This document shows positions 1-64,000 of a stretch of 64,000 nucleotides of DNA, piece after piece. The notes beneath the pieces were generated by a model, which was given only the letters and a program-made list of their open reading frames with translations, made no database searches and was not told the DNA's origin. This stretch comes from Paenibacillus pabuli (lineage in GTDB: Bacteria > Bacillota > Bacilli > Paenibacillales > Paenibacillaceae): contig NZ_CP073714.1 of the NCBI RefSeq assembly GCF_023101145.1, positions 5,766,001 to 5,830,000 on the forward strand, in the 5' to 3' direction. The position numbers and the translations under genes are program-made. How positions within the stretch are numbered: position 1 is the stretch's first letter; every line of letters starts with the position of its first letter.

Positions 1-1086
1 TTGTTTGAATTCTCCGCTATATTTGCCCTTGGCCTGCACCGTCAGATCCCCGTCTGCAAGTTGTCTGAACAATGCTGTCAGTCTCGTGATTGGTCTGGTA
101 ACCAGCAGTGAGATTAGTATACCTGCGATAACAGACACCGCAATCGCGCTGAACAGAACAATATACATCTGCTTCGCCATTGCCCCTAGCGGCTTCTTCA
201 CATCACTTAGTTTGTCTTCAACAATGATGGTCCAGTCCGATCTTGGAATTTTGGAATAAAAGACGACTTTGTCCTCTGTACTTACATCTCCTTGTTGCAA
301 CTGCTCGTTAGAAGGCAGATCAATCAGTGACTGATATTCATTAGATTCAAGCTTCTGTCCCGCCATCTTTTCATCTGTCGAATTGAACATCACTGTACCT
401 ACGCGGTCCAGTATCATAACTTTTCCCTCTTCATTAATGTTGATGTTCTGAAGCTGGTTCACGAAAAATGAAGTTGAAGCAGTAGACGCCAGCACGCCTT
501 CCACTTCCTTGTTATCATTGTAGATTGGCATTGCAAAGACCGTTCCCAGCGTCCCCAAAGATTCAGAGATTATACCCTCACTGATGACATTCTGCCCTTG
601 CATTGCCTGTTGAAAATACGTACGGCCGGCGCGTTCCTCACCGAGTATTTCAGGATTGTTCGCTGCGACAATGGTGCCTTTTCGGTCCAACAGAATAAGA
701 ACACTGTTGCCTTCCATCCCTGCGAGGCTTTCTGCCAATATCCCATTGGCTTTATCCACAAGTTCACTATTTTCCGAGAAAAAAGTATCATCATTCTGTC
801 CTTCGTTATTTCGAATTTCCAGCAGGTCCTGGAATGTGCGATGTGTCGTAATCAGATATGTGGACTGTTCTTCCAACGTTAGTGAGGTGAACAAACCTGC
901 ACCAATCCGATCAGAGGTCGCTTTAATTTCATCCTTGCTTTTGTCGAGCGTAATGACTGCCGCTACGCTGTAAGATAATACCGCAGTTACTGCCAATACA
1001 ACCGTTACCAGTAAACTGATCATTAGCGGCAATTTGACTCTGAACGACATGTTGATCATGCGCTCTCTCGCCTTCGGGATAAACAA
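1..1086 (-). CDS. Methyl-accepting chemotaxis protein, N-terminal part (runs off window)
   Basis: Reading the minus strand gives an open frame that leaves the window at base 1. It has a first membrane segment about 15 residues in, an extracellular region of about 270 residues with the look of a double-Cache sensor, a second membrane segment, and then a HAMP domain (TRPITRLTALF, followed by LADGDLTV). This order is that of chemoreceptors that sense small ligands outside the cell and signal to CheA; the signalling domain lies beyond the window, so a HAMP-containing sensor kinase is not excluded. I chose the TTG at 1086 because an AAGGTGG site sits about 5 bases ahead of it; the ATG at 1059 is in frame but has a weaker site. 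It faces away from the secreted-protein gene at 1388. Confidence 0.85.
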   Translation of the reverse strand, partial: MFIPKARERMINMSFRVKLPLMISLLVTVVLAVTAVLSYSVAAVITLDKSKDEIKATSDRIGAGLFTSLTLEEQSTYLITTHRTFQDLLEIRNNEGQNDDTFFSENSELVDKANGILAESLAGMEGNSVLILLDRKGTIVAANNPEILGEERAGRTYFQQAMQGQNVISEGIISESLGTLGTVFAMPIYNDNKEVEGVLASTASTSFFVNQLQNININEEGKVMILDRVGTVMFNSTDEKMAGQKLESNEYQSLIDLPSNEQLQQGDVSTEDKVVFYSKIPRSDWTIIVEDKLSDVKKPLGAMAKQMYIVLFSAIAVSVIAGILISLLVTRPITRLTALFRQLADGDLTVQAKGKYSGEFKQ

Positions 1087-1266
1087 TAAATCCACCTTCC
1101 ATTTCTACGATGTTAATGTCCAATTTTGTATGGGATAACTTTATATCGGTAGATAGTATCTAATCTTTCAGCAAGAAAAACGTTTGCACTGAAAAATGTT
1201 TTTTCACATCTTATAATCTTCTATTTAAAAATAAAACTATATGTAACTAGTATTATGTTTTATTTA

Positions 1267-1295
1267 TTGACTTAATTTGTAAAATAATTTACACT
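1267..1295 (+). promoter_or_regulatory. Probable sigma-A promoter for the secreted protein gene
   Basis: TTGACT and TACACT are separated by 17 bases, in a very AT-rich divergent spacer of 300 bases between the chemoreceptor and the gene at 1388. The distance to the start codon leaves a leader of roughly 85 bases. Nothing else is recognisable in this spacer. Confidence 0.5.
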
Positions 1296-1387
1296 CTTTT
1301 ATGTTAATACTTATTTTTCCATAATTGAGAGTTTTGAATAGCTGGCCAGCTTTCAAATATATTTAAAATTGAGAGGGAGATATAAAA

Positions 1388-2179
1388 ATGAAAAAAGTGG
1401 TTTCAGCTTTATTAGTTACAGCATCCTTATTTGTTGGTAGTGTCGCTTCTTTCGCTTATTCGGAAGAGTCCGTTAGTATAATTCCTACCCGAATGCAGGC
1501 GGGGACAATATTAGAGTATGATGGATCCAATCAGATGGTTATCCTGGAAAAGGGTGAACCAGTAAACCTCCCTTCCATCTATCAAGATCAAACAACAAAG
1601 AGTATCACACAAAAAGTAGATCTTGAAAAATTAAAAAGTGAAGAAGAATTCGTTGAAAAAATTAAAGAAGAAGCAAAAAATTTACCCGTATATAAAATTG
1701 AGAATCCTCTTCCACAGCCAGGTTTAAAGGTTATATATGATGGTGAGGGTTACATAAAGGAGTTTATTTTCCCTCAAGGGAACGACTTCGCTTTAGCTGC
1801 TTATAAAGCACTACCAAGAGGCACTAGAAAAGCAGCTGGAACCTATACTTATGGAGATAACAATAATAAAATCACTATTACAACGAGCACCGTTCTTGGT
1901 GAAGGACGATTTACTAATTTTACCGATACAACTGGTGAAAACAGTAACACTCTGAAAAAAGGTGATGCAGCAACCAGAGGAGATATAGATAATCCTAAAT
2001 ATGAGCAAGTTTTGGATGCGCGCAATTTGGATAACAATGTCTTTGCCAATGTAACTAAGAGAGATAATGGAGCACTTCCAGACGCGACATTAGATATTTG
2101 GAAAACTGGTGTAGAACTTTTTGACTTGAAATGGTCTTCTTCCCTTTCGTTTAAAGGAAGATACTTCTATACATTCTAA
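1388..2179 (+). CDS. Secreted protein of unknown function
   Basis: The 263-residue product starts with a clear signal peptide (MKKVVSALLVTASLFVG, then SVASFA before the likely cleavage site) and has no other membrane segment, so it should be exported. The middle is charged (many E and K, residues 75-100). The C-terminal half from AAGTYTYGD onward is rich in T, N, G and aromatic residues and ends SFKGRYFYTF, which suggests a beta-sheet fold. An AGAGGGAG site lies 7 bases before ATG. I do not recognise the family; the GTYTYG stretch recalls small secreted bacteriocins such as lactococcin 972, but the length and missing cysteines argue against that. A lipoprotein follows after 76 bases, so the two may be one transcript. 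Confidence 0.75.
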   Translation: MKKVVSALLVTASLFVGSVASFAYSEESVSIIPTRMQAGTILEYDGSNQMVILEKGEPVNLPSIYQDQTTKSITQKVDLEKLKSEEEFVEKIKEEAKNLPVYKIENPLPQPGLKVIYDGEGYIKEFIFPQGNDFALAAYKALPRGTRKAAGTYTYGDNNNKITITTSTVLGEGRFTNFTDTTGENSNTLKKGDAATRGDIDNPKYEQVLDARNLDNNVFANVTKRDNGALPDATLDIWKTGVELFDLKWSSSLSFKGRYFYTF

Positions 2180-2255
2180 TTTATAAGATATTTTATAAAG
2201 GGGGCGATATATTCGCCTCCTTATCGTATCTTCTTAATGAAAAGGATGATCAATC

Positions 2256-3314
2256 ATGAAAAAAAAATCTTCAATCACAAAATTCGTTTTAGTCATAATT
2301 ACCCTCCTTCTCTTCATTGGGGGATGTAGTTCCGACAAACAAGCAATTGAAGAAGTGAACCCCACCGATATGCAAACCATTGGTCCACAAACCCAAGAAT
2401 ATCTTTCAATTACAAACACCGAATATGTTAATGGAAAAGATACCAATGATGGAATGATAATGAGAGTTTACACATATGACATCCAAACTAAAACTTTAAC
2501 TAAAATGGCTGATTTACCCTATAACTCTCAATACCCCTTAACAGTGGCTTCCTTAACAGAAGACACCATCTACTATTCAGGAGCTGGAAAAGATAAGGGG
2601 GACGAGTTGTTTTCATATGATATAAAAACACAGAATATCCAGCAATTAAGCTCCGAATTGTTTGCAATCAATTCGATTATTCCGGATACCGTTGATCATA
2701 CATTGGTTATGGCTGCTGTTAAGAAGGGAGAACGGCCTGTCAAAGTCATTTTCTATGATAAAGAAACTCAAGAAATGACTATATTGAATGACCACGATTC
2801 AGACACAACGACATGGGATATTTCCTATGATCCAGAAACAAAAAAATCCTATGCCATCCAATATTCTGAAGAAGAGCAATATAATCATATGGAGGAGTCC
2901 AATAAAACGCAAACGCCGATGGTGCCTCCAAACCATACTATCATTGAGATAGATCCGATCTCCAAAAAGACTCGTAAGGTCATTGAACTAGAAGAGGAAC
3001 AAATTTTAACCTTATCAACAAGGGGAGACGAAATGCTCATTGCGACGGCAGAGCATATTAACAAGTATCCAATTAAATACAGTATGATTAACATCAATAC
3101 AGGACAAAGAAAGGAACTTGATCTTCCGATTAAAGCAAGTAGTGAATTATTCCTCTCCAAAGATGGAAATGGTTTCTATTTTCTAGGTGAGAAAGGAAAG
3201 GGGAATAATGAAAGAGGAATTTATTACTATGATTTGAAAACGCAAGAAGTCGAAGCCATATTTCTTCAGGAAGAGGGATTCATTAATAATTTTATGCTTC
3301 TGTCGAATCCATAA
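2256..3314 (+). CDS. Lipoprotein with beta-propeller-like repeats
   Basis: The 352-residue protein has a type II signal peptide ending LFIGGC, so the cysteine at about residue 24 should be lipidated and the protein held on the outer face of the membrane. The rest contains repeated blocks of the form Y-x-Y-D-I/L-x-T-x (VYTYDIQTKTL, LFSYDIKTQNI, YYYDLKTQEV), typical of TolB-like or DUF5050-like beta propellers. No catalytic motif is visible. An AAAGGATG site precedes the ATG. It follows the secreted protein at 1388 in the same direction, with a weak GGCGA/TCGCC hairpin between them. A partner or retention factor for the secreted protein is possible, but that is only inferred from position. Confidence 0.75.
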   Translation: MKKKSSITKFVLVIITLLLFIGGCSSDKQAIEEVNPTDMQTIGPQTQEYLSITNTEYVNGKDTNDGMIMRVYTYDIQTKTLTKMADLPYNSQYPLTVASLTEDTIYYSGAGKDKGDELFSYDIKTQNIQQLSSELFAINSIIPDTVDHTLVMAAVKKGERPVKVIFYDKETQEMTILNDHDSDTTTWDISYDPETKKSYAIQYSEEEQYNHMEESNKTQTPMVPPNHTIIEIDPISKKTRKVIELEEEQILTLSTRGDEMLIATAEHINKYPIKYSMININTGQRKELDLPIKASSELFLSKDGNGFYFLGEKGKGNNERGIYYYDLKTQEVEAIFLQEEGFINNFMLLSNP

Positions 3315-3432
3315 TCAATACGTAATCAGGTTCATACAGAAGGAACCAAAACAAGGACGTTCCTGAGAAATACAGGATCGTCCTTGATGAATAGGCCCAC
3401 CTACAAGTTTGGAATGGAAATTTTGATTTGCA

Positions 3433-4596
3433 TTACAATGCAGCTTGATAGATCTGTACCACATCTTCACGCTGCAATTTGTTGAAGAAGCCAAATGGAC
3501 CAAAACGCATCGCTTTATCAGCCATCTCACCAATCTGGCTATCGTCGATGTCATAGTCAGCCAGACGGCTAGGTGCACCAATCGAGGTCCAGAATGTACG
3601 CAACGCTTCAATACCTTCTTCAGCAACCTGTTTGTCCGACTTCCCTGCAGAATTCACATTAAATACATTAACAGCCATGCGTTTGAAGCGATCTACGTCC
3701 ACATCCAGATTATGCTTCATCCAGTGCGGGAACAGAATGGCAAGGCCTCCCCCATGCGGAATGTCGTACACGGCGGACACAGCGTGCTCAATATTGTGAG
3801 ATGCCCAGTCCCCGGCAAGACCCATATTCAGTACATCATTAAGCGCCATTGTTCCACAATAGAGAATGGTTTCGCGCAGTTCATAATTTTCGGGATCTTT
3901 GATCAAAAGAGGCGCAGTTTCAATTACCGTGCGGAGAATGGTCTCACAGAATCCAAGCTGAACGGGTGTATTGGTATCCAGATGGAAGTAGTGTTCAAAC
4001 ACATGAGACATCATATCCACCATACCATATACGGTCTGATCCAAAGGTACGGTATATGTATTCACCGGATCAAGAATCGAAAACGCCGGAAAGGAATACT
4101 CGCTGAACCAGGCCCACTTCTCCTGTGTGTCCTGATTGGTTATAACCGATCCGTTGTTCATCTCGGAACCCGTCGCAGCCATGGTCAAAACTGTTCCCAG
4201 CGGGAGTCCGCCTTGAGGAGTTGCTTCGCGCACAACAATATCCCACATGTCTCCATCGTATTTGGCCCCTACTGCGATCGCTTTACCACAGTCAAGCACA
4301 CTTCCACCACCAACAGCAAGAACCAGATCAATGTTATTCGTTCTGCATAGTTCTACACCCTTATGAACCGTGGAAAGACGCGGATTAGGTTCTACACCAG
4401 CCAATTCGGTTACCTCTGCTCCGATTTCCTTCAACTGGCCGAGCACCTGATCGTACAGCCCGCTCCGTTTGATGCTTCCACCACCGTATACAAGCAAAAC
4501 ACGTTTTCCGTATTTTGGGACTTCAGTTTTTAGTGCTTCAATTTGCCCTTTGCCAAAAATCAGCCGGGTCGGATTATAAAATTGAAAAGATCTCAT
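3433..4596 (-). CDS. Iron-dependent alcohol dehydrogenase, YqhD/BdhA type
   Basis: This 387-residue group III alcohol dehydrogenase reduces aldehydes to alcohols in the cytoplasm, usually with NADPH. The dinucleotide motif GGGSVLD is at residues 96-102. Metal ligands fall at D194, H198, H267 and H281, exactly the positions known for YqhD. The length is that of the family. A longer frame begins at 4635, but the ATG at 4596 starts the usual [10 protein letters not shown] sequence and has a GGAGGAA site 8 bases upstream, so I take that start. The gene stands alone, divergent from the kinase-like gene at 4796. Butanol dehydrogenase (YugJ/BdhA) is the closest guess; the true substrate cannot be read from sequence. 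Confidence 0.93.
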
Positions 4597-4795
4597 AGCG
4601 TATGTTCCTCCAAAGATGTCTGAAATTTTGTGCATCCATTATTATAGTTGTCTTTATTCGTAAAAACAAATTGAGCGTGCAATGCCTTATCGAATAGATA
4701 TTACGATATGCTCCATTTTCTTCGACAAACTATTGATCTTATCTATGATACTATTAACATTGCTATTGAACTGACGAGCAGGAAGGAGCGATCAG

Positions 4796-5752
4796 ATGAG
4801 TAAGGAATCTACCACAATACAAGAATTAATACAACAAGCCGTGAATAAGTATGTATCCTCGGATGCTCAAATACTAAGTATTGAGAGTAACCCTATTGGT
4901 ATGGGATTTCAGGCTGTAGAATTGCTTCGACATCATAGTGAATTCCTGTCTAATAGAGAGAAAAAGGACATTTCTCTCATTACGAAGAAGGCCACATTCG
5001 TTGAACGCTCTGCCTTGTCCAGATTATTTTCACAAGGCGTTAATGTGCCCTTTAGTCTATCCAATGAGCCTCATACAGAAGATCGCAGCTTGATCTGCAT
5101 TCAGGATGTGGACTACCAAACCGATTATAACCATCTCGATATGGATTTGCTTCAGAATAAAGAATTACGAGCGCTGGCTTACATACATGGAACGAATATG
5201 GGGTTAAAAAAAGAAATGCCCTGGATACCCACTGTGGATCGAAATCATATCATCGACATGATGGAAAACCGTTGGAGACCTTCGTGGAACGCCACCATAG
5301 AAAACCCCGCATTCATTGAGGAATTTGGATTACCGATCATATATGAAATTGAAGCTGTAGCCAGTAGGATCATAGATGATCTTGAAGTTTTAATCAGAGA
5401 TGAACATATGCATACGATGATCCATAATGATCTGAATCCCGGAAACGTACTGGTACATAACAATGAGGATGTCTATTTTATCGATTGGGAGGAAGCAAGG
5501 TACGGCTCCCTATTCTTCGATGTTCCTCTGCGCTGTAGCCATATGAGACAAGTAGACATCTATCGGGGGGCCCTAAGTTCCCACGGATACGATATTCCAC
5601 AAGATCAATTCGAAAAGTATTTCTCCCTGGCATCCCGATACCTCGGCATCCGCTATATGAGTTGGAACCTTGGGGTATGGGAACAAAACTCATATGCAAA
5701 AGACGACTTAAAAAAGTATATGAAGATGGTAACTCAACCTTTGTTCTCCTGA
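4796..5752 (+). CDS. APH-fold phosphotransferase family protein
   Basis: The 318-residue protein has the catalytic loop HNDLNPGNVL (H210, D212, N217) and the metal-binding aspartate in FIDWEEA (D230), the signature of aminoglycoside/choline/homoserine kinase folds. It should transfer a phosphate from ATP to a small hydroxylated substrate in the cytoplasm. The N-terminal lobe is less conserved than in known antibiotic kinases, so resistance cannot be claimed; a metabolite or sugar kinase is equally likely. AAGGAGCG lies 7 bases ahead of ATG. It is a single gene that meets the amidohydrolase gene end to end. Confidence 0.85.
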   Translation: MSKESTTIQELIQQAVNKYVSSDAQILSIESNPIGMGFQAVELLRHHSEFLSNREKKDISLITKKATFVERSALSRLFSQGVNVPFSLSNEPHTEDRSLICIQDVDYQTDYNHLDMDLLQNKELRALAYIHGTNMGLKKEMPWIPTVDRNHIIDMMENRWRPSWNATIENPAFIEEFGLPIIYEIEAVASRIIDDLEVLIRDEHMHTMIHNDLNPGNVLVHNNEDVYFIDWEEARYGSLFFDVPLRCSHMRQVDIYRGALSSHGYDIPQDQFEKYFSLASRYLGIRYMSWNLGVWEQNSYAKDDLKKYMKMVTQPLFS

Positions 5753-5804
5753 TCCCCTCCTCATTCCAGGTTAAGCATAAGATGAATTCACTGTTTTGCC
5801 GGAC

Positions 5805-5839
5805 AAAAAAGCTCCTGCCACCAGAAGTAGCAGGAGCTT
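5805..5839 (-). terminator. Rho-independent terminator for the amidohydrolase operon
   Basis: A perfect 10-bp stem (AAGCTCCTGC with GCAGGAGCTT) is followed on the minus strand by six T. It lies 23 bases after the stop of the gene ending at 5862. Confidence 0.9.
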
Positions 5840-5861
5840 CATGATAATCATGAACTGGTGC

Positions 5862-6740
5862 TTAACCCAGATCTGCAATTCGCTGTTCAATGCGTGGAAA
5901 TAGACTAAAAGCATTCTCGTAGAATACCTTATCATGATGCTGCTCTGGCACAAGTCGGCGGACGAATTCGGCATAAAGATCGATCGGCGCGAGCGGCCAG
6001 TCAGTCCCGAACAACATTTTCTCATAATGATCCGAATATACCAGCGCCCGGCGGAAATGATCCATGAACAAGGGTTCGTTCATAAACCGTTCAAAATGGG
6101 GGCGATCACCCACAACGAGGCCAGACAGATCTGCGTATACGTTAGGATTCTTCGCAACTACTTCAGCGGCATCCATCACCCAAGGATCGCCCAAATGACA
6201 GATCATAAAATTCACGCCGCGCTGTTGAAAGGCTAATTCATCCACGGTCAGCGGATGTGCATACTTGAGCAATCCATTCATGGAGTACGTATCCCCCGTA
6301 TGAATGACTACAGGGACGTTATACTTGGCTGCCAGTTCATAGACCGGTGTGTAGATCTTGTCATACACGTAGTGATGATAGTATCCCGCATATAGCTTGA
6401 TCCCAGCTACCTCAGGAGCTTGCAGTCGTGCTTCTATCCGGTCCAGTTCGTCCTGAGCGTGTTCACCACCAAGGTGATTTGGATTAATGCCGACGCATTC
6501 CATGAGGAATGACGGAACTGTTTCTTCCAAATCAAGTCCCATCGGGTTGGGTGAACTGGAATCCGGGAATGCTCCCTTCGTCTGCTCCGTAACCCCCATA
6601 CCGATGCCAAGAATAACGTCGTTCTTATCAAACTCCGCCTTGAGGCCAGCGGCAGAATAATCCACTTTGGACAAATCGATCGCCGTTCGATGAAAGCTGT
6701 CGATGTCCGACAGATGAATGTGAATATCAATAATCGGCAT
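5862..6740 (-). CDS. Amidohydrolase-2 family metal-dependent hydrolase
   Basis: The 292-residue TIM-barrel protein has the first metal motif IDIHIHL near the N terminus, HTGD in the middle, CHLGDPW, and FGTDWP near the C terminus, which is the set of the amidohydrolase-2 (PF04909) group. Members hydrolyse or decarboxylate small ring compounds and lactones in the cytoplasm; the substrate is unknown. A longer frame reaches 6773, but the ATG at 6740 has GAGGAGG 7 bases upstream and begins MPIIDIHIHL, so it is the likely start. The stop of the upstream 1051-residue fusion gene ends one base away, which implies translational coupling and a common task, perhaps in handling a modified sugar. Confidence 0.9.
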   Translation of the reverse strand: MPIIDIHIHLSDIDSFHRTAIDLSKVDYSAAGLKAEFDKNDVILGIGMGVTEQTKGAFPDSSSPNPMGLDLEETVPSFLMECVGINPNHLGGEHAQDELDRIEARLQAPEVAGIKLYAGYYHHYVYDKIYTPVYELAAKYNVPVVIHTGDTYSMNGLLKYAHPLTVDELAFQQRGVNFMICHLGDPWVMDAAEVVAKNPNVYADLSGLVVGDRPHFERFMNEPLFMDHFRRALVYSDHYEKMLFGTDWPLAPIDLYAEFVRRLVPEQHHDKVFYENAFSLFPRIEQRIADLG

Positions 6741-6741
6741 G

Positions 6742-9700
6742 TTAAGCCTCCTCTTCACCTTTTGAAGTTGCAAAGTTTAGCTGCAAAAGGCCATGTAGAT
6801 CCTCCGAATTCAGAGGAATTTGCCCCAAGATCAGATAGGTCGGCTCTGTCCAGACCGTTTCCCCGTTCGGGAGTGTCAGATGATGATTCACGTTTTGACC
6901 AGTGACTTGATTGTTGGCAAAAGCCCAAGCACTCTGATTCGGATAACGGTTCACCGCATGAAGCATGTGTTTACGCGAAACTGATCCTGTTCGCAAAATA
7001 TCCTGCAGTGGCAGGCCCACATCCACCTTGCCAAGCGGGAATCGATCCTTGCCCGGTTGCTCTATCCAACCTTCTGCAAACACAGGTGAAGGTTGAAAAA
7101 AACGCTCCTCTGCAAGGGAATAATTCGTCAGCATCAAGCCGCTTTCGTTGGTTACGGCAAGCAGTGTACAGAGCACGGGAACGCCAGGCAGCATCAGATA
7201 GTGCTGATGAATCGTGATGCCCCGATTCATTTCATGCTTCTCAATTCGGGTGGTCAGCCTTACGCCCTTCCAAACGTTGCCGGATTGATCCTTCTGTTCT
7301 GTCCAGGAGGCCGCTCTCGATTCCGATTGGCGGCTGAAACCGTTCATGCCGGGAATGCCCACACCCAGTCCGCCGTACCACGGATTCCACCACGAACGTG
7401 GTGCCGGTTCAGGATACGAGCTATCCAGCCATTCTTCCCCCTGATATTTCAGAGAGTGTACAACGCTTCCGAAGTTCGGAGCCACAGCAATGGATAGTAC
7501 GCCATTGTTCACGGTGTACAAAGTCCCCGTTGGTCCTTCTTCACTCACACGTTCAACATCTGTTCCAGTCTGAGGAAACCAGAGGGCCGTTCGCTCCTGA
7601 ATTCGATCCTCCCCACGGTATACCCCACGGACCTTCCAACCACTTCCGTGCTCGTCATGAAGATTCGTTTTCTCAGGGGAGAACTCCACCTTTGCCGTAT
7701 CCAACTGCTGTTCCGAATTGAATTCCGTGGCCATTGCCGTGTACTCCGGTTCGCCGCCATTCTGCACATATAGCTCCAGCTTGCCAGCGAGCGGAACCAG
7801 TTTACGTTCGTTCAACTCCACTTTTAACACTTCTGGGGTAAATGGATTACCGCCACTCAGCGTCAGATCAAGGTGACTATCCAACAACGGGAGGACCGGG
7901 TTACGCTGCTTCCGGGCAAATGCCCGGAAATCCGACCATTTGGCAAAGGTGTTCAGGGCAAATACGGTTTCCTTGGTACGCGCCACGGTTCCCGCCTCCA
8001 AACGCCCAATCTCATGCTGCAACCCGAGCGTGTATTCTGGCCGGATCAGCTTCAGGGAAGGGTCCCAATAGATGCCGCATGCACCATACTCCTCCTTGCA
8101 GAACAACCAGTTCTCCGTAATCTGCGCACTGTCCCAGTGGTTCGGATCGCCTGCATAATCATCACCCATATCCACAAATCGGCCCTGATAAGGAAGGATT
8201 AAGCCGTTTCCGAAAAATCCAAAATTGTTCATCAGGAATAAGTCCTCTTCCCATGCTGTGCCTCGTGTATTTTCAATCTCATGATGGAATTCGGCAATTC
8301 CGCTCGCAGACAGCTTGACGACAGACTTGATCTGTAAGCCAGGGAAGTCCTCCGAGTCATAGATGGCCTCGAAAATTTGCCGTTCTCCCTCGGGATAAAT
8401 CTTCACTTCTCTCGCTTGTTTTTTGGACAGCTCCTCTGCGTACGGCTTGCCCAGCTTCGGATAGGTCCACCAAAACGTGTGACGGGACCCAGGGTATTCA
8501 ACCCACATGATATTATCCTGCTTGCCCATATGGAGAGAGAATGCGCCGTTTACAGCTACCCACTGGTCTCCGTTCTCCCCGCCATAACGTCCCTCTATCC
8601 CCTTCATCAACACAGACATCTTGGTTGTAAAAGATACCGCCTGTTTATCCGTCGGAACAGCCGTTACCACGACTTCTTGCGAATAAAGTCCATACGAATG
8701 TAATGTAAAGGCTATCGGTACAGATGCTTTACCTTTTGCAGGGACCGTGAAGCTTACCGAACGTTCTGCCCACTCCAGAAATTCGTCTTCCGGCAGGTCA
8801 AAAGAGAACTCCGCTTCGGAATCAAAATTATTATCCACGTTCAGGTATAGCTCAGCCGGGATACCTGTATAGAGCTCTTTTACAGGCAACACCGTGTTGA
8901 TCTTAGCCGGAAATTTCGGGGCAACGCCCATACGAAACTCGGCTTTTCTGCCACCGATCAGCCATGTGCTCGCAACAACGGGATGGGTCTTATTCTGACT
9001 CTGCTCCTCCTTAACCGGGTCAAGGTGGAACGCCCCTTCCACGTATACCGTTTCTCCCGGAGCAACAGCTCTCGCATCGTCCAGCGCAAAACGAATATTT
9101 TTGTTGTCGTGACCCTTGATCTCGAACTTCAGCTCGGAAGTTGAGCGGTTCGTGATCCGGTAACGAACCTTGTATTCGGAACCAAATACGAGATCATGAT
9201 CGTCGATCTCTGTGAAGATTTCGTAATCTGGTGTTTCGAGAGCTGTAAGCCCTCGACCGGACTTCTCGAATTCGGCTCGCAAGGAGATATCTCCCTTTTT
9301 CCAGGAATAATCAAAGAAATCGAAACCACGCTCCCGTCGGCCATCCGGCTCGATAACGAGTTCACGCGTGCTGTCTGCGTACCAATCCAGTTCCTCAAAA
9401 TAAGGTGCAAGTGCTTCCGTCTGCAAAATGGTCGGGATGAAATTCATCAGATGCACATTATCATCTTTTTTCTCCCAGAAGAACCCGCATTTCTTGTACA
9501 TCGGTACAGCCTTGGTGTTACCTGCCCACGTGAACAGATCCAGGCGAGGCCATCCCGCTTCCACGGTCTTGCGAACGGCGTTCAGGATCAGATTACGTCC
9601 GACCTTGTAGCCGTGATAATCGGGACGAACATTCAATAGCGGTACATACAATGCATTCTCGTCATAGCGGTAGTGCGCAAAACTGCAAAAACCAACAACC

Positions 9701-9897
9701 TCATTTTCATGAATAGCGAGAAACGCGTTGAGATTGGACGAACTCTCCATCTCCCGGCGAACGGTATCTTCCGTTCTCTGGTTGGTGCCGCCTCCCCAAC
9801 TTTCATTGCTGCGGTTCCACATATCAGCGAGTGCGGCAGCGTAGGAGGGATCGTATTCAATAATGCGGATTTGTTCGATAATCGAAGTTACGGTCAT
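6742..9897 (-). CDS. GNAT acetyltransferase fused to a very large beta-sandwich region
   Basis: The 1051-residue protein has a complete GNAT domain at residues 10-150 (motif A around LNVRPDYHGYKVGRN, and the late NTKAVPMYKKCGF). The remaining 900 residues are beta-rich: an immunoglobulin/NEW3-like stretch (about 230-420, APGETVYVEG, VPAKGKASVPI) and then sheets with many W, Y and H that look like a galactose-mutarotase fold (about 440-1040; RSWWNPWYGGLGVGIPGMNG). There is no signal peptide, so it should be cytoplasmic. The AAGGAGA site 10 bases before ATG supports the start. It is transcribed first, coupled to the amidohydrolase. One reading is acetylation of a carbohydrate-linked substrate held by the sandwich domains; that is inference. 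The frame is uninterrupted, so the fusion is real in this sequence. Confidence 0.85.
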   Translation of the reverse strand: MTVTSIIEQIRIIEYDPSYAAALADMWNRSNESWGGGTNQRTEDTVRREMESSSNLNAFLAIHENEVVGFCSFAHYRYDENALYVPLLNVRPDYHGYKVGRNLILNAVRKTVEAGWPRLDLFTWAGNTKAVPMYKKCGFFWEKKDDNVHLMNFIPTILQTEALAPYFEELDWYADSTRELVIEPDGRRERGFDFFDYSWKKGDISLRAEFEKSGRGLTALETPDYEIFTEIDDHDLVFGSEYKVRYRITNRSTSELKFEIKGHDNKNIRFALDDARAVAPGETVYVEGAFHLDPVKEEQSQNKTHPVVASTWLIGGRKAEFRMGVAPKFPAKINTVLPVKELYTGIPAELYLNVDNNFDSEAEFSFDLPEDEFLEWAERSVSFTVPAKGKASVPIAFTLHSYGLYSQEVVVTAVPTDKQAVSFTTKMSVLMKGIEGRYGGENGDQWVAVNGAFSLHMGKQDNIMWVEYPGSRHTFWWTYPKLGKPYAEELSKKQAREVKIYPEGERQIFEAIYDSEDFPGLQIKSVVKLSASGIAEFHHEIENTRGTAWEEDLFLMNNFGFFGNGLILPYQGRFVDMGDDYAGDPNHWDSAQITENWLFCKEEYGACGIYWDPSLKLIRPEYTLGLQHEIGRLEAGTVARTKETVFALNTFAKWSDFRAFARKQRNPVLPLLDSHLDLTLSGGNPFTPEVLKVELNERKLVPLAGKLELYVQNGGEPEYTAMATEFNSEQQLDTAKVEFSPEKTNLHDEHGSGWKVRGVYRGEDRIQERTALWFPQTGTDVERVSEEGPTGTLYTVNNGVLSIAVAPNFGSVVHSLKYQGEEWLDSSYPEPAPRSWWNPWYGGLGVGIPGMNGFSRQSESRAASWTEQKDQSGNVWKGVRLTTRIEKHEMNRGITIHQHYLMLPGVPVLCTLLAVTNESGLMLTNYSLAEERFFQPSPVFAEGWIEQPGKDRFPLGKVDVGLPLQDILRTGSVSRKHMLHAVNRYPNQSAWAFANNQVTGQNVNHHLTLPNGETVWTEPTYLILGQIPLNSEDLHGLLQLNFATSKGEEEA

Positions 9898-10134
9898 ATT
9901 TGGGTCTCCTTATCTTTATCTATAGGATGGTCTTCGTGATCTTTCCGATATGGCCTTTGCCCGATAGCCGCAGAGATGATACAGGCCATGTTTGAAGAAG
10001 CTAGCGATAGTCTTATCATACTATAAATGGAAACATTTTCAGAGGATTAAAAATCTTTCTTTTCAATCATATAAGTGCCTTTCGGAAGCTTTTGTTCGAA
10101 GCGTCAAGGATGGACGAAGCTATTTAGGTATGAA

Positions 10135-10168
10135 AGAAAAAATCCACGTCTCTGAGTTAGACGTGGAT
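10135..10168 (-). terminator. Terminator downstream of the mazEF locus
   Basis: ATCCACGTCT and AGACGTGGAT form a 10-bp stem with a 7-base loop, followed on the minus strand by a run of six T. It lies about 30 bases after the end of the decayed toxin gene. Confidence 0.85.
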
Positions 10169-10198
10169 CTAGGTATACGAATAGCTACTAATCTTCAA

Positions 10199-10534
10199 TT
10201 ATGCCAAAATAGAACGGACATTTCGTAGAACTGATTTCATAAATTCAGAGGTTGGTTCGGCATGCCCCGCAATTTGAATACGTCGTTGCCGAACATCAAG
10301 ACTCTTCAACTGATCTGTCAAAACAACACCTGAAAATGGCAGGTCTTCTGGTAGTATAACTTCAAAAGGATAATCCTTGGCATGGCTCGTTATGGGACAT
10401 ACAACGGCAAACCCCGTTACTTCATTGAATTCATGTTACGATAGAACAACAGCCTGTCGTCTCCCGGCTTGCTCATAACCCGCTTGAGGATCAAAGTCAA
10501 GCCATATCAGATCGCCTCGCTTGGGAATAATCAA
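10199..10534 (-). pseudogene. mazF: MazF/PemK toxin gene with an in-frame stop
   Basis: Translation of the minus strand from the TTG at 10534 gives a MazF-type endoribonuclease: IPKRGDLIWLDFDPQAG, then GRRQAVVLS, then after a TAA codon at 10436-10438, HEFNEVTGFAVVCPITS and further conserved sequence to a normal stop at 10199. The frame is the same on both sides of the TAA, and total length (about 111 codons) fits the family. The stop therefore interrupts codon 33 and should remove toxin activity, unless it is read through or is a sequencing error. The TTG overlaps the antitoxin stop (TTGA), and a GAAGGGAA site lies upstream, the normal arrangement for MazEF. A single base change, for example CAA to TAA, would account for it. 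Confidence 0.85.
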
Positions 10535-10833
10535 AGTAATTCGTTCCCTTCAGTGCCAAAGTCTATTTCTTCATGTCTTGTATCCTGTTTCACTTTAGAG
10601 AGCAAAGTCTTTAGATGGTTACGTAGTTCCTCATTGGACTCTACAGGCTTGGTTTTTGGACGCAACAACAATTCATTATCTTCTGTCACCAAAATCTCAA
10701 TTTCCGAGCCTTCTTCCAGATTAAGACGCTTAAGCAATTGGTTGGGAATGCGAATTGCACTGCTATTTCCCCATTTACTAAGTGTGGCTGTAGTCATGGC
10801 AATCCCACGCCTTTCGTTTGATTGATGCTCCAA
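10531..10833 (-). CDS. mazE: MazE/PemI-type antitoxin, AbrB-fold
   Basis: The 100-residue protein carries the swapped-hairpin DNA-binding domain TLSKWGNSSAIRIP followed by LLKRLNLEEGSEIEI, and an acidic, flexible tail that normally wraps the toxin. It should bind MazF and repress its own promoter. The start is uncertain: a TTG at 10833 has a strong AGGTGAGG site 5 bases upstream, while the ATG at 10797 gives the more usual N terminus but has only a distant site. The partner toxin at 10199-10534 is broken, so this antitoxin is an orphan and may act only as a regulator or as protection against a related toxin elsewhere. Confidence 0.88.
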   Translation of the reverse strand: MEHQSNERRGIAMTTATLSKWGNSSAIRIPNQLLKRLNLEEGSEIEILVTEDNELLLRPKTKPVESNEELRNHLKTLLSKVKQDTRHEEIDFGTEGNELL

Positions 10834-10975
10834 CTATACCTCACCTCTCTACAGTTGCATATCTATATGATATACATACAACAATTGTATTCTACCGTAA
10901 AATAATTATTGTAAAAAGGGTTAGTCACTGTCAACGGTAGTGTGCACAGGGTGCGTCAGATAACACCACAAACAG

Positions 10976-11017
10976 AAAATGGCTCTTTCCGCCTTATCGG
11001 ACAGAAAGAGCCATTTT
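10976..11017. terminator. Bidirectional terminator after rarD
   Basis: AAAATGGCTCTTTC and GAAAGAGCCATTTT form a perfect 14-bp stem. A/T tracts inside the stem give U-rich 3' ends on both strands; on the minus strand it ends the rarD transcript. Confidence 0.85.
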
Positions 11018-11040
11018 GATGATACCGGGGTCCTGTGCCA

Positions 11041-11925
11041 TCAGCTCGCCTTCGCGAGTTTCGTGCCGCGAATCGATGCTGCAGCGTATACGACGAGCGC
11101 TGTCCAGATGAGCGCAAAGCCAACGAGCAGAATCGGTGAGACCGATTCCTTGAATACGAATATGCTCAGTAACAGCATGATTGTCGGCCCGATGTATTGA
11201 ACGAAGCCGAGCGTTGACAGCGACATCCGGGCGGCTGCTCGCGCAAAAAAGAGCAGCGGCAGCGCCGTGACTACACCGGAAAGAAGCAGTTCGATGAACG
11301 TCGGCGCAGGCAGCGTCCACGCCGTCGTTTTCCCCACAACGGCCAAATAGATCCAGTAACCAAGTGCAACAGGCAGGACTACAGCCGTCTCTGAGAATAA
11401 GCCTATAGAAGCGTCTTGCTTGATCTTCTTCTTCGCCAGGCCGTACAAACCAAATGACGCAGCCAGCGAAATCGCGACCCACGGAAATCGCCCATAGTCA
11501 ATCGCGATGATGAGTACAGCTGCACCTGCGATGCCAATGGCAAGCCACTGACCGCGGTTTGGCTTCTCGCGAAGGAATAGAACCGCTAACAACACGTTCA
11601 GCAACGGGTTCAAATAATAGCCGAGACTTGTCTCAACGACATGACCGTTGTTGACTGCCCAGATAAAGATGAGCCAGTTGGCAGCAATCAGCAGCCCGCT
11701 TGTGGCGAGCGACAGCAGGAGCGATCGATTAGTCGCAATCCGCTTTATGTCACCCCAACGGCGCTGCGCGGCGACCAGAATACCCATGAAAACAAACGAC
11801 CATACAACCCGATGCGACAGAATCTCGCCTGCCGGAACTTCGCTAAACAACTTCCAATAAAGCGGGAGAATCCCCCACATGATATACGCGATAATAGCGT
11901 TGACCAACCCGTTATTCATAATCAT
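11041..11925 (-). CDS. rarD: RarD, EamA-family permease
   Basis: About 294 residues with ten predicted membrane segments in two EamA repeats, starting MNNGLVNAIIAYIMWGILPLYWK, which is the distinctive RarD opening. It belongs to the drug/metabolite transporter superfamily; RarD is linked to chloramphenicol sensitivity in E. coli, but the physiological substrate is not known. The frame extends upstream to 12159, but that extension is hydrophilic and unlike the family. The ATG at 11925 has AGAGGGG 5-8 bases ahead and gives the family length, with 11919 as a second choice. It stands alone, ending at a perfect terminator. Confidence 0.9.
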   Translation of the reverse strand: MIMNNGLVNAIIAYIMWGILPLYWKLFSEVPAGEILSHRVVWSFVFMGILVAAQRRWGDIKRIATNRSLLLSLATSGLLIAANWLIFIWAVNNGHVVETSLGYYLNPLLNVLLAVLFLREKPNRGQWLAIGIAGAAVLIIAIDYGRFPWVAISLAASFGLYGLAKKKIKQDASIGLFSETAVVLPVALGYWIYLAVVGKTTAWTLPAPTFIELLLSGVVTALPLLFFARAAARMSLSTLGFVQYIGPTIMLLLSIFVFKESVSPILLVGFALIWTALVVYAAASIRGTKLAKAS

Positions 11926-12418
11926 TTTTCCCCTCTTTTTGCTCTGATGTCTCAACGGATTATACGTCTTGAACCTCTCACAAGTAAAGAAAAGAATTGT
12001 ATTTGATAAGTCTCGGACCTGCCTCAGACTTCTATGTACCTCGAGGGGCTTTTGTTCAAATTCTCCCTTCCCCTGCAATACGCTATGAATCCAACTATAT
12101 TTCGCACCAAGGGAGCTTAATGGATACGCGTTCTTTGAGCAGCAAGTGTGCGAATACACTCGGCTCTATAACCGGAACACAGAAAAAACCAAACGACCGT
12201 TTCCCGGTAGAATACCTGAAAACGGTCGAATCTTAAATCTTGTCTTTTTGTCCTGTCTACTTGACAGGATTATGACCATAATAGCGACTTGAATGAGAAT
12301 ATGTTTGCAGCCTTAATTATGATCCGTTTAACACTCTTGTTTCTTAAGATCAGCTTGTATCTTGGAAATCATGGTTTTAGTATGAGCAGTCAGTTGGCCT
12401 TCATCCTCAGCCTAAGAC
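11926..12418. other. Gene-free stretch upstream of rarD
   Basis: No convincing reading frame is present on either strand. Visible structures are a hairpin at about 12188-12222 (GACCGTTT paired with AAACGGTC, holding a CCGTTTCCCGGTAG sequence that loosely resembles the right arm of the repeat family further along) and TCCTGTC/GACAGGA at about 12252-12270. The rarD promoter must lie here, but I cannot place it. Confidence 0.5.
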
Positions 12419-12892
12419 CTACTCACCAAGGTCTCGTCCAAGCCACCCTGAAGTATCGAAGCGAATGGGATCAGTACCAACCAACTCCGCGAGATGTTTT
12501 TCTATTTCCTCGAGCTGAATAACACCGATCTGCCGAGCCCATTTATTACGTAAATCATCAAAAATTTCTTCAGCTTCTCGCAGCATGTCTAACCCACGTG
12601 CTGTGACAATAAGGCGTTTACGGCGAGCGTCTGCTGGATCTTCCTCACGCAAAATGTAACCACGCTTTTGAAGAACCCCAATGGTTTTCGCCGCCGCTTG
12701 TTTTGAGACCGCTAAGCGCCGACCTAGTTCTGAAGCGCTGTCGATACCTGAAGCAATGGCCCGAATTGCTAAGTCGTGAACGGGACGAACATCCTCGTAG
12801 CCGCGAGCAGCAAGTTCAACTTGGGCAGCGTCTACCAGTGAACGATAGCCGCCAATTAAAAGCATTGTAAGAGTAGCACCTAAATTTGACAT
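12419..12892 (-). CDS. MarR-family transcriptional regulator
   Basis: The 157-residue protein has a winged-helix DNA-binding domain: SASELGRRLAVSKQAAAKTIGVLQKRG (recognition helix around SKQAAAKTI) and the wing ADARRKRLIVTARG, followed by the dimerising C-terminal helices. MarR proteins usually repress a neighbouring gene and let go when they bind a phenolic or oxidised compound. It is divergent from the epoxide-hydrolase-like gene at 13064, whose promoter holds two palindromes suited to a MarR dimer. No ribosome site precedes the ATG; instead a TATAAT box ends 6 bases before it, so the mRNA is probably leaderless. Confidence 0.9.
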   Translation of the reverse strand: MSNLGATLTMLLIGGYRSLVDAAQVELAARGYEDVRPVHDLAIRAIASGIDSASELGRRLAVSKQAAAKTIGVLQKRGYILREEDPADARRKRLIVTARGLDMLREAEEIFDDLRNKWARQIGVIQLEEIEKHLAELVGTDPIRFDTSGWLGRDLGE

Positions 12893-12898
12893 AGTAAT

Positions 12899-12929
12899 AT
12901 TATAATAACATAGCTTACGAGATCGTCAA
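12899..12929 (-). promoter_or_regulatory. Promoter giving a leaderless MarR transcript
   Basis: On the minus strand TTGACG (12924-12929) and TATAAT (12899-12904) are separated by 19 bases, a little long. TATAAT ends 6 bases before the ATG at 12892, which puts the expected transcription start at or next to the start codon. Confidence 0.6.
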
Positions 12930-12987
12930 AGCTGCCATGTTCTAAGCCCCAAGAAGCTGAGTGTTCAGTATCTTGGGGCAATGTTGC

Positions 12988-13036
12988 TTGACAAAGACAA
13001 CCTGGTTGACTACTATATTGTTAGACAACCAGGTTG
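12988..13036 (+). promoter_or_regulatory. Hydrolase promoter with two palindromic MarR operators
   Basis: TTGACA (12988-12993) and TACTAT (13011-13016) are 17 bases apart. The palindrome CAACCTGGTTG (12998-13008) lies between them and its twin CAACCAGGTTG (13026-13036) lies just downstream, with centres 28 bases apart. A protein on these sites would block the promoter. The divergent MarR gene is the obvious candidate. Confidence 0.8.
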
Positions 13037-13063
13037 TCCAAAAGAAAAGAGGAGGATTTATAA

Positions 13064-13951
13064 ATGACAATAAATAAAGTAGCAGCTACATTGGCCGGTA
13101 TCTCGCATCACTATACAGATGTTAACGGAACAAAGCTTCACTACGTTTCAGCAGGGACTTCTGGCCCTCCCGTCCTGCTGGTCCATGGTTTTCCTGAAAC
13201 CTGGTGGACTTTCCGGAAAGTTATTCCACTTCTAGCCAAGAATCACCGTGTTTTCGCCGTGGACCTACGTGGCTTCGGTGACTCTGACAATGGACCTGGT
13301 ATATACGACAGCAAGACTTCCGCCGAAGACCTACACCTCCTCATCAAAGAACTTAATGTTGGCCCAGTGCACATCACAGGTCAAGACATAAGCGGGGCAA
13401 CCATCTTCCGCCTCGCAGTAGCCCATCCAGAGGACGTTCTCAGCTTTACCGCGATTGAGATGGGTCTACCGGGGTTCGGCCTAGAGCAGTTAGCCGACGT
13501 CACAAACGGAGGTACATGGTACATCGGCGTTCTTGCTACTCCGAATATCCCCCAAATGCTGCTCACCGGACGCGAACAACAATTTCTCGAACAATTCGTG
13601 TTCCCGATCATGAGCCTGATACCAGAAGCAATCACGAAAGCCGACATTGAAGAGTTCGTACGCACCTACTCACGTCCTGACGGTTGGCGAGGAGCGGCTG
13701 GCCTCTACCAGTCTATGCTTAGGGAGGGTCAAGAAATTGCAGCTCTTGCCAGCGCCCACAAACTGTGCATGCCCGTGTTGGCAATCGGAGCCGGAGGCGG
13801 TGAGTTCACCGTCGCAACGATGAGCCAGGTAGCGTCGGGTCAGATCCGGTCAGTTTCCTTAGATGGCGTTGGCCACTATGCAGCACTGGAGGCACCTGAT
13901 AAGGTTGCAAATGCTCTTCTTGAATTCTTTGACAGCATCGTTGCTGCATAG
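13064..13951 (+). CDS. Alpha/beta hydrolase, epoxide-hydrolase-like
   Basis: The 295-residue protein has the HGFPETWW oxyanion motif and the nucleophile elbow GQDISGA, in which the nucleophile is aspartate (about residue 108), not serine. That points to the epoxide hydrolase/haloalkane dehalogenase branch, which opens epoxides or removes halides in the cytoplasm. The catalytic histidine is in GVGHYAALEAP. The usual second acid is not obvious in VLAIGAGGGEFT. AGGAGG lies 9 bases before ATG. It is monocistronic, controlled by a promoter with paired operators, and ends in a strong terminator; this fits an inducible detoxification unit with the divergent MarR. Confidence 0.88.
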   Translation: MTINKVAATLAGISHHYTDVNGTKLHYVSAGTSGPPVLLVHGFPETWWTFRKVIPLLAKNHRVFAVDLRGFGDSDNGPGIYDSKTSAEDLHLLIKELNVGPVHITGQDISGATIFRLAVAHPEDVLSFTAIEMGLPGFGLEQLADVTNGGTWYIGVLATPNIPQMLLTGREQQFLEQFVFPIMSLIPEAITKADIEEFVRTYSRPDGWRGAAGLYQSMLREGQEIAALASAHKLCMPVLAIGAGGGEFTVATMSQVASGQIRSVSLDGVGHYAALEAPDKVANALLEFFDSIVAA

Positions 13952-13969
13952 TTCACTTTAAATCATAAT

Positions 13970-14021
13970 AAAACCTCCTATTAGAGCAATTAATTTTAGA
14001 TTGCTTCTAATAGGAGGTTTT
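13970..14021 (+). terminator. Strong terminator after the epoxide-hydrolase-like gene
   Basis: A 20-bp stem (AAAACCTCCTATTAGA... with ...TCTAATAGGAGGTTTT) containing one small mismatch lies 19 bases after the stop codon. Confidence 0.9.
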
Positions 14022-14232
14022 AATCTGGCTCTATTCATCTAGAGCTTTTCGTTATATTAGTGGCAAAAGGCTATGAATCTTATATCTCGCAACCATAGGT
14101 GGGCTATTACAATATAATATCAGGTAAGCGAACTCCTTAATTAAGTGCGCTATTCAGTGAGATACGTCTTAACTGAAGGAGCCTTATAAATCAAGAACTG
14201 CTTCAGACTACATGAAATGGTCGCGTTTTTGC

Positions 14233-14261
14233 TTGACAACCTACCTACTAGTAGGTAGAAT
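14233..14261 (+). promoter_or_regulatory. Self-repressed promoter of the TetR gene with perfect 18-bp palindrome
   Basis: TTGACA (14233-14238) and TAGAAT (14256-14261) have a 17-base spacer. The spacer holds the perfect palindrome CTACCTACTAGTAGGTAG (14241-14258), overlapping the -10 box. The -10 ends 6 bases before the ATG at 14268, so the transcript should be leaderless. Confidence 0.85.
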
Positions 14262-14267
14262 AAAGAC

Positions 14268-14852
14268 ATGAAAAATTTACCTACTACCTCTAATGACATC
14301 CTGACTTGTGCCCGTTCTTTGATCATCGCTGGCGGTTACAACGGTTTCAGTTATGCCGACATCGCTGAAGTGGTTGGGATTCGTAAGGCGAGCATCCATC
14401 ACCATTTTCCAAGCAAGGTCGATCTGGTTCGAACACTGGTTGCGCAATATCGAGAAGAAGCTCAAGCCGGATTGGAGAATATTGAACTCCATGTATCCGA
14501 TGCTCTAGAACAGCTTCGCCGCTACGCCGGCTATTGGGAAGCCTGCATTGCGGACGCTAGCGCTCCGATTTGTGTCTGCGCGCTGTTGGCAAGTCAACTC
14601 CCCCTCCTTCCCGAAGAGGTTGCCATTGAGGTTCGGGCCCATTTCCAGTATCTATCAACGTGGTTATCGTCCGTGCTGGATCGCGGGTCGCAGCTTGGAC
14701 AACTTCAACTTAGGAATACCCCGCATGCCGAGGCCGAAGCTTTCATGGCGGCAATTCACGGAGCTATGCTTACGGCGCGGGCCTATGGCGATCCGAATAA
14801 ATTCAGCTTTGTGACAGGCCCGCTCCTGGAGCGACTCGCGCTTCCATTGTAA
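14268..14852 (+). CDS. TetR/AcrR-family regulator
   Basis: The 194-residue protein has an N-terminal TetR helix-turn-helix (YADIAEVVGIRKASIHHHFPSKVDLV, about residues 30-56) and an all-helical ligand domain of the YxaF/LmrA type. It should repress its own promoter through the 18-bp palindrome at 14241-14258 and release it when a small molecule binds. No ribosome site is visible ahead of the ATG; the -10 box ends 6 bases upstream. The genes that follow in the same direction (membrane protein at 15032, peroxiredoxin-like protein at 15600) may be part of its regulon. The gene is visibly richer in G and C than the segment before it, which may reflect separate origin. Confidence 0.9.
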   Translation: MKNLPTTSNDILTCARSLIIAGGYNGFSYADIAEVVGIRKASIHHHFPSKVDLVRTLVAQYREEAQAGLENIELHVSDALEQLRRYAGYWEACIADASAPICVCALLASQLPLLPEEVAIEVRAHFQYLSTWLSSVLDRGSQLGQLQLRNTPHAEAEAFMAAIHGAMLTARAYGDPNKFSFVTGPLLERLALPL

Positions 14853-15031
14853 TTGGTCCAATGGTGAAAACTACAGATTCTCAATCCAAAATTATTTAGA
14901 AAGGAGGCCACGTATTGTTCATGATATGTCCGCAGTTTACGAAGAAGACATGTTATAGCATACGTGTAAATCTATCAATCAGCAGAATAAAATAACCCCC
15001 CTTTGTCCTTAAGGACTGGAAGGAGAAATCT

Positions 15032-15544
15032 ATGTTTGGAATTTCATCACTCGGCTGGGTGCATACACTCAGCAGCTTGCCAGCCATTCCACTAGCTATA
15101 TATATGTTTGCTCGCTACGGACGGATTGTTCCACGATCACGGCCCGGTGTCGTTTATTTTATTTCGATGCTAATCGGCTCTATCACGGTATTCCCCATCG
15201 CTCATCAGTCGGCCAGCTATGGTATTGGTGCGGCAACGATTCTGCTGCTGCTCGTTGGATACGGCACCGGGTATATTTCGAGGTTTGGGCGTGCGGGCAA
15301 GTACGTTGAAACAATCTCCCTCAGCCTGACAGCGTTTCTGTTAATGGTACCGACTGTTTCCGAGATTTTGCGTCGTGTTCCAGATGGCAACCCCATAGTT
15401 ACTGAATTGAATTCACCAATTCTTCTCGGCGCTCAAGCCAGTCTCCTCGTCATTCTAATTGTTGGTCTGACACTCCAAATCATCCATTTGCGCAGGCAAA
15501 GCAGGCTTGAGATGTCTGACCTATCAGCTGAGATATCAGCCTAA
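15032..15544 (+). CDS. Small membrane protein, about five helices
   Basis: The 170-residue protein has hydrophobic segments at about residues 8-28, 42-60, 66-84, 100-120 and 132-155, and a hydrophilic C-terminal tail. It lacks a recognisable catalytic or transport motif. The spacing of segments and the WVHTLSSLPAIPLAIYM opening recall DUF2306-like or cytochrome-b561-like small membrane proteins, but I cannot assign it. AAGGAG lies 8 bases before ATG. It sits 180 bases after the TetR gene and 55 bases before the peroxiredoxin-like gene, in the same direction, so a single redox or stress-related transcript is plausible. Confidence 0.75.
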   Translation: MFGISSLGWVHTLSSLPAIPLAIYMFARYGRIVPRSRPGVVYFISMLIGSITVFPIAHQSASYGIGAATILLLLVGYGTGYISRFGRAGKYVETISLSLTAFLLMVPTVSEILRRVPDGNPIVTELNSPILLGAQASLLVILIVGLTLQIIHLRRQSRLEMSDLSAEISA

Positions 15545-15599
15545 AGAGTGGGAAGGAAATACTGAGAAGATATTTTCAATTAATAAGGAGGAGCAATAC

Positions 15600-16241
15600 A
15601 TGTCATTAACTCAAGCTTTAGCTACAGCCAAACAGGAATTTATAACGCATACCCCTTTGGAGATCCAAGCTGAGATGTTCCGACAAATTCAGGAGCAGCA
15701 GGAGTCGGGCATAGCCTATGGCCGACAGGAGGGACAGAAAGCCAAGGACTTCACACTCAAAAATGCTTTGGGAGAAACGGTTAATCTCTATGACGAATTG
15801 TCCAAAGGACCCGTTGTCCTAACTTTCTACCGGGGCGGATGGTGCCCGTTCTGCAACACTCAACTGAAGAGCTATCAGAAGCTGCTTCCGGATATTGAAG
15901 CCCTAGGGGGCCAGCTGATCGCAGTCAGCCCACAAAGTCCGGACAACACGCTTTCCCAGCAAGAAAAAGAAGAACTGTCCTTCCAAGTGCTTAGCGATAC
16001 AAACGGTCTCGTGGCAGCCTTCTATAATATTCTTTACGACGTTCCGGATTACATCCAGAACATTATGAAACAGATCGGCATGGACCTAACTGAATACAAC
16101 GCCATGGACCGCTGGGTCCTACCTATTCCTTCCACCTTCATGATCGATGAATCGGGTATTATTCGTTCCGCCTATGTCAATCCAGATTTTATGCAGCGAA
16201 TGGATCCGGAAGACATTTTGCATGAGTTGAGAAAGCTTTAA
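15600..16241 (+). CDS. Peroxiredoxin-like AhpC/TSA family protein
   Basis: The 213-residue protein has the thioredoxin-fold peroxidase motif TFYRGGWCPFCN, with a CxxC pair near residue 82, preceded by KAKDFTLKNALGE. Such proteins reduce peroxides, using the first cysteine as the attacked residue. An N-terminal helical extension of about 45 residues is usual for this subgroup. A longer frame starts at 15507, but the ATG at 15600 has AAGGAGGAG 7 bases upstream. It follows the membrane protein closely. The same -35/-10 and TetR control as the upstream genes may apply. A repeat element with a long hairpin (16281-16422) follows the stop and may act as its terminator. Confidence 0.9.
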   Translation: MSLTQALATAKQEFITHTPLEIQAEMFRQIQEQQESGIAYGRQEGQKAKDFTLKNALGETVNLYDELSKGPVVLTFYRGGWCPFCNTQLKSYQKLLPDIEALGGQLIAVSPQSPDNTLSQQEKEELSFQVLSDTNGLVAAFYNILYDVPDYIQNIMKQIGMDLTEYNAMDRWVLPIPSTFMIDESGIIRSAYVNPDFMQRMDPEDILHELRKL

Positions 16242-16280
16242 GTTTCTGTCTCTCGACTATCCATCTACATAATACTCAGC

Positions 16281-16422
16281 ACTTCAGTTGAGTAAAAGCA
16301 GCCGATCCTAAATGAACTGCACTCCAATTGTTGTTAGATTTCACTTAGCAATTAGAGGTAAGTTCAACATTGATCGGCTGTCTTCTTGTTTTTGTTCCAC
16401 TAATGTTCCCGTTAACGTAATC
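16281..16422 (+). repeat. Repeat element, first copy, hairpin split by a 64-base loop
   Basis: CTTCAGTTGAGTAAAA leads into GCAGCCGATC (16298-16307). The partner GATCGGCTG (16372-16380) is 64 bases away instead of about 5, and a right arm TGTTCCCGTTAACG follows (16402-16422). The inserted 64 bases are not recognisable. Confidence 0.65.
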
Positions 16423-16427
16423 ATTTC

Positions 16428-16784
16428 TTAGTACATCATTGGGAATTGAACCATCATTATGACGATAAGAGAAGAAATAAAGCTCAGTATTGCAAACAAA
16501 ACATGAAGACAACTGAATGAGATTTTTTCCAGAAAAATTCTTTCTTTTCTTTGAATGAAGTACGAGTAAATTAACACAGTGATCACAATGGGCAAATATT
16601 GATGAAGATCCGGTCCATCCTTACTCGGCAATATTTTGTTAATATATCCACCTATTGTTTCATCAATGATCATAAATGCATATATAACTCCGATTATCGC
16701 TGAAATAAAAAACTGAGCTGATAACTTTACCAGATTTTTCCCCAAAAAAGACGGACCAATTTTTCGGAATAGGTCATTGACCAT
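16428..16784 (-). CDS. Small membrane protein, three helices
   Basis: The 118-residue protein has hydrophobic segments at about residues 20-42, 62-78 and 88-112 and no conserved motif that I recognise. A GAGGAGG site lies 14 bases before the ATG, a little far. The gene lies between the first repeat element and a lone left arm at 16881, and its stop codon is only a few bases from the right arm. Several genes in this region share that placement. Function unknown. Confidence 0.6.
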   Translation of the reverse strand: MVNDLFRKIGPSFLGKNLVKLSAQFFISAIIGVIYAFMIIDETIGGYINKILPSKDGPDLHQYLPIVITVLIYSYFIQRKERIFLEKISFSCLHVLFAILSFISSLIVIMMVQFPMMY

Positions 16785-16880
16785 TATGTATTTGTTGCCT
16801 CCTCAACTTTTTGATTAGTACTCCTATATTTCACCACATAGCTCGTTCTAGTGTCTAGCTTAGTGACATTACATTTTGGA

Positions 16881-16904
16881 ACGAACCTGCCCGTTAGTTT
16901 AACA
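16881..16904 (+). repeat. Repeat family, lone left arm
   Basis: AACCTGCCCGTTAGTTTAAC matches the left-arm consensus exactly, but no hairpin follows. A weak echo of a right arm (ATTATTCCCCGTAG) may be present about 40 bases later. Confidence 0.75.
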
Positions 16905-17160
16905 GTACATCGGAGCTAAATGATTATTCCCCGTAGTAATCCTTAATCTTAACCAAGTTTCATTGCTCGTATATCATCTTTTCAATGCTGAAATAATCAT
17001 TATAATCGGAAAAGAGATTCCAATAGCCGACAAAGCAAGTGTTCCGTTTCCCTCCATAGCAAAAACGCTCATTCTGTTCGCTACTCATTAGATACCATAC
17101 AAAAAATTTCTAATATTATCCTACTGATAAGCATCCAAGATTTTTTCCAGAAAAGAACAA

Positions 17161-17196
17161 ATGACCGTTCCCGTGTTTAATAACGGGAACGGTCAT
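17161..17196. terminator. Hairpin terminator containing a right-arm-like sequence
   Basis: ATGACCGTTCCCGT and ACGGGAACGGTCAT form a perfect 14-bp stem with an 8-base loop. The sequence ACCGTTCCCGTGTTTAATAA resembles a right arm of the repeat family that has become part of a stem. A T-run lies about 9 bases downstream on the plus strand; on the minus strand it follows the LOG gene. Confidence 0.65.
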
Positions 17197-17220
17197 AACG
17201 CTCATTTTTTATATTTGCAC

Positions 17221-17292
17221 TCAAAGGGCCAACTCCATATCAATATAGATTGTGGCATGGTCCGATGCAGCCTGCGCAAGCCTCAGCATCAT
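17221..17292 (-). CDS. Possible 23-residue downstream frame or remnant
   Basis: An ATG overlaps the TGA of the LOG gene (ATGA) and follows GGAGG closely, giving MMLRLAQAASDHATIYIDMELAL and a stop. This could be a small coupled peptide, but it is more likely the truncated beginning of a lost gene. No family is recognisable. Confidence 0.25.
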   Translation of the reverse strand: MMLRLAQAASDHATIYIDMELAL

Positions 17293-18449
17293 TTCCTCCT
17301 TTGACTCACAAGAGTCTCCGCCCTTTCGGCCATGAGCTCTGAATTAATTTTACTGATGCCGAACCTGGTAAGTTTATGCACGACTTCGCTCGCGGACGGT
17401 GCATTTTCAATGATGATGTTCACGACTTCTTCAACATCATCGACAAGCCGGATATAGCGTTTGAATTCCTCCTCTGTCATATTCCCTGTAACTACGAAGA
17501 GTTGATAAAGCAAATTCAACACTGGCATGTGCAGCTTACCATCTGGGACTTCTGGAAGTGTCCAAAACTTGCTATCAAGAAACAACATGGAAGTAATAGG
17601 AGCCTTGTTATCTGTATCGCGGTAATAGACTTGGCCCGCGTCTTGGAACACTTCTTGGATAGTTCCTCCCCGTCCTTCAGAAAAAATGATACCGCATGAA
17701 GCAAGCGTCAGGAGTACATCCTCCCGTATGCTGTTTAGGAAGTATTTCGCCACGTGGGTCGCAAATGGCGTAAATGGTTCATGACCATAATGCCATGTCG
17801 GCAATGCCAAACTACAATTGAGAGGGGTGAGTTGGTCCTTAAGTTCATTAGCAATTTCCCAAGCCGGGAGCATCCATGCGTGGAGATCACTTAACAAATC
17901 TTCATTGATTGTCCTCCCATCCTTACCGATGAGGTGATGCATGTTCTTGGGGAATTCATCAAATGGTTTTTCCGCCAATCTATTGATTGCAGAAGTAAGT
18001 GAGTCAGCGGAGCGTCCTGCGAAAAGTGCACCAAGATGGGTCGCTTCCATGCAGCCTGGCCCGCCGCCACTAACGACGATGAAACCAGATTCAGAAAGCT
18101 TCTGAGCAATTCGTGCAACGTCGCGATATGATTTGCTGCCCCGCGGCTCTCGATGCCCACCCATGATTGCGACAGGACGGCGCCCTGCCTGCATCTCTTC
18201 TGTCAGAAATGCGTTCATTTCACGCACAACTGATGTGTCATGCAAAGCTTCCATCATCGCGGCGTAGGGGTCCGAGATGGTAGTACCTCCTTGTTGATGA
18301 AAATATAAAAAGCACTGGAAATCTGGCGTAGCAGGTAAACTTAACGCATTTTCCGGATTAAAGTGCTCAAGTAACTCAAATGGATTATAGAGCTTATCGT
18401 GAATTGGGTTGAACGGGGGATGCATAATCTGTTCAATTGGTTTTATCAT
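17289..18449 (-). CDS. LOG-family (lysine decarboxylase-like) nucleotide phosphoribohydrolase
   Basis: The 386-residue protein has the Rossmann-type LOG signature: SGGGPGCMEATHLGALF (about residues 126-142) and a variant of PGGxGTxxE reading GRGGTIQEVFQ near residue 260. LOG proteins remove ribose 5'-phosphate from nucleotides such as AMP or cytokinin monophosphates. This one is longer than the 180-200 residue classical form and matches the larger class with an added N-terminal region, as in PpnN. AGGAGCG lies 7 bases before ATG. It is a single gene between two repeat arms (16881 and 18604). The change of the first P to R in the second motif is worth noting; the glutamate is kept. Confidence 0.85.
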   Translation of the reverse strand: MIKPIEQIMHPPFNPIHDKLYNPFELLEHFNPENALSLPATPDFQCFLYFHQQGGTTISDPYAAMMEALHDTSVVREMNAFLTEEMQAGRRPVAIMGGHREPRGSKSYRDVARIAQKLSESGFIVVSGGGPGCMEATHLGALFAGRSADSLTSAINRLAEKPFDEFPKNMHHLIGKDGRTINEDLLSDLHAWMLPAWEIANELKDQLTPLNCSLALPTWHYGHEPFTPFATHVAKYFLNSIREDVLLTLASCGIIFSEGRGGTIQEVFQDAGQVYYRDTDNKAPITSMLFLDSKFWTLPEVPDGKLHMPVLNLLYQLFVVTGNMTEEEFKRYIRLVDDVEEVVNIIIENAPSASEVVHKLTRFGISKINSELMAERAETLVSQRRK

Positions 18450-18603
18450 TGCTCGCTCCTATTTCTCGGTTTTAAAATTCTCATGCTCTGTCAGTTCGTT
18501 AAAAGTGAGGTGGGCGATATCATCTGATTCCCAACAAATAGAACATGGAAAATTCGCCCATTAATGATCTCGGAGCTTAATTTAACCAAGAGCATATTTA
18601 ATT

Positions 18604-18660
18604 ATTCTGCCGGTTAGTTCAATACTGCTAAGATTATTCAACAAAAATTTCAATTGGATT
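18604..18660 (+). repeat. Left arm plus shared gene-end segment
   Basis: CTGCCGGTTAGTTCAAT is a left arm. The next 35 bases (CTAAGATTATTCAAC..., ATTTCAATTGGATTCAT) recur almost unchanged after the left arm at 41401. On the minus strand both encode the same protein end, NPIEI followed by FVE or LVK and a stop. Confidence 0.75.
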
Positions 18661-18800
18661 CATTGTTATTGGGATATCCCCGGCAATATTCACGAAGAGA
18701 TTTTGTTTCGCTTTTTCGTTACTATAAATTCGTCTTCAACCTCAACGATTTGACCTGACTTAAACTCAGTTAAGTATCCCTTATCCGTTATATAGAATTT
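18627..18800 (-). pseudogene. Frameshifted end of an unknown gene
   Basis: The minus strand reads FYITDKGYLTEFKSGQIVEV then EDEFIVTKKR in one frame and, after a one-base shift, KAKQNLFVNIAGDIPITMN then PIEIFVE and a stop in the next. No start codon is present. The tail is the same as that of a second remnant beside the arm at 41401, so this gene once existed in at least two copies. The family is unknown. Confidence 0.5.
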
Positions 18801-18860
18801 GGTTGCTCAATTTCAAGGATACAAATCATTCCGCTTACATAGTCTACTTAAAGTCAAATT

Positions 18861-18920
18861 AAAAATAGGCTCCCATGTAAGCTGGCAGCCTTAGTTGATA
18901 TCGTTTTCAGTTAGTTGAAT
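18861..18920 (+). repeat. Repeat element, hairpin and right arm reaching into an XRE gene
   Basis: AGGCTCCCA and TGGCAGCCT form the hairpin, followed by the right arm TATCGTTTTCAGTTAGTTGA (18899-18918). The arm lies within the last codons of the XRE gene. The segment from about 18780 to here is repeated at 45657-45772. Confidence 0.75.
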
Positions 18921-19172
18921 CATTGAATCATTTCGTTGATATTGTGCCTTCACTTCATAATCATTCGGAATTAATTCATACAAGGCACGGACATCACAAC
19001 CGATGGAATCGGCAATCGATATGGCAATTTTGAGTGGCATCACTCTTTTGTTTTCAATAAAGTCGTAAACTCGTTCCGGTTTAAAAAGTAATTCTTTTGC
19101 CAGCCATTCCGCTGACTTTCCGGATTCCATCAATCGTTCATTCAGTAAGCAACGTCCTAGTTCAAATTTCAA
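18891..19172 (-). CDS. XRE-like helix-turn-helix protein
   Basis: The 93-residue protein has one Cro/C1-type domain: ESGKSAEWLAKELLFKPERVYDFIENKR, then AISIADSIGCDVRALYELIP. It should bind DNA as a small regulator. The TTG start has GGAGG 10 bases upstream. Its last eight codons, giving QLTENDIN and a stop, are formed by the right arm of the repeat, so the arm shapes the C terminus. A decayed second copy of this gene is at 46036-46242. An aldo/keto reductase remnant lies just upstream. Confidence 0.8.
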   Translation of the reverse strand: MKFELGRCLLNERLMESGKSAEWLAKELLFKPERVYDFIENKRVMPLKIAISIADSIGCDVRALYELIPNDYEVKAQYQRNDSMIQLTENDIN

Positions 19173-19188
19173 GAAACGATGACCTCCT

Positions 19189-19413
19189 TCATAAGATCAT
19201 ATTTAACCTTAAGCGTAGTCCATTAACAGTATGAATATACCTCCTTTTTTTACAGGCTTGACCAACAATTTTCTCTGCTCCTCCATTCCTAATACCAAAA
19301 CGCAACGCCTCCACTTCCTCTTTTTCTTTCTGCTTATCTTCACCATATTTCCAAGTCCCTTGACCTATAACAGGAATGCTCACTTCCGTGTTACCTAGCT
19401 TACGATATAGCAT
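19189..19413 (-). pseudogene. Aldo/keto reductase remnant with internal deletion
   Basis: From an ATG at 19413 with AGGAGG 6 bases upstream the frame reads MLYRKLGNTEVSIPVIGQGT then WKYGEDKQ, the standard N terminus of a diketogulonate-reductase-like aldo/keto reductase. It then jumps from ALRFGIRNG to GAEKIVGQA, losing the 12-15 residues that carry the catalytic D and Y, and after GQACKKR the homology ends. The sequence then joins the leader of the XRE gene. This is the 5' end of a gene joined to an unrelated unit, not a functional enzyme. Confidence 0.7.
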
Positions 19414-19495
19414 ACAAAACCTCCTAACAATTGGATGCAACTCAATTATCAATGCCTCCTGCATTAGCAAAAATTTAGTTGTGCCTATTACTCTT

Positions 19496-19575
19496 ACATC
19501 AATGAAAAACGGCAGCCAGTCATGGTCAGCTGCCGTTATGTTGAAGTTTAACTACCGTTTCCCGTTCGTTTAATG
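19496..19575 (+). repeat. Repeat element, GGCAGCCAGTCATGG hairpin type
   Basis: ACGGCAGC and GCTGCCGT pair around AGTCATGGTCA, followed by the right arm CTACCGTTTCCCGTTCGTTT. A near-identical 80-base copy is at 42396-42474. The pair defines a second hairpin subtype of the family. Confidence 0.85.
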
Positions 19576-19584
19576 ATTTACTAT

Positions 19585-20034
19585 TTAATTTGATTCATGT
19601 ACCTTAACATAGACACTACCAAATAATTTTTCTCCAACATATGCATCTAAACGCCAAATCCCCTCTGATGGTAAAGTCATCTGGGATGGACGGTGAGCAT
19701 TAGCCCCGTTTATAGGCCCATTGAAAATTGAACCTTCAAAAATATCAATCTGTTCATTATCGTTATTAGTGCCCACTACTTTCAATTCTTTTCCTTCTAA
19801 ATCACTCGATTCACCCCAAAAATGCCACATATACTTATTCGTTTTGTTAGGGTAAAATTTATCAGCTTCCGAATCGTTATAAATAAAACCTAACTTTCCT
19901 TCTTCCCCTATCATTGTGTAAGAACCAGAATTAAATAATGAACTCTCCTTCCATTTATTTTCTTCAGTTTTAGACTGTGCTCCGCATGCTGTAAAAAACA
20001 ATAAAAAGATAAAGCAACATACAAGAGTCCGCAT
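19585..20034 (-). CDS. DUF4871-like lipoprotein
   Basis: The 149-residue protein starts with a short type II signal peptide ending LFFTACG, so it should be a surface lipoprotein. The rest has the features of Bacillus YhfM-like (DUF4871) proteins: KLGFIY, FYPNKTNKYMWHFWG, and a C-terminal LPSEGIWRLDAYVGEKLFGSV. The role of that family is unknown. An earlier in-frame ATG exists at 20070, but GAGGAGG 4 bases before the ATG at 20034 and the signal peptide fix the start. The gene occupies its own unit between repeat arms at 19552 and 20102. Confidence 0.8.
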   Translation of the reverse strand: MRTLVCCFIFLLFFTACGAQSKTEENKWKESSLFNSGSYTMIGEEGKLGFIYNDSEADKFYPNKTNKYMWHFWGESSDLEGKELKVVGTNNDNEQIDIFEGSIFNGPINGANAHRPSQMTLPSEGIWRLDAYVGEKLFGSVYVKVHESN

Positions 20035-20101
20035 AGTCCCTCCTCGATTTAAATGAGATTTTCGGTTCACTTATTATTTTTATTCAATTTTTATTTAAAC
20101 T

Positions 20102-20124
20102 ATCCTCCCGTTCGTTTAACAAAC
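20102..20124 (+). repeat. Repeat family, single arm separating two genes
   Basis: ATCCTCCCGTTCGTTTAAC has the arm core, with no hairpin. It is the only thing between the promoter side of the DUF4871 lipoprotein gene and the 3' end of the SnoaL-like gene, 6 bases before the latter's stop. Confidence 0.75.
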
Positions 20125-20129
20125 GTGGC

Positions 20130-20516
20130 TCAACTGTAATCTTCAATTAACGAGAATTTTCCTTCCTTTATCTTAAATGTTGAGTTACCTTTTAACTCTA
20201 GCTTATCCCCACTCTTTAATCCATTCGGTAAATCCACAGCTAAGATACCCTCGTAATTGATTCCAACCTCTACTTTGTCATCCCTTATAACATTGTAATC
20301 GGTAATTGTCTGGCGACGTCTAGAAAACATCGTTGCGGACTGTTCTGCCAACTCCCTAAATGCTTGTATTCCTCTGGTCTCTATTGTCGTTTCTCCATTG
20401 GAAATATTTCTGAATATGATGTCCTTATGCAAAAGTTCAACCATTCTTTCAATTTCATATGAATTGTATGCTTCAAGATAATTTTCAATTATACCCCTTA
20501 TTCCCTTACGATCCAT
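20130..20516 (-). CDS. SnoaL-like/NTF2-fold protein
   Basis: The 128-residue protein reads as a cone-shaped NTF2 fold: IIENYLEAYNSYEIERMVELLH then KDIIFRNIS, a middle FRELAEQSATMF, and a C-terminal sheet ending FKIKEGKFSLIEDYS. Members act as small-molecule isomerases or hydrolases, or as stand-alone binding proteins. No catalytic acid pair can be assigned. The ATG at 20516 with AGGAG 8 bases upstream is preferred to the longer frame from 20567. The stop codon lies against a repeat arm. Confidence 0.8.
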   Translation of the reverse strand: MDRKGIRGIIENYLEAYNSYEIERMVELLHKDIIFRNISNGETTIETRGIQAFRELAEQSATMFSRRRQTITDYNVIRDDKVEVGINYEGILAVDLPNGLKSGDKLELKGNSTFKIKEGKFSLIEDYS

Positions 20517-20598
20517 AACAGGACTCCTCTCTTGACATAAAGGTGATACCCCGGTAAACCAAGACAAATTCTCGATATGATACTACCATATATTTAAT

Positions 20599-20695
20599 AT
20601 ATACTGCCTGTTAGCTTAAAGAAAAAGAGCAGTTGTCAACGGTAAAACTGTTCCTGACTGTCTTGAATTAACGTTTCTACGTTAGCTTAAAATGA
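20599..20695 (+). repeat. Repeat element, full, divergent hairpin
   Basis: Left arm ACTGCCTGTTAGCTTAAAG, a GCAGTT/AACTGT hairpin, and right arm AACGTTTCTACGTTAGCTTA. It follows the start side of the SnoaL-like gene. Confidence 0.75.
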
Positions 20696-20970
20696 CAGGT
20701 GTTAAATTCTCTTCATTTTAGATATACCAATTTAACCGACCTGAATATCACTCACATCATCCTGCCTTATGCGAAAGTCTTCCAAAGGATCTTTCAATTA
20801 AAGGGTTTAAAAGCTACCGACGAACTTTCGCCAAAGCATTGGGTAATTCATCACGTTGACTTACCAAGAATTCCTCTTTATAATTCGGACATCGAGAGCC
20901 AAGACAATCCCCCAGTCGGTTGTCGAATTTAAAGTAAACAAACTCAATAGTGAAAGATGGTGAAGAAATT

Positions 20971-21213
20971 ATGACTAAGCAGAAAGTATACTACGGTAAA
21001 GATCTCGAGGTAATGTTTAATTCGGAGGCATGCATTCATTCCGGTATTTGCGTAAAAGGGCTCCCTGGTGTTTTTGATTTAAGCAAGCGTCCGTGGGTTA
21101 ATCCCGATGCTGACACTTCAGAAGCAATTGCCCGGCATATTGACACATGCCCAAGTGGAGCACTGACGTATAGACGTCTGGACGGAGAATATTTAACAGA
21201 GAAAGAGGGATGA
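20971..21213 (+). CDS. yjdI: YjdI-family (4Fe-4S) mono-cluster protein
   Basis: The 80-residue protein has ACIHSGICVKGLPGVFDL, KRPWVNPDA and HIDTCPSGAL, the cysteine pattern of the Fer4_19/YjdI family. The three or four cysteines should hold one iron-sulphur cluster. The next gene overlaps by 4 bases (ATGA) and is the YjdJ-like acetyltransferase, the same pair and order as in E. coli yjdI-yjdJ, which supports the call. The ATG at 20971 is preferred to an earlier one because it begins the conserved MTKQKVYYG; the ribosome site is weak. The unit is bounded by the repeat at 20599 and a strong terminator. Confidence 0.88.
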   Translation: MTKQKVYYGKDLEVMFNSEACIHSGICVKGLPGVFDLSKRPWVNPDADTSEAIARHIDTCPSGALTYRRLDGEYLTEKEG

Positions 21214-21497
21214 ACATGCATGTTGTAGAACATGAAAACGCTAATAAAAGATTTCTTATCGAAGATAACGGCGGCATTGCTGCGGTGATGACGTATGTAA
21301 TCTCAAGTCCGGAACTTTACATTATCGATCACACCTTTGTCGAAAATGCTTACCGAGGACAAGGGCTTGGCGATAAGCTTATCGAAGCTATGGTGGAATA
21401 CGCGCGGGAAAACGATATTAAGATTCTACCCTTATGCCCGTTTGCCAAAGGTCGATTCGAACGTATCTCTGAATACGCGGATGTTCTCAATAAATAA
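21210..21497 (+). CDS. yjdJ: YjdJ-like short GNAT acetyltransferase
   Basis: The 95-residue protein is a minimal GNAT of the COG2388 type: FVENAYRGQGLGDKLIEAM carries the acetyl-CoA loop (YRGQGLG), and PLCPFAKGRF is the conserved C-terminal signature. Its substrate is unknown. It overlaps the stop of the iron-sulphur gene; a second ATG at 21216 is better spaced from the AAAGAGGG site. The pair probably acts together, since the same two genes are neighbours in distant bacteria. Confidence 0.88.
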   Translation: MNMHVVEHENANKRFLIEDNGGIAAVMTYVISSPELYIIDHTFVENAYRGQGLGDKLIEAMVEYARENDIKILPLCPFAKGRFERISEYADVLNK

Positions 21498-21523
21498 TCA
21501 AGAATAATATGGTTATGAAAATG

Positions 21524-21577
21524 ATAAGAGAAGAGCCTGAAGGTATTTTCTTCGTTCCCCCCAGGCTCTTCTCTTAT
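21524..21577 (+). terminator. Terminator after the yjdI-yjdJ pair
   Basis: A perfect 16-bp stem (ATAAGAGAAGAGCCTG with CAGGCTCTTCTCTTAT) begins 27 bases after the stop codon. Confidence 0.9.
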
Positions 21578-21613
21578 TTGTCAATCGATTCCCTTGTCAG
21601 AAGAAAATAAATT

Positions 21614-21664
21614 ATTATACTGCCGCTGTTTTCATTGAATTAATGTTATCCGTTAGAGAGTAGA
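21614..21664 (+). repeat. Degenerate repeat element
   Basis: ATACTGCCGCTG looks like a worn left arm and AATGTTATCCGTTAGAGAG (21641-21659) like a right arm. The hairpin is lost. It sits between the terminator of yjdJ and the DinB gene. Confidence 0.45.
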
Positions 21665-21735
21665 GGATCACCCAGGAAAATCCGCCCAGTAGTTCAATAC
21701 AATCCATTCCGAGTAATGGTGTTTATTAAACCTCA

Positions 21736-22191
21736 TTAGAGCCTCGCAAACGTAATGTAATCGACTTGGACAGGCTCTACCGATTCGATCCGTAGTGCCC
21801 GGTTGATCTGTCCCCGGTGATATTGCCCATGTAAGAGGACCTGCAACAGGATGTCCCGGACGGATGTTCGGAACGGAACCCCGCTCTGATTCGCATAATC
21901 GATCATCTCGTCCAGCTCAGATTCCTCGAGCCTTTCGATATAGATGCGATATTGCTCTGCGTTTTCTTCGAACATCGTCCGGATCGCCGTCAGGTCTCCC
22001 GCTTCCTCCCATAATGAATATTCTGCACTGCCCTTGCCCTGCAATCGGGACAGCCAGACTCGTTCCGCGACCGCGACGTGCCGAACGAGTTTCAGAAGGT
22101 CCTTGTTCTTCGTGCCACTCTCTTCGAGCGCTTCCAAGATACGTCCATCCGCCCAATACAGGTGGTCCATCATGCACTTGATCGTCTTCAC
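21736..22191 (-). CDS. DinB-family metal-binding protein
   Basis: The 151-residue four-helix protein has the three metal histidines in the usual places: MDHLYWAD near the N terminus, RHVAVAERVW, and LHGQYHRGQINRAL near the C terminus. DinB/YfiT-type proteins act as nickel- or zinc-dependent thiol transferases, for example bacillithiol S-transferases, often in detoxification. The start is GTG with GAGGGGG 8 bases upstream. It lies 50 bases downstream of the MerR gene on the same strand and may be cotranscribed with it. Confidence 0.88.
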   Translation of the reverse strand: MKTIKCMMDHLYWADGRILEALEESGTKNKDLLKLVRHVAVAERVWLSRLQGKGSAEYSLWEEAGDLTAIRTMFEENAEQYRIYIERLEESELDEMIDYANQSGVPFRTSVRDILLQVLLHGQYHRGQINRALRIESVEPVQVDYITFARL

Positions 22192-22240
22192 TTCGTTTTC
22201 CCCCTCTTCACCTCATCGCTTATTTAAACAAGGAGTATGC

Positions 22241-22717
22241 TCATAGCGGTTGTATCTCAGATAGAACTTCAGCTTTTCGAACTGTGGGCGAGTAAAATAC
22301 GTCAGCATGCATATGCTGAATTTTGTCCCAGTTACCGGGATTGGTTGTATCTGGAGAGCGGTGCTCCAGAATAGCCTGATATAGAGCAGTCTTTTGTTCC
22401 AAATGAGCAATGTGCTGTTTGGCTTCTTCGAGCTTAACGAGTGCTGCTTCTTTATGCTCCATCATAAGTTTGTATCGTTGCTGTATGGTCGAATCTCCTT
22501 CGAGACAGAAATCAACGTACATTTTAATGACTTCAATAGACATCCCGGATTGCTTCAGACATTTGATGCCATGCAGCCAGTTGATCGATTCTTCGTCGAA
22601 CATCCGAATATTGTTTTGATTGCGCTGCACGCTTGGCACCAGGCCTTTATCCGTATAAAAGCGTACAGCGTGCTCAGTGAGTCCCGTTATCAGGGCGGCT
22701 TCTTTGACCGTATGCAT
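22241..22717 (-). CDS. MerR-family regulator, AdhR type
   Basis: The 158-residue protein has the winged helix at the N terminus (HTVKEAALITGLTEHAVRFYT, then DKGLVPSVQRNQNN) and a long dimerisation coil (EHKEAALVKLEEAKQHIAHLE). It lacks the metal-binding cysteine pair of classical MerR and resembles the aldehyde- or thiol-sensing AdhR/YyaN group. AAGGAGG lies 7 bases before ATG. It is divergent from the aldo/keto reductase at 22888, and the operator at 22757-22775 is placed as MerR activators require. An aldehyde-induced switch is the likely role. Confidence 0.9.
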   Translation of the reverse strand: MHTVKEAALITGLTEHAVRFYTDKGLVPSVQRNQNNIRMFDEESINWLHGIKCLKQSGMSIEVIKMYVDFCLEGDSTIQQRYKLMMEHKEAALVKLEEAKQHIAHLEQKTALYQAILEHRSPDTTNPGNWDKIQHMHADVFYSPTVRKAEVLSEIQPL

Positions 22718-22753
22718 GTGAAATCCTCCTTGAAAATTTTTTTCGAAATCGGC

Positions 22754-22790
22754 TTGCCTTCGTGTAACACGAAGGTGATAGGCTTATTGT
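22754..22790 (+). promoter_or_regulatory. MerR-type promoter with long spacer and perfect palindrome
   Basis: TTGCCT (22754-22759) and TAGGCT (22779-22784) are 19 bases apart, the overlong spacer typical of MerR-activated promoters. The palindrome CCTTCGTGTAACACGAAGG (22757-22775) fills the spacer. An alternative -10, TATTGT at 22785, is further away. Confidence 0.8.
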
Positions 22791-22887
22791 AATGCAAATC
22801 CACCATAAGCGGAACCCCAGCTATGGTGCCCGATTTTCGAATTCGGGGCCGTTTGCGTTTTACATTTAAACCCTAGGAGGAATTACA

Positions 22888-23739
22888 ATGCAAACCGTAA
22901 CATTAAACAATGGTGTGAAAATGCCGATCATCGGCTTTGGTGTGTACCAAGTTCCAGATGCTGAAGAATGCGAAAACTCCGTATATGAAGCGCTGATGGC
23001 TGGTTACCGTCTGATCGACACCGCCTCCGGTTATATGAATGAGGAAGCGGTCGGACGCGCGATCAAGCGCAGCGGCATACCGCGTGAGGAGCTGTTCATT
23101 ACGACCAAGCTCTGGGTTCAGGATGCCAACTACGAGCGTGCCAAGCTGTCCTTTTCCAAATCCCTGAAAAAGCTGCAGCTCGACTATCTCGATCTATATC
23201 TTATTCACCAGCCGTTCGGCGATTACTACGGCGCTTGGCGTGCGATGGAAGACCTGTACCGCGAAGGTAAAATCAAGGCGATCGGTGTCAGCAACTTCCT
23301 GCCTGATCGTCTGATGGACCTCATCGTGCATAATGAAATCGTGCCTGCCGTTAACCAGGTCGAAACGCACCCGTTTTATCAGCAGATTGAGAATGGCGCT
23401 TTTATGAAGGAGCAGGGAGTGCAGCACCAGTCGTGGGCACCGTTCGCTGAAGGAAGGGGCAACCTGTTCGGTAACGAAGTGCTGACATCGATCGCGTCAA
23501 AACACAATAAGTCCGTCGCCCAGGTCGTGTTACGTTGGCTTGTTCAGCGTGAAGTCGTTGTAATCCCTAAATCGGTGAACAAAGAGCGGATCGTCGAAAA
23601 CTTCAACATATTTGATTTTGAGTTGAGCGCGGACGATATCGAACAAATTTCGGCCCTCGATATGCGGGAAAGTCTTTTCTTATCATACCGTGATCCCGAA
23701 GTCGCCAAGATGATGGGCAACTGGAAAATCGATCTGTAA
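22888..23739 (+). CDS. Aldo/keto reductase
   Basis: The 283-residue TIM-barrel enzyme has [18 protein letters not shown] (catalytic D and Y), FITTKLWV (catalytic K) and [12 protein letters not shown] (catalytic H), then KAIGVSNF and the NADPH-binding [16 protein letters not shown]. It reduces aldehydes and ketones with NADPH; the closest relatives are methylglyoxal/glyoxal reductases such as YvgN. AGGAGG lies 7 bases before ATG. Control by the divergent MerR gene fits induction by reactive carbonyls. Confidence 0.93.
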
Positions 23740-23781
23740 ACCATAATCGTACTCATCACTTGTTTATCCTAATCTATTAAA

Positions 23782-23820
23782 AAAGGACAGGTCGGTCCAA
23801 AGTGACCCCCTGTCCTTTCT
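23782..23820 (+). terminator. Terminator after the aldo/keto reductase
   Basis: AAAGGACAGG and CCTGTCCTTT form a perfect 10-bp stem followed by CTTTA. Confidence 0.85.
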
Positions 23821-23857
23821 TTACATGTTAAGCCGCCAATAGCGTTACAACGTCGAA

Positions 23858-23907
23858 GACGGTACCATGGAGCCATACATTGAACTCCAGATACCGTCCC
23901 TTTTTTT
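23858..23907 (+). terminator. Second plus-strand terminator
   Basis: GACGGTA...ATGGAG pairs with CTCC...TACCGTC, followed by seven T. It also separates the aldo/keto reductase from the convergent esterase gene. Confidence 0.75.
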
Positions 23908-23922
23908 CAGATTCCAGCTTGA

Positions 23923-24864
23923 TTATGCCTGAATCCAGGCGTTAGCAAGCAGAAGGGCTCCGCGAGCAGCTGCGGTTTCAGCCAAATCGTTTAGCATTAC
24001 GAAGTCATGGATGATGCCTTGGAAGCGAACTGCCGTTACTCTAACGCCGGCTTCCCGTAGTTTATTGGCGTACGCCTCACCCTCGTCCCGCAATACATCA
24101 GCCTCGCCTGTAATGACCAGAGCTTCAGGAAGTCCTGCCAATTGCTCGGTTGTCGCTTGCAGAGGAGACGCGTAAATTTCTTTTCTCTGATCCGGGTCCG
24201 TCGTATATTGATCCCAGAACCATTGCATGCCGTCACGACGCAAAAAGTATCCTTCGGCAAATTGTCTATAGGAATCGGTATCGAAAGAAGCGTCTGTTAC
24301 CGGGTAGAACAACAATTGTTTGTGAATTTTCGGTCCTTTACGGTCTTTGGCCATCAACGTAATTGCTGCGCTCATGTTACCACCGACGCTGTCACCGGCT
24401 ACTACAATATGGTCCGTATCCAATCCGTATTCGCTGCCGTTCTCAGCCACCCAGCCGAGTGCAGCGTATACTTCTTCGATTGCTACCGGATAGCGATCCT
24501 CGGGAGATAAACTGTAATTCGTGAACACAACTGCAGACTGGGAACCAACGGCCAATTCACGGACCAATCGATCATGCGTATGTGCGTTACCGAATACCCA
24601 GCCGGCTCCGTGTGTGTACAGAATAACCGGAAGCACACTCGGTGCATTTTGCGGGCGGACAATGGTAAGAGACACGCTACCCTTAGGCCCGCCGTTAATA
24701 GTCAATTCTTCTATATCAACTGGCAATTTATTCACAGCACCGGATTGGACTTGATCGACGACTTCACGGCCTTTCACCGGGCCATGATCAAACAAATAGG
24801 GAGGGTTGGCTGTCGCTTCCGCAAATTGTTTAGCAGCTGCTTCGAGTACGACTTTATTTGTCAT
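23923..24864 (-). CDS. Alpha/beta hydrolase, hormone-sensitive-lipase-type esterase
   Basis: The 313-residue protein has the HSL-family oxyanion motif YTHGAGW (HGGGW variant), the nucleophile elbow GDSVGGNM, the acid in ITGEADVLRDEG and the histidine in GIIHDF. It should cleave short-chain acyl esters in the cytoplasm. ACAGGAG lies 8 bases before ATG. The gene converges on the aldo/keto reductase across two terminators. Its own regulator is not obvious. Confidence 0.92.
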   Translation of the reverse strand: MTNKVVLEAAAKQFAEATANPPYLFDHGPVKGREVVDQVQSGAVNKLPVDIEELTINGGPKGSVSLTIVRPQNAPSVLPVILYTHGAGWVFGNAHTHDRLVRELAVGSQSAVVFTNYSLSPEDRYPVAIEEVYAALGWVAENGSEYGLDTDHIVVAGDSVGGNMSAAITLMAKDRKGPKIHKQLLFYPVTDASFDTDSYRQFAEGYFLRRDGMQWFWDQYTTDPDQRKEIYASPLQATTEQLAGLPEALVITGEADVLRDEGEAYANKLREAGVRVTAVRFQGIIHDFVMLNDLAETAAARGALLLANAWIQA

Positions 24865-25186
24865 ATTGAAAACTCCTGTCTCTTCTTTGAATTATTGAAT
24901 TAGATTTTATCAATGGTTGTGTGCATGAAGTTTATTCTGAGATCCGTCTTGTTTTACCCTAAATAAGCAGTCAACATCCAAAGATGTTTTTCTATAGAGG
25001 TCTTGATGGCTAGAAACATATCCGCTTTTGTCTTATCCCTTGTCCCTAGAACGGAAGTTATGAACCAGCTTGGGAGGTATAAAAAATCATCTTTTTTCAC
25101 ATGATACGAGACTAACCATTTTATTTACCTCCCTCAATAGAATATAGACCTGAATTATATATGTAAAAATGTCTATAACAAAGAGG
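24865..25186. other. Spacer with a possible gene remnant
   Basis: On the minus strand from about 25104 to 24954 a frame reads KKDDFLYLPSWFITSVLGTR then DKTKADMFLAIKTSIEKHL and WMLTAYLG before a stop. It has no start codon with a ribosome site in frame; the good GGGAGGT site at about 25130 leads into a frame that stops after 10 codons, so a frameshift is possible. The product is unknown. Confidence 0.35.
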
Positions 25187-25858
25187 CTAGAGCCCTAGTG
25201 TCTCAACCAATTTCTGAATCTTGGAGTGGGAAATTAAATATACAGGACCCATTGTTTCTATTTTGCCATCCTTTACACGTATAGCGCTCTCCTGTTCTGC
25301 AGCATAAACATCAATCTCTTCAGACAAGGGGAACAGGTAGCCTTGAACAAACGTCGTGTAGTCGCGTTGAGAATGAGATTCATAGGCAAAAGGATCAAAG
25401 CCAATACCCTCATAAATAGTGCTTGTTTCAACTTCATCCGTGTTATTCAAGCTTAACCATTTGGCAGCCATGTTTAACGAGCCAGCGCTGGCACCCATTA
25501 TAACGGCTTTGCTGTTCTTAATAACATCCAATAATTCATATTCCGCCAAAAAATCGCTCTGCAAAACAGGATATCCACCGCATAAAAAAATGACAGAAGC
25601 GTTCTGAATGATTCGCTGGGCATCTGCCTTCTCCATGCGGTAATCAATGAAATGATATTCCTCAAAAATAATGTTAGCCTGATTCAACCATGTCCATTCA
25701 GATATATCATCAAAATTAATTTGCTCACCTGTATAACCAGACGGATCAGCGCTAATCATAACAAGCGATTTTCTGTCTGTTATATCCTCATGCAACAATT
25801 TGACCAGCTTCTCTGGAAAAAAATCATTAAACCAACTGAAATAGTAGTGAGTCTTCAA
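25187..25858 (-). CDS. Peptidase E-like (family S51) protein
   Basis: The 223-residue protein has the S51 signature: IFLCGGYPVLQSDFL, then IMGASAGSLNM carrying the nucleophile serine, and GFDPFAYESHSQRD. Family members are class I glutamine-amidotransferase-like enzymes that cleave Asp-X dipeptides or act on cyanophycin fragments. The start is TTG with GGAGG 9 bases upstream. It lies between the esterase gene and a degenerate left arm at 25910. A relative in Listeria (Lmo0363) is a serine protease of this shape with limited dipeptidase activity. Confidence 0.85.
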   Translation of the reverse strand: MKTHYYFSWFNDFFPEKLVKLLHEDITDRKSLVMISADPSGYTGEQINFDDISEWTWLNQANIIFEEYHFIDYRMEKADAQRIIQNASVIFLCGGYPVLQSDFLAEYELLDVIKNSKAVIMGASAGSLNMAAKWLSLNNTDEVETSTIYEGIGFDPFAYESHSQRDYTTFVQGYLFPLSEEIDVYAAEQESAIRVKDGKIETMGPVYLISHSKIQKLVETLGL

Positions 25859-25909
25859 ATTTAATTACCTCCATATGTACTATTTACATTCATCCATTTC
25901 TTAAAACAT

Positions 25910-25934
25910 ATTAACACGCCAGAAAGATGAACGG
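25910..25934 (+). repeat. Degenerate left arm
   Basis: TTAACACGCCAGAAAGATGAAC matches the left-arm consensus at most positions. It lies on the 5' side of the peptidase E gene. No hairpin follows. Confidence 0.4.
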
Positions 25935-26031
25935 TTCTTCAGACATTTCGTTTACACACCCTTGTACACTTTTCATAAATCGAACTCTATATTACCATAA
26001 CATGGAATTTAAGTATGAGAAATATGTTTCC

Positions 26032-26127
26032 ACGTTAACCTGCCCATTAGTTTAACAAAAGCAGCTGATCACTTTGATCAGCTGCTTTCTTGGTTTCATT
26101 ACGTTATCGTTTCCCGTTAGTTTAACG
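26032..26127 (+). repeat. Repeat element, full copy
   Basis: Left arm TTAACCTGCCCATTAGTTTA, hairpin AGCAGCTGATC/GATCAGCTGCT with loop ACTTT and TTTCTT after it, right arm TATCGTTTCCCGTTAGTTTA. A second hairpin (AGAGCAGTTGC with GCAAACTGCTCT, 26134-26161) follows. Confidence 0.9.
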
Positions 26128-26203
26128 AGGAATAGAGCAGTTGCTAATTGCAAACTGCTCTATCTGTTTTAAGTATATTCAAAGAGGAAGCTTTCTGAAA
26201 CAA

Positions 26204-27094
26204 TCACAACTCATGTATTTTTCTTACCGCAAACCATAGCTCAACGAAATTAAGCCCGTCTTTAGCTCCTGTAATTTCAAATTCCAACCCATCGACCTGT
26301 TCATATCCAGCAGTAGGAAGCCATTCGGAGAAGAACCGTTTATATAATGTCTCAATTGTTTCATCAAATTTGTCCCATGTGAACGGATCAGAGGAAAAAA
26401 TTGCCCATGTTCGAGCTGGTATGGTTATACTTGTGTAACCCTCAGTTTTACTCGAATCCCCCTTGAATGCGGACAGCATATAAGGAAAATGATCCTCATC
26501 TGTTTTTTTGTAGCTACAAACAGCATGTATTTTATGATAGTTCTGATTTAAAAAGGTTGGTAGGTCTCCAGCATTGTCCGCCAGCCTTTCAACCTCGCCG
26601 TTAGCATGGCATTGCTTCCATAATTCTGCTGGAGTATCTGCTCCGTTTAATTGTAATACTTTTTCAATACCGAATACTTGAAAGGATTCTTTTGTCTCAA
26701 TACGATAGTTCATAGCTTTTTCCCCTTTAATTGAAATAAGGAAGGAAAGCCGAGGAAAGGCTTTGAGGGAGGTCCCTTCTTCTCGGGCCATTGCTGGATT
26801 AACACCATGTAATAATTGAAAAGCCCTTGCGAATGAAACTGGAGATTCATAACCATACTTTATCGCAATATCAACTACTCTCAGATCACTATTCTGCAAT
26901 TCAATTGCAGCGAGAGTAAGCCTTCTTCTCCTTATATATTCCGCAAGAGACACATCTGTAATGAATGAGAACATTCTCTGGAACTGATGTGAAGAACAAC
27001 AAGCACATTTAGCAACTTCCTTCAATTCGATCTTTCCAGTTAGATTCAATTCAATGAAATCCAATGCTCGATTCATCCTCATCAGCCAATCCAT
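26204..27094 (-). CDS. AraC-family regulator with GyrI-like effector domain
   Basis: The 296-residue protein has two helix-turn-helix motifs in the N-terminal 105 residues (ELKEVAKCACCSSHQFQRMF and VVDIAIKYGYESPVSFARAF) and a C-terminal GyrI-like domain (AMNYRIETKESFQVFGIE to FVELWFAVRK) that binds drugs in BmrR- and Rob-like proteins. It probably activates a response to a hydrophobic compound. AGAGGAGGG lies 5 bases before ATG. A paralogue with the same layout is at 34284. It is bracketed by full repeat elements on both sides. Confidence 0.9.
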   Translation of the reverse strand: MDWLMRMNRALDFIELNLTGKIELKEVAKCACCSSHQFQRMFSFITDVSLAEYIRRRRLTLAAIELQNSDLRVVDIAIKYGYESPVSFARAFQLLHGVNPAMAREEGTSLKAFPRLSFLISIKGEKAMNYRIETKESFQVFGIEKVLQLNGADTPAELWKQCHANGEVERLADNAGDLPTFLNQNYHKIHAVCSYKKTDEDHFPYMLSAFKGDSSKTEGYTSITIPARTWAIFSSDPFTWDKFDETIETLYKRFFSEWLPTAGYEQVDGLEFEITGAKDGLNFVELWFAVRKIHEL

Positions 27095-27259
27095 CTGATC
27101 CCTCCTCTTAACAAAAGTATAGTTTCACTACATCTTCATATCGCAACAATTTGTGCACAATTAAGTTTCCTTGGAGAATTCAAGTCGATTTTAAAAATTA
27201 ATTATATAGCACAAAGATGTACTTATTACAGGTAATCCTGAACGTTAAGATAATCTTTT

Positions 27260-27358
27260 GTACTAATCTGCCCGTTAATTGAACAAAAGCAGCTGATCAC
27301 TTTGACCGGCTGCTTTCTTAGTTTTATTACGCTAACGTTTGAAATTGTTATTTAATTG
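27260..27358 (+). repeat. Repeat element, full, right arm worn
   Basis: Left arm AATCTGCCCGTTAATTGAAC, hairpin AGCAGCTGATC/GACCGGCTGCT with loop ACTTT and one changed base pair, right arm CTAACGTTTGAAATTG. The loop and flanks are almost the same as in the copy at 26032, so the two are close relatives. Confidence 0.85.
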
Positions 27359-27372
27359 ATACGGTATTTAGG

Positions 27373-27966
27373 TCAGCTTACTGGCGCCAATACCGTCATA
27401 GCCACGGCCAGCACGTCCCGCGTCATCGTCTCTACCGTACGCTGCCCAGGGTGACGGCTCCACTGCATGGCCGATCCAAATATCCCCCAGCTGATCACTT
27501 CCGCTGTTGTCTCCATCATCCCCTTCGCGACAGAAGTCTGCGGCCCCTCCCTTTGGCGCAGCCATCGGAGCAGCAACTGTTCGATCTCCTTCTGAATCGC
27601 AATCTCGAACATGGGCTCGAACTGGACGTCGCCCGGCGACGTATACTCACGAAGACGAGCCGAAAATACGAATGTGGCTTGAATCAGAGTTCGCAGATCA
27701 CTCATTCCCGTAAGTTCGTAGTCCGGCAAGTGCATCTCCATGACATTGCGGAACTTGACGCTCATCCAGCATTCCAGGAACGCATACTTATCTTCGAAAT
27801 GAGCATAGAAGGTGGAACGATTAACCGTCGCGCGGGCTGTAATGTCCTGGACCGAGATAGAGTAGATATTTTTCTTCTGCTCGAGCAGGTCCATAAAAGA
27901 TTGCAGCAGAAGCTGACGTGTCCGCTTCACACGGGGATCGCTCAGATTGACTGGCATAAATAACAT
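27373..27966 (-). CDS. TetR-family regulator
   Basis: The 197-residue protein has the TetR helix-turn-helix (SVQDITARATVNRSTFYAHFED then KYAFLECW, about residues 38-66) and a C-terminal ligand domain with the TetR_C_7-like EVISWGIFGSAMQWS. It is divergent from the NmrA-like oxidoreductase and should control it and itself through the inverted repeat at 28077-28117. The ATG at 27966 is only 2 bases after AAGGAGCG; the ATG at 27957 is also possible. Two further TetR proteins of the same subfamily (29894 and 33329) lie in the same region. Confidence 0.9.
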   Translation of the reverse strand: MLFMPVNLSDPRVKRTRQLLLQSFMDLLEQKKNIYSISVQDITARATVNRSTFYAHFEDKYAFLECWMSVKFRNVMEMHLPDYELTGMSDLRTLIQATFVFSARLREYTSPGDVQFEPMFEIAIQKEIEQLLLRWLRQREGPQTSVAKGMMETTAEVISWGIFGSAMQWSRHPGQRTVETMTRDVLAVAMTVLAPVS

Positions 27967-28076
27967 CGCTCCTTCTGGCGTTATAAACCGACATATCGGC
28001 TTCCGTGTCGGCTAACCAACGCAATCGGCTGATTGCTGGTTGTTCGGTTACCGCAATCCCCTTAAAATTTTTATAT

Positions 28077-28117
28077 ACAGTGTAGCATATCCGAGATTGT
28101 CGGTTATACAACACTGT
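28077..28117. promoter_or_regulatory. Inverted repeat between TetR and oxidoreductase genes
   Basis: ACAGTGT (28077-28083) and ACACTGT (28111-28117) are exact inverses with a second dyad CCGA..TCGG between them. This suits a TetR dimer or pair of dimers acting on the promoters of both divergent genes. Confidence 0.6.
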
Positions 28118-28147
28118 CTAATAAAAAGATAGAGAAGGATGATTAGT

Positions 28148-29014
28148 ATGATTATCGTGACGGGAGCAAGTGGAAAACTCGGACAGATAACGGTAGAGAA
28201 GCTGCTGGAACGAATGCCTGCCGAACAACTCGGTGTCAGCGTTCGCGATCCGCAGAAAATGCAGTTTTTACAAGAAAAGGGCGTTCGCATACGCCAGGGT
28301 GATTACAATGACACCGACAGTCTCGCATACGCCTTCGAAGGCGCATCACAAGTGCTGGTTGTCTCCTCGGATGGTGGCTTCGGTGAAGCTAACGTTCAGC
28401 TTCATCGCAATGCGATTGACGCGGCCAAGAAGGCTGGCGCGAACCGAATTCTCTATACGAGCCACATGGGCTCTTCTAAGTCGTCGTACTTCGCGCCGAT
28501 GAAGGATCACGCAGCCACCGAGGAGGCGCTTCAAGCCTCAGGCGTCCCTTTCGTATCACTGCGCAACGGCTTCTACACAGCCTCAGCGTTGATGTTCCTC
28601 GGCGACGCCCTCTCAACCGGTGAGCTGATCGCTCCGGAGGACGGGCCAGTGTCCTGGACTGCACATCTAGATCTCGCCGAAGCTGCAGCCATTGCCTTAA
28701 GCGATCAGCGCTTCAACGGCTTGTCTCCCGGCCTCACCGCGACCGAAGCCGTTGACCTCGCCGGTGTCGCCGCCATCGCCTCGGAATTGACCGGCCGCCC
28801 TATTCGGCGCTTGTTCGTATCCGACGACACATATCGCGATACGCTCATTTCATACGGTACCCCCGAAGCGCAGGCCAATATGCTGCTCGGTATCTTCCGC
28901 GCCAGCCGGGAAGGCGAATTCGCGCGTGTCGATCCGACGCTTGCCAAACTGCTCGGCCGCCCGACACTTTCCGTGCGCGACATCTTAAAGGCGTCGATCG
29001 ACGCTGCGAAGTGA
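28148..29014 (+). CDS. NmrA-like NAD(P)-binding oxidoreductase
   Basis: The 288-residue Rossmann protein starts MIIVTGASGKLGQITVEKLL (GxxGxxG) and continues in the pattern of quinone oxidoreductase QorB and NmrA-like proteins (LYTSHMGSSKSSYFAPMKDH, PFVSLRNGFYTASA). It should reduce quinones or azo-type substrates with NADPH, or act as a redox sensor. AGAAGGATGA precedes the ATG at 28148, which I prefer to 28139. The gene is markedly richer in G and C at third codon positions than the neighbouring AT-rich genes. A terminator follows directly. Confidence 0.9.
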   Translation: MIIVTGASGKLGQITVEKLLERMPAEQLGVSVRDPQKMQFLQEKGVRIRQGDYNDTDSLAYAFEGASQVLVVSSDGGFGEANVQLHRNAIDAAKKAGANRILYTSHMGSSKSSYFAPMKDHAATEEALQASGVPFVSLRNGFYTASALMFLGDALSTGELIAPEDGPVSWTAHLDLAEAAAIALSDQRFNGLSPGLTATEAVDLAGVAAIASELTGRPIRRLFVSDDTYRDTLISYGTPEAQANMLLGIFRASREGEFARVDPTLAKLLGRPTLSVRDILKASIDAAK

Positions 29015-29038
29015 TCCTGGACAGCCTCCGACACCTAC

Positions 29039-29075
29039 AGCCCCAACCGCCGCGAGGCAGTTGGGGCTATTTTTA
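29039..29075 (+). terminator. Terminator after the NmrA-like gene
   Basis: AGCCCCAAC and GTTGGGGCT form a 9-bp stem, followed by ATTTTT. Confidence 0.92.
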
Positions 29076-29223
29076 CGCTCGCATCATAGTGCAAGCTAGT
29101 ACTTATTTTAGCACGGATGATTCTGAAGCTCTTTGATAACGACTGCTTCTATATACCATCAGATGAACAATTAGATTCAAAATTTCGCCCTACTTGTGGT
29201 ACGGTTCACCTCACATGACCTTA

Positions 29224-29300
29224 AACTAACCTGCCCGCTAACTTAATAAAAAATGATGACATCGAGGTCAAATTATTCTTGCTTCCTTTATCGTGCAGCC
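29224..29300 (+). repeat. Repeat element, left arm with worn remainder
   Basis: Left arm AACCTGCCCGCTAACTTAAT, a short TGAC/GTCA hairpin, and a poor right arm around TTTATCGTGCAGCCGGTAG. Confidence 0.6.
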
Positions 29301-29322
29301 GGTAGGCGTTCCCAGCTCATGC

Positions 29323-29354
29323 AGAAAAACCGTCAATGCCGTTGACAGTTTTTC
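29323..29354. terminator. Terminator of the DoxX gene
   Basis: AGAAAAAC.GTCAA and TTGAC.GTTTTTCT form a 13-bp stem with one mismatch; U-rich on both strands. It lies 14 bases after the DoxX stop. Confidence 0.85.
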
Positions 29355-29368
29355 TAACAATTGTGCAT

Positions 29369-29728
29369 TCAGTTCGGGAAATTGCCCAGATCGGAGCCGA
29401 GAAGGACAGCGAGTACGATAGCGAGCACATCCAGCACTAGCGCAGGCGCGATCGCATCGAACTTGTCTCTGACACGTATGTGAAAGCCGACGGCGCCGAG
29501 CATAATGACGCCGATCAGGACGGCGCCCCAGGAGGCCCAGCTATCGCGCCAGAAGCCAACGACTAGCCCGGTGGCGCCAGCCAGCTGCAGCAGTCCGGTC
29601 ACCACGCGGAACCGCTGCGGCAGCCCCAGCTTTCTGAAGTTCTCGACCTGCACTTTTATCCCCAAAACCTTGGTAATTCCGGCGGCGGCGAACGTCAATG
29701 CCAGAAAAATTTGAAGAACCAGAACCAT
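29369..29728 (-). CDS. DoxX-family membrane protein
   Basis: The 119-residue protein has four hydrophobic helices and the DoxX pattern FLALTFAAAGITKVLG near the N terminus, then LQLAGATGLVVGFW. DoxX-like proteins are small membrane proteins associated with quinone or thiol redox reactions. An earlier in-frame start at 29767 is possible, but GAAAGGGGATAGG precedes the ATG at 29728. It is divergent from a TetR gene with matching inverted half-sites between them. Confidence 0.85.
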   Translation of the reverse strand: MVLVLQIFLALTFAAAGITKVLGIKVQVENFRKLGLPQRFRVVTGLLQLAGATGLVVGFWRDSWASWGAVLIGVIMLGAVGFHIRVRDKFDAIAPALVLDVLAIVLAVLLGSDLGNFPN

Positions 29729-29767
29729 ATTCCTATCCCCTTTCCTGCAGTTCAATGTATGCCACAC

Positions 29768-29845
29768 TTGTTGCTTAGATCATGTTAATATAACGCTAAT
29801 GAATGAACAATCGCCAACTTGCCGCGATTATCGCTTAAGCAACAA
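29768..29845. promoter_or_regulatory. Paired inverted half-sites between DoxX and TetR genes
   Basis: TTGTTGCTTA (29768-29777) and TAAGCAACAA (29836-29845) are exact inverses about 58 bases apart, one near each start. The second includes the palindrome GCTTAAGC. They are candidate sites for the TetR protein. Confidence 0.45.
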
Positions 29846-29893
29846 AAGGGCCGAATTGTCTGAAAAACAGCATTTTTACAGGAGATGTGAGAA

Positions 29894-30478
29894 ATGGAGA
29901 AGACCAAGACGGATCCGCGCGTCCTACGCACGCGGCAGTTGATTCTAGAGGCGTTCTATTCGTTGATTTCCAACAAGGATATCAAGGACATCACGATCGG
30001 CGACATCACGAAGCGTGCTACGATCAACCGTGCGACCTTCTATGCTCACTACGAGGATAAATACGATCTGATGGAAGAGGCACTCTCGAAGACGTTCAAA
30101 GAGGGGCTGATGCAGAAGCTGATCTGCCTTACCGAGCTGAACCGGGTAACGCTTACAAGCATAATTGTAACGCTGTGCGAGTTCCACACAAACTTCAGCA
30201 AGCAGTGCGCTCGCAGTTACGAGTCGATGAGCCCCTATATCGAGAGCAAGATGATCAAGCTTTTGAAGAGCGTATTCCAACAGTTGTTGAGTCAAAGAGA
30301 TCACATAGATGAAGCAACGGTGCTGAGGATGTCCGCCATACTGAGCTGGATCGCTTACGGCACTGCACGGGATTGGAGTACGGAAGGCTGTAAAATAGCG
30401 CCTGAACGACTGGCGGAGCAGACCGTAGAGGTGCTCTCCGCTGGCTCTCTTTTAGGCACGCTTCCATTAACCCAATGA
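29894..30478 (+). CDS. TetR-family regulator
   Basis: The 194-residue protein has the helix-turn-helix ITIGDITKRATINRATFYAHY then EDKYDLME, closely similar to the proteins at 27373 and 33329, and a TetR_C_7-like C-terminal domain (ILSWIAYGTARDWS). It probably represses itself and the divergent DoxX gene. AGGAGATGTG lies 6 bases before ATG. Confidence 0.9.
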   Translation: MEKTKTDPRVLRTRQLILEAFYSLISNKDIKDITIGDITKRATINRATFYAHYEDKYDLMEEALSKTFKEGLMQKLICLTELNRVTLTSIIVTLCEFHTNFSKQCARSYESMSPYIESKMIKLLKSVFQQLLSQRDHIDEATVLRMSAILSWIAYGTARDWSTEGCKIAPERLAEQTVEVLSAGSLLGTLPLTQ

Positions 30479-30511
30479 TGAATATTCAAAATGAATGTAT
30501 TTTCGCGATGA

Positions 30512-30685
30512 TCAGTTGATATTTTCTGTTACCAGATCACCTTGAAGATTTCTTACAGGTGCAGGTACAACGAACTGGAAATGTAACATTATCACTCTTT
30601 CCGAGATACACAAGTTTTCCCAAATGATTGGGTATTGACGTAAAGCTTCTTTCTCCACCTTCGCATCATCTTTTTCAGAAAGCAT
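30512..30685 (-). CDS. Small protein of unknown function
   Basis: The frame encodes 57 residues beginning MLSEKDDAKVEKEALRQYP, then a hydrophobic patch ERVIMLHFQFVVPAPV and ending GDLVTENIN. A GGAG site lies 9 bases before the ATG at 30685; an earlier start at 30715 exists. It converges on the TetR gene and lies on the 5' side of the next repeat element. It could be a remnant of a larger gene. No family recognised. Confidence 0.4.
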   Translation of the reverse strand: MLSEKDDAKVEKEALRQYPIIWENLCISERVIMLHFQFVVPAPVRNLQGDLVTENIN

Positions 30686-30740
30686 AGTATCCACTCCAGT
30701 TAATGTGATTTTCACTTCAACTAAAGTTGATTATAACTAA

Positions 30741-30839
30741 ACTTTACTGACGGGAAGTTGAATAAAGGCCGCCGATCCTGTTGATCGGCGGCCAAATTTG
30801 ATTTTGTGGGACTATTGTTGTTTGCCGTAGCTCAATGAG
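30741..30839 (+). repeat. Repeat element, full, GC-rich hairpin
   Basis: Left arm TTTACTGACGGGAAGTTGAA, hairpin GGCCGCCGATC/GATCGGCGGCC with loop CTGTT (11 bp perfect), right arm TATTGTTGTTTGCCGTAG. The stem has changed on both sides from the family GCAGCC/GGCTGC, keeping the pairing. Confidence 0.8.
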
Positions 30840-30855
30840 TATCCTCCATTAGTGG

Positions 30856-31848
30856 TCAAAACTCATCGATCAACGAGATCCCTTTAGTAATCCTCATTCT
30901 ACTATCTTGCAAGAAATCGCGGGTCCAGTCATCTGGTTTGCTTAAATCCCAGCTCCGATGCATACCGACAATCACAATGATTTCGCGAAGTCTAAGGAAA
31001 AGCTTTAACAAATCCTTCCAGTTGTCTGGCATTCGTCGGCCATCCTCTGTGTAGCCTAGCTCGAAGTGCTTTATGAAAAGTTCATACTGGACCTTTCGTT
31101 CGAACTTCGAATCTTCTCCGAATACATATAGCAAGTAATACAGCTGGATAGCAATATCCTCGACATACCAACTGTACTGGCACTCATCGAAGTCAAAGAG
31201 AGTTAATCCCCCAGCTTCATCGATCGTGAAGTTTCCCACATTAATATCTCCGTGGATCAAACCAAAATTATCCGCATTAACAGGCAGACTCGCCAATTGT
31301 CCTTTAAGTTCATCAAGGGCAATAAGGATTGGTCGAAATTCTGACTGCAAATAATCCTCGGCTCGTAAGAGGTATTCATTAAACTCCCAAGTGTGCCTTT
31401 TGGCAATCGTAGGGTTATAAAGCTTCGCTAATTCATGAAGTCGGCCCGTTATACGTCCACACTCTTCATAAAGTATAGAATTGCCTAGACATTCTGGATA
31501 TCCGATTTTACGGCCTGGTGCATGTTTAAAGGAGGTTACGTAAAAATCCATTTTATTCCCTTGAACTAGTTCGCAATACTCTCCATTAATTGAAAAAATC
31601 GGTTCTGACACTGCTATACCACTCTCTGAAAGATAACGAATCCAATCCATTTCTGCTACAAGTCCTTCCGATGTGCGAAGAGTGCTCGGAGTGAAACGGA
31701 GAATATATTTGAATTCATCCCGATCATAGGAATAAATAAAGTTTTGAAAACCTCCAATGAAAGTGAGTTCCTTTTGGCTGACCCCATAACGCGCGGCGCC
31801 TTCTGCAGCATGCTCGTCCAAGAACAATAACTTTATTTTTGGGTCCAT
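30856..31848 (-). CDS. APH-fold kinase, YutH/SrkA-like
   Basis: The 330-residue protein has the catalytic loop LIHGDINVGNFTID and the metal-binding LFDFDECQYSWYVED, with an N-terminal kinase lobe (FKYILRFTPSTLRTSEGLVAE). This is the aminoglycoside/homoserine kinase fold. It probably phosphorylates a small metabolite; the closest named relatives are stress-response kinases and YerI/YutH-type proteins. AAGGAG lies 5 bases before ATG. The stop is 16 bases from the right arm of the repeat at 30741. Confidence 0.87.
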   Translation of the reverse strand: MDPKIKLLFLDEHAAEGAARYGVSQKELTFIGGFQNFIYSYDRDEFKYILRFTPSTLRTSEGLVAEMDWIRYLSESGIAVSEPIFSINGEYCELVQGNKMDFYVTSFKHAPGRKIGYPECLGNSILYEECGRITGRLHELAKLYNPTIAKRHTWEFNEYLLRAEDYLQSEFRPILIALDELKGQLASLPVNADNFGLIHGDINVGNFTIDEAGGLTLFDFDECQYSWYVEDIAIQLYYLLYVFGEDSKFERKVQYELFIKHFELGYTEDGRRMPDNWKDLLKLFLRLREIIVIVGMHRSWDLSKPDDWTRDFLQDSRMRITKGISLIDEF

Positions 31849-32336
31849 TAGTTCTCCTTAGTTATAAAGATTAAATTATGGCCTAACTCGCTGTTGCCTA
31901 AATTTAATAAAATGAATGCCCGGTGACATGAGAAAGCCCCACTTTCAAGATTTTTCTATTCCATAGCAATCATACTAATCCAACTTTTTACAGTCAACCA
32001 AAAAAGGTTGATCTATCGCGCTATCCTGCCCGTTAGTTGAAGAAAAGCAGAAGATCATATGAATCAGCTGCTTTCTTGGCATTAGTGAGTTTTCGTTTCC
32101 CGTTAGCTTGATGGAGCTGATATATTTCCATACGTATTACGTGTATTTCATTTTTATCAGCAATGACATCTAATAATGGCAATTCACTTAAACCTACAAG
32201 TCTCACAAACGGGATGCAGTCCTAGAATACGTTGGTTTTGTTTTTTCCATGTAACCTTTTAGCTACCTACCCGATCTAATATATAAGTAACGTTACGAAC
32301 ATTCTAATACTTCTAGTCAAGAAAGCAGGTAAATCT
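31849..32336. other. Spacer with repeat element and possible worn left arm
   Basis: Apart from the repeat at 32019-32114, the sequence GCCTAACTCGCTGTTGCC then TAAATTTAATAAAATG at about 31880-31912 may be a left arm with an insertion. No gene is visible. Confidence 0.4.
32019..32114 (+). repeat. Repeat element, full, imperfect hairpin
   Basis: Left arm ATCCTGCCCGTTAGTTGAAG, hairpin AGCAGAAGATC/GAATCAGCTGCT (stem now mismatched), right arm TTTCGTTTCCCGTTAGCTTG. Confidence 0.85.
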
Positions 32337-32639
32337 TTGAATATTAATCCTATTGTCGTCAAAGCCAAAGCTGGGGACTCTGAAGCATTCGTGCAGTTGA
32401 TGCAAGAGATAGAGTTACCTCTGTATAGAACTGCAAGGTCCATAGTCAACAAAGACGAAGATTGTTCAGATGCCCTGCAGGAGACGATGCTTAAAGCCTT
32501 TAAGTCCACCAATACACTGAAAGAGCCCTCTTTTTTCAAAACGTGGATCTTTCGGATTCTGATTAATGAACCTCGCCAATTTAAATCCTGTTCTCACTCA
32601 CACTACACCCTCTCACTTACCGATTTTCTCGCAATTTGA
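32337..32639 (+). pseudogene. Truncated ECF sigma factor
   Basis: From a TTG the frame reads as region 2 of an extracytoplasmic-function sigma factor: VVKAKAGDSEAFVQLMQEIE, then YRTARSIVNKDEDCSDALQE and FFKTWIFRILIN. After that point the family would continue with linker and region 4, but here the sequence turns to ...PRQFKSCSHSHYTLS and stops at residue 100. Region 4, which reads the -35 box, is missing. No anti-sigma gene follows. The protein could still bind core polymerase, but is most likely a remnant cut by rearrangement. Confidence 0.75.
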
Positions 32640-32645
32640 GTATAA

Positions 32646-32676
32646 AAAAGACGGAACATTTGAATGTCCCGTCTTC
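32646..32676. terminator. Terminator of the SnoaL-like gene
   Basis: AAGACGG.ACATT and AATGT.CCGTCTT pair; the minus strand continues with TTTTTT. It separates the sigma remnant from the convergent gene. Confidence 0.88.
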
Positions 32677-32688
32677 TTATTAATACTG

Positions 32689-33132
32689 TTAACTTTGCAG
32701 CAACCTTGACTCAATAATAATATAATGTGAAGAGCGTTCTTTAATGAGCCATCTTCCATTTAATCGCACGTAAACATCATGATATTGTACGCTATAATCC
32801 GTTATCACTTCTCCACCATCTTCATTGTCTCTTACCATCTTCATTTGAGAGAAAACAACCCCAGTTGCTGTATCACCATTTAATTCAACCACGTGTTGAG
32901 CGTTAGTTGTAAAGTAACGTTTAACCACAGACACGTGTTCGTTAAATTCTTCCTCTAGCTTCTCAGTTCCATTAGTTTCAGATACGCGATGCTCACCGAT
33001 GTAAACAGAAAAACGTGTATCTGGGGTAAACAATTGCATCTGCTCCGAGATTTTTTTAGTATCGGTTAATATTGCATAGGAATCCACCAGTTCTCTTAAT
33101 TCTAATTTGGCTTGCATAGTTTCTATTGACAT
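32689..33132 (-). CDS. SnoaL/NTF2-fold protein
   Basis: The 147-residue protein has the SnoaL_4-type pattern: LRELVDSYAILTDTKKISEQ, LFTPDTRFSVYIG, then TTNAQHVVELNGDTATGVVF and a last strand RWLIKERSSHYIII. Relatives act as dehydratases, isomerases or ring hydroxylating dioxygenase beta-like subunits. AAGGAGG lies 8 bases before ATG. It is divergent from a TetR gene and likely controlled by it. Confidence 0.87.
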   Translation of the reverse strand: MSIETMQAKLELRELVDSYAILTDTKKISEQMQLFTPDTRFSVYIGEHRVSETNGTEKLEEEFNEHVSVVKRYFTTNAQHVVELNGDTATGVVFSQMKMVRDNEDGGEVITDYSVQYHDVYVRLNGRWLIKERSSHYIIIESRLLQS

Positions 33133-33206
33133 TTAATTGTCCTCCTTGATCGATTATTATACTATCCATATAGGTTGTCTCAATCATCCAACATTTGTTG
33201 AATAAC

Positions 33207-33249
33207 TTGAACTTAATGATTATTATATAGGGTATAAGGACAAGTTCAA
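33207..33249. promoter_or_regulatory. Overlapping divergent promoters with inverted TTGAACTT sites
   Basis: TTGAACTT (33207-33214) and AAGTTCAA (33242-33249) are inverses. On the minus strand TTGAAC is followed after 16 bases by TATAAT for the SnoaL-like gene; on the plus strand TTGAAC is followed by TATAAG 20 bases on. The repeats thus mark the -35 regions of both genes and may be TetR sites. Confidence 0.55.
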
Positions 33250-33328
33250 TCGTTAATATAGTGCATTTTGTTCGATATCCAACATAAGAGCATGAACTGT
33301 TAGATAATTGATAAGTGGAGGTTTTATA

Positions 33329-33898
33329 ATGGGTGAGAAAATAGACAGAAGGATTGCTAAAACAAAGGAAGCCATCTTTCATGCCTTCGAGTCTTTAATA
33401 GCAGAGAAGAACTTTGAAGATATTACGATTAATGAGATCGCAGATCGAGCTAACGTCAATAGAGGTACAGTATATTTTCATTATCGAGACAAATACGATC
33501 TTTTAAACAAATGTATGGAAGAGAATTTAAACAATATTATCTCGGTTATCACGACAATAAACTCTGACGGAGAAACCGTTGATTTAATTCAAGATTCGTT
33601 CTTGCCAGTTATTCGTTATTTCCAAGAGAACCAATCTTTTTACGCTTCAATGCTTTTAAATAAAGGAATACCTGCATTTCGTGTTCGGATGTCGGAGATG
33701 GTGGCATCACACATAACAATTCATATTAACATGGATGGAGACAATCAGAATTACAGCAAAGAATTTCTTACTCAATTTATGACCTCAGCTTTTGTTGGAG
33801 TAATTGAATGGTGGATCTTAAACGGTATGCCTCAATCACCGGAGTATTTCGCAGAGCAATTGTGGGGGCTTTTAAAAAGAAATCAAGTAATTAATTGA
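33329..33898 (+). CDS. TetR-family regulator
   Basis: The 189-residue protein has the helix-turn-helix ITINEIADRANVNRGTVYFH then YRDKYDLLNK and a TetR_C_7-type C terminus (FVGVIEWWILNGMPQSP). It should repress the divergent SnoaL-like gene and itself. GTGGAGG lies 8 bases before the ATG at 33329, which I prefer to the earlier in-frame start at 33308. It is the third regulator of this subfamily in 6 kb. Confidence 0.9.
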   Translation: MGEKIDRRIAKTKEAIFHAFESLIAEKNFEDITINEIADRANVNRGTVYFHYRDKYDLLNKCMEENLNNIISVITTINSDGETVDLIQDSFLPVIRYFQENQSFYASMLLNKGIPAFRVRMSEMVASHITIHINMDGDNQNYSKEFLTQFMTSAFVGVIEWWILNGMPQSPEYFAEQLWGLLKRNQVIN

Positions 33899-33984
33899 TA
33901 ACCTTTAAAACAAAACGTTTAGTGTAGAGTTACATGTTCGGATGAAATCAAATAACCCTAACCTCTAATTTAACTTAGTTTTGT

Positions 33985-34030
33985 ACATAAAAAGAACAAC
34001 AATCACTTTTGACTGTTGTTCTTTTTATGT
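33985..34030. terminator. Perfect 17-bp hairpin terminator
   Basis: ACATAAAAAGAACAACA and TGTTGTTCTTTTTATGT are exact inverses with a 12-base loop. It lies 87 bases after the TetR stop and is U-rich in both directions. Confidence 0.85.
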
Positions 34031-34250
34031 ATTCAGTTCGTTTTTCACAAAGATAACTGTAACAATTTTTTTCAAAAGAGACGACATCTATTTTGATATT
34101 GGCTATGATGAGTGCTCAATCTCGCTTATAAGCAACTCAATTTAATCAAAAAGCGAAACCAGCGTATTTATTGGAGCCATTTAGCAGATGTTGATACTTG
34201 TTATCAAGAGCAACATATATTATCGGATTCAGAACCGTAAAGTGTTTCTA
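34031..34250. other. Spacer without a convincing gene
   Basis: A plus-strand frame without a start reads KKRNQRIYWSHLADVDTC then YQEQHILSDSEP and stops at about 34240. It may be the end of a lost gene, since a hairpin follows it, but I cannot identify it. Confidence 0.25.
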
Positions 34251-34283
34251 CGATGGAACTAAAGCTCTTCGTTAGTTCCATCG
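34251..34283. terminator. Hairpin directly after the AraC stop codon
   Basis: CGATGGAACTAA and TTAGTTCCATCG are perfect inverses (12 bp). The hairpin touches the stop codon of the minus-strand AraC gene. The T-run is on the plus strand side, so its direction is unclear. Confidence 0.55.
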
Positions 34284-35132
34284 TTACTTTTTCTTAACTG
34301 GTATCCAGATCTCACCCTGTGTATGCCCCGGCATTCCATAATACATTTCGAATTGAGGACCCTCTACCTGTTCGTATCCAGATGTCGGGAACCATTCGGT
34401 ATATACCCGTTCCCATAGTTTTTGTAAATCACATTGTGGCTCCGGGAAAATAGCAAATGTTAAAGCTGGAACAGATAGCTTTGTAAATCTTTTCGGAATT
34501 TCAAGTCCCTTTGGTAGATGATAGCATACCATATATTTGAATGATTCTCCTGTATGGTCATATAGGGCAGCATGCAGCACGGTATTACCAAACCGTCCTA
34601 GCAACTCGTTCATTAAATCCACACTGCCGTCCTCATCACATTGTTTACGGAACTGAGGAACATCAGTAAATGACATTTGCAAATCCTGACTAACAAGACC
34701 ATAAACGCCGAACATCTCAAAAGCTCCTCTTTGTTCTATCCGGTAATTCATCTCGACATCTCCTCTTATTGAGATATGAAAGGACATTCGAGGATAGGCT
34801 TTTAAGGAAACGCCTTTATCGCGCGCAGATATCGGCATAATCCCATGGAGATTCTTAAACGCCCGTGCGAACGCTTCCGGCGATTGGTATCCATATTTCA
34901 TAGCAACATCGATTACCCTTGCATCGGTTGTCTGCAATTCAAAAGCCGCTAATGTCAAACGACGACGTCGGATGTACTCGGATAACGTGATTCCGGTGAT
35001 GAACGGGAACATTCGTTGAAAATGATACGTAGAGCAGCAGGCAATCTGCGCTATGTCATCATATGAGATATTGTTCGCCAAATTCGTTTCGATATGATCC
35101 ATTGCGCTTTTCATTCTCTCCAACCAATCCAT
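34284..35132 (-). CDS. AraC-family regulator with GyrI-like effector domain
   Basis: The 282-residue protein repeats the plan of the gene at 26204: two helix-turn-helix motifs (YDDIAQIACCSTYHFQRMF, VIDVAMKYGYQSPEAFARAF) and a GyrI-like C-terminal domain (MNYRIEQRGAFEMFGVYG to EIWIPVKKK). Both begin MDWL.RM and share most of the DNA-binding part, so they are paralogues. GGGAGGGAG lies 6 bases before the ATG at 35132; a longer frame to 35201 lacks the family start. The 5' side faces a full repeat element. Confidence 0.9.
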   Translation of the reverse strand: MDWLERMKSAMDHIETNLANNISYDDIAQIACCSTYHFQRMFPFITGITLSEYIRRRRLTLAAFELQTTDARVIDVAMKYGYQSPEAFARAFKNLHGIMPISARDKGVSLKAYPRMSFHISIRGDVEMNYRIEQRGAFEMFGVYGLVSQDLQMSFTDVPQFRKQCDEDGSVDLMNELLGRFGNTVLHAALYDHTGESFKYMVCYHLPKGLEIPKRFTKLSVPALTFAIFPEPQCDLQKLWERVYTEWFPTSGYEQVEGPQFEMYYGMPGHTQGEIWIPVKKK

Positions 35133-35277
35133 CGTTCTCCCTCCCTTCGAGTTAAATACTATCGTAAATAAAAAAGACTTTCCGTGCATTTCCTGCACCA
35201 AATTGTCAGCATCGTTCGCATCCCGTGAAGACCAATCCCAGCAAATCTTGTCTAATTAGGTTCTGCCTCGTCACCAC

Positions 35278-35371
35278 GATAACCTGCCCGTTAGCTGAAT
35301 AAAAGCAGCCGATCACATGGATCGGCTGCCTACTTGGCATTATTGACTTATCGTTTCCCGTTAGTTGAACG
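35278..35371 (+). repeat. Repeat element, best full copy
   Basis: Left arm AACCTGCCCGTTAGCTGAAT, hairpin GCAGCCGATC/GATCGGCTGC with loop ACATG, right arm TTATCGTTTCCCGTTAGTTG then AAC. Core to core the arms are about 68 bases apart. I used this copy as the reference for the family. Confidence 0.92.
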
Positions 35372-35471
35372 CATCAATAGAATTAAATGCAAACATTATT
35401 TCTGCTTCACAAACCCATTCATTGTTTACCATTTCCGATTTTGTTCCTTTGACAATCTGTCCCTTGGTTCC

Positions 35472-36242
35472 CTATTTTGTTTTTTTAGCAGCATGGCGGT
35501 AATATTTTATCACCCTGCGATACATTGTCTTATCCTTTAATTGATTGAAAATATAAGGGTCCGGTTTAACATTCACCTCAATAATCCAGGGTTTCAACCT
35601 CCGGTCCAGCCCGATATCCACGCCGATTTGCTTCAGGTACGGGTATTTTTTCTTCATGTGGCGTGCAATACGTAATCCAAGCTCATTCATCTCCTGGATG
35701 AGTTCATTTCTGCGTTTCAGGGATGCATGAGATTCCAGCAGTCTGTGAACATCCATTGGTTTACCACCGCTGTGATAATTGGTCACGATTTTTTTCGGAT
35801 GACCGAGTCGGCCGATGACTCCCGTAGCCTCCCACTGATTGTTGGGACTTAACTGTATCATGACTCTGATATCAAAACGCCTCTTGTTGTGCTTAAGCAG
35901 ATCGATTCCTCTCTGAATGAGATAGCTTCTTTTATGCACCAGACGTGCAAGACTTGCATGGAACGAGTCAAAGTTGTCAAATGTCAGGCGTTTTTGTTCA
36001 ATCTGATAGGCAAAATTCTGATGACTCACCATCTCCGCCTTTATGACACCCATTCCGTAAGTGCCAATCTCAGGTTTAATATAAACCATTCCGTATCTGC
36101 TGATCATGGACCGCAGATTGGCTTTGTTATATCGCTGCGTATCAGGTATAAATGGTTTGATGGAACCATTATTGAGGATCACTTTTGTTTTCAACCATTT
36201 GCTTCTTAACGGCTTCAATTTATCAACCCCCATATAACACAC
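35472..36242 (-). CDS. YheC/YheD-type ATP-grasp protein (spore coat associated)
   Basis: The protein of about 256 residues has an ATP-grasp fold of the YheCD group: VYIKPEIGTYGMGVIK (nucleotide-binding strand), RSYLIQRGIDLL, FDIRVMIQL and KPWIIEVNVKPDP (metal-binding N and D). In Bacillus, YheC and YheD associate with the forming spore coat. The frame extends to 36329; a GTG at 36242 has GGGAG 5 bases upstream and an ATG follows at 36233. It is divergent from a glycosyltransferase-like gene and mannose-nucleotide enzyme, which fits a cell-surface or coat role. Confidence 0.83.
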   Translation of the reverse strand: MCYMGVDKLKPLRSKWLKTKVILNNGSIKPFIPDTQRYNKANLRSMISRYGMVYIKPEIGTYGMGVIKAEMVSHQNFAYQIEQKRLTFDNFDSFHASLARLVHKRSYLIQRGIDLLKHNKRRFDIRVMIQLSPNNQWEATGVIGRLGHPKKIVTNYHSGGKPMDVHRLLESHASLKRRNELIQEMNELGLRIARHMKKKYPYLKQIGVDIGLDRRLKPWIIEVNVKPDPYIFNQLKDKTMYRRVIKYYRHAAKKTK

Positions 36243-36434
36243 ACTTCTCCCTTCAGCAAATGAATCAAACCCTGCTGTTTCATCAAGATCATGCATTATA
36301 TGTAATACCGATAAAACAACCCTAAACAAATGCCCTTATTCGTAAAAACGGTATATTCGCACATGCCCTGACCAAACCAATTTTGCACACATATCATGAA
36401 CAAGACGTAACCATTTGTGCAAGGAGTTGAGAAG

Positions 36435-37250
36435 ATGCCAGTTCAGCATGGAATACAGTTAAAACGTGCGCCTATGATCGATGTTCTTATACCTGCGATC
36501 GAAAAAGATTTGAGCACCCTTCCCCAAGTTATTGATAATATTCGCCGTTATGTACGGCATCCGATTGGACAGATTTATATTGTTTCCCCGACCAGCAACA
36601 AAATCAGAAACCTTTGTTCCCGCAAACACTGCATTTTTGTTAACGAGCGGTCAGTCCTGCCTATCACCAAAAACGATATACACTATCAATCATCCCGCTG
36701 GGACCGCTCAGGCTGGTTATATCAACAACTGCTTAAAATGAACGGGGATCACATTGTGAGAGCGAAGCACTTTCTCGTGATGGATGCGGATACGGTGCTC
36801 ATTAGACCTCATACATTTATTGTTGAAAATAAGACGGTATTTTACTGTCGCGACTGGAGTCAGCCAGAATATTTCAACACCTACCGCAAGCTGTTAGACA
36901 TGAAAGCACCGCGCCCACGCTCTTTTGTCACCCATTATATGCTGTTCGAAAAATCGAAACTCTCTGCTTTGAAAAAGAAAATCGAAACGATCCATCAGCT
37001 ACCATGGTACAAAGCGATTATCTCGAATATCAATAAGAAGAAGCAGTTTGGGTTCTCCGAGTATGAGACCTATGCCAATTTTATGTATTCGAAGAACCCG
37101 GCCAGCATGATCCTGAAAAGTTCCATGAATAAAAGTCTGAACATGAACGCTTCTTCGTTAAAAGAACAACAAATTCGCAATTTTGCGCTTAAATACCGAT
37201 CTCTTTCCTTTCACAAACGTAAAATCTATAGCAAAACTCCCCGAGCTTAA
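36435..37250 (+). CDS. DUF6492-type putative glycosyltransferase
   Basis: The 271-residue protein has MIDVLIPAIEKDLSTLPQVI near the N terminus and a DxD-like FLVMDADTVLIRP in the middle, as in nucleotide-sugar transferases, then FYCRDWSQPEYFNTY. It probably adds a sugar to a surface polymer. AAGGAG lies 9 bases before the ATG at 36435. The next gene starts 11 bases after the stop and makes GDP-mannose, so the two form an operon and mannose is a sensible donor sugar. Confidence 0.8.
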   Translation: MPVQHGIQLKRAPMIDVLIPAIEKDLSTLPQVIDNIRRYVRHPIGQIYIVSPTSNKIRNLCSRKHCIFVNERSVLPITKNDIHYQSSRWDRSGWLYQQLLKMNGDHIVRAKHFLVMDADTVLIRPHTFIVENKTVFYCRDWSQPEYFNTYRKLLDMKAPRPRSFVTHYMLFEKSKLSALKKKIETIHQLPWYKAIISNINKKKQFGFSEYETYANFMYSKNPASMILKSSMNKSLNMNASSLKEQQIRNFALKYRSLSFHKRKIYSKTPRA

Positions 37251-37261
37251 GGAGGAAGCCC

Positions 37262-38641
37262 ATGCATATCGTACTGCTATGTGGCGGCTCAGGCAAAAGG
37301 CTTTGGCCGCTGTCCAATGAGCTTCGCTCCAAGCTGTTCGTGGATATACTTCCGTCACCTGCAGGTGGGAGGGAATCCATGATCAGCAGAGTATGCCGCC
37401 AGCTTGACAGCTCAGGCTTACTGGACTCAACGCTCATCATTTCACATCAGGACCAGACCGACATTACAACCCGTCATACCAAAGGCAAGATACCTGTCAT
37501 TGGAGAACCTTTCAAGCGAGGAACTTTTACCGCAGCTGCCTTGGCGGCCTTGTATCTGAAATCCTCCGGCGCGGCTGAACCTGACGATATGATTTGTATC
37601 GCGCCAGCGGATGTGTTCGCCGATGAGGACTTTTTCAGGAGTTTCAAATTACTTCCGGATATATTGAAACAGACTCATGCCGATATCATTTTAATTGGGA
37701 CAAGGCCCACATACGCTTCAGAACAATATGGATATATCCTGCCAGGAAGAAAAGAACCTAATGGGTATGCACCGGTTACACAATTCATAGAGAAACCTGA
37801 ATTGGATGCCGCTGAAACCCTGCTACAACATGGCGCATTGTGGAACTGCGGGGTGTATGCCTTTTCTCTTGCGTTTATGTTGTCCCATATTGAAAAAAAT
37901 GGCCTTCCGGTTCATTACGAACAATTGTTAACCCTGTATGAACAGTTGCCTGAACGCAGTTTTGACAAACAAGTTGCTGAACAAACGCAACGGGCTGTTG
38001 TACTGCCATATGAGGGTGTATGGCAGGATATCGGGAGCTGGGATGCTCTGTGTAATCAGTTGGATTCCAATGTATTGGGACACGGCAGAATATCCGAATC
38101 CTCCCCGGATTCCTACATCGTTAACGAGCTCCCTTATCCGATCCACGTCATCGGAGTCCCAGGAATTATCACTGTCGCAAGTCCGGACGGAATTCTCATA
38201 GCCAACAAAAAAAATTCAAATGAAATTAAAGAGCAATTGGGCAGTATTCCACTGCAACCGATGTACGTCGAGGCAACTTGGGGCAGCTATCGGGTCATGG
38301 AGAGATTGGTAGAAGACGAAAATACAACCGTAACCACATTGAATATGACGCTTTTGCCTGGCAAACATATCGGATTACGCCAGCATCGATTAGGGTGCCG
38401 AGCATGGACTGTAATTTCAGGCAGTGGGCAGGTGCTTATTAACGGGCAGATCAGGCAGGTGACCACAGGCAATCAGTTTGCGATTACCTTGAATAGCCTC
38501 TTTTCTATTCTGGCCGAAACCAGGATGGTAATTCTTGAGGTCCAGCTTGGCGTACCGGAGAATGAGGACAGCATGCCTTATGAAGCAGAGGATTGGAAGG
38601 TAATGATTGAGCGTGCAGGATCTTATAAATCACCGGATTAA
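37262..38641 (+). CDS. manC: Mannose-1-phosphate guanylyltransferase / mannose-6-phosphate isomerase
   Basis: The 459-residue protein has the nucleotidyltransferase start LLCGGSGKRLWPLS, then FKRGTFTAAALAALYL, IEKPELDAA and GVWQDIGSWDAL, and a C-terminal cupin domain (WGSYRVMER, LRQHRLGCRAWTVISGSGQV). It makes GDP-mannose from mannose 1-phosphate and GTP; the cupin gives phosphomannose isomerase activity in bifunctional members. The normal RxPK after the glycine loop reads NELRSKLF here. AAGGAGG lies 7 bases before ATG. Operon with the glycosyltransferase at 36435. Confidence 0.9.
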   Translation: MHIVLLCGGSGKRLWPLSNELRSKLFVDILPSPAGGRESMISRVCRQLDSSGLLDSTLIISHQDQTDITTRHTKGKIPVIGEPFKRGTFTAAALAALYLKSSGAAEPDDMICIAPADVFADEDFFRSFKLLPDILKQTHADIILIGTRPTYASEQYGYILPGRKEPNGYAPVTQFIEKPELDAAETLLQHGALWNCGVYAFSLAFMLSHIEKNGLPVHYEQLLTLYEQLPERSFDKQVAEQTQRAVVLPYEGVWQDIGSWDALCNQLDSNVLGHGRISESSPDSYIVNELPYPIHVIGVPGIITVASPDGILIANKKNSNEIKEQLGSIPLQPMYVEATWGSYRVMERLVEDENTTVTTLNMTLLPGKHIGLRQHRLGCRAWTVISGSGQVLINGQIRQVTTGNQFAITLNSLFSILAETRMVILEVQLGVPENEDSMPYEAEDWKVMIERAGSYKSPD

Positions 38642-38795
38642 TGCAAGATGAAGAAAAAAGCCGCCCATATGGCGACTCCTTATGCTTTCTAGACAAAGGT
38701 AAGCCTAACGGAAAGAGCTTTATCGTCTTTCATACTCGTGAAAGGCTGGAAGCTTTCCGCAGTATTTGTTTGAGGTTCGAATGAAAAATCTTGAC

Positions 38796-38879
38796 AAACT
38801 ATTAGCTGGTTTAGTTGAACAAAAGCAGCCGATCACATGGATCAGCTGCTTCTTTCATTTTCCGATAATTTAATAAAAC
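38796..38879 (+). repeat. Repeat element, full, right arm worn
   Basis: Left arm ATTAGCTGGTTTAGTTGAAC, hairpin GCAGCCGATC/GATCAGCTGC with loop ACATG and TTCTTTC after it, right arm TTTTCCGATAATTTAATA. The right arm ends 7 bases before the stop of the SLH protein gene. Confidence 0.82.
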
Positions 38880-38885
38880 AAAGAT

Positions 38886-40100
38886 CTAGGAATAATTCAA
38901 AGCAGTCTTTAATGGTGCTACCATTATATGATAGAGTACTTTGGTTTCATCATCGACAATAAACGTGATCGTATACACATCTTCAATATTTTGAATTGGA
39001 TCATAGATTGAAATATCCTGATAGGTACCATCGTTCATCTTTATGTAAAAATACTCCAAGATCCCTTGGCGGCTCACTCCAGCTGACCCATATCGGTTTA
39101 TAATATCTGATAAGGTACTTTTACCCAATACAATTTCTTTTTTTGTAAGTAGTGAAATAGCTGTATTAGGGGAAACATCCATGTCTGAGTCCGTACTCCA
39201 ACCATCCAATTCTCCACTCTGGTTAAAGTGTGCATTGAATAACGGATAGATATTATAATTAAAGATATTCTGCTCTGTCGATTCTCCAAATTGTTCATCA
39301 ATGGATTTTTTCGAGTCTCCAAATTTAAGATCTGAAAAATCGCCATGCATGAACAAATTAAAATCCTCATCAGTGACGGGCTCTGTACTGAAATCAGGAA
39401 TCACCTCAGTAGGTATATCAATCATATCAGGAAGAAGACTGAGGTCCGTAGGAACTCTTGGTCTTTCATAAATCTTAAGTTTTCCATGAAAAGCAAGCTG
39501 ACGTATCCATTGAAGTGCTTCTGCCCTGGAAAGTGTGCTTTTCTCATCAAACTGCTCCGGAGAATTAGCTTTACTATTGGATAATCCATGTCCGATCAGA
39601 TAGGTAACAGCATATTGACCAGTATAATGAACACCTTGAGATGCACTGATAATTTCGGCAACACGCAGTTTTGTAATCGGCTTCATTCTCATCGCAAAGT
39701 TGTTTTCTCCAGTTGTCGGATGGTTGTATAGTTTAGCTATCCTGTAGGGGCCTTCTGTCCAACTCTCACTGGGAAGATATGCACTATTTGCACTTGCATT
39801 TGGAATAGCCACCCCCATTGCCCTGTACAACATTTTGAGGAATTCAGCCTCTGTTATTACTTGGTCGGGCTTAAGGCTGTCATCAGAATATCCATTGATA
39901 ATATTTTGAGAGATACCCCATTGAAATAGACGCTTGGCCCAGTGTTCGTTCATGTTCATTACTGGGGTTCCTTTCCATTCCCAAGTGACTATATCTTTGT
40001 CATTCTGCTCATGTATCTCGGATCCGGCTACTGCAGTTGTAGATCCCAATAGTAATGTGGCTAAAACAAAGCAAGCGGTCATACGTTTAAGAATTATCAT
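38886..40100 (-). CDS. Secreted SLH-domain protein
   Basis: The 404-residue protein has a signal peptide (CFVLATLLLGSTTAVAGSE) and SLH-type repeats in the first 200 residues (EHWAKRLFQWGISQNIINGY, ITEAEFLKMLYRAMG, STLSRAEALQWIRQLAF), which attach proteins to pyruvylated cell-wall polymer. The C-terminal half (VTDEDFNLFMHGDFSDLKFG onwards) has no known domain but contains two similar beta blocks. AAGGACGG lies 8 bases before ATG. It is a single gene between repeat elements. A wall-bound binding protein is the likely role. Confidence 0.82.
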   Translation of the reverse strand: MIILKRMTACFVLATLLLGSTTAVAGSEIHEQNDKDIVTWEWKGTPVMNMNEHWAKRLFQWGISQNIINGYSDDSLKPDQVITEAEFLKMLYRAMGVAIPNASANSAYLPSESWTEGPYRIAKLYNHPTTGENNFAMRMKPITKLRVAEIISASQGVHYTGQYAVTYLIGHGLSNSKANSPEQFDEKSTLSRAEALQWIRQLAFHGKLKIYERPRVPTDLSLLPDMIDIPTEVIPDFSTEPVTDEDFNLFMHGDFSDLKFGDSKKSIDEQFGESTEQNIFNYNIYPLFNAHFNQSGELDGWSTDSDMDVSPNTAISLLTKKEIVLGKSTLSDIINRYGSAGVSRQGILEYFYIKMNDGTYQDISIYDPIQNIEDVYTITFIVDDETKVLYHIMVAPLKTALNYS

Positions 40101-40201
40101 TATCGTACCGTCCTTCTGGATATAATCGTAACTATAAATACTTATCGGGTGCTTGGCTTATTATGTAAAGGACCGTATTTCCCTTTAGTTTTAATCATAT
40201 A

Positions 40202-40670
40202 TCACACGAATTCAATTAACTTCCTATCTATTTCTGCGATATCACCGATCTCCGATGTACCATCCCAAAGGATAATTGAAGAAGCTTCATCGTTTTCAAC
40301 AAAATCATCAAGTTGATACAATTCACCCATAAACAGAGCCCCATATTCTGTTCGTTCAGGTCCATGAAAACTGGGTTGAAGTCTAAACTTCATTAGTCCT
40401 TTGAACTCAGCCGTCTCGATTTTTTGATTGGTTTCCTCAAATAATTCTCTAATTACACATTGTTGAGCATTCTCTCCGGCTTCAATAATACCTCCCGGCA
40501 GTTCCCAGTTCTTTCTCCACTTATTCTGCATGAAAAGGTACTTTCCTTGGCACTTCACCACGATTAGAGCATGTTAGTGGAGCATCCAATGTAATCGGAA
40601 TGACCTTATCATACTCTATATTAATAAATTCCAAAAAAATATTACCTCTTGAATCTGTCATGATTGCCAT
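40202..40670 (-). pseudogene. Nudix hydrolase gene with a frameshift near its start
   Basis: An ATG at 40670 with GGAGGAG upstream opens MAIMTDSRGNIFLEF..., which ends as ...LDAPLT. From about 40575 the conserved reading moves to another frame (HALIVVKCQGKYLFM, then KWRKNWELPGGIIEAGENAQ, VIRELFEETN), which is an intact Nudix box (G-x5-E...REL-x-EE). Two lost bases in the ACN codon before HAL would explain the shift. A GTG at 40561 could give a 119-residue truncated protein. The Nudix part itself looks intact, so loss may be recent. Confidence 0.7.
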
Positions 40671-40707
40671 TTTTACTCCTCCATTTCTTTTGTAACAAAA
40701 AATAAAA

Positions 40708-40796
40708 AACGCGCTAGACCTAGGTCCCGCGTTGCATATATCGGCTACCTTTTTTGGATATTTTTAAGCTATTGTTTCGCGTTAGCTTAATGATAC
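40708..40796 (+). repeat. Repeat element, hairpin and right arm reaching into GNAT gene
   Basis: AACGCG and CGCGTT pair, with CCTAGG in the loop; right arm TATTGTTTCGCGTTAGCTTA (40771-40790). The right arm covers the last codons and stop of the GNAT gene. There is no clear left arm. Confidence 0.7.
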
Positions 40797-41273
40797 CCCA
40801 TCATTTTGTAACAAAAAAATCCCTTGTTCTGCTCCAAACCTCTGGATTGTCCTTTCAATTTTCATTCCTACTCGCTCTAAAAGTTTGCATGAACCTAAAT
40901 TTGCGATTTGTGTTTCAGCCAAAAGTTTGCTTATTCCCAACTCCGCGAAAGCATATTTAATAACTCTAATGGTAACTTCTGATGCTAACCCTTGCCCCCA
41001 GTAGGAAGGAAGAAATTCATATGACAATTCTGTCCCACCATCAATATGCTTATCCAGGGATACCAACCCAATAAATTGATTACTCTTTTTTAACCGGACA
41101 ACCCAATAAAACGAATCTGTTTTATCATTACGATTTAAAGTATCGAGAAATTTTGCATGAGTATGTTCTTCAGGAATGATTCCGCCTAGATATTTTCTAA
41201 CTTGCTCGTTGGTATATATCTGAACCACATCTTCGAAATCATTCTGAGTTACTTCATTAAGATAACACCTCAA
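40782..41273 (-). CDS. RimJ/RimL-type GNAT acetyltransferase
   Basis: The 163-residue protein has YWVVRLKKSNQFIGLVSL, SYEFLPSYWGQGLASEV (acetyl-CoA loop WGQGLA) and KLLAETQIANLGSCKLLERV, the ribosomal-protein acetyltransferase pattern. The start is unclear. TTG at 41273 is far (17 bases) from the GGAGG site; an in-frame ATA at 41282 is 8 bases from it and gives ETLRCYLNEVTQNDF, close to family starts. So this could be a true ATA start or a mutated ATG. The C-terminal DGVSLS is encoded by the repeat arm. Confidence 0.8.
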   Translation of the reverse strand: MRCYLNEVTQNDFEDVVQIYTNEQVRKYLGGIIPEEHTHAKFLDTLNRNDKTDSFYWVVRLKKSNQFIGLVSLDKHIDGGTELSYEFLPSYWGQGLASEVTIRVIKYAFAELGISKLLAETQIANLGSCKLLERVGMKIERTIQRFGAEQGIFLLQNDGVSLS

Positions 41274-41400
41274 AGTTTCTATTGTTCTTACCTCCTATTT
41301 TAATCACTGGTTGTACTACCTAATTTTTTTATTGCGTTTGATGAGTTAAAGTGTTTTTGCATTCTATGTATCCAATATTATTGTATTCTATAATAACATT

Positions 41401-41460
41401 GAGCTAACTTGCCCGTTAGATAAATACAACTAAGGTTATTTAACTAGAATTTCAATTGGA
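41401..41460 (+). repeat. Left arm plus shared gene-end segment, second copy
   Basis: TAACTTGCCCGTTAGATAAA is a left arm; the following CTAAGGTTATTTAAC and AATTTCAATTGGATTCAT match the segment after the arm at 18604. On the minus strand it encodes KMNPIEILVK and a stop. The rest to 41731 shows no gene. Confidence 0.7.
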
Positions 41461-41731
41461 TTCATCTTGTAAAGATAAAAACCATTAAAACAATCCGTTT
41501 AGACAAGGGCATTTCCTCGTATGAAAGCAATAAGAAAATACGATTGTATTAAGTGAGATAGAGTTGTCCATATGGAGCTTCACAACCTATATCTATTGCA
41601 GCAATATGATAGATTATTGTAATTCGATTCCATATCATTGGTAAATTGTACAGATAGATCTATTCCCTTTTTTTGTGATAGTATCGCTAATGTTGTGTAC
41701 ATTACAAAAATAATTATAGGGGCATACTTAA

Positions 41732-42280
41732 TTGCAGAAAATACCACACGTTGAATTAATGATGAAGAAAAAATATTTTAAAATCATTTTAGTAGTTGTT
41801 GTTCTCTTGATTATTGCTTCAACTTTTATTTTAATTGAAAGCTTAAACACAAAGAAGGAAGTTGAGGTTAATTCGAATTATTATACTGGTTTTGTTGCAA
41901 GAGTACAGAAATTGGATGATACACTTTCTCAAACCAGTGAGATGGCGTCTAATAGCGAAATGGAGCAAATGTTTGACATATATACTTCCATTATTTTAGT
42001 GACTGACCGATTAACTCTTTTAAAAGAAAATGCTAAAAGTTTCCCTGAACTAAATGTTCTCATCAATGACTTTTTAATATTTAGAGATGAATATGGTTAT
42101 CTTGTAAAAGATCAATTAAGAGGTAATCGTGCAGATTCTGAAATACGTATGAAAGTGGCCACACAGGTCAAATTATTCCTGAATGACTTGCCAAAAGAAT
42201 ACGGAAATTCGAAGGAATTTTCGGACCTGTTTAGTGCGGCATCTGAGCATATTAAACCATTACTACATCTTAATTTCTAA
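41732..42280 (+). CDS. Membrane-anchored protein of unknown function
   Basis: The protein has one strong hydrophobic segment (IILVVVVLLIIASTFILI) near the N terminus and a helical, charged remainder of about 140 residues that should lie outside the cell. The TTG at 41732 has AGGGG 10 bases upstream; ATG at 41759 or 41762 would also keep the membrane segment. There is no recognised domain. A terminator follows 8 bases after the stop. Confidence 0.65.
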   Translation: MQKIPHVELMMKKKYFKIILVVVVLLIIASTFILIESLNTKKEVEVNSNYYTGFVARVQKLDDTLSQTSEMASNSEMEQMFDIYTSIILVTDRLTLLKENAKSFPELNVLINDFLIFRDEYGYLVKDQLRGNRADSEIRMKVATQVKLFLNDLPKEYGNSKEFSDLFSAASEHIKPLLHLNF

Positions 42281-42288
42281 TTTATTTG

Positions 42289-42310
42289 AGCCGCGGTTGC
42301 GGCTTTTTTT
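42289..42310 (+). terminator. Terminator of the membrane-anchored protein gene
   Basis: AGCCGC GGTT GCGGCT is followed by TTTTTT. Stem of 6 bp, all strong. Confidence 0.92.
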
Positions 42311-42395
42311 GTATTTTCAGAAATAACTATCCTGCATACCCTAACCGACTGCGTTTATTTCTTCATAGTAATAACAATAAGATGAGCTCTCGTTA

Positions 42396-42474
42396 CATCA
42401 ATGAAAAAAGGCAGCCAGTCATGGTCAGCTGCCGTTATGTTGAGGTTGAACTATCGTTCCCCGTTAGTTGGATA
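42396..42474 (+). repeat. Repeat element, GGCAGCCAGTCATGG hairpin type, second copy
   Basis: Same organisation as 19496-19575 with about seven differences in 80 bases: TTACATCAATGAAAAA, hairpin GGCAGC/GCTGCC around CAGTCATGGTCA, right arm CTATCGTTCCCCGTTAGTTG. Confidence 0.88.
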
Positions 42475-42536
42475 ATGAGACACCTTTCTCACTCAGCTGC
42501 TCTCACATTTTTGTTGATACCTCTTTTGTACATAGG

Positions 42537-43445
42537 CTATACGGTTTTATTCTCATTCTGTAAATGAAAAACATTCCTTGTTGCTTCAATGAAAGATAAC
42601 ATGATTGGTGAAAGCCACTTGTCTTTATGCCACAACATCTGTGTGAACACCTGCAAATCCGGAATTTGCCATGGAAGGACAACAAGTTCTCCGCGTTCAA
42701 CTTCAGCTTCCACAACAATTTCAGGAAGAAAGGCAATACCGATTCCAGAAATTGCACATTTTTTAATGGCTTCAGCACTTTGAAACTCCAGATACGTGAT
42801 GCTATCAATGCCTTCTTTCTCAAAAGATCGGTCAAACATCATTCGATATGGGCAACCCTTTTCATTGGTCAAAAACACTTCTTCATGAAAATCTTCCAAC
42901 TCTAGCACACTTCGCTTAGCAAGTGGATGATCTGGAGCAGCCAACAAACGGAAAGTCTCTTCTACGAGCGGCTCAACGGAAAGTCCACTCGAGCGAATGG
43001 GTTCATCCAACATATAAACAATATCCGTGGTTCCCTCAAAGAGCGTTTGCTTGAGCTCTTGATTCGGAACTGAGCGGAAAATTAGACGAACTCCCGGATG
43101 CTGCGAACGAAACTGTTGGAAAACAGGTGGAAGCCGGTAGGAGCAAACAACCTCATTCGCACTTACCGTTAAGGTACCACTTAGTTTTTCATTATCATGG
43201 ACAACACTACGAGCTTCGTCCATTTTTTCAAGAACCTCTTGGGCGTGTGTTAAAAATCGTTTACCCGCAGTTGTGAGCGCGAGCTGCTTGCCCAACCGAT
43301 CAAAGAGGCGGACACCCAGCTCCTCTTCCAATGCTTTAATTTGCATCGTGACGTTCGAAGGAACGTAGCTCAGCACCTCTGCTGCCCGCGTGAAATTCAA
43401 TGTTGCAGCAACCGTGCAAAACGTATTCAGTTGGCGCAATTCCAT
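42537..43445 (-). CDS. LysR-family transcriptional regulator
   Basis: The 302-residue protein has the N-terminal winged helix (LRQLNTFCTVAATLNFTRAA then EVLSYVPSNVTMQIKALEEE) and the two-lobe periplasmic-binding-like effector domain (GTLTVSANEVVCSYRLP, AISGIGIAFLPEIVVE). It is divergent from the acyltransferase-like gene at 43589 and most likely activates it in response to a small ligand. AAGGGGGG lies 5-8 bases before ATG. Confidence 0.93.
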   Translation of the reverse strand: MELRQLNTFCTVAATLNFTRAAEVLSYVPSNVTMQIKALEEELGVRLFDRLGKQLALTTAGKRFLTHAQEVLEKMDEARSVVHDNEKLSGTLTVSANEVVCSYRLPPVFQQFRSQHPGVRLIFRSVPNQELKQTLFEGTTDIVYMLDEPIRSSGLSVEPLVEETFRLLAAPDHPLAKRSVLELEDFHEEVFLTNEKGCPYRMMFDRSFEKEGIDSITYLEFQSAEAIKKCAISGIGIAFLPEIVVEAEVERGELVVLPWQIPDLQVFTQMLWHKDKWLSPIMLSFIEATRNVFHLQNENKTV

Positions 43446-43588
43446 CGGAGGCCCCCCTTCCTTCTTTCAATTATATTGAATGCTATCTTGAATTCTATTC
43501 ACTTTTATTGAGAGTATCACAGCGCTATACTGAGCACAAGAGATCACAGTGAACATGTGGTTTTCATTTTGAAGGGAGCGACTCTACG

Positions 43589-44608
43589 ATGGACTATGAA
43601 ATTTTTAACTTGGGTGATGTACTCTTACAATCAGGAGTGACGATACCAAATGCTTTTCTTGCTTATAAAACATACGGAAAATTAAATGAACAGAAGGATA
43701 ATGTGATTGTCTATCCAACGGCTTTTGGGGATCAGCATGTTCAAAATGAATGGCTCATTGGCAGCGGGATGGCACTTGATCCAGAGAAATATTTTATTAT
43801 CGTTCCCAATTTGCTGGGCAATGGGCTATCTTCCTCTCCCAGTAACACGCCTCCTCCATTCGATCGGGCTAACTTTCCACAGGTAACGATCTATGACAAC
43901 GTACGATTTCAGCATCAACTGCTGACCGAAAAATTCGGAATTCAGAAGATTGCTCTCGTCGTTGGATGGTCCATGGGCGGCATTCAGGCATTTCAATGGG
44001 GGGCAAGTTACCCGGAGATGGTCGAACGGATTGCACCTTTCGGAGGTATCGCCAAACCTTGGCCTCACACATATGTAGTGCTGGAAGGTGTAAAATCCTC
44101 ACTGCTATCTGCAGTCGGCTTCGACTCAAGTAAACTAAACCAGTTGACTTCTGCAGACATGCGCGCCGTTGGTCGGGTGTATGCGGGATGGGGATTATCA
44201 CATGCGTTTTATCGAGAAGAGCTTTATCGTGAAATGGGATTTGATTCATTGGAGGATTTTGTAGCTGGTGTCTGGGAAAATAGCTTTATGAATATGGATC
44301 CACATAACGTCCTAGCCATGTTATGGACAGGCCAGCATGCAGACATTAGTGCCAACTCTTCCTATAACGAAGATTTTGATAAGGCACTTATAAGCATAAA
44401 GGCATTGGCTTGCATTATGCCGGGAAGTACTGATCTCTTCTGCACAGCGGACGATAATGCATATGAAGCTGCACGTATCCCTAATGCTAGTCTTAACCCG
44501 ATTCAGTCAATCTGGGGTCACTTTGCCGGCCGCGGTATCAACAGTGCCGATAATAAATTCATCGATGACAATCTGAAACACTTGTTGTCACTTCGCGCTA
44601 ACGAATAG
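43589..44608 (+). CDS. Alpha/beta hydrolase, MetX/homoserine acetyltransferase-like
   Basis: The 339-residue protein has the MetX-like opening (LQSGVTIPNAFLAYKTYGKL, NVIVYPTAFGDQHVQNEW), the nucleophile elbow VVGWSMGGIQAFQWG, the acid in PGSTDLFCTADDN and histidine in WGHFAGRG. Homoserine acetyltransferases use the same layout but end with GHDGFL, so this is a divergent member that may instead act as an acyl hydrolase. GAAGGGAG lies 8 bases before ATG. LysR control fits a ligand-induced enzyme. Confidence 0.85.
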   Translation: MDYEIFNLGDVLLQSGVTIPNAFLAYKTYGKLNEQKDNVIVYPTAFGDQHVQNEWLIGSGMALDPEKYFIIVPNLLGNGLSSSPSNTPPPFDRANFPQVTIYDNVRFQHQLLTEKFGIQKIALVVGWSMGGIQAFQWGASYPEMVERIAPFGGIAKPWPHTYVVLEGVKSSLLSAVGFDSSKLNQLTSADMRAVGRVYAGWGLSHAFYREELYREMGFDSLEDFVAGVWENSFMNMDPHNVLAMLWTGQHADISANSSYNEDFDKALISIKALACIMPGSTDLFCTADDNAYEAARIPNASLNPIQSIWGHFAGRGINSADNKFIDDNLKHLLSLRANE

Positions 44609-44636
44609 AACGTCATCAACCTATCGAATCGTATTT

Positions 44637-44672
44637 GAGGTCACCAGAATGTACTGGTTTGACCTCTTTTTT
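44637..44672 (+). terminator. Terminator after the acyltransferase-like gene
   Basis: GAGGTCA.CCAG and CTGG.TTGACCTC pair around AATGTA, followed by TTTTTT. Confidence 0.9.
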
Positions 44673-44778
44673 CTTTGGCTGTACTTGCTTAACGAATTCT
44701 GAAACCGTAGCTTGTCTTAAATCTTGTAAGTCATACTTATTATTTTTTTCGTTCTCATACCTGTAGTATGTTCAAGAA
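44673..44778 (-). other. Possible end of a lost gene
   Basis: A minus frame without start reads YENEKNNKYDLQDLRQATVS then EFVKQVQPKKK and ends just beyond the terminator. It is charged and may be a C-terminal fragment; not identified. Confidence 0.25.
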
Positions 44779-44809
44779 ATTCAATTAACCTGCCCGTTAG
44801 TTCAATAAG
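44779..44809 (+). repeat. Left arm overlapping a stop codon
   Basis: AACCTGCCCGTTAGTTCAAT is a left arm. The TGA of the lipoprotein at 44802 lies inside it. Confidence 0.8.
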
Positions 44810-45314
44810 ATAGAGGAGCAGTATCGTCCGGGTCTGAACCAGCTGCTCCCCATACTTCCCCATCAACGTTATAACCGCCACCACTCCATTGAAGCAAGTA
44901 GCCTCCAGTACGCATGCCTTGTGTGAAACCTTCATTAATATTTATCCAATCCAGAGATTCCCCGGCAGCAATCGTTCTAGCGAAATACACTTCACTATTA
45001 TCTAAGTGTGTTAAACTAACATTGACTTCATGACTACTATTGTTCTTCATTAGAAGTTTTATATGTACAAATTCCGGATTTATTGAAAAGGGCTGCTGTA
45101 CTGTTGCGCCTCCAGAAGCAATGTAGTGTGAGGGTTTATTCTCTTCTTCACTTAAAGAATTAGTAGGGGTCGTACTTGTAGACTTGCTTAATAATACGCC
45201 AGAATTTGGAGTAGAGGTATTCTCTTGAGTTAGACTTGTTGAATCACATGCAGTTACGGCCGCTGTTGTTAAAGATAATAATAAAACAGCAGAAAAAAAT
45301 CTCTTTTTTTTCAC
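44802..45314 (-). CDS. Lipoprotein of unknown function
   Basis: The 170-residue protein has a type II signal peptide ending AAVTAC, then a long S/T-rich linker (SLTQENTSTPNSGVLLSKST), then a compact domain HYIASGGATVQQPFS to GYLLQWSGGGYNVDGEVWG. That domain looks like a small beta-sandwich. GTG start with AGAGGG 8 bases upstream. The stop codon lies in the repeat arm, so again the arm defines the end of the gene. Function unknown. Confidence 0.75.
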   Translation of the reverse strand: MKKKRFFSAVLLLSLTTAAVTACDSTSLTQENTSTPNSGVLLSKSTSTTPTNSLSEEENKPSHYIASGGATVQQPFSINPEFVHIKLLMKNNSSHEVNVSLTHLDNSEVYFARTIAAGESLDWININEGFTQGMRTGGYLLQWSGGGYNVDGEVWGAAGSDPDDTAPLSY

Positions 45315-45388
45315 AACTTTATCCCTCTTATTCTTATAATATTCTAGAACCTGTAAGACGTTTCCTAGTTATTAATAACGCTATTAAA

Positions 45389-45613
45389 TCAATGAAAGTT
45401 ACATCTGTAATTCACAAAGTGACTTCCCGAAAAGAAAAAACGAATACTCGGTTCTCCATGGGAAAATGTTGGCGTTGTTACTTCGAGAACAAAATCAGAT
45501 GCTGCTAACTTTGAGTCACAGTTTCTTTCATTTTTTTCTGTTGATAAACACCCAGCAAATATCATGGGTACCACTAATACCAACGTTAAGATCCAACTAC
45601 TCATTTTTGTCAC
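45389..45613 (-). pseudogene. Truncated lipoprotein gene
   Basis: A GTG with GAGAGG 9 bases upstream opens a type II signal peptide (LVLVVPMIFAGC) and about 40 residues (AASDFVLEVTTPTFSHGEPS) that resemble the start of BsuPI-like or similar lipoproteins. After that the sequence becomes SIRFFFSGSHFVNYRCNFH and stops at residue 74. The domain is cut after its first strand, so this is probably a remnant. Confidence 0.5.
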
Positions 45614-45656
45614 ATCATATTACCTCTCTCATACTACAACGATTTATATCGAATTT

Positions 45657-45772
45657 GTTGCTTAATTTCAAGGATACAAGTCATTCCGCTTTCGTAGTCT
45701 ACTTAAACTCAAATAAAATAGACTCCCATGTAAGATGGCAGCCTTAATTGCTTTCGTTTTCCGTTAGTTTGT
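45657..45772 (+). repeat. Repeat element with long shared flank, second copy
   Basis: The segment from TTGCTTAATTTCAAGGATAC through AGTCATTCCGCTTTCGTAG to the right arm TTTCGTTTTCCGTTAGTTTG matches 18780-18920 throughout. Hairpin GACTCCCA/TGGCAGCC is weaker here. Confidence 0.82.
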
Positions 45773-45966
45773 TATCGACCCGCCTTATGTTCCTCAATTC
45801 CAAACAAATATGTCTGTCCTGATTCATCAAAAAAATGAAGTCTAACTTTTGAAACTGATGGACTAGGAAAAAACGGGTATGGCTCCTTAATTTCTAATTT
45901 ATAGCTTTCAACCGAGTAAGACGGTGTTAATAATTTGAAATCCGCAACAGCTTTCAGCTTGTCCAA
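45772..45966 (-). pseudogene. C-terminal fragment, DUF4367-like
   Basis: The 64-codon frame reads DKLKAVADFKLLTPSYSVES then YKLEIKEPYPF and SKVRLHFFDESGQTYLFGIE, similar to DUF4367 domains found after anti-sigma factors. There is no ribosome site for the TTG at 45966 and the usual N-terminal part is missing. Its stop codon touches the right arm of the repeat. Confidence 0.45.
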
Positions 45967-46035
45967 ATTTTATGAATTACATATTTATCCTTTAACATAA
46001 CCTACCACTTATTTCTCTATTCTCCCATTACTTTG

Positions 46036-46242
46036 ATATCATTTGTAATTAATTCATACAAGGCACGAACATCACAACCGACGGAATCGGCAATCGATAT
46101 GGCAATTTTGATTGGCATCACTCTTTTGTTCTCAATAAAGTCGTAAGCAACGTCCTAGTTCAAATTTTAAGAAACGATGACCTCCCTCATAAGATCACAT
46201 TTAACCTTAAGCGTAGTCTATTAACAGCATGAATATACTTCA
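46036..46242 (-). pseudogene. Decayed second copy of the XRE gene
   Basis: This stretch matches 18961-19240 (XRE gene, its leader and the sequence beyond), including GACATCACAACCGA.GGAATC, but lacks about 70 bases between AAAGTCGTAA and GCAACGTCC. In the complete copy both ends of the missing segment carry GTAA, so the deletion joined two short direct repeats. It removes part of the DNA-binding domain. The TTG start has become TTA. Confidence 0.8.
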
Positions 46243-46464
46243 TATTTGTTATTACTCATTGCTATACAAAAACCAAAAACTAACACGAACTCCAAGTCGT
46301 AATGTTTGTAGTAGGTCAAGTGGATTTAGACCAGAGGAAAGACATAGATCAAGGACTTCATTTTACAGTATATTTTTTCGATATATTATGTACAGACTTT
46401 TATTTTAAATTTTAACTATTAAAGTTATGGGAGCTGTAAATTGTTGTGTTGAGGGGGAAATGTA

Positions 46465-48225
46465 GTGAAAACAAAGATTGTATCCATACTAAAAATGAGA
46501 TCTTTGAGAACAAAGTTAGTCACTCTATGCTTGGCTATACTAATTGTGCCCACGATGGTGATAGGGTACACTTCGTATACAGTTTCGAAAAATGAAATGA
46601 ATGAATCAGGCAAGGCAGCACTTGAAAATAGTGTGAATATGGTTATTGGCATGATTAGCCTCCTCAATGAGCAAGTAGAGAGCGGAGATTTAACATTAGA
46701 GCAAGCACAGGAAAAACTCCGCGTCGAACTGCTCGGTGAGAAAAATGCAGATAATAAGCGGCCTGTAAAAAGTGAATATACTGTAGGGGAAACAGGATAT
46801 CCATGGGCAGTGGATAAGGGTGCTCAATCCGTGATGAATCCTTCCAATGAAGGTCAGGACTTGACAGATGTCGTAACGGAAGATGGCGTGTATTTGGGAA
46901 AAGAGCTTGTTAAGGTTGGGTCAGCTGGAGGGGGATTTGTCACCTACAAGTGGGCTCTACCTGATACAGGTGAAATAGAAACGAAGGTTTCATATGTTGA
47001 AATGGACCCTCACTGGGGCTGGATCGTCGGTTCTGGTGCATATTTAAGCGAGTTCAACAGCGGTGCAACGCAAGTTCTATATCTTGTAATAATGGTTACG
47101 GCAGTTGCAGTAATTCTCGGATCAGTTATCGTCAGCATCGTCTCAGGGCGTCTAACGAAGCCTATCCTTAAGATCGCAAAGCGACTGAAGTCAGTTGCGG
47201 ACGGTGACCTGACCGTTGAAGAAGTCAAAATGAAGTCCAAAGATGAAATAGGCGAGCTGTCTAAAGACTTTAATGAAATGATTAAAAACATGAGATATCT
47301 TATTAGACAAGTTGATCTCTCCACAAAACAGGTAGCTTCGTCCTCCAAAGAATTGAACCTTGGAGCAGAGCACACCAGTCAAGCAACTGAGAATATCACC
47401 ATTTCGATCCAAGAATCCGCAGTCGGCGCACAAGAGCAACAAAGGATGCTTCAAAGAACAACCAACTCACTCGAGGAAATATCAATTGGTATCCAGCGAA
47501 TAGCGGAAAGCTCATCTACTATTGCTGATTCTTCTGTAGATGCGATGGAATTGGCGAACATAGGTAGTACTGCCATAGAGCACACAACGAAGCAAATGAA
47601 CCTGATTAACCATTCCGTTAATGAAACCGATGTAGTCATGAGGATGCTTGATGAACGCAGCCAGCAGATCGGTACGATGCTACAGGCCATTACGGATATC
47701 GCAAAGCAGACTAACCTTCTGGCTTTAAATGCCTCGATTGAGGCTGCCCGTGCAGGAGAAGAAGGCCGCGGTTTCTCCGTAGTTGCTGCTGAAGTGAGAA
47801 AACTTGCTGAACAATCAAATCAGTCATCTGAGCAGATTTCTACGTTGATTCAAGATATGCGTACAGATATAGAGCAATCTCTTAAAACGTTGGAACGAGT
47901 TAAACAGGACGTCGACTCCGGTATACAGATTGCTAGTGAGACAGAACAACAGTTCAACAAAATTGTGGGGTCCACAAACTTTATCGCGCAACAAACGGAA
48001 GAACTCGCCAGTGTTACACAACAGATAACTGCAAGTGTCCAGGAAATAACAGCGGGTCAAGAGCAAGTCTCCAATCTTGCGCTTCAAGCCGCAGACAACT
48101 CACAAAATATAGCTGCATCTTCAGAAGAACAACTGGCTTCAATGGAGCAAATTACGAGTCTAGCCACAACCTTGTCCGATATGTCACAGCAGTTAGAACG
48201 TTTGACAGTCCAATTCAAGTATTAA
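46465..48225 (+). CDS. Methyl-accepting chemotaxis protein, single-Cache type
   Basis: The 586-residue receptor has a first membrane segment ([20 protein letters not shown]), an extracellular single Cache_2-like domain ([40 protein letters not shown]), a second membrane segment (about 205-228), a HAMP domain (about 230-285) and a signalling domain whose hairpin tip reads [20 protein letters not shown] then [14 protein letters not shown]. It should sense a small carboxylate-like ligand and control CheA. GTG start with GAGGGGG 8 bases upstream. The 240 bases upstream hold a promoter region but no gene. Confidence 0.93.
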
Positions 48226-48257
48226 TCTCTAAAAATTTGCGACTGCACTTGCAGTTA

Positions 48258-48345
48258 TGAACTAACCTAAGTTAATTGAACAAAGGCAGCCGATCACGTG
48301 ATCAGCTGCCTTCTTGTCTTATGGATTTATCTTTATTTGATAACC
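48258..48345 (+). repeat. Repeat element, full, compact hairpin
   Basis: Left arm AACCTAAGTTAATTGAAC, hairpin GGCAGCCGATCACGTGATC paired with itself and AGCTGCC, right arm TTTATCTTTATTTGATAAC. It follows the chemoreceptor stop by 33 bases and may end its transcript. Confidence 0.75.
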
Positions 48346-48444
48346 TAACCTCGAAATTTCCAACATAATGTTTATCAGTCACTTTTGTTAAATGGAGAGA
48401 CTTTATGCGCTTCAAGCCACCTGATTATCCTAATACGTATAAAA

Positions 48445-48480
48445 GAAGCGACGAGTTAAAACCACGTCGCTCCTTTTTCT
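48445..48480. terminator. Terminator between the chemoreceptor and SLH protein genes
   Basis: GCGACG and CGTCGC pair around an 11-base loop, followed by TCCTTTTTC on the plus strand and TTCTTTTA on the minus strand. It serves the minus-strand SLH protein gene. Confidence 0.8.
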
Positions 48481-48489
48481 TCTTTGTTC

Positions 48490-51400
48490 CTATGGTTGCT
48501 TAGATACTTGAATGTAATCGAAATCAGGGACCAATGCGCCAGCTATGTCCGACATCTGTTGTTGATCTTCTTGATTTACTTTTACATATTTCATTTGAAT
48601 ATCGCTACCTTGATCTACAACTTGTTTGAATTTCCAAGCATATTGATCATTAAGGTCGATATAAATTTGATTTTTACTATTCCAGTTAAGAGACAAGAGG
48701 TAACCGCGAAGTACATATTCTATGCCATCCACCTTTAACGTTAAGCCAGCAGCTGTAGTGGATGAACTGTCTAATTGGAAACCATTCGCAAAAGATACGA
48801 GAATTTTGCCACTTGATTGGGAATAGCTTGCCGTTGGCGTTCCTGACTCCGGAAGTTGGGAGATAGATTCAAATACGATTTCCGATGGATATGAGTCATT
48901 GGCCCAGTCCACTACCCCATTAGAATTAAACTTAAGCTTTACATCCCCCTCAGGAAGAGGTGTATTAAATTTGAGCGTATAAGATATATACGATGTGCTG
49001 TAACTGTATTTTATTGTGTTTGGTTGGTAATCTACATTGGCGATTTGCATTGCAAAGCGCGCCTTTGAAGCATCATCTGTGTTGAAACTAGGATTTACAT
49101 AAGGATCCCAGCCCGGTTCAATCTTCGCCAAAACTGTGCGTCGATCTGAACTCAGCGTAACCTCAGTAAACTTTGGACTAAGGAAAAGGATTGTAGCATT
49201 AGAGTAACTCTGTGCTTTATTTTTGGCATCGCTAATGTCCTGGATCGCCGTACCGTTATAGTTTAGCTTTAACGTAGCCAGGTCGTTTTCGGTAATACCG
49301 CTAACCGTAAGCTTAACGTAAGATGGTTGTTGTCCTGATGTTTTATCCGAGTTAAACATGCTTACGGACTGTACTTGACCTGCACTTAAGGTGAAATCTT
49401 GTGCAGAAGGAACACTACTAAGATCAAGTTTCTCGTTGTAATAGATATAGATGGAATCTAACGCATCGTTAATATACTTGGTATACGTCACAGGAGGCTG
49501 CGTATCCAAACTACCTACCACTGTCTGATCGAATTGAATTCTGGTCACTGCACTAGAAGTGTATTGGTTGGATGAATCCACAATAACAAATTCTACTTTG
49601 GCTTCGGAAGTATTGTTGCGCGTAATGTTAACACCTGTGTCAAAATCCTGGATCTTGTTCACTTGATCCGCATCCAATTGGAAGTATGGCCATCCATCTA
49701 CATAGATAATTTGATTATTTTCACCGGAATGTCCTTGTAGTATAGATTTGACATCCGATTTCCACGACCCGTTAATGACATTGACGACCATATAAACTTC
49801 GGCAGGTGAATTGAGTGCATATTTTACATGAATGTTTCCGTCCTTAACATAAGCTTGAGGGTAACCATCTACGAAATATGGATCAATGTAACCATCAATC
49901 CCCACATTATCTGTACCAACCGCTCTAACCGTTAGATTATATTCACGTGTGCCTACAGCGCTACCACTAAGTACTGCCGTCAATTTTACGAATTTGTCTT
50001 CATTTTCGTTTCTTGTGACCGCCCCACGGTTTGTTATTACTGTTTCATCACTCGTTAACCACGCGATGAGGACTCCTGGATAAGCAGCCATGGTAGTAGG
50101 CAAAGATAAGTTTCCTACAATATTGTTCTTATCCGAATTAGCCCCAAGGAAAGTCTTCTGTATCTCAGCAAAGATCTCATCCGCGCTTACTAATGTTTGA
50201 ACAGGTCCGAAGGCTGCACTGAGTGCTGAACCACTCACTTGAACTTCATCTGCAGAAGTGTATACCCGAATGTATTTTCCGCTGTCAGCTTCAGTTAACG
50301 TATAGGTAGACAATGTAGCACCATTAATTGCGCTATATAATCCGCTCTCCGTATCAGAACGATACCATTGATACGTAATCTCCTGATTAGCTGGATCACC
50401 TTCATATTGAACAGGCCCTGCGGTCAACTCAGATCCAACGGTTAAGTCCCCCGTAATGTCTCCGATGGCGTTCAAAGTAACCGTTCCATTCGGCCGATAC
50501 GTGATTGTCATTGAAGTATCAGAATAGCCTCCACGAGAAATGACTAACTGATGTTTTTCAATGTGCTCCGGTTGATTCAAATTCAGTTTCAGCAGGAAAC
50601 TCGCTTCTTTTCCCTGATTAAGCCCTACCCCAAATTCAGGAGTGTACGGTTGACCGTCCAGACTCACTTGCACACCAGAAAAATCGGTTAACGGACTCCC
50701 GCTTGCATCTGTTAACGAAACTACGGTATATACGGAAGACGTGACAGTTCCCTGTAATGCTTGCGAAGCAGTTACAGCAACATCATAGTGATTGTCTTGA
50801 ATCATGGATTTCCCGCGACTGGCAATCGATATGATCTCGCTATTTGCTTTTGTTTCCTCATCGACTTCAGCTTCTGGATCCGCTGTTAATCCATCATACT
50901 TAGATAGTTCTAAACCAAGGGAAGGTTCAGTAACGGTTATCGTTGCACTAGAAGTAAACCCGCCCTCTTCTGTCGTTACGATGACCGTCCCTGTACCGGC
51001 ATGCAGAGCAGTAACTAACCCCGTATCCGATACGCTCAGAACAGCAGAGCTATCTTCTGCAACTTTCCAAGTAACTTTGGAGTTTGTCGCATTCAGTGGT
51101 GTAACAGCTGCAGAAAGTTGTTTAGTCTGACCGGTTACAAGTGAAACCGAAACGGGGGAGACGTTTACGCCAGTCACAGCAATATTCTGATTACCGTTTC
51201 CTGGTGTAGATCCTCCCGAGTTTCCTCCACCTGAATTGCTACCTCCTGTATTTCCGCTTCCCGTCGATCCTGTACTTGTGCCCGTGCTTGGTGCCGTAGT
51301 ACCTGCAGAAGGCGTGGGTGCTGCACCGTTAACCAAAACAGTCGAAAGGCCAGAAGCCTTATCTATGCTGACATTACCAGTAATCTGCGTATCCACTTCA

Positions 51401-52512
51401 GCTGTAAATTCCTTGATCGTTCCATTGGCTGTAATCTGAACATTTGCAGCATGGTTCACGACTTTGTCGAAGTTACCATCCAGCTTGACTTCCTGTCCAG
51501 CTAAAATATCTGCTGGGATTTCAATCGTTTCAAAACCTCCACCCGTAAGGTTCTTCGTAACGACTAAAGCGCCACTTTCCAGTACGGTTAAAGAAACGGA
51601 TGTGCTACCTGTAGCCAAAATACGTACTTGGCCATTGTACTTATTCACAACAAGTGCACCCTGCACAGTTACGTTATTAAAGATAATGGAATGTTCCCCG
51701 CCGCCTTGAACGTGTACGTTACCTTTAATCTTCACATTATCCAAAGTGACTTCGCCTTCCCCAACCCCTTGGGTCACGTACAGGTCCCCAGAAATGGTCA
51801 TATCCTTTAAAGTCACATCTGACGTATTGACTACCACGTTTCCTTGCACATCTTGTGCGTAGGTTCCCTTCGTGGTAATAAGGGTTTGAATGAGGTGATC
51901 AAACAGCTTGACAGCTTCCGCACGGGTAAGACTTGCTTGTGGACCGAACGAACCATCTGGACGTCCACTAATAACGGATGCCGAAACCAGGCTTTGTACG
52001 GATTCTTTTGCCCATTCAGCAATTTGATCACTATCACTAAACGTAACAGGATTTTGACTATCATTAGTTTGGAAAGCCCCAGCCAGTAGTACTGCCGCTT
52101 CCTGACGTGTAATCGTCTTGTCCGGTAACGCATTTCCGTTGACACCATTCAGTACGCCAGCTTTATTCAACTTAAGCATGGCGTCGGTATACCATTGCTC
52201 TGTATTTAGATCTGAAAAACTATTACTTCCTTGGTCTATGTATTTCATAATATTGTCGATCATCTTCGAGAATTCAGCTCTTGTTACAGGTGCGTTAGGT
52301 CTGAAACTACCGTTATACCCTTGAACAATCCCATAATCGTTCCACTCTTCAATGGCCTGCTGTCCCCAGTGTCCTGAGATATCTTTTAACGTGTTTGTTG
52401 TTTCTACGGTCAAACTAGTGGTTGTAGCACCGAAAACAGGCGCTGCGCTTGTTAATATCATGGCAGCGGCTAGACCCGTGCTAACCATTTTCTTTGAAAA
52501 TATCTTCTTCAT
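48490..52512 (-). CDS. Large S-layer-type protein with SLH and Ig-like domains
   Basis: The 1340-residue protein has a signal peptide (GLAAAMILTSAAPVFGA), three SLH domains at about residues 42-205 (DISGHWGQQAIEEWNDYGIV, FRPNAPVTRAEFSKM, SLTRAEAVKLFDHLI), a beta-helix-like part with runs such as VTLDNVKIKGNVHVQG, a G/S/T-rich linker near 400-440, a BIG_2 domain (VSPVSVSLVTGQTKQLSA, about 445-530), and further Ig-like modules (EITYQWYRSDTESGLYSAIN). It should be bound to the cell-wall polymer by the SLH domains and reach outward. AAGGAGC lies 8 bases before ATG. This could be a main surface protein or adhesin; no enzyme motif is seen. Confidence 0.9.
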   Translation of the reverse strand: MKKIFSKKMVSTGLAAAMILTSAAPVFGATTTSLTVETTNTLKDISGHWGQQAIEEWNDYGIVQGYNGSFRPNAPVTRAEFSKMIDNIMKYIDQGSNSFSDLNTEQWYTDAMLKLNKAGVLNGVNGNALPDKTITRQEAAVLLAGAFQTNDSQNPVTFSDSDQIAEWAKESVQSLVSASVISGRPDGSFGPQASLTRAEAVKLFDHLIQTLITTKGTYAQDVQGNVVVNTSDVTLKDMTISGDLYVTQGVGEGEVTLDNVKIKGNVHVQGGGEHSIIFNNVTVQGALVVNKYNGQVRILATGSTSVSLTVLESGALVVTKNLTGGGFETIEIPADILAGQEVKLDGNFDKVVNHAANVQITANGTIKEFTAEVDTQITGNVSIDKASGLSTVLVNGAAPTPSAGTTAPSTGTSTGSTGSGNTGGSNSGGGNSGGSTPGNGNQNIAVTGVNVSPVSVSLVTGQTKQLSAAVTPLNATNSKVTWKVAEDSSAVLSVSDTGLVTALHAGTGTVIVTTEEGGFTSSATITVTEPSLGLELSKYDGLTADPEAEVDEETKANSEIISIASRGKSMIQDNHYDVAVTASQALQGTVTSSVYTVVSLTDASGSPLTDFSGVQVSLDGQPYTPEFGVGLNQGKEASFLLKLNLNQPEHIEKHQLVISRGGYSDTSMTITYRPNGTVTLNAIGDITGDLTVGSELTAGPVQYEGDPANQEITYQWYRSDTESGLYSAINGATLSTYTLTEADSGKYIRVYTSADEVQVSGSALSAAFGPVQTLVSADEIFAEIQKTFLGANSDKNNIVGNLSLPTTMAAYPGVLIAWLTSDETVITNRGAVTRNENEDKFVKLTAVLSGSAVGTREYNLTVRAVGTDNVGIDGYIDPYFVDGYPQAYVKDGNIHVKYALNSPAEVYMVVNVINGSWKSDVKSILQGHSGENNQIIYVDGWPYFQLDADQVNKIQDFDTGVNITRNNTSEAKVEFVIVDSSNQYTSSAVTRIQFDQTVVGSLDTQPPVTYTKYINDALDSIYIYYNEKLDLSSVPSAQDFTLSAGQVQSVSMFNSDKTSGQQPSYVKLTVSGITENDLATLKLNYNGTAIQDISDAKNKAQSYSNATILFLSPKFTEVTLSSDRRTVLAKIEPGWDPYVNPSFNTDDASKARFAMQIANVDYQPNTIKYSYSTSYISYTLKFNTPLPEGDVKLKFNSNGVVDWANDSYPSEIVFESISQLPESGTPTASYSQSSGKILVSFANGFQLDSSSTTAAGLTLKVDGIEYVLRGYLLSLNWNSKNQIYIDLNDQYAWKFKQVVDQGSDIQMKYVKVNQEDQQQMSDIAGALVPDFDYIQVSKQP

Positions 52513-52942
52513 TCTACGTGCTCCTTCTTCAATAATTTAAATCAAGCTAGAATGTACTCCCCCAATCCGTATGTTATAGTTCTTATGACTTAGTTCTATT
52601 TGCCTTAAATTACTATATTGTAGTCAAAAAGACATACACTTTTTTCATATTAGACGTTTATCCAACTAAAAACAATAGAATTCTTTAATAATTTTCACTC
52701 TTTGTACTTTGTTTCCAACAAAATATATATGAAATCTGCAAGCAAATATTTTCCAATGAATTTCTAAGTAAATATTTAATAATTATTTCCTTAGTTTTTG
52801 TATTGTGCTAAATGTTTAGGAGTATCTTCATGATTACATTAAAACTTGAAAGTTCGTCTTATGATTGGAAAAAATATGAAACGCACCTTCTGTTACTTAC
52901 TCTTTTCATGTAAATTAGTCTCTTCAAAGGTAATCCTTCTAT
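52513..52942. other. Long AT-rich leader region of the SLH protein
   Basis: No gene is visible. The length (430 bases) and AT-rich nature suit several promoters and a long leader, as with other S-layer genes, but I cannot place the boxes with confidence. Confidence 0.4.
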
Positions 52943-53030
52943 TGGGTTCGTTAATCTTAATAGATGGAGCAGTCGCTAACCGGTGAACTACTCCATACTA
53001 TGTTCAACTATCGTTACCCGTTAGCTTAAA
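52943..53030 (+). repeat. Repeat element, last copy
   Basis: Left-arm-like GGGTTCGTTAATCTTAATAG, hairpin ATGGAG.AGT/ACT.CTCCAT, right arm CTATCGTTACCCGTTAGCTT (53008-53027). Beyond here I find no further copy. Confidence 0.8.
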
Positions 53031-53103
53031 GATACGTCGTAAGTTCAACACTTTAATTTCCTTTGTACAAGTACTGCTTTCTGTTTTGAATCCTAAATGA
53101 TAT

Positions 53104-54360
53104 CTAAATCAGTTCCTGCTTCCGCTTCAAATACCCATACAAAACTATTCCAGATGCTGCACAGATCACGGCGCATAAGCCGATGAAGCCATACCCCGCC
53201 TGAAGTCCGCGCAATAGTCCCAACTGAGTGGTTGGACCGTACATATTCTTCACACCCTCAATCACCCAGCCAATCACATAGTTACCGATGACACTACCAA
53301 CTCCCATCAGGGTAACCGTGAACGTAATCGCCGTGTCACTGCCGTTTGGATACCTGCGTGCGATAAACGCCATTACTGTTGGATAGATCATCGCTATACC
53401 TGCACCGGATACCGCAAAGAAGAACGCAAGACTCTCTCCACCTGTAAGCGCCACAAACGTACATACTGCCGAGAAACCAGAGAACAGAATTAACGACAAC
53501 ACAAATCCAATCCTGTCCGTCAGTGGACCAAGCAGCAGACGCCCCAGCGAGAAAGCAAGGAAGAACGCAGACAGCAGCCCAGATGCTTTGACCGTGTCCC
53601 ACGTATAGGCTTTCTCCAGAAAGTTAACGAGCCAGCCACCAACCGCCAGTTCCGATACCACGCCAAAAGAAAGAATGAGCACCATCAGCCAGATGGCTGG
53701 ATCACGTGTTAACGTCTTCAGTGAAGTCCGATCTTCATGAGGAAGATCATCCCCCGGAAATTTGCTGCGCAGTGCCGCAATGATCGGCAGCAGACAGAGC
53801 GACAACATCACCAGATACATCCCGCGCCAGTCCAGTTCGTGACCGAACACGTGCAACGACATCACACCTGTCGCCAGCAAAGGTGCTATCGTTGAACTTA
53901 GCCCATAGAAGAAATGGGACAGGTTCATCATTGTACCTGTGTTTTTCACAAAGATCCGCGCACCCAGAATAGCCAAAGCAATCTCCAGCATGCCGTTGCC
54001 GATGTACATGAAGAAGTATGATGAAGCAAAGAGTGGATATGTATGAGACACATAAATGAACACACCCGAGAGAATCATTGATGCAAACGAAATGATGCTA
54101 ACCGCCTTAATGCCCCATTTGCGAACCAGGATCGCGGTGAATGAGCAGGCAATCAGGTAACCCAGTGCATTCAGGGACAATAACGTTCCGAGCTGTTTCT
54201 CATCCAGATTGAAGTCGAATTGGATGCGCGGGATGGCTGGCCCCTTAATATTTTCCGATATGCCAAATACGATAAATCCCAGAAAAATCGTTGCCAGTTG
54301 CATGGCATACAGCTTGTTGAACTTTTTCTTGTTTCCTTGTGTACTTGCTTGCTGATTCAA
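53104..54360 (-). CDS. MFS transporter
   Basis: The protein has about 418 residues and 12 membrane segments with MFS signatures: GISENIKGPAIPRIQFDF, FSLGRLLLGPLTDRIGFVL and an FGVSELAVGGWLVNFL-like middle. It resembles FucP/sugar-type and TsgA-like carriers. The frame extends to 54441, but a TTG at 54360 has GGAGG 8 bases upstream and starts NQQASTQGNKKKFNKLYA, which I take as the start. The ROK repressor is next upstream on the same strand with 310 bases between them; a sugar or sugar-like substrate is the natural inference. Confidence 0.88.
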   Translation of the reverse strand: MNQQASTQGNKKKFNKLYAMQLATIFLGFIVFGISENIKGPAIPRIQFDFNLDEKQLGTLLSLNALGYLIACSFTAILVRKWGIKAVSIISFASMILSGVFIYVSHTYPLFASSYFFMYIGNGMLEIALAILGARIFVKNTGTMMNLSHFFYGLSSTIAPLLATGVMSLHVFGHELDWRGMYLVMLSLCLLPIIAALRSKFPGDDLPHEDRTSLKTLTRDPAIWLMVLILSFGVVSELAVGGWLVNFLEKAYTWDTVKASGLLSAFFLAFSLGRLLLGPLTDRIGFVLSLILFSGFSAVCTFVALTGGESLAFFFAVSGAGIAMIYPTVMAFIARRYPNGSDTAITFTVTLMGVGSVIGNYVIGWVIEGVKNMYGPTTQLGLLRGLQAGYGFIGLCAVICAASGIVLYGYLKRKQELI

Positions 54361-54672
54361 AATAAGTTCCTCCAGTGTGTCTATATAAGTTGAAACAAGG
54401 GTCATTAAATTGGACACTCCGATGACAGAACAACCTTCCAATCGCTGTTATCCCCAGATTTTTTGAATTCCTTTCTCCAAAGGGAAAATCCGGTGATAAG
54501 CGTATGCTTCCGATGTAGCTTTCTTTCAGAAAGCTTTTAGGCGACCGCTCCGCTTCTCCAGGTTTATTCTGTCCTCTCCGTTACCTGTTTTAATGAAATA
54601 GTTCATTTTATATAAAAGAGTTGTTAACTTACTGATCTTTTGAGAGATCGTTCTTCTGATCAAATTTCACAT
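54361..54672. promoter_or_regulatory. Spacer with candidate ROK operator before the MFS gene
   Basis: AATGAA and TTCATT (54592-54607) form an inverted repeat beside an AT-rich TATAAA box on the minus strand. GATC/GATC repeats at about 54633-54649 are a second candidate. The ROK protein encoded upstream may act here. No gene is present in this spacer. Confidence 0.45.
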
Positions 54673-55710
54673 TTACCACTGCTTCTCAACAACCTGAATG
54701 CGGTAGGTCAGGCTCTCCAACGTAACAGCGACTAGCCCAGTCACATATTCGCGCCGAGTGTCTCTCTGGATGATCAACTCAGGCATATGCTCCTGTGGGA
54801 TCAGGTGATCCAGACAGCCTTGTAACAGGCCGTCCCGCATAGCCGGGTCCATCGTATCGCCCGTAACGACAATCGCTGCCGGGTTAATAATCGCAATAAT
54901 GGAGATCAGCGTCTTGACGACGATTTCCTTCAACCCTTCTGTCGTTTTCAACATTCGCAGCTGCTCTTCCCGTGACACACCAAATGGTAGAAAAGACACC
55001 TCGCCCCCAAATTGCGTGTTCCCTGTGAGCGGACGACCATCAATAATAAAGCCTGCCCCTGGAAAATGGTTCTCAGGGAACGTCACCACCGCAAAGTTCT
55101 TCTCTTCCTCAAATTGCTGCTGGTTGTACAGCCCGTAGACCGTCAAGTTCATGTCGTTGCCAATGACCACTTCCACGTCTTCATATTGCTCCTTAAGCCT
55201 TGGCCCGAGCGGCTGATACATCAGCTCCGGTACATCGCAAATTCCAATAACGCCGTTGTGTGCCACCCCAGGTATGCCGATACCAATCGCCTGAACATTG
55301 TGGTGTTGTTCGATCAAGTTTGCAATCAGATCCTCTACTACCGTTACATTAATCTCCTCCAAAATGAGTGTCTGTTCATCCTCCATTTCCCCGTTCAGAT
55401 TGGCATATGTATGTGTGATCGAGTGAATGCCGCCTTCCGTTCGAATAATCAGACACAGCACACTCGCGTAGTCCGCATTGAATTGATACCGACTCGCAGG
55501 TCTTCCTCCACTCGATTCATCCGGGCCCAGATCGATAATCTCACCCGTTTGGAGTAATTCGTTCAGGATCGTGCCGCATGTCGCTACGCTGAGTTTGGTC
55601 AGATTCGCAATGGAAGCCTTCGTGCCGACGCCCATTGACCGAAGTGTATTCTTCACCAGTTCAACGTTGATGCGCTTCACCTGTTGGGTATTGTGTGATG
55701 TAGGTAACAT
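54673..55710 (-). CDS. ROK-family transcriptional repressor
   Basis: The 345-residue protein has an N-terminal winged helix (INVELVKNTLRSMGVGTKAS then LTKLSVATCGTILNELLQTG) and a ROK kinase-like domain (AIGIGIPGVAHNGVIG, VVIGNDMNLTVYGLYN, and the zinc/glycine region GAGFIIDGRPLTGNTQFGGE). It lacks several of the cysteines that bind zinc in NagC/Mlc. ROK repressors bind a sugar and leave their operators, so it likely controls the MFS gene downstream. AAGGAGG lies 13 bases before ATG, a little long. Confidence 0.88.
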   Translation of the reverse strand: MLPTSHNTQQVKRINVELVKNTLRSMGVGTKASIANLTKLSVATCGTILNELLQTGEIIDLGPDESSGGRPASRYQFNADYASVLCLIIRTEGGIHSITHTYANLNGEMEDEQTLILEEINVTVVEDLIANLIEQHHNVQAIGIGIPGVAHNGVIGICDVPELMYQPLGPRLKEQYEDVEVVIGNDMNLTVYGLYNQQQFEEEKNFAVVTFPENHFPGAGFIIDGRPLTGNTQFGGEVSFLPFGVSREEQLRMLKTTEGLKEIVVKTLISIIAIINPAAIVVTGDTMDPAMRDGLLQGCLDHLIPQEHMPELIIQRDTRREYVTGLVAVTLESLTYRIQVVEKQW

Positions 55711-55874
55711 TGTTAGTTATATGCCTCCTTTCGTTTGTATGTATATGGGTGATCGCGTATTCGAGAAAGTATTGGAGGGAAGTTTTTAAAAGTGTTTTAA
55801 TAATTGAAGTTTAGGGGGATTGGTGTGGAAAGTCAATGCTTATTTGGTAATGGTTTGAGGGTTGGTTAAAAGAG
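55711..55874. other. Spacer upstream of the ROK gene
   Basis: No gene is visible in the leader of the ROK gene. The rest of the gap to 56033 is the terminator below and about 110 bases without features. Confidence 0.4.
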
Positions 55875-55923
55875 AAAAAGGACAGTGCACGATCATCTTG
55901 GGAATGATCCTGTGCCGTCCTTT
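55875..55923 (-). terminator. Terminator of the small gene at 56034
   Basis: AAAGGAC...GATCAT pairs with ATGATC...GTCCTTT over 20 positions with a few mismatches; the minus strand continues TTTTTCTCTT. Confidence 0.8.
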
Positions 55924-56033
55924 GATTCAAATGCTTATGTAGACTGGCTCATGTGATGGGCCAAGATGCTCTTCTCCAGCCTGACTTCAAATAGCTTGCG
56001 GTTCAAATCCTGTTCCATGGCATGAAGGTGATA

Positions 56034-56207
56034 TTATGCTGCTTGTTTCACTGTGTCCATGTGTAGTACCCCTGCTCGCTTGGCGATAATGTCCATGGCG
56101 TCTAGGATGAGTTTGTTGCATGTAACGAGTTGGTCGACGTAATCGTCTTCCTGTTGGACAAGTTGTGCGTACTGCGAAGCCAAGTCTTCGCCGTGGGTAC
56201 TTGTCAT
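56034..56207 (-). CDS. Small helical protein, divergent from an XRE gene
   Basis: The 57-residue protein reads TSTHGEDLASQYAQLVQQED then DYVDQLVTCNKLILDAMDII, which should form two long helices. AGGAG lies 8 bases before the ATG at 56207; longer in-frame starts at 56234 and 56291 overlap the regulatory inverted repeat. It is divergent from a small XRE regulator. The layout recalls small phage-like or toxin-antitoxin-like modules, but no family is recognised. Confidence 0.55.
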   Translation of the reverse strand: MTSTHGEDLASQYAQLVQQEDDYVDQLVTCNKLILDAMDIIAKRAGVLHMDTVKQAA

Positions 56208-56235
56208 GTCACCACTCCTAAAATCGGTACGCATA

Positions 56236-56271
56236 AGAGTACCAGATATACAAAAAGTATATGGTACGCTC
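56236..56271. promoter_or_regulatory. Inverted repeat between the small gene and XRE gene
   Basis: AGAGTACCAGATATAC and GTATATGGTACGCTC form a near-perfect dyad with loop AAAAA. It lies between the two start codons and is a candidate binding site for the XRE protein. Confidence 0.6.
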
Positions 56272-56316
56272 ATGCGTAACGTCAAGACCATATGGAAATT
56301 TCAGGAGTGATTTAAG

Positions 56317-56532
56317 ATGGCAAAAAAAGTTGTTGTCAATATTCACAAACTTACGGAAAAACATAACATTTCACTGCGAGAATTAGCACGTATGGCCGAT
56401 ATTCGCCACGCCGCTTTAAGTGAGTTGCAGTCTGGGAAGCGTGAGAACATTAACTTTGCTCATATTGAGCGGATCGCAGAAGCGTTGGGTATTGAAGATA
56501 TAAGAGAGATTATTGAGATTCGGGATATTTAG
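56317..56532 (+). CDS. Small XRE-family regulator
   Basis: The 71-residue protein is a single Cro/C1-like domain (ISLRELARMADIRHAALSEL then QSGKRENINFAHIERIAEAL). AGGAG lies 8 bases before ATG. It probably represses the divergent small gene and itself through the dyad at 56236-56271. Confidence 0.88.
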   Translation: MAKKVVVNIHKLTEKHNISLRELARMADIRHAALSELQSGKRENINFAHIERIAEALGIEDIREIIEIRDI

Positions 56533-56610
56533 AAGAATACGGAACTTGAAACACTCACGTTATTACCTGGGTTGTAACACCATAGTCGATAACTCAAAAG
56601 GAGATCAAGA

Positions 56611-56952
56611 ATGATGAGAAAAAAACGAATATTAATAGGCATTTTTACGCTGGTTGGCTTATTACTACTCAGTGAATTATTCCTTTGGTCTTCAGGAAGA
56701 GTTGGATTATTCAATATAGCGAACAGAATTATTTCTGGTGCACCTAATGTTGAAGTACAGGGGAAAAGTTTATCTTATCAAGGAACAGTTCATTCTAGTC
56801 CTTCCGATCTTGACGAATATGCATCAAGTGATAAAGGCGAAGCACTTTACAAGGCCAAAGGTACACCACCAAACCCACCATGGATATATGTAAAAAAAGA
56901 TTTGAATACTTTTTTTCGCTATAAAACGCCACAAGTTCCTTGGCGCATGTAA
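56611..56952 (+). CDS. Small membrane-anchored protein, unknown
   Basis: The 113-residue protein has one N-terminal membrane segment (LIGIFTLVGLLLLSELFLW) and an outward-facing tail with GKSLSYQGTVHSSPSD and a proline-rich end (GTPPNPPWIYVKK, TPQVPW). AAAAGGAG lies 8 bases before ATG. No family is recognised. A strong terminator follows 60 bases later. Confidence 0.65.
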   Translation: MMRKKRILIGIFTLVGLLLLSELFLWSSGRVGLFNIANRIISGAPNVEVQGKSLSYQGTVHSSPSDLDEYASSDKGEALYKAKGTPPNPPWIYVKKDLNTFFRYKTPQVPWRM

Positions 56953-57013
56953 TTTTGAAAGCAATCAAACTCATACTTCCCTCTCATTAAAAACATGGTT
57001 AAGTTCAAAAGAC

Positions 57014-57045
57014 AAAGAGCACCAGAAACGGTGCTCTTTATTTTT
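57014..57045 (+). terminator. Terminator after the membrane-anchored protein gene
   Basis: AAAGAGCACC and GGTGCTCTTT form a 10-bp stem with loop AGAAAC, followed by ATTTTT. Confidence 0.92.
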
Positions 57046-57223
57046 ACAGTCTTTCTTCCCTTCGCACTGTCTGATTGGCGGTATCCTTGCACTATGTACG
57101 GGATTGAACATCTTGAAGATTACGAAGATCAAAGTGTTGAATCTGCTGCCTGCATCATTTATTCCAATCTTTTTGCTGTAAGTTCAGCATACTGAGGTCT
57201 TTCCATTGAACATAAAAAGATAG

Positions 57224-57329
57224 TTAAGCGGCGGCCTTGGTCCTGAATTCATCAGGGCTAAGGCCGTTCACGTCCAACCGGAGACTGAGAACAAATTCAA
57301 TCTGGCGTACGATTTGAATCAATGACGAG
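57224..57329 (-). mobile_element. Remnant of an IS3-family transposase end
   Basis: The minus strand reads VRQIEFVLSLRLDVNGLSP then DEFRTKAAA and stop; NGLSPDEFRTKA is the usual C-terminal end of IS3/IS150-type OrfB. No other part of the transposase and no terminal inverted repeat is visible, so only a fragment is left. The rest of the gap from 57046 to 57401 holds no gene. Confidence 0.6.
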
Positions 57330-57401
57330 TCAAGTAAGATAGGGTTATGAGTTTATGAAAAATAATCACCTCAAGACATTGAACCAGAGGAGACCTATCC
57401 T

Positions 57402-58442
57402 ATGAACAAAATAAAAAAAGTAGGTTTGTGGCTTGGTATTACTATTCTGACACTATCACTCGTAGTTCTTTATTTTCCAACATGGACGTCAAAAATAAAA
57501 GGTTCAAACCCTATTCATGTACTGGAACAAGTTAAACTCAATGGTACGAGACATGAAATCATGATCAGAGGGGAGGATCTGGAAAACCCAGTTATCCTTT
57601 ATTTACACGGTGGACCGGGTGCATCTGAACTTCCGTACGCGAAAAAGTACCAAGATTTATTAGAATCTCAGTTTACGATTGTGAACTACGATCAGAGAGC
57701 AAGCGGCAAATCCTATCATTTTTTCGAGGACTATTCCAATCTCTCAGCGGATTTGCTGGTTGAGGATATACTGGCCGTCACGGATTATATTACCCAACAT
57801 CTAGGGAAGAAAAAGGTAATATTGATTGGTCATTCATACGGAACATACATAGGAACTCTCGCTGCACATCGAGCACCCGAAAAATATGAAGCCTACATTG
57901 GGATCGGGCAGATGGCAGATACACAACAGAGCGAGATGGACGGATGGAATTTCGTTATGGAGCAAGCCCAGTTGGCTGATAATCCTGAAGATGTAGACGA
58001 GTTGGAGCAGATCTATGAACCGATCAAACAAGGAAAGGCATTCACGCCGCGAAATATCGTTCAACGTTATGGGGGCGCTTCAAGGTTGATGGACAGCCCT
58101 GACACCAGCTTCCTGGGAATGACATTCAGCCATGAATACAATATGTTTGATGCCATTCGATATAATAAAGGGATCATTTATTCGCAAGAAATACTGATAA
58201 GTGAAGCCATGAGCCGTCCTTTGCCAGCCTTGATTACCAAGCTGAACCTACCCTTTTATTTTGTTATGGGAGATTACGACTTTATGACCTCATCCCATGC
58301 CGCCAAGACGTTTTTTGACCAGATTGAAGGAAAACAAAAGGAATTCATTGCCTATAAGAATTCGGCTCACTACCCACATTATGAAGAGAAACAAAGATTC
58401 TTTGATTGGATGGTAGATACCTTTATCAAGCAAACACCTTAG
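57402..58442 (+). CDS. Membrane-anchored alpha/beta hydrolase, proline iminopeptidase-like
   Basis: The 346-residue protein has one N-terminal membrane segment (VGLWLGITILTLSLVVLYF) and then an alpha/beta hydrolase of the prolyl-aminopeptidase group: LYLHGGPGASEL (oxyanion), NYDQRASGKS, LIGHSYGTYIG (nucleophile), VMGDYDFMTSS (acid) and NSAHYPHYE (histidine). It should face outward and cleave small esters or peptides. AGAGGAG lies 8 bases before ATG. It overlaps the convergent YdeI gene by 4 bases. Confidence 0.9.
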   Translation: MNKIKKVGLWLGITILTLSLVVLYFPTWTSKIKGSNPIHVLEQVKLNGTRHEIMIRGEDLENPVILYLHGGPGASELPYAKKYQDLLESQFTIVNYDQRASGKSYHFFEDYSNLSADLLVEDILAVTDYITQHLGKKKVILIGHSYGTYIGTLAAHRAPEKYEAYIGIGQMADTQQSEMDGWNFVMEQAQLADNPEDVDELEQIYEPIKQGKAFTPRNIVQRYGGASRLMDSPDTSFLGMTFSHEYNMFDAIRYNKGIIYSQEILISEAMSRPLPALITKLNLPFYFVMGDYDFMTSSHAAKTFFDQIEGKQKEFIAYKNSAHYPHYEEKQRFFDWMVDTFIKQTP

Positions 58443-59032
58443 TCATTCAATCCTTTACCCTCCAGGATCGGCTGCATGTACTTCTCTATTCGTGACACTT
58501 TCGTTTTGGACTGTTTGGGTTGTGAGAAATAATAGAGATATGCCCGCTGCCGTCCAGGGGTCAACGCTTCAAATGCAGCCTGAAAGGCAGGGTTCTCATC
58601 GAATTGCTGTTGAAGTTCCTCAGGAACGCTATATTCGGCAGTCTTTTTCAATTCCACTTGCAATCCGGCCTGTTCCACTTCAATAGCTTGCTGAATATAG
58701 GCTTTGATCATAGGCTCCTGCTCCACAATCTGCTCCAGACTGGTAAAGCGAAGCTGGCGTCCTGCCTGTACATTGTCCGTTTGCTGGACCAAAATGCCGT
58801 GCGTATCCTTTAGCAGAGCACCTTTGAAAAACAGAATGGCTACGTATTCTTTGAATCCATGGATTAAAACGATGTTTTTCCCATCCAGCATGTAACAAGG
58901 ATGCATCCACTTCATATCCTCTGTCAGATCAAAACTCTTAATAATCTCTCTCAGTTTCGCAGACTCTTCCTTCCACGTTTTTAATTTCTTCAGATAGCCA
59001 TCAACTTTGCGCGTTCCATTCGAATCGGTCAT
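58439..59032 (-). CDS. YdeI/OmpD-associated (DUF1801) family protein
   Basis: The 197-residue protein has the DUF1801-type half (KLKTWKEESAKLREIIKSF, MKWMHPCYMLDGKNIVLI, AILFFKGALLKD) and a C-terminal YdeI-type helix bundle (VPEELQQQFDENPAFQAAF, LTPGRQRAYLYYFSQPK, SRIEKYMQPILEGKGLND). Bacillus YdeI and similar proteins are linked to bacteriocin protection or iron-related stress; the biochemical role is unknown. GCGAGG lies 8 bases before ATG. Confidence 0.85.
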   Translation of the reverse strand: MTDSNGTRKVDGYLKKLKTWKEESAKLREIIKSFDLTEDMKWMHPCYMLDGKNIVLIHGFKEYVAILFFKGALLKDTHGILVQQTDNVQAGRQLRFTSLEQIVEQEPMIKAYIQQAIEVEQAGLQVELKKTAEYSVPEELQQQFDENPAFQAAFEALTPGRQRAYLYYFSQPKQSKTKVSRIEKYMQPILEGKGLND

Positions 59033-59202
59033 CAGTGAATACCTCGCTTCATTTCATCTATTGGTGTTTGGTTTTCATACCATTTTAAATTACCTTCTTA
59101 GGATCTTACAGATTCAATTGTACTGACTTTTATCGGATTGTACATAACCACTTCTCAAGTTTGTATTGACCTGTATTCTTTAATTTAAACCTTAACATGA
59201 GC

Positions 59203-59231
59203 AAGGGCCCTCCCTCTCGGAACGGCCCTTC
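59203..59231. terminator. Hairpin downstream of the PHP/SLH gene
   Basis: AAGGGCC and GGCCCTT pair across 14 bases. No long T-run follows on the minus strand, so it may act poorly or serve as an mRNA end. Confidence 0.5.
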
Positions 59232-59254
59232 CTTTGCTTCATTATATTGTACGA

Positions 59255-62200
59255 TTATACGTACATCGCCAACAGCAGCTTATAGATCATTGCCGCGGCT
59301 TCTGCACGGGTCGTCATATTTCCTGCACGAACCGTATTATCCGTATATCCGTTCACAATGTTGGCCTGAACGGCTGTATTCAGTGCTTCCTTTGCCCAAG
59401 ATGGCGTTTGCGTCGCATCAGTGAAGCTTGGTTTTACAGTATCCCCACGCGCTCCCGTCTGTGCATCTGCACTTAGCTTCAATGCATTAGCCATCATCAC
59501 TGCCATCTCGGCACGAGTGATCGTCTGATTAGGCTTGAATGTATTATCACCATAGCCCTTCACGATTCCGGCTTGTACGGCTGCGGCGATGTCACTCTTC
59601 GCCCAGTCTGGCAGACTGCTTTGGTCTGCAAACGTCGTATCCGACTGCACGGACTTCAAGGCCAGTGCCTTGCTGATCAACGTTACAAACTCTGCCCGTG
59701 TAATCTTCTTGGATGGTTGGAACGTACCATCTGTGTAACCTTGGATTACGTCCATGCCAATCAAACGATCTGCATAGTTAGATGCCCAGTGACCGTTCAG
59801 ATCGGACAGATTGTCTGGTACGTAACTGGACACCACAAAGGTTCCCAGATGATTCACACTCGTCGTCACCGTTCCTGCTGCATCTGTCTTCCCGCCGACA
59901 AATACCCAGCTCTGACGAGTTTCATTATAATAGTAGATTGCTGGCTGTGTTCCTTGAGGCACCTTGGAAGCGTCATATTGCAAGCGAAGTGCTGCCTGCT
60001 CATTCAATGTCCGTCCTCCACTGCGAGTAATCTGTACCGCTTGACCCAGTACGTTCAGTGAAGTTGCATTCGGCAATTGGTCCTTGGACACGACAGATAG
60101 TTGCAACGTATCTTTTGCCACAATAGCTCCAGCCGGCGCGTTGAATTGCACGACGTCTTTGAGACCCGTTTGTACAGGCTGATCCGCTCCTACTTCTACT
60201 TTCACTTCAGTAGTTGATTCTGACCCCGCATCCGGGTTAGTTGGTGTGGTTGGAACGGTAGGCGTTGTTGGCACGCTTGGTATGCTTCCTCCAGAATTCC
60301 CACCAGAGCTGCCGCCATTATCTCCACCTGAACCCCCACCATCATTGCCTGAACGGGCTTGTACGGTAACCGTACGTGTGACTTCCTGTGCAGCATTGCC
60401 AGCAATATCTTTCACGTTATAACGAAGGGTGTAGATCCCCGCTGCTTGTGTGTTCACTGTGCCGTCAATCTGCACGGAACCACTGATGCCCACATTATCG
60501 GTAGTCTGTGCTCCAGGCTCGTTATACGTATCTCCCACCGTTAATGTCATCTGGCTGCTGCCTTGCAAGGTGATGACAGGGATTTCGCGGTCTATTTTGA
60601 CCACCAATGGTAAAGTATACGTTTCGTTCAGATCGTCTGTCGCTCTGAATAACAGCTTATGCTCTCCAGCCTCGGTGATCTCCAAAGGTGTACTCTCCGT
60701 ATACGGCTCATACGTCTGACCTCCATCAAGAGACAGCTCAATCGTCGCCGAAGTGGCAGGCGCGTATACTGTGCTGGTTACACTAACTGTTACAGACTGG
60801 TTCGTCCATGTATCCGTATGATACGGCTGGCCGTCAGCAGTGGTCATGTTGCTTTTTAACACCAATACCTGATTATTCGTTCCTTCCACAATGACTGTGA
60901 ACGTTCTGGTATCCATTTCACTGCCACGTTGTACTGTTGCCGTCAATTCCAATCGCTCATTATTCTCAGGCTGTGTAAGAAGTTTGCCCTGTGCATCCAT
61001 CAATTCCGGTTTGGAGCTGGACCAGCTAATCGTGGCTCCATGTTTCCCTTCCACAGGAAGGCTAAGGTCGGAAGTGACCGCGTTCAGATCGCCCAGATCA
61101 ATCGCTTGAAGCGTATCCGTTACCGCCTGTGCATCACTGTAAGGTGTGGCACTCATGAAGATCGGATTGGAGTAGAACCACAGATCACCATAGTTCTTAT
61201 CATTGATCTCATTGAAGCGAGTCGTAGCATCAGCTGTTGTAATTTTCGGATCAAGCTGTGGTTCACCATTTACAGTTTCACCTGTAACGTTCATACCCAG
61301 ATTCGTACCACGCAGACGGAAATACTTATCCTGGTCCGTGGCTTTGATCTTGTATGTGATGACATTGTAACCTTCGGCATCTGTCGTCCAGTCGTTGGAC
61401 GTGAAGGTTGCCAGCACTTCAGTAGAATCGTTAGTGTCTTTGGAATATGCGGGTGTGCCCTTCTCAGCCTTACCCGTCACATCTCCCGCGATGAGATCGA
61501 CGTGATCTACCACCGGTACTTGTCCAGCAGACGTGCCGCTGTTAATTGGTTTTTCATAGTTGTTGCTCGTGGTTGGACTCTTGAAACGGATTTTCAGTTC
61601 CACTTCGTCACCTTGAGTCACACCCAGGTCTCCGCCCATTTCAGCCTGAGTACCCGCGCCGGAAGCCGTGAAGTCCAGTGCGTTAATCAGATCACCAAAT
61701 ACGGAAAATGATTTCCCCGAACGAAGTCCTTCCAGCACGGCTTGCATACCTGTACCCTCAACCCACGAATAGGTCTTGGCATATTCGCCCGGAAAATAAC
61801 CGCTGGAATTCGTGTCAATCGTCTTGAAATGGTAATCCGAATTGCCATAATTCCAGAAGTGGCGCCCTTCTCCCAACAATGCGTCCCACAGTCCGCCCAC
61901 CTTGGCGACCATGTAGTCCACACCGCCGTATGTACGGTATTTGTATCCATCATCTGCGGTTGGATTGGCTACGTTGTATGTTGTGTTATACCCGCCACGG
62001 TCCGGTTCCATCTGGTTGCCCAGCATGCCTTCGATACCAAAAACCACTTGAGGAGCCAAATCGTTGAACTCACGGAAGTCCGCGATAGTATATTTGTTTT
62101 TGCCTCGCGAAGGATGGTTGATCATTGCATAACTCGTCGTTGGATACTTGGTTGCCAGCCAATTGATGGCGGTTAGTGCATCCTGATGCGTCGTATAGGC

Positions 62201-62797
62201 TCGTCCCCCTGTCTGATTCCAATTCGCTACGTCAGCCGCATTGAACAGACTTGCATCCCGGTTGGTAAAACGATATTCAAATTCATTCGCAGCTTCAAGC
62301 GCTTCGGTCGAATTCGGTTCATCCGTAAGAATCCCCACTCCAACATGTTCATGTGTCGGCATGTCCCATTCGAAACCGGAGAAGATCGTTTTCCCTGCAT
62401 ACTTTCCTGCTGCTTGAAGGGCCTTGATCTGTGGCACCTGATATTCGTTCATCCCTTGGGACATCGGAATCGATCCGCTTGGAATGTTTACTCCGTTGTG
62501 ATCTCGCTTGGATAACCGCAAATGATCTGTAAGCGCGATCCAGTCCAGACCATACTTCGTCAGTCCCGCGTCGAGTACATTTTCCAGCGAATTCTGCGCA
62601 TCATCGGACTCAAATGTATGTACGTGTAAATCTCCCGTTTGCCATGAACCTGCTGCCGCGCTGTTGACCGGCGTGTTATCTCCCGCATCCGCATAGGTTG
62701 CCGCAACTGGGAAGGCTCCCATTACAAGGCCCGTAGCCAGTGGTATCAGCGTAAGCATAGCGAGCATTTTCTTTCCTTTATTGTTGAACAAAATCAT
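59255..62797 (-). CDS. Secreted CehA-type PHP phosphoesterase with C-terminal SLH domains
   Basis: The 1180-residue protein has a signal peptide (MLTLIPLATGLVMGAFPVAA), then a CehA/McbA-like PHP domain: GDLHVHTFESDDAQ (about 54-67), ALTDHLRLS, SGFEWDMPTHEHVGVG and NYGNSDYHFK give the metal ligands. Next come Ig-like domains (an LSLPVEGKHGATISWSSSK block, one DUF5011-like domain VGDTYNEPGAQTTDNVGISG), a G/S/P/T-rich linker near 850-890, and three SLH domains at about 1000-1170 (DLNGHWASNYADRLIGMDVI, ITRAEMAVMMANALK, TRAEAAAMIYKLLLAMYV). It should cleave phosphate esters at the cell surface. The start at 62797 has GGTGG close by; ATG at 62767 with AAAGGA is possible. Confidence 0.9.
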   Translation of the reverse strand: MILFNNKGKKMLAMLTLIPLATGLVMGAFPVAATYADAGDNTPVNSAAAGSWQTGDLHVHTFESDDAQNSLENVLDAGLTKYGLDWIALTDHLRLSKRDHNGVNIPSGSIPMSQGMNEYQVPQIKALQAAGKYAGKTIFSGFEWDMPTHEHVGVGILTDEPNSTEALEAANEFEYRFTNRDASLFNAADVANWNQTGGRAYTTHQDALTAINWLATKYPTTSYAMINHPSRGKNKYTIADFREFNDLAPQVVFGIEGMLGNQMEPDRGGYNTTYNVANPTADDGYKYRTYGGVDYMVAKVGGLWDALLGEGRHFWNYGNSDYHFKTIDTNSSGYFPGEYAKTYSWVEGTGMQAVLEGLRSGKSFSVFGDLINALDFTASGAGTQAEMGGDLGVTQGDEVELKIRFKSPTTSNNYEKPINSGTSAGQVPVVDHVDLIAGDVTGKAEKGTPAYSKDTNDSTEVLATFTSNDWTTDAEGYNVITYKIKATDQDKYFRLRGTNLGMNVTGETVNGEPQLDPKITTADATTRFNEINDKNYGDLWFYSNPIFMSATPYSDAQAVTDTLQAIDLGDLNAVTSDLSLPVEGKHGATISWSSSKPELMDAQGKLLTQPENNERLELTATVQRGSEMDTRTFTVIVEGTNNQVLVLKSNMTTADGQPYHTDTWTNQSVTVSVTSTVYAPATSATIELSLDGGQTYEPYTESTPLEITEAGEHKLLFRATDDLNETYTLPLVVKIDREIPVITLQGSSQMTLTVGDTYNEPGAQTTDNVGISGSVQIDGTVNTQAAGIYTLRYNVKDIAGNAAQEVTRTVTVQARSGNDGGGSGGDNGGSSGGNSGGSIPSVPTTPTVPTTPTNPDAGSESTTEVKVEVGADQPVQTGLKDVVQFNAPAGAIVAKDTLQLSVVSKDQLPNATSLNVLGQAVQITRSGGRTLNEQAALRLQYDASKVPQGTQPAIYYYNETRQSWVFVGGKTDAAGTVTTSVNHLGTFVVSSYVPDNLSDLNGHWASNYADRLIGMDVIQGYTDGTFQPSKKITRAEFVTLISKALALKSVQSDTTFADQSSLPDWAKSDIAAAVQAGIVKGYGDNTFKPNQTITRAEMAVMMANALKLSADAQTGARGDTVKPSFTDATQTPSWAKEALNTAVQANIVNGYTDNTVRAGNMTTRAEAAAMIYKLLLAMYV

Positions 62798-63415
62798 CCC
62801 ACCACCCGTTCTGAGTTGTTGTGTCGGGAGTAAATATAAAAAAATTTGAGGGCAGGGTCAATGCAATGAAAGCGCCTATTAAAAATTTGACATATATCTG
62901 CATTGCTTTACATTTTGTTAACGATTTCTTTTACTTTGTATATGAAGATCATGCTCAGTCTTACTCCATATTAAGGTCCTGAAATATGCTAGAGAGAAGT
63001 TGCAAGAGGGGGAAGAAAAGTTCAAATTTTGTTCACCATTCAGGGAATTTCAACCACTGCTAGTGGTCTATTAGGAATACATTGTTCCTTAAAAAAACAA
63101 GAACATTGTTCCATTGTCAGAGTACTGCCCTTTCCTACAACAAAATGTCGCCGTTTCCGACGCGACCACATAAGTACCTCGAAGAAGCTAAAAAGCTCAA
63201 CCAGTAAAAACTGACTGAGCTCATAAAATGACTGCCCCTGTGTGACACTCAAAACGTGAACGCATATCTCGATCGATTTAAAGCCGTCTTACGCGAATCA
63301 AAGAACTTTTTCACCAAGCAATCCAGCAGTCCATAAAAACAACTGGAGAGATTCTTCCAGCCTAATGTGAGAACAAACTTCAGAAGATACCTTGTAAGCA
63401 ACAATCTTCTGGAAC
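62798..63415. other. Gene-free stretch upstream of the PHP/SLH gene
   Basis: Short frames exist on both strands (63029-63214 plus, 63040-63252 minus), but neither has a ribosome site or a recognisable product. A plus frame reading MSPFPTRPHKYLEEAKKLNQ at about 63143 ends early. A transposon or gene remnant is possible, but I see nothing definite. Confidence 0.4.
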
Positions 63416-64000
63416 TCAACCATGAACTTGAAAACGCCCGCCAAGAAATTCATGGCTATATACTTCAGATATTTTTTCTAGCACACGCTGCGCATGTTCT
63501 GGAAATTTCAAGTCCGCAATCCGATCTTTGAACAGAAACACGCCAGTCTCATTGCTGTTTTTGCCCAGAGCTCCCTCATATAATAGGTTGGCTCCATGAG
63601 TAGGCGGAGAGGAAAAAAACTTCATAAACAGTTCAAACCCTGCGGTCAGTCCGGAATCTTTTCCTTTTCTTAGCGTGTTGTTAATGCCCGGGTCAACGCT
63701 GCGGATCTTGATGCCTTCCTTGGCAAGCTGCGGTGCGACGGCTTGGGTCCACAACGAAAGAGCCAGCTTTGAAGTCGCATATGGTCCATACATTTTGCGG
63801 AAGGTTTTGGGATGCTCCAATTTTTCGATCGTAAACTCCTTCGTAAATCTAAACACCTGCGATGAAGTGTTAATCACCGTTTTTAAGCTGCCGTTCTTCA
63901 ACAGCTCCTTCAATTCCATCAGAATAATATAAGGAACGACCGTCAACAATTCATAATGCAATTCGCGGCCTTGTTTCGAATAGCGCAGCTCACTTAAGCC
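63416..64000 (-). CDS. Short-chain dehydrogenase/reductase, C-terminal part (runs off window)
   Basis: The minus frame enters the window open at 64000 (GLSELRYSKQGRELHYELLT) and continues to a stop at 63416, giving 194 residues. It has the middle strand TVINTSSQVF, and the catalytic YxxxK in MYGPYATSKLALSLWTQAVA, then IKIRSVDPGINNT. This is the retinol-dehydrogenase-like group of SDR enzymes. The N-terminal GxxxGxG is outside the window. Confidence 0.87.
   Translation of the reverse strand, partial: GLSELRYSKQGRELHYELLTVVPYIILMELKELLKNGSLKTVINTSSQVFRFTKEFTIEKLEHPKTFRKMYGPYATSKLALSLWTQAVAPQLAKEGIKIRSVDPGINNTLRKGKDSGLTAGFELFMKFFSSPPTHGANLLYEGALGKNSNETGVFLFKDRIADLKFPEHAQRVLEKISEVYSHEFLGGRFQVHG

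Follow-up and report, generated by a model that had tools for sequence, protein, structure and literature searches.

The window analysed here, a stretch of 64,000 nucleotides from Paenibacillus pabuli, encodes on its minus strand a 1051-residue protein in which a GNAT N-acetyltransferase domain and a long run of predicted beta-sandwich domains share one open reading frame. The next gene downstream encodes a protein of the amidohydrolase superfamily that retains its catalytic residues. In the window's bacterial family the two genes occur in the same genomes, in the same order, and have diverged in parallel. We tentatively suggest that the fusion protein acetylates a carbohydrate-bearing amine and that the hydrolase acts on a related compound. 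The two genes and their junction are as follows:

6742..9897, minus strand: coding sequence of the GNAT–beta-sandwich fusion protein, 1051 residues, single open frame from an ATG at 9897 to a TAA at 6744–6742
5862..6740, minus strand: coding sequence of the Amidohydro_2 protein (PF04909), 292 residues, metal ligands kept
6747..6755, minus strand: AAGAGGAGG, putative ribosome-binding site of the amidohydrolase gene, within the end of the fusion gene, read from the sequence

An earlier note on this DNA had placed a gene at 6742–9897 without giving its strand, and had raised the concern that a frame error might have joined two genes there. The source DNA is a single 7.6-Mb contig. Full-length, single-frame homologues recur at 31–91% identity within the window's own family, and profile searches extend them to other Bacillota; the closest named relative found is that of Paenibacillus taichungensis NC1 (91% across the full length). 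When all species were scanned with just the window protein, 39 loci came back, 38 titled Paenibacillus or Paenibacillaceae and one Bacillus sp. FJAT-27264; the named relatives among them give us the label "Paenibacillus family" for the window's family. Because the same full-length single frame is found in many genomes, a frame error, chance join or assembly error is ruled out, and the fusion is a genuine, conserved bacterial protein. Some members are interrupted by a stop or frame change (L072 and L027, for example) and were kept uncorrected. Judging from the lack of an evident signal peptide on inspection by eye, the protein is presumably cytosolic.

The N-terminal part carries the acetyltransferase domain:

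9433..9873, minus strand: GNAT N-acetyltransferase domain, residues 9–155, from Pfam PF00583 and fold matches to GNATs

PF00583 scored 46.5 bits against a cut-off of 20.7 over residues 28–139, and the predicted fold matched 4mbu at Z 16.7 (147 aligned, rmsd 2.7), with GNATs at Z 15.7–16.7 among the 50 matches listed; the acetyltransferase domain claimed in the earlier note is thus confirmed. We also scanned, one by one, 21 divergent members of the family, those besides the window protein being 30–47% identical to it, and PF00583 matched all of them (E up to 0.5; best 9.9e-17). Only GNAT families exceeded their Pfam cut-offs on the fusion protein, no family reached its cut-off outside the GNAT domain, and no NCBIfam model reached its own. 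Among solved sequences, a profile of the divergent members matched 22 distinct ones, and every match fell in the GNAT part (positions 6–150); the nearest PDB sequences to the fusion include a putative streptothricin acetyltransferase. N127 and Y134, which we take to be the positions usual in GNATs for CoA binding and acid catalysis, are invariant in all 21 members, as are the three residues of H95-x-x-K98-x-G100. The usual pyrophosphate-binding motif of GNATs is R/Q-x-x-G-x-G/A; H95 occupies the place of the usual Arg/Gln and K98 that of the usual Gly in the CoA-pyrophosphate loop. Because these invariant residues replace the usual ones, the use of acetyl-CoA is not certain.

Beyond the GNAT domain, a structural model built from 32 aligned sequences (pLDDT 83, pTM 0.71) consists almost wholly of beta strand over about 880 residues, in agreement with the roughly 900-residue beta-sandwich part that had been claimed; a model from the single sequence was poor (pLDDT 34). 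We divide this region as follows:

8608..9339, minus strand: two Ig-like beta sandwiches, residues about 187–430, from model strands and weak Pfam matches (borders and number putative)
7903..8589, minus strand: middle beta domain, residues about 437–665, from the model; possibly a second supersandwich
7558..7884, minus strand: third beta sandwich, likewise Ig-like, residues about 672–780, from the model; covered jointly with the C-terminal domain by GH38 7ufs and GH174 8jd7
6760..7560, minus strand: C-terminal galactose-mutarotase-like supersandwich with the motif WWNPW.GG, residues about 780–1046, from fold matches and conserved residues

The Ig-like region has weak, sub-threshold Pfam matches to the Ig domains of CFAP65 and FixG_C. 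By profile, no two of the sandwich domains compared matched each other more than weakly, the best pair being the first and second Ig-like domains (E 0.002, probability 14%). In the model, read by eye, the strand order of the middle domain resembles that of residues 780–1045; because a profile comparison placed the middle and C-terminal domains in register but weakly (E 0.011, probability 4%), we regard a second supersandwich as possible and go no further. The VIA-align fold list hardly samples the middle domain, according to the list's own note. Past residue 168, helices of at least 4 residues appear in the model only at 654–661, 853–857, 1031–1038 and 1047–1050, and there is no catalytic barrel.

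The C-terminal domain gave the clearest fold assignment of the scaffold, matching 5cd6 (Z 20.5, 246 aligned, rmsd 3.1) and 3mwx (Z 20.2, 232 aligned, rmsd 3.0), with mutarotase-type proteins at Z 16–20; according to the fold tool, models without a clear match typically reach a best Z of 7 to 8. Structure prediction and fold search thus place a mutarotase-type fold in the C-terminal part of the sandwich region, and the "possible sugar-mutarotase fold" of the earlier note holds for residues 780–1045 (Z about 20). Galactose mutarotase catalysis depends on His and Glu. No His is conserved at 85% or more over the 21 members in residues 780–1046, as judged by conservation and not by superposition; mutarotase chemistry is therefore very probably absent, and the C-terminal supersandwich is probably a binding module. 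Invariant residues in the middle and C-terminal domains of the 21 members (E595, W597, W836, N838, D870, N874 and W876) are Trp, Asn and acidic side chains that would fit a sugar-binding surface. The supersandwich fold alone says nothing certain about function, and supersandwiches also serve as structural modules.

Foldseek ranked LacZ first for the fusion (E 5e-11) but with a whole-chain TM of only 0.15–0.17, which in the model amounts to a common run of sandwich domains without a shared overall shape. Long matches in a viral fold library, all to proteins rich in sandwiches, were uninformative, no TM by query exceeding 0.14 among the 50 matches listed.

We did not find the two halves of the fusion apart. 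A profile lacking the GNAT part, with at most two candidates scored per genome, matched 24 of 398 Bacillota genomes at E 1e-5, each time in an open frame of 1012–1124 residues, and all 24 are among the 25 genomes matched by the full profile that includes the GNAT part. A stand-alone sandwich protein was therefore rejected among these 398 genomes, with the reservation that a rare separate copy could escape such a search. Homologues with the two parts as separate genes, which the earlier note had named as evidence against its reading, were accordingly not encountered when the parts are taken to be the GNAT domain and the sandwich region. Because the halves are not found apart, the scaffold probably contributes to what the fusion does.

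The downstream gene begins with an ATG at 6740, one base (6741) after the TAA of the fusion, exactly the spacing that had been reported. This ATG lies 6 nt past AAGAGGAGG and agrees with the start in most aligned relatives; the open frame listed by the program begins at a TTG at 6773, overlapping the fusion, and places the ATG at residue 12. The protein matches PF04909 at 91.2 bits (cut-off 26.4) and PF01026 (TatD) barely above its cut-off (29.8 against 27 bits). Amidohydro_2 proteins bind metal through HxH, two further His and an Asp. H7, H9, K115, H147, H182 and D247 are invariant in 23 of 23 aligned sequences, and with its metal ligands kept the protein looks like a competent metal hydrolase.

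The claimed tight coupling of the two genes held up in the Paenibacillus family. The fusion is present in 122 of 295 family genomes (E 1e-150 or better) and this amidohydrolase in 122 of 295 (E 4.3e-101 or better); it is the same 122 genomes each time, and the other 173 lack both genes. Both thresholds were chosen after the lists were known, and the gaps below them are wide (next best per genome 2.6e-8 for the fusion and 7.3e-19 for the amidohydrolase). The amidohydrolase lies downstream of the fusion on a common contig and strand in all 122 genomes, with no more than 60 nt between the matches in 112 of them; five gaps exceed 80 nt (194 to 1285), where the fusion match ends short of the C-terminus. 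Flanks were read at 79 loci (L002–L040 and L071–L110, some from one genome), and the amidohydrolase is the next gene at 77. At one of these 77, L101, it is cut by the contig end. The exceptions, by their flanks only, are L040 and L071. L071 is a second copy of the fusion, and the first copy in the same genome, the stop-interrupted L072, has its amidohydrolase.

No other neighbour keeps a fixed place among the 47 loci compared, where the families next in frequency were generic ones, namely response regulators (15), ABC ATPases (14) and histidine kinases (12); gene picking in this comparison missed some amidohydrolase frames that were found when the flanks were read. Over 72 distinct pairs, the tree distances of fusion and amidohydrolase correlate at r 0.95, a value reached by 0 of 1000 permutations, and the fusion shows 1.9 times the divergence of its partner. 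The correlation reflects common descent too.

Outside the family the association loosens. Among 398 Bacillota genomes, the fusion occurs in 25 (as open frames of 1012–1155 residues, in 16 of 266 genera), the amidohydrolase in 32 (E 1e-20) and the two together in 13, leaving 12 of the 25 fusion genomes without the amidohydrolase and 19 of the 32 amidohydrolase genomes without the fusion. Outside the family, 18 genomes carry the fusion: three have the amidohydrolase next to it (G601, G643 and G683), three have it at an unlinked place (G441, G349 and G387), and 12 lack it or match it only weakly. Both genes occur in 6 of the 391 genomes outside the family (fusion 18, amidohydrolase 25; Fisher p 0.0004, a test that ignores relatedness). 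The link is thus more than local, and each gene can do without the other, which speaks against a fixed pathway. The neighbourhood survey accordingly gives a divided answer on the pair: it is conserved in the family, and three of the six genomes outside the family that hold both genes have them unlinked. If the parts in separate surroundings that the earlier note had envisaged are taken to be the fusion and the amidohydrolase, they exist in these three genomes and wherever either gene stands alone, and L040 and L071 lack the neighbour; against this stands adjacency in all 122 family genomes.

Several individual loci add context. The divergent member L140 has a different amidohydrolase (PF07969) directly after the fusion. 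A plasmid of Cytobacillus spongiae carries a copy that matches 98% of the query at 29% identity, with no amidohydrolase within 9 kb. As for a GNAT toxin–antitoxin module with a DUF1778-type antitoxin, the regular partner of the fusion is the amidohydrolase. We also examined 20 amidohydrolase regions, leaving out L174 and L176, which had no scored amidohydrolase frame; L181 represents a weak second match in G407. Where no fusion adjoins it, the amidohydrolase comes straight after deoD in L177, L179 and L180 (three genomes of one genus; NCBIfam confirms deoD in the first two). In L148, L149 and L163 (three genomes of two families) it stands ahead of a DegV gene, whose identity is confirmed each time. 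In G441 a cluster resembling purine degradation, its genes named by eye, lies between fusion and amidohydrolase. These deoD, DegV and purine contexts fix no substrate because they are too lineage-bound.

Upstream of the fusion we noted two candidate regulatory elements:

10015..10042, minus strand: promoter-like CTGAAA-16-TATGAT for the two-gene unit, conserved in near relatives
10007..10024, minus strand: imperfect palindrome ATAGTATGATAAGACTAT, operator-like, covering the -10 region, from its count in the genome and from relatives

The promoter scan found 4 sites against 5.4 expected, which is not above chance, so that support for the promoter comes from its conservation in near relatives. 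Of 151 loci, 57 carry the ATAGTATGATAAGACTAT pattern, and some of these, including L014 and L015, carry it on both strands as a perfect palindrome. Because the 7.6-Mb genome has one exact site and one site with one mismatch, no regulon can be named for it. A cre-like TGAAAATGTTTCCA at 10041–10028 was set aside, as it is not conserved in L022 and L026. A terminator-like stem lies at 10170–10140 (the terminator scan overall was not above chance), and no Rfam family was found at 5000–11000.

Our working model, to which we give somewhat less than an even chance, is a cytosolic two-gene unit serving one pathway. The GNAT domain would be an acetyl-CoA N-acetyltransferase permanently joined to a beta-sandwich stack that ends in a supersandwich without mutarotase residues; the stack would bind and present a carbohydrate-bearing molecule, the GNAT domain would acetylate an amine on it, and the metal-dependent hydrolase, perhaps co-transcribed, would act on a related compound of that small pathway. 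N-acetylation, a sugar ligand and a common pathway are suggested by the fold, the conserved aromatic and acidic residues and the gene linkage. A bolder version seems unlikely to us at present: an undescribed class of Bacillota enzyme, in which an intracellular acetyltransferase would form its substrate site jointly with a double supersandwich, act on an amino-sugar conjugate and, in the Paenibacillus family, run an acetylate–hydrolyse cycle with a dedicated amidohydrolase.

The sandwich half could itself be catalytic, cutting or rearranging a sugar conjugate or other glycan, with the GNAT domain of a bifunctional protein capping the freed amine. Structural likeness to glycan-active enzymes points this way, since the third sandwich and C-terminal domain together match GH38 7ufs (681–1039, Z 16.5) and GH174 8jd7 (683–1046, Z 15.8), the rhamnogalacturonan lyase 1nkg is matched by the C-terminal domain on its own (780–1046, Z 16.2), and LacZ heads the Foldseek ranking despite its low TM; the invariant E595 and D870 and the near-invariant E822 and E859 would be candidate acidic residues. 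However, the corresponding domains of LacZ and GH38 are not the catalytic barrel, the C-terminal domain lacks a conserved His, and of the 13 Pfam families with a match in at least one of the 21 members (E 0.5), GNAT is the sole enzyme family. We consider a catalytic sandwich improbable. Acetylation of a protein is another unlikely reading, in which the stack would recognise a protein or glycoprotein, the GNAT domain would modify a lysine or N-terminus, and an unrelated amidohydrolase would happen to be co-transcribed. Ig-like domains are often protein-binding, 19 of the 398 genomes have the amidohydrolase but no fusion, and the GNAT domain does score with RimI-type models, but weakly and far under the cut-offs (best 25.4 against 86.4 bits), and an unrelated partner fits poorly with adjacency in 122 of 122 genomes and an identical distribution in the family.

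Detoxification or resistance, in which the fusion would acetylate and so inactivate a natural product bearing an amine while the hydrolase removes a related reactive compound, would suit the all-or-nothing distribution (122 of 295 genomes), the putative streptothricin acetyltransferase among the nearest PDB sequences and the one plasmid-borne copy. Against it, neither protein matches PADLOC, the fusion has no phage match at E 1e-5 and only 1 of 72,556 plasmid records matches it at E 1e-10. Moreover, the two proteins diverge in step, the hydrolase at about half the rate of the fusion, a pattern that suits metabolism better than an arms race, and we hold this explanation to be rather improbable. 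The acetyltransferase–hydrolase unit acting on a carbohydrate-bearing amine remains our preferred, tentative model.

The Cytobacillus copy is annotated just "GNAT family N-acetyltransferase", which says nothing of roughly 85% of the chain, and the fusion family extends well past Paenibacillus, to 25 of 398 genomes and 16 of 266 genera in the Bacillota sample. The almost strict pairing of the two genes in the Paenibacillus family offers a direct genetic handle that could reveal a new metabolite or modification. The earlier note knew of no described enzyme with this build, and our literature searches agree, with no description among the matches listed (mostly open journals; preprints fell outside their scope). 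The parts are of known kinds; it is the combination for which these searches found no description.

Compared with GNAT N-acetyltransferases (PF00583; 4mbu and PaiA 1tiq), residues 9–155 are alike in fold and length, and the invariant Asn and Tyr stand at the usual places; the fusion differs in its roughly 880 attached beta-sandwich residues and in having His-x-x-Lys-x-Gly where Arg/Gln-x-x-Gly-x-Gly/Ala is usual. Residues 780–1045 share the fold of galactose mutarotase (aldose 1-epimerase) and other supersandwich proteins (3mwx, 4bze and 5cd6; Z about 20), whereas the domain is 11–14% identical over the match, lacks a conserved histidine and is not a separate protein. With the LacZ/GH2, GH38 and GH174 hydrolases (for a paper on GH174, see PMC11943901) the fusion shares a beta sandwich followed by a supersandwich, but its model has no barrel domain, and it differs from LacZ in whole-chain shape (TM 0.15–0.17). 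The amidohydrolase resembles amidohydrolase family 2 (PF04909) in profile match and metal-ligand set; its nearest PDB entry is the uncharacterised BB4693 (3irs), at 29–35 bits, and here the gene stands beside a GNAT fusion.

Two features lie upstream of the pair formed by the fusion gene and the amidohydrolase gene:

10007–10024, operator-like palindrome of 18 bp, over the -10 region of the promoter-like element
10196–10833, minus strand, MazE-like antitoxin gene and MazF-like frame, upstream of the pair

The operator-like palindrome has a single exact site in the whole genome and is kept by near relatives. Within the second feature, the MazE-like antitoxin gene occupies 10531–10833 (minus strand) and is adjoined by the MazF-like toxin frame, which is interrupted in the window and open in L004, a homologous locus from another genome.

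In L004, the MazE/MazF-like pair sits between an intact fusion gene and a fusion-gene relic that lies upstream of it (7900–8361 in that locus). The relic consists of the promoter region, roughly the first 20 codons, and a segment that corresponds to residues 184–263 of the fusion protein. A short frame matching this relic is also present at two further homologous loci, L005 and L021, where the match concerns the frame only.

A tandem of two full-length fusion genes precedes a single amidohydrolase gene in the homologous locus L137 (5576–13033, minus strand). In L140 (7967–12486) a divergent fusion homologue is followed by a different amidohydrolase, of family PF07969, with the two frames, as listed, overlapping by one base. 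The amidohydrolase gene also occurs with no adjoining fusion gene, either directly 3' of deoD (L177, L179, and L180; three genomes of one genus) or 5' of a DegV gene (L148, L149, and L163; three genomes from two families). Downstream of the pair in L076 and L077, and on the same strand, lies a response regulator gene together with one for a histidine kinase, both named by eye from their sequence.
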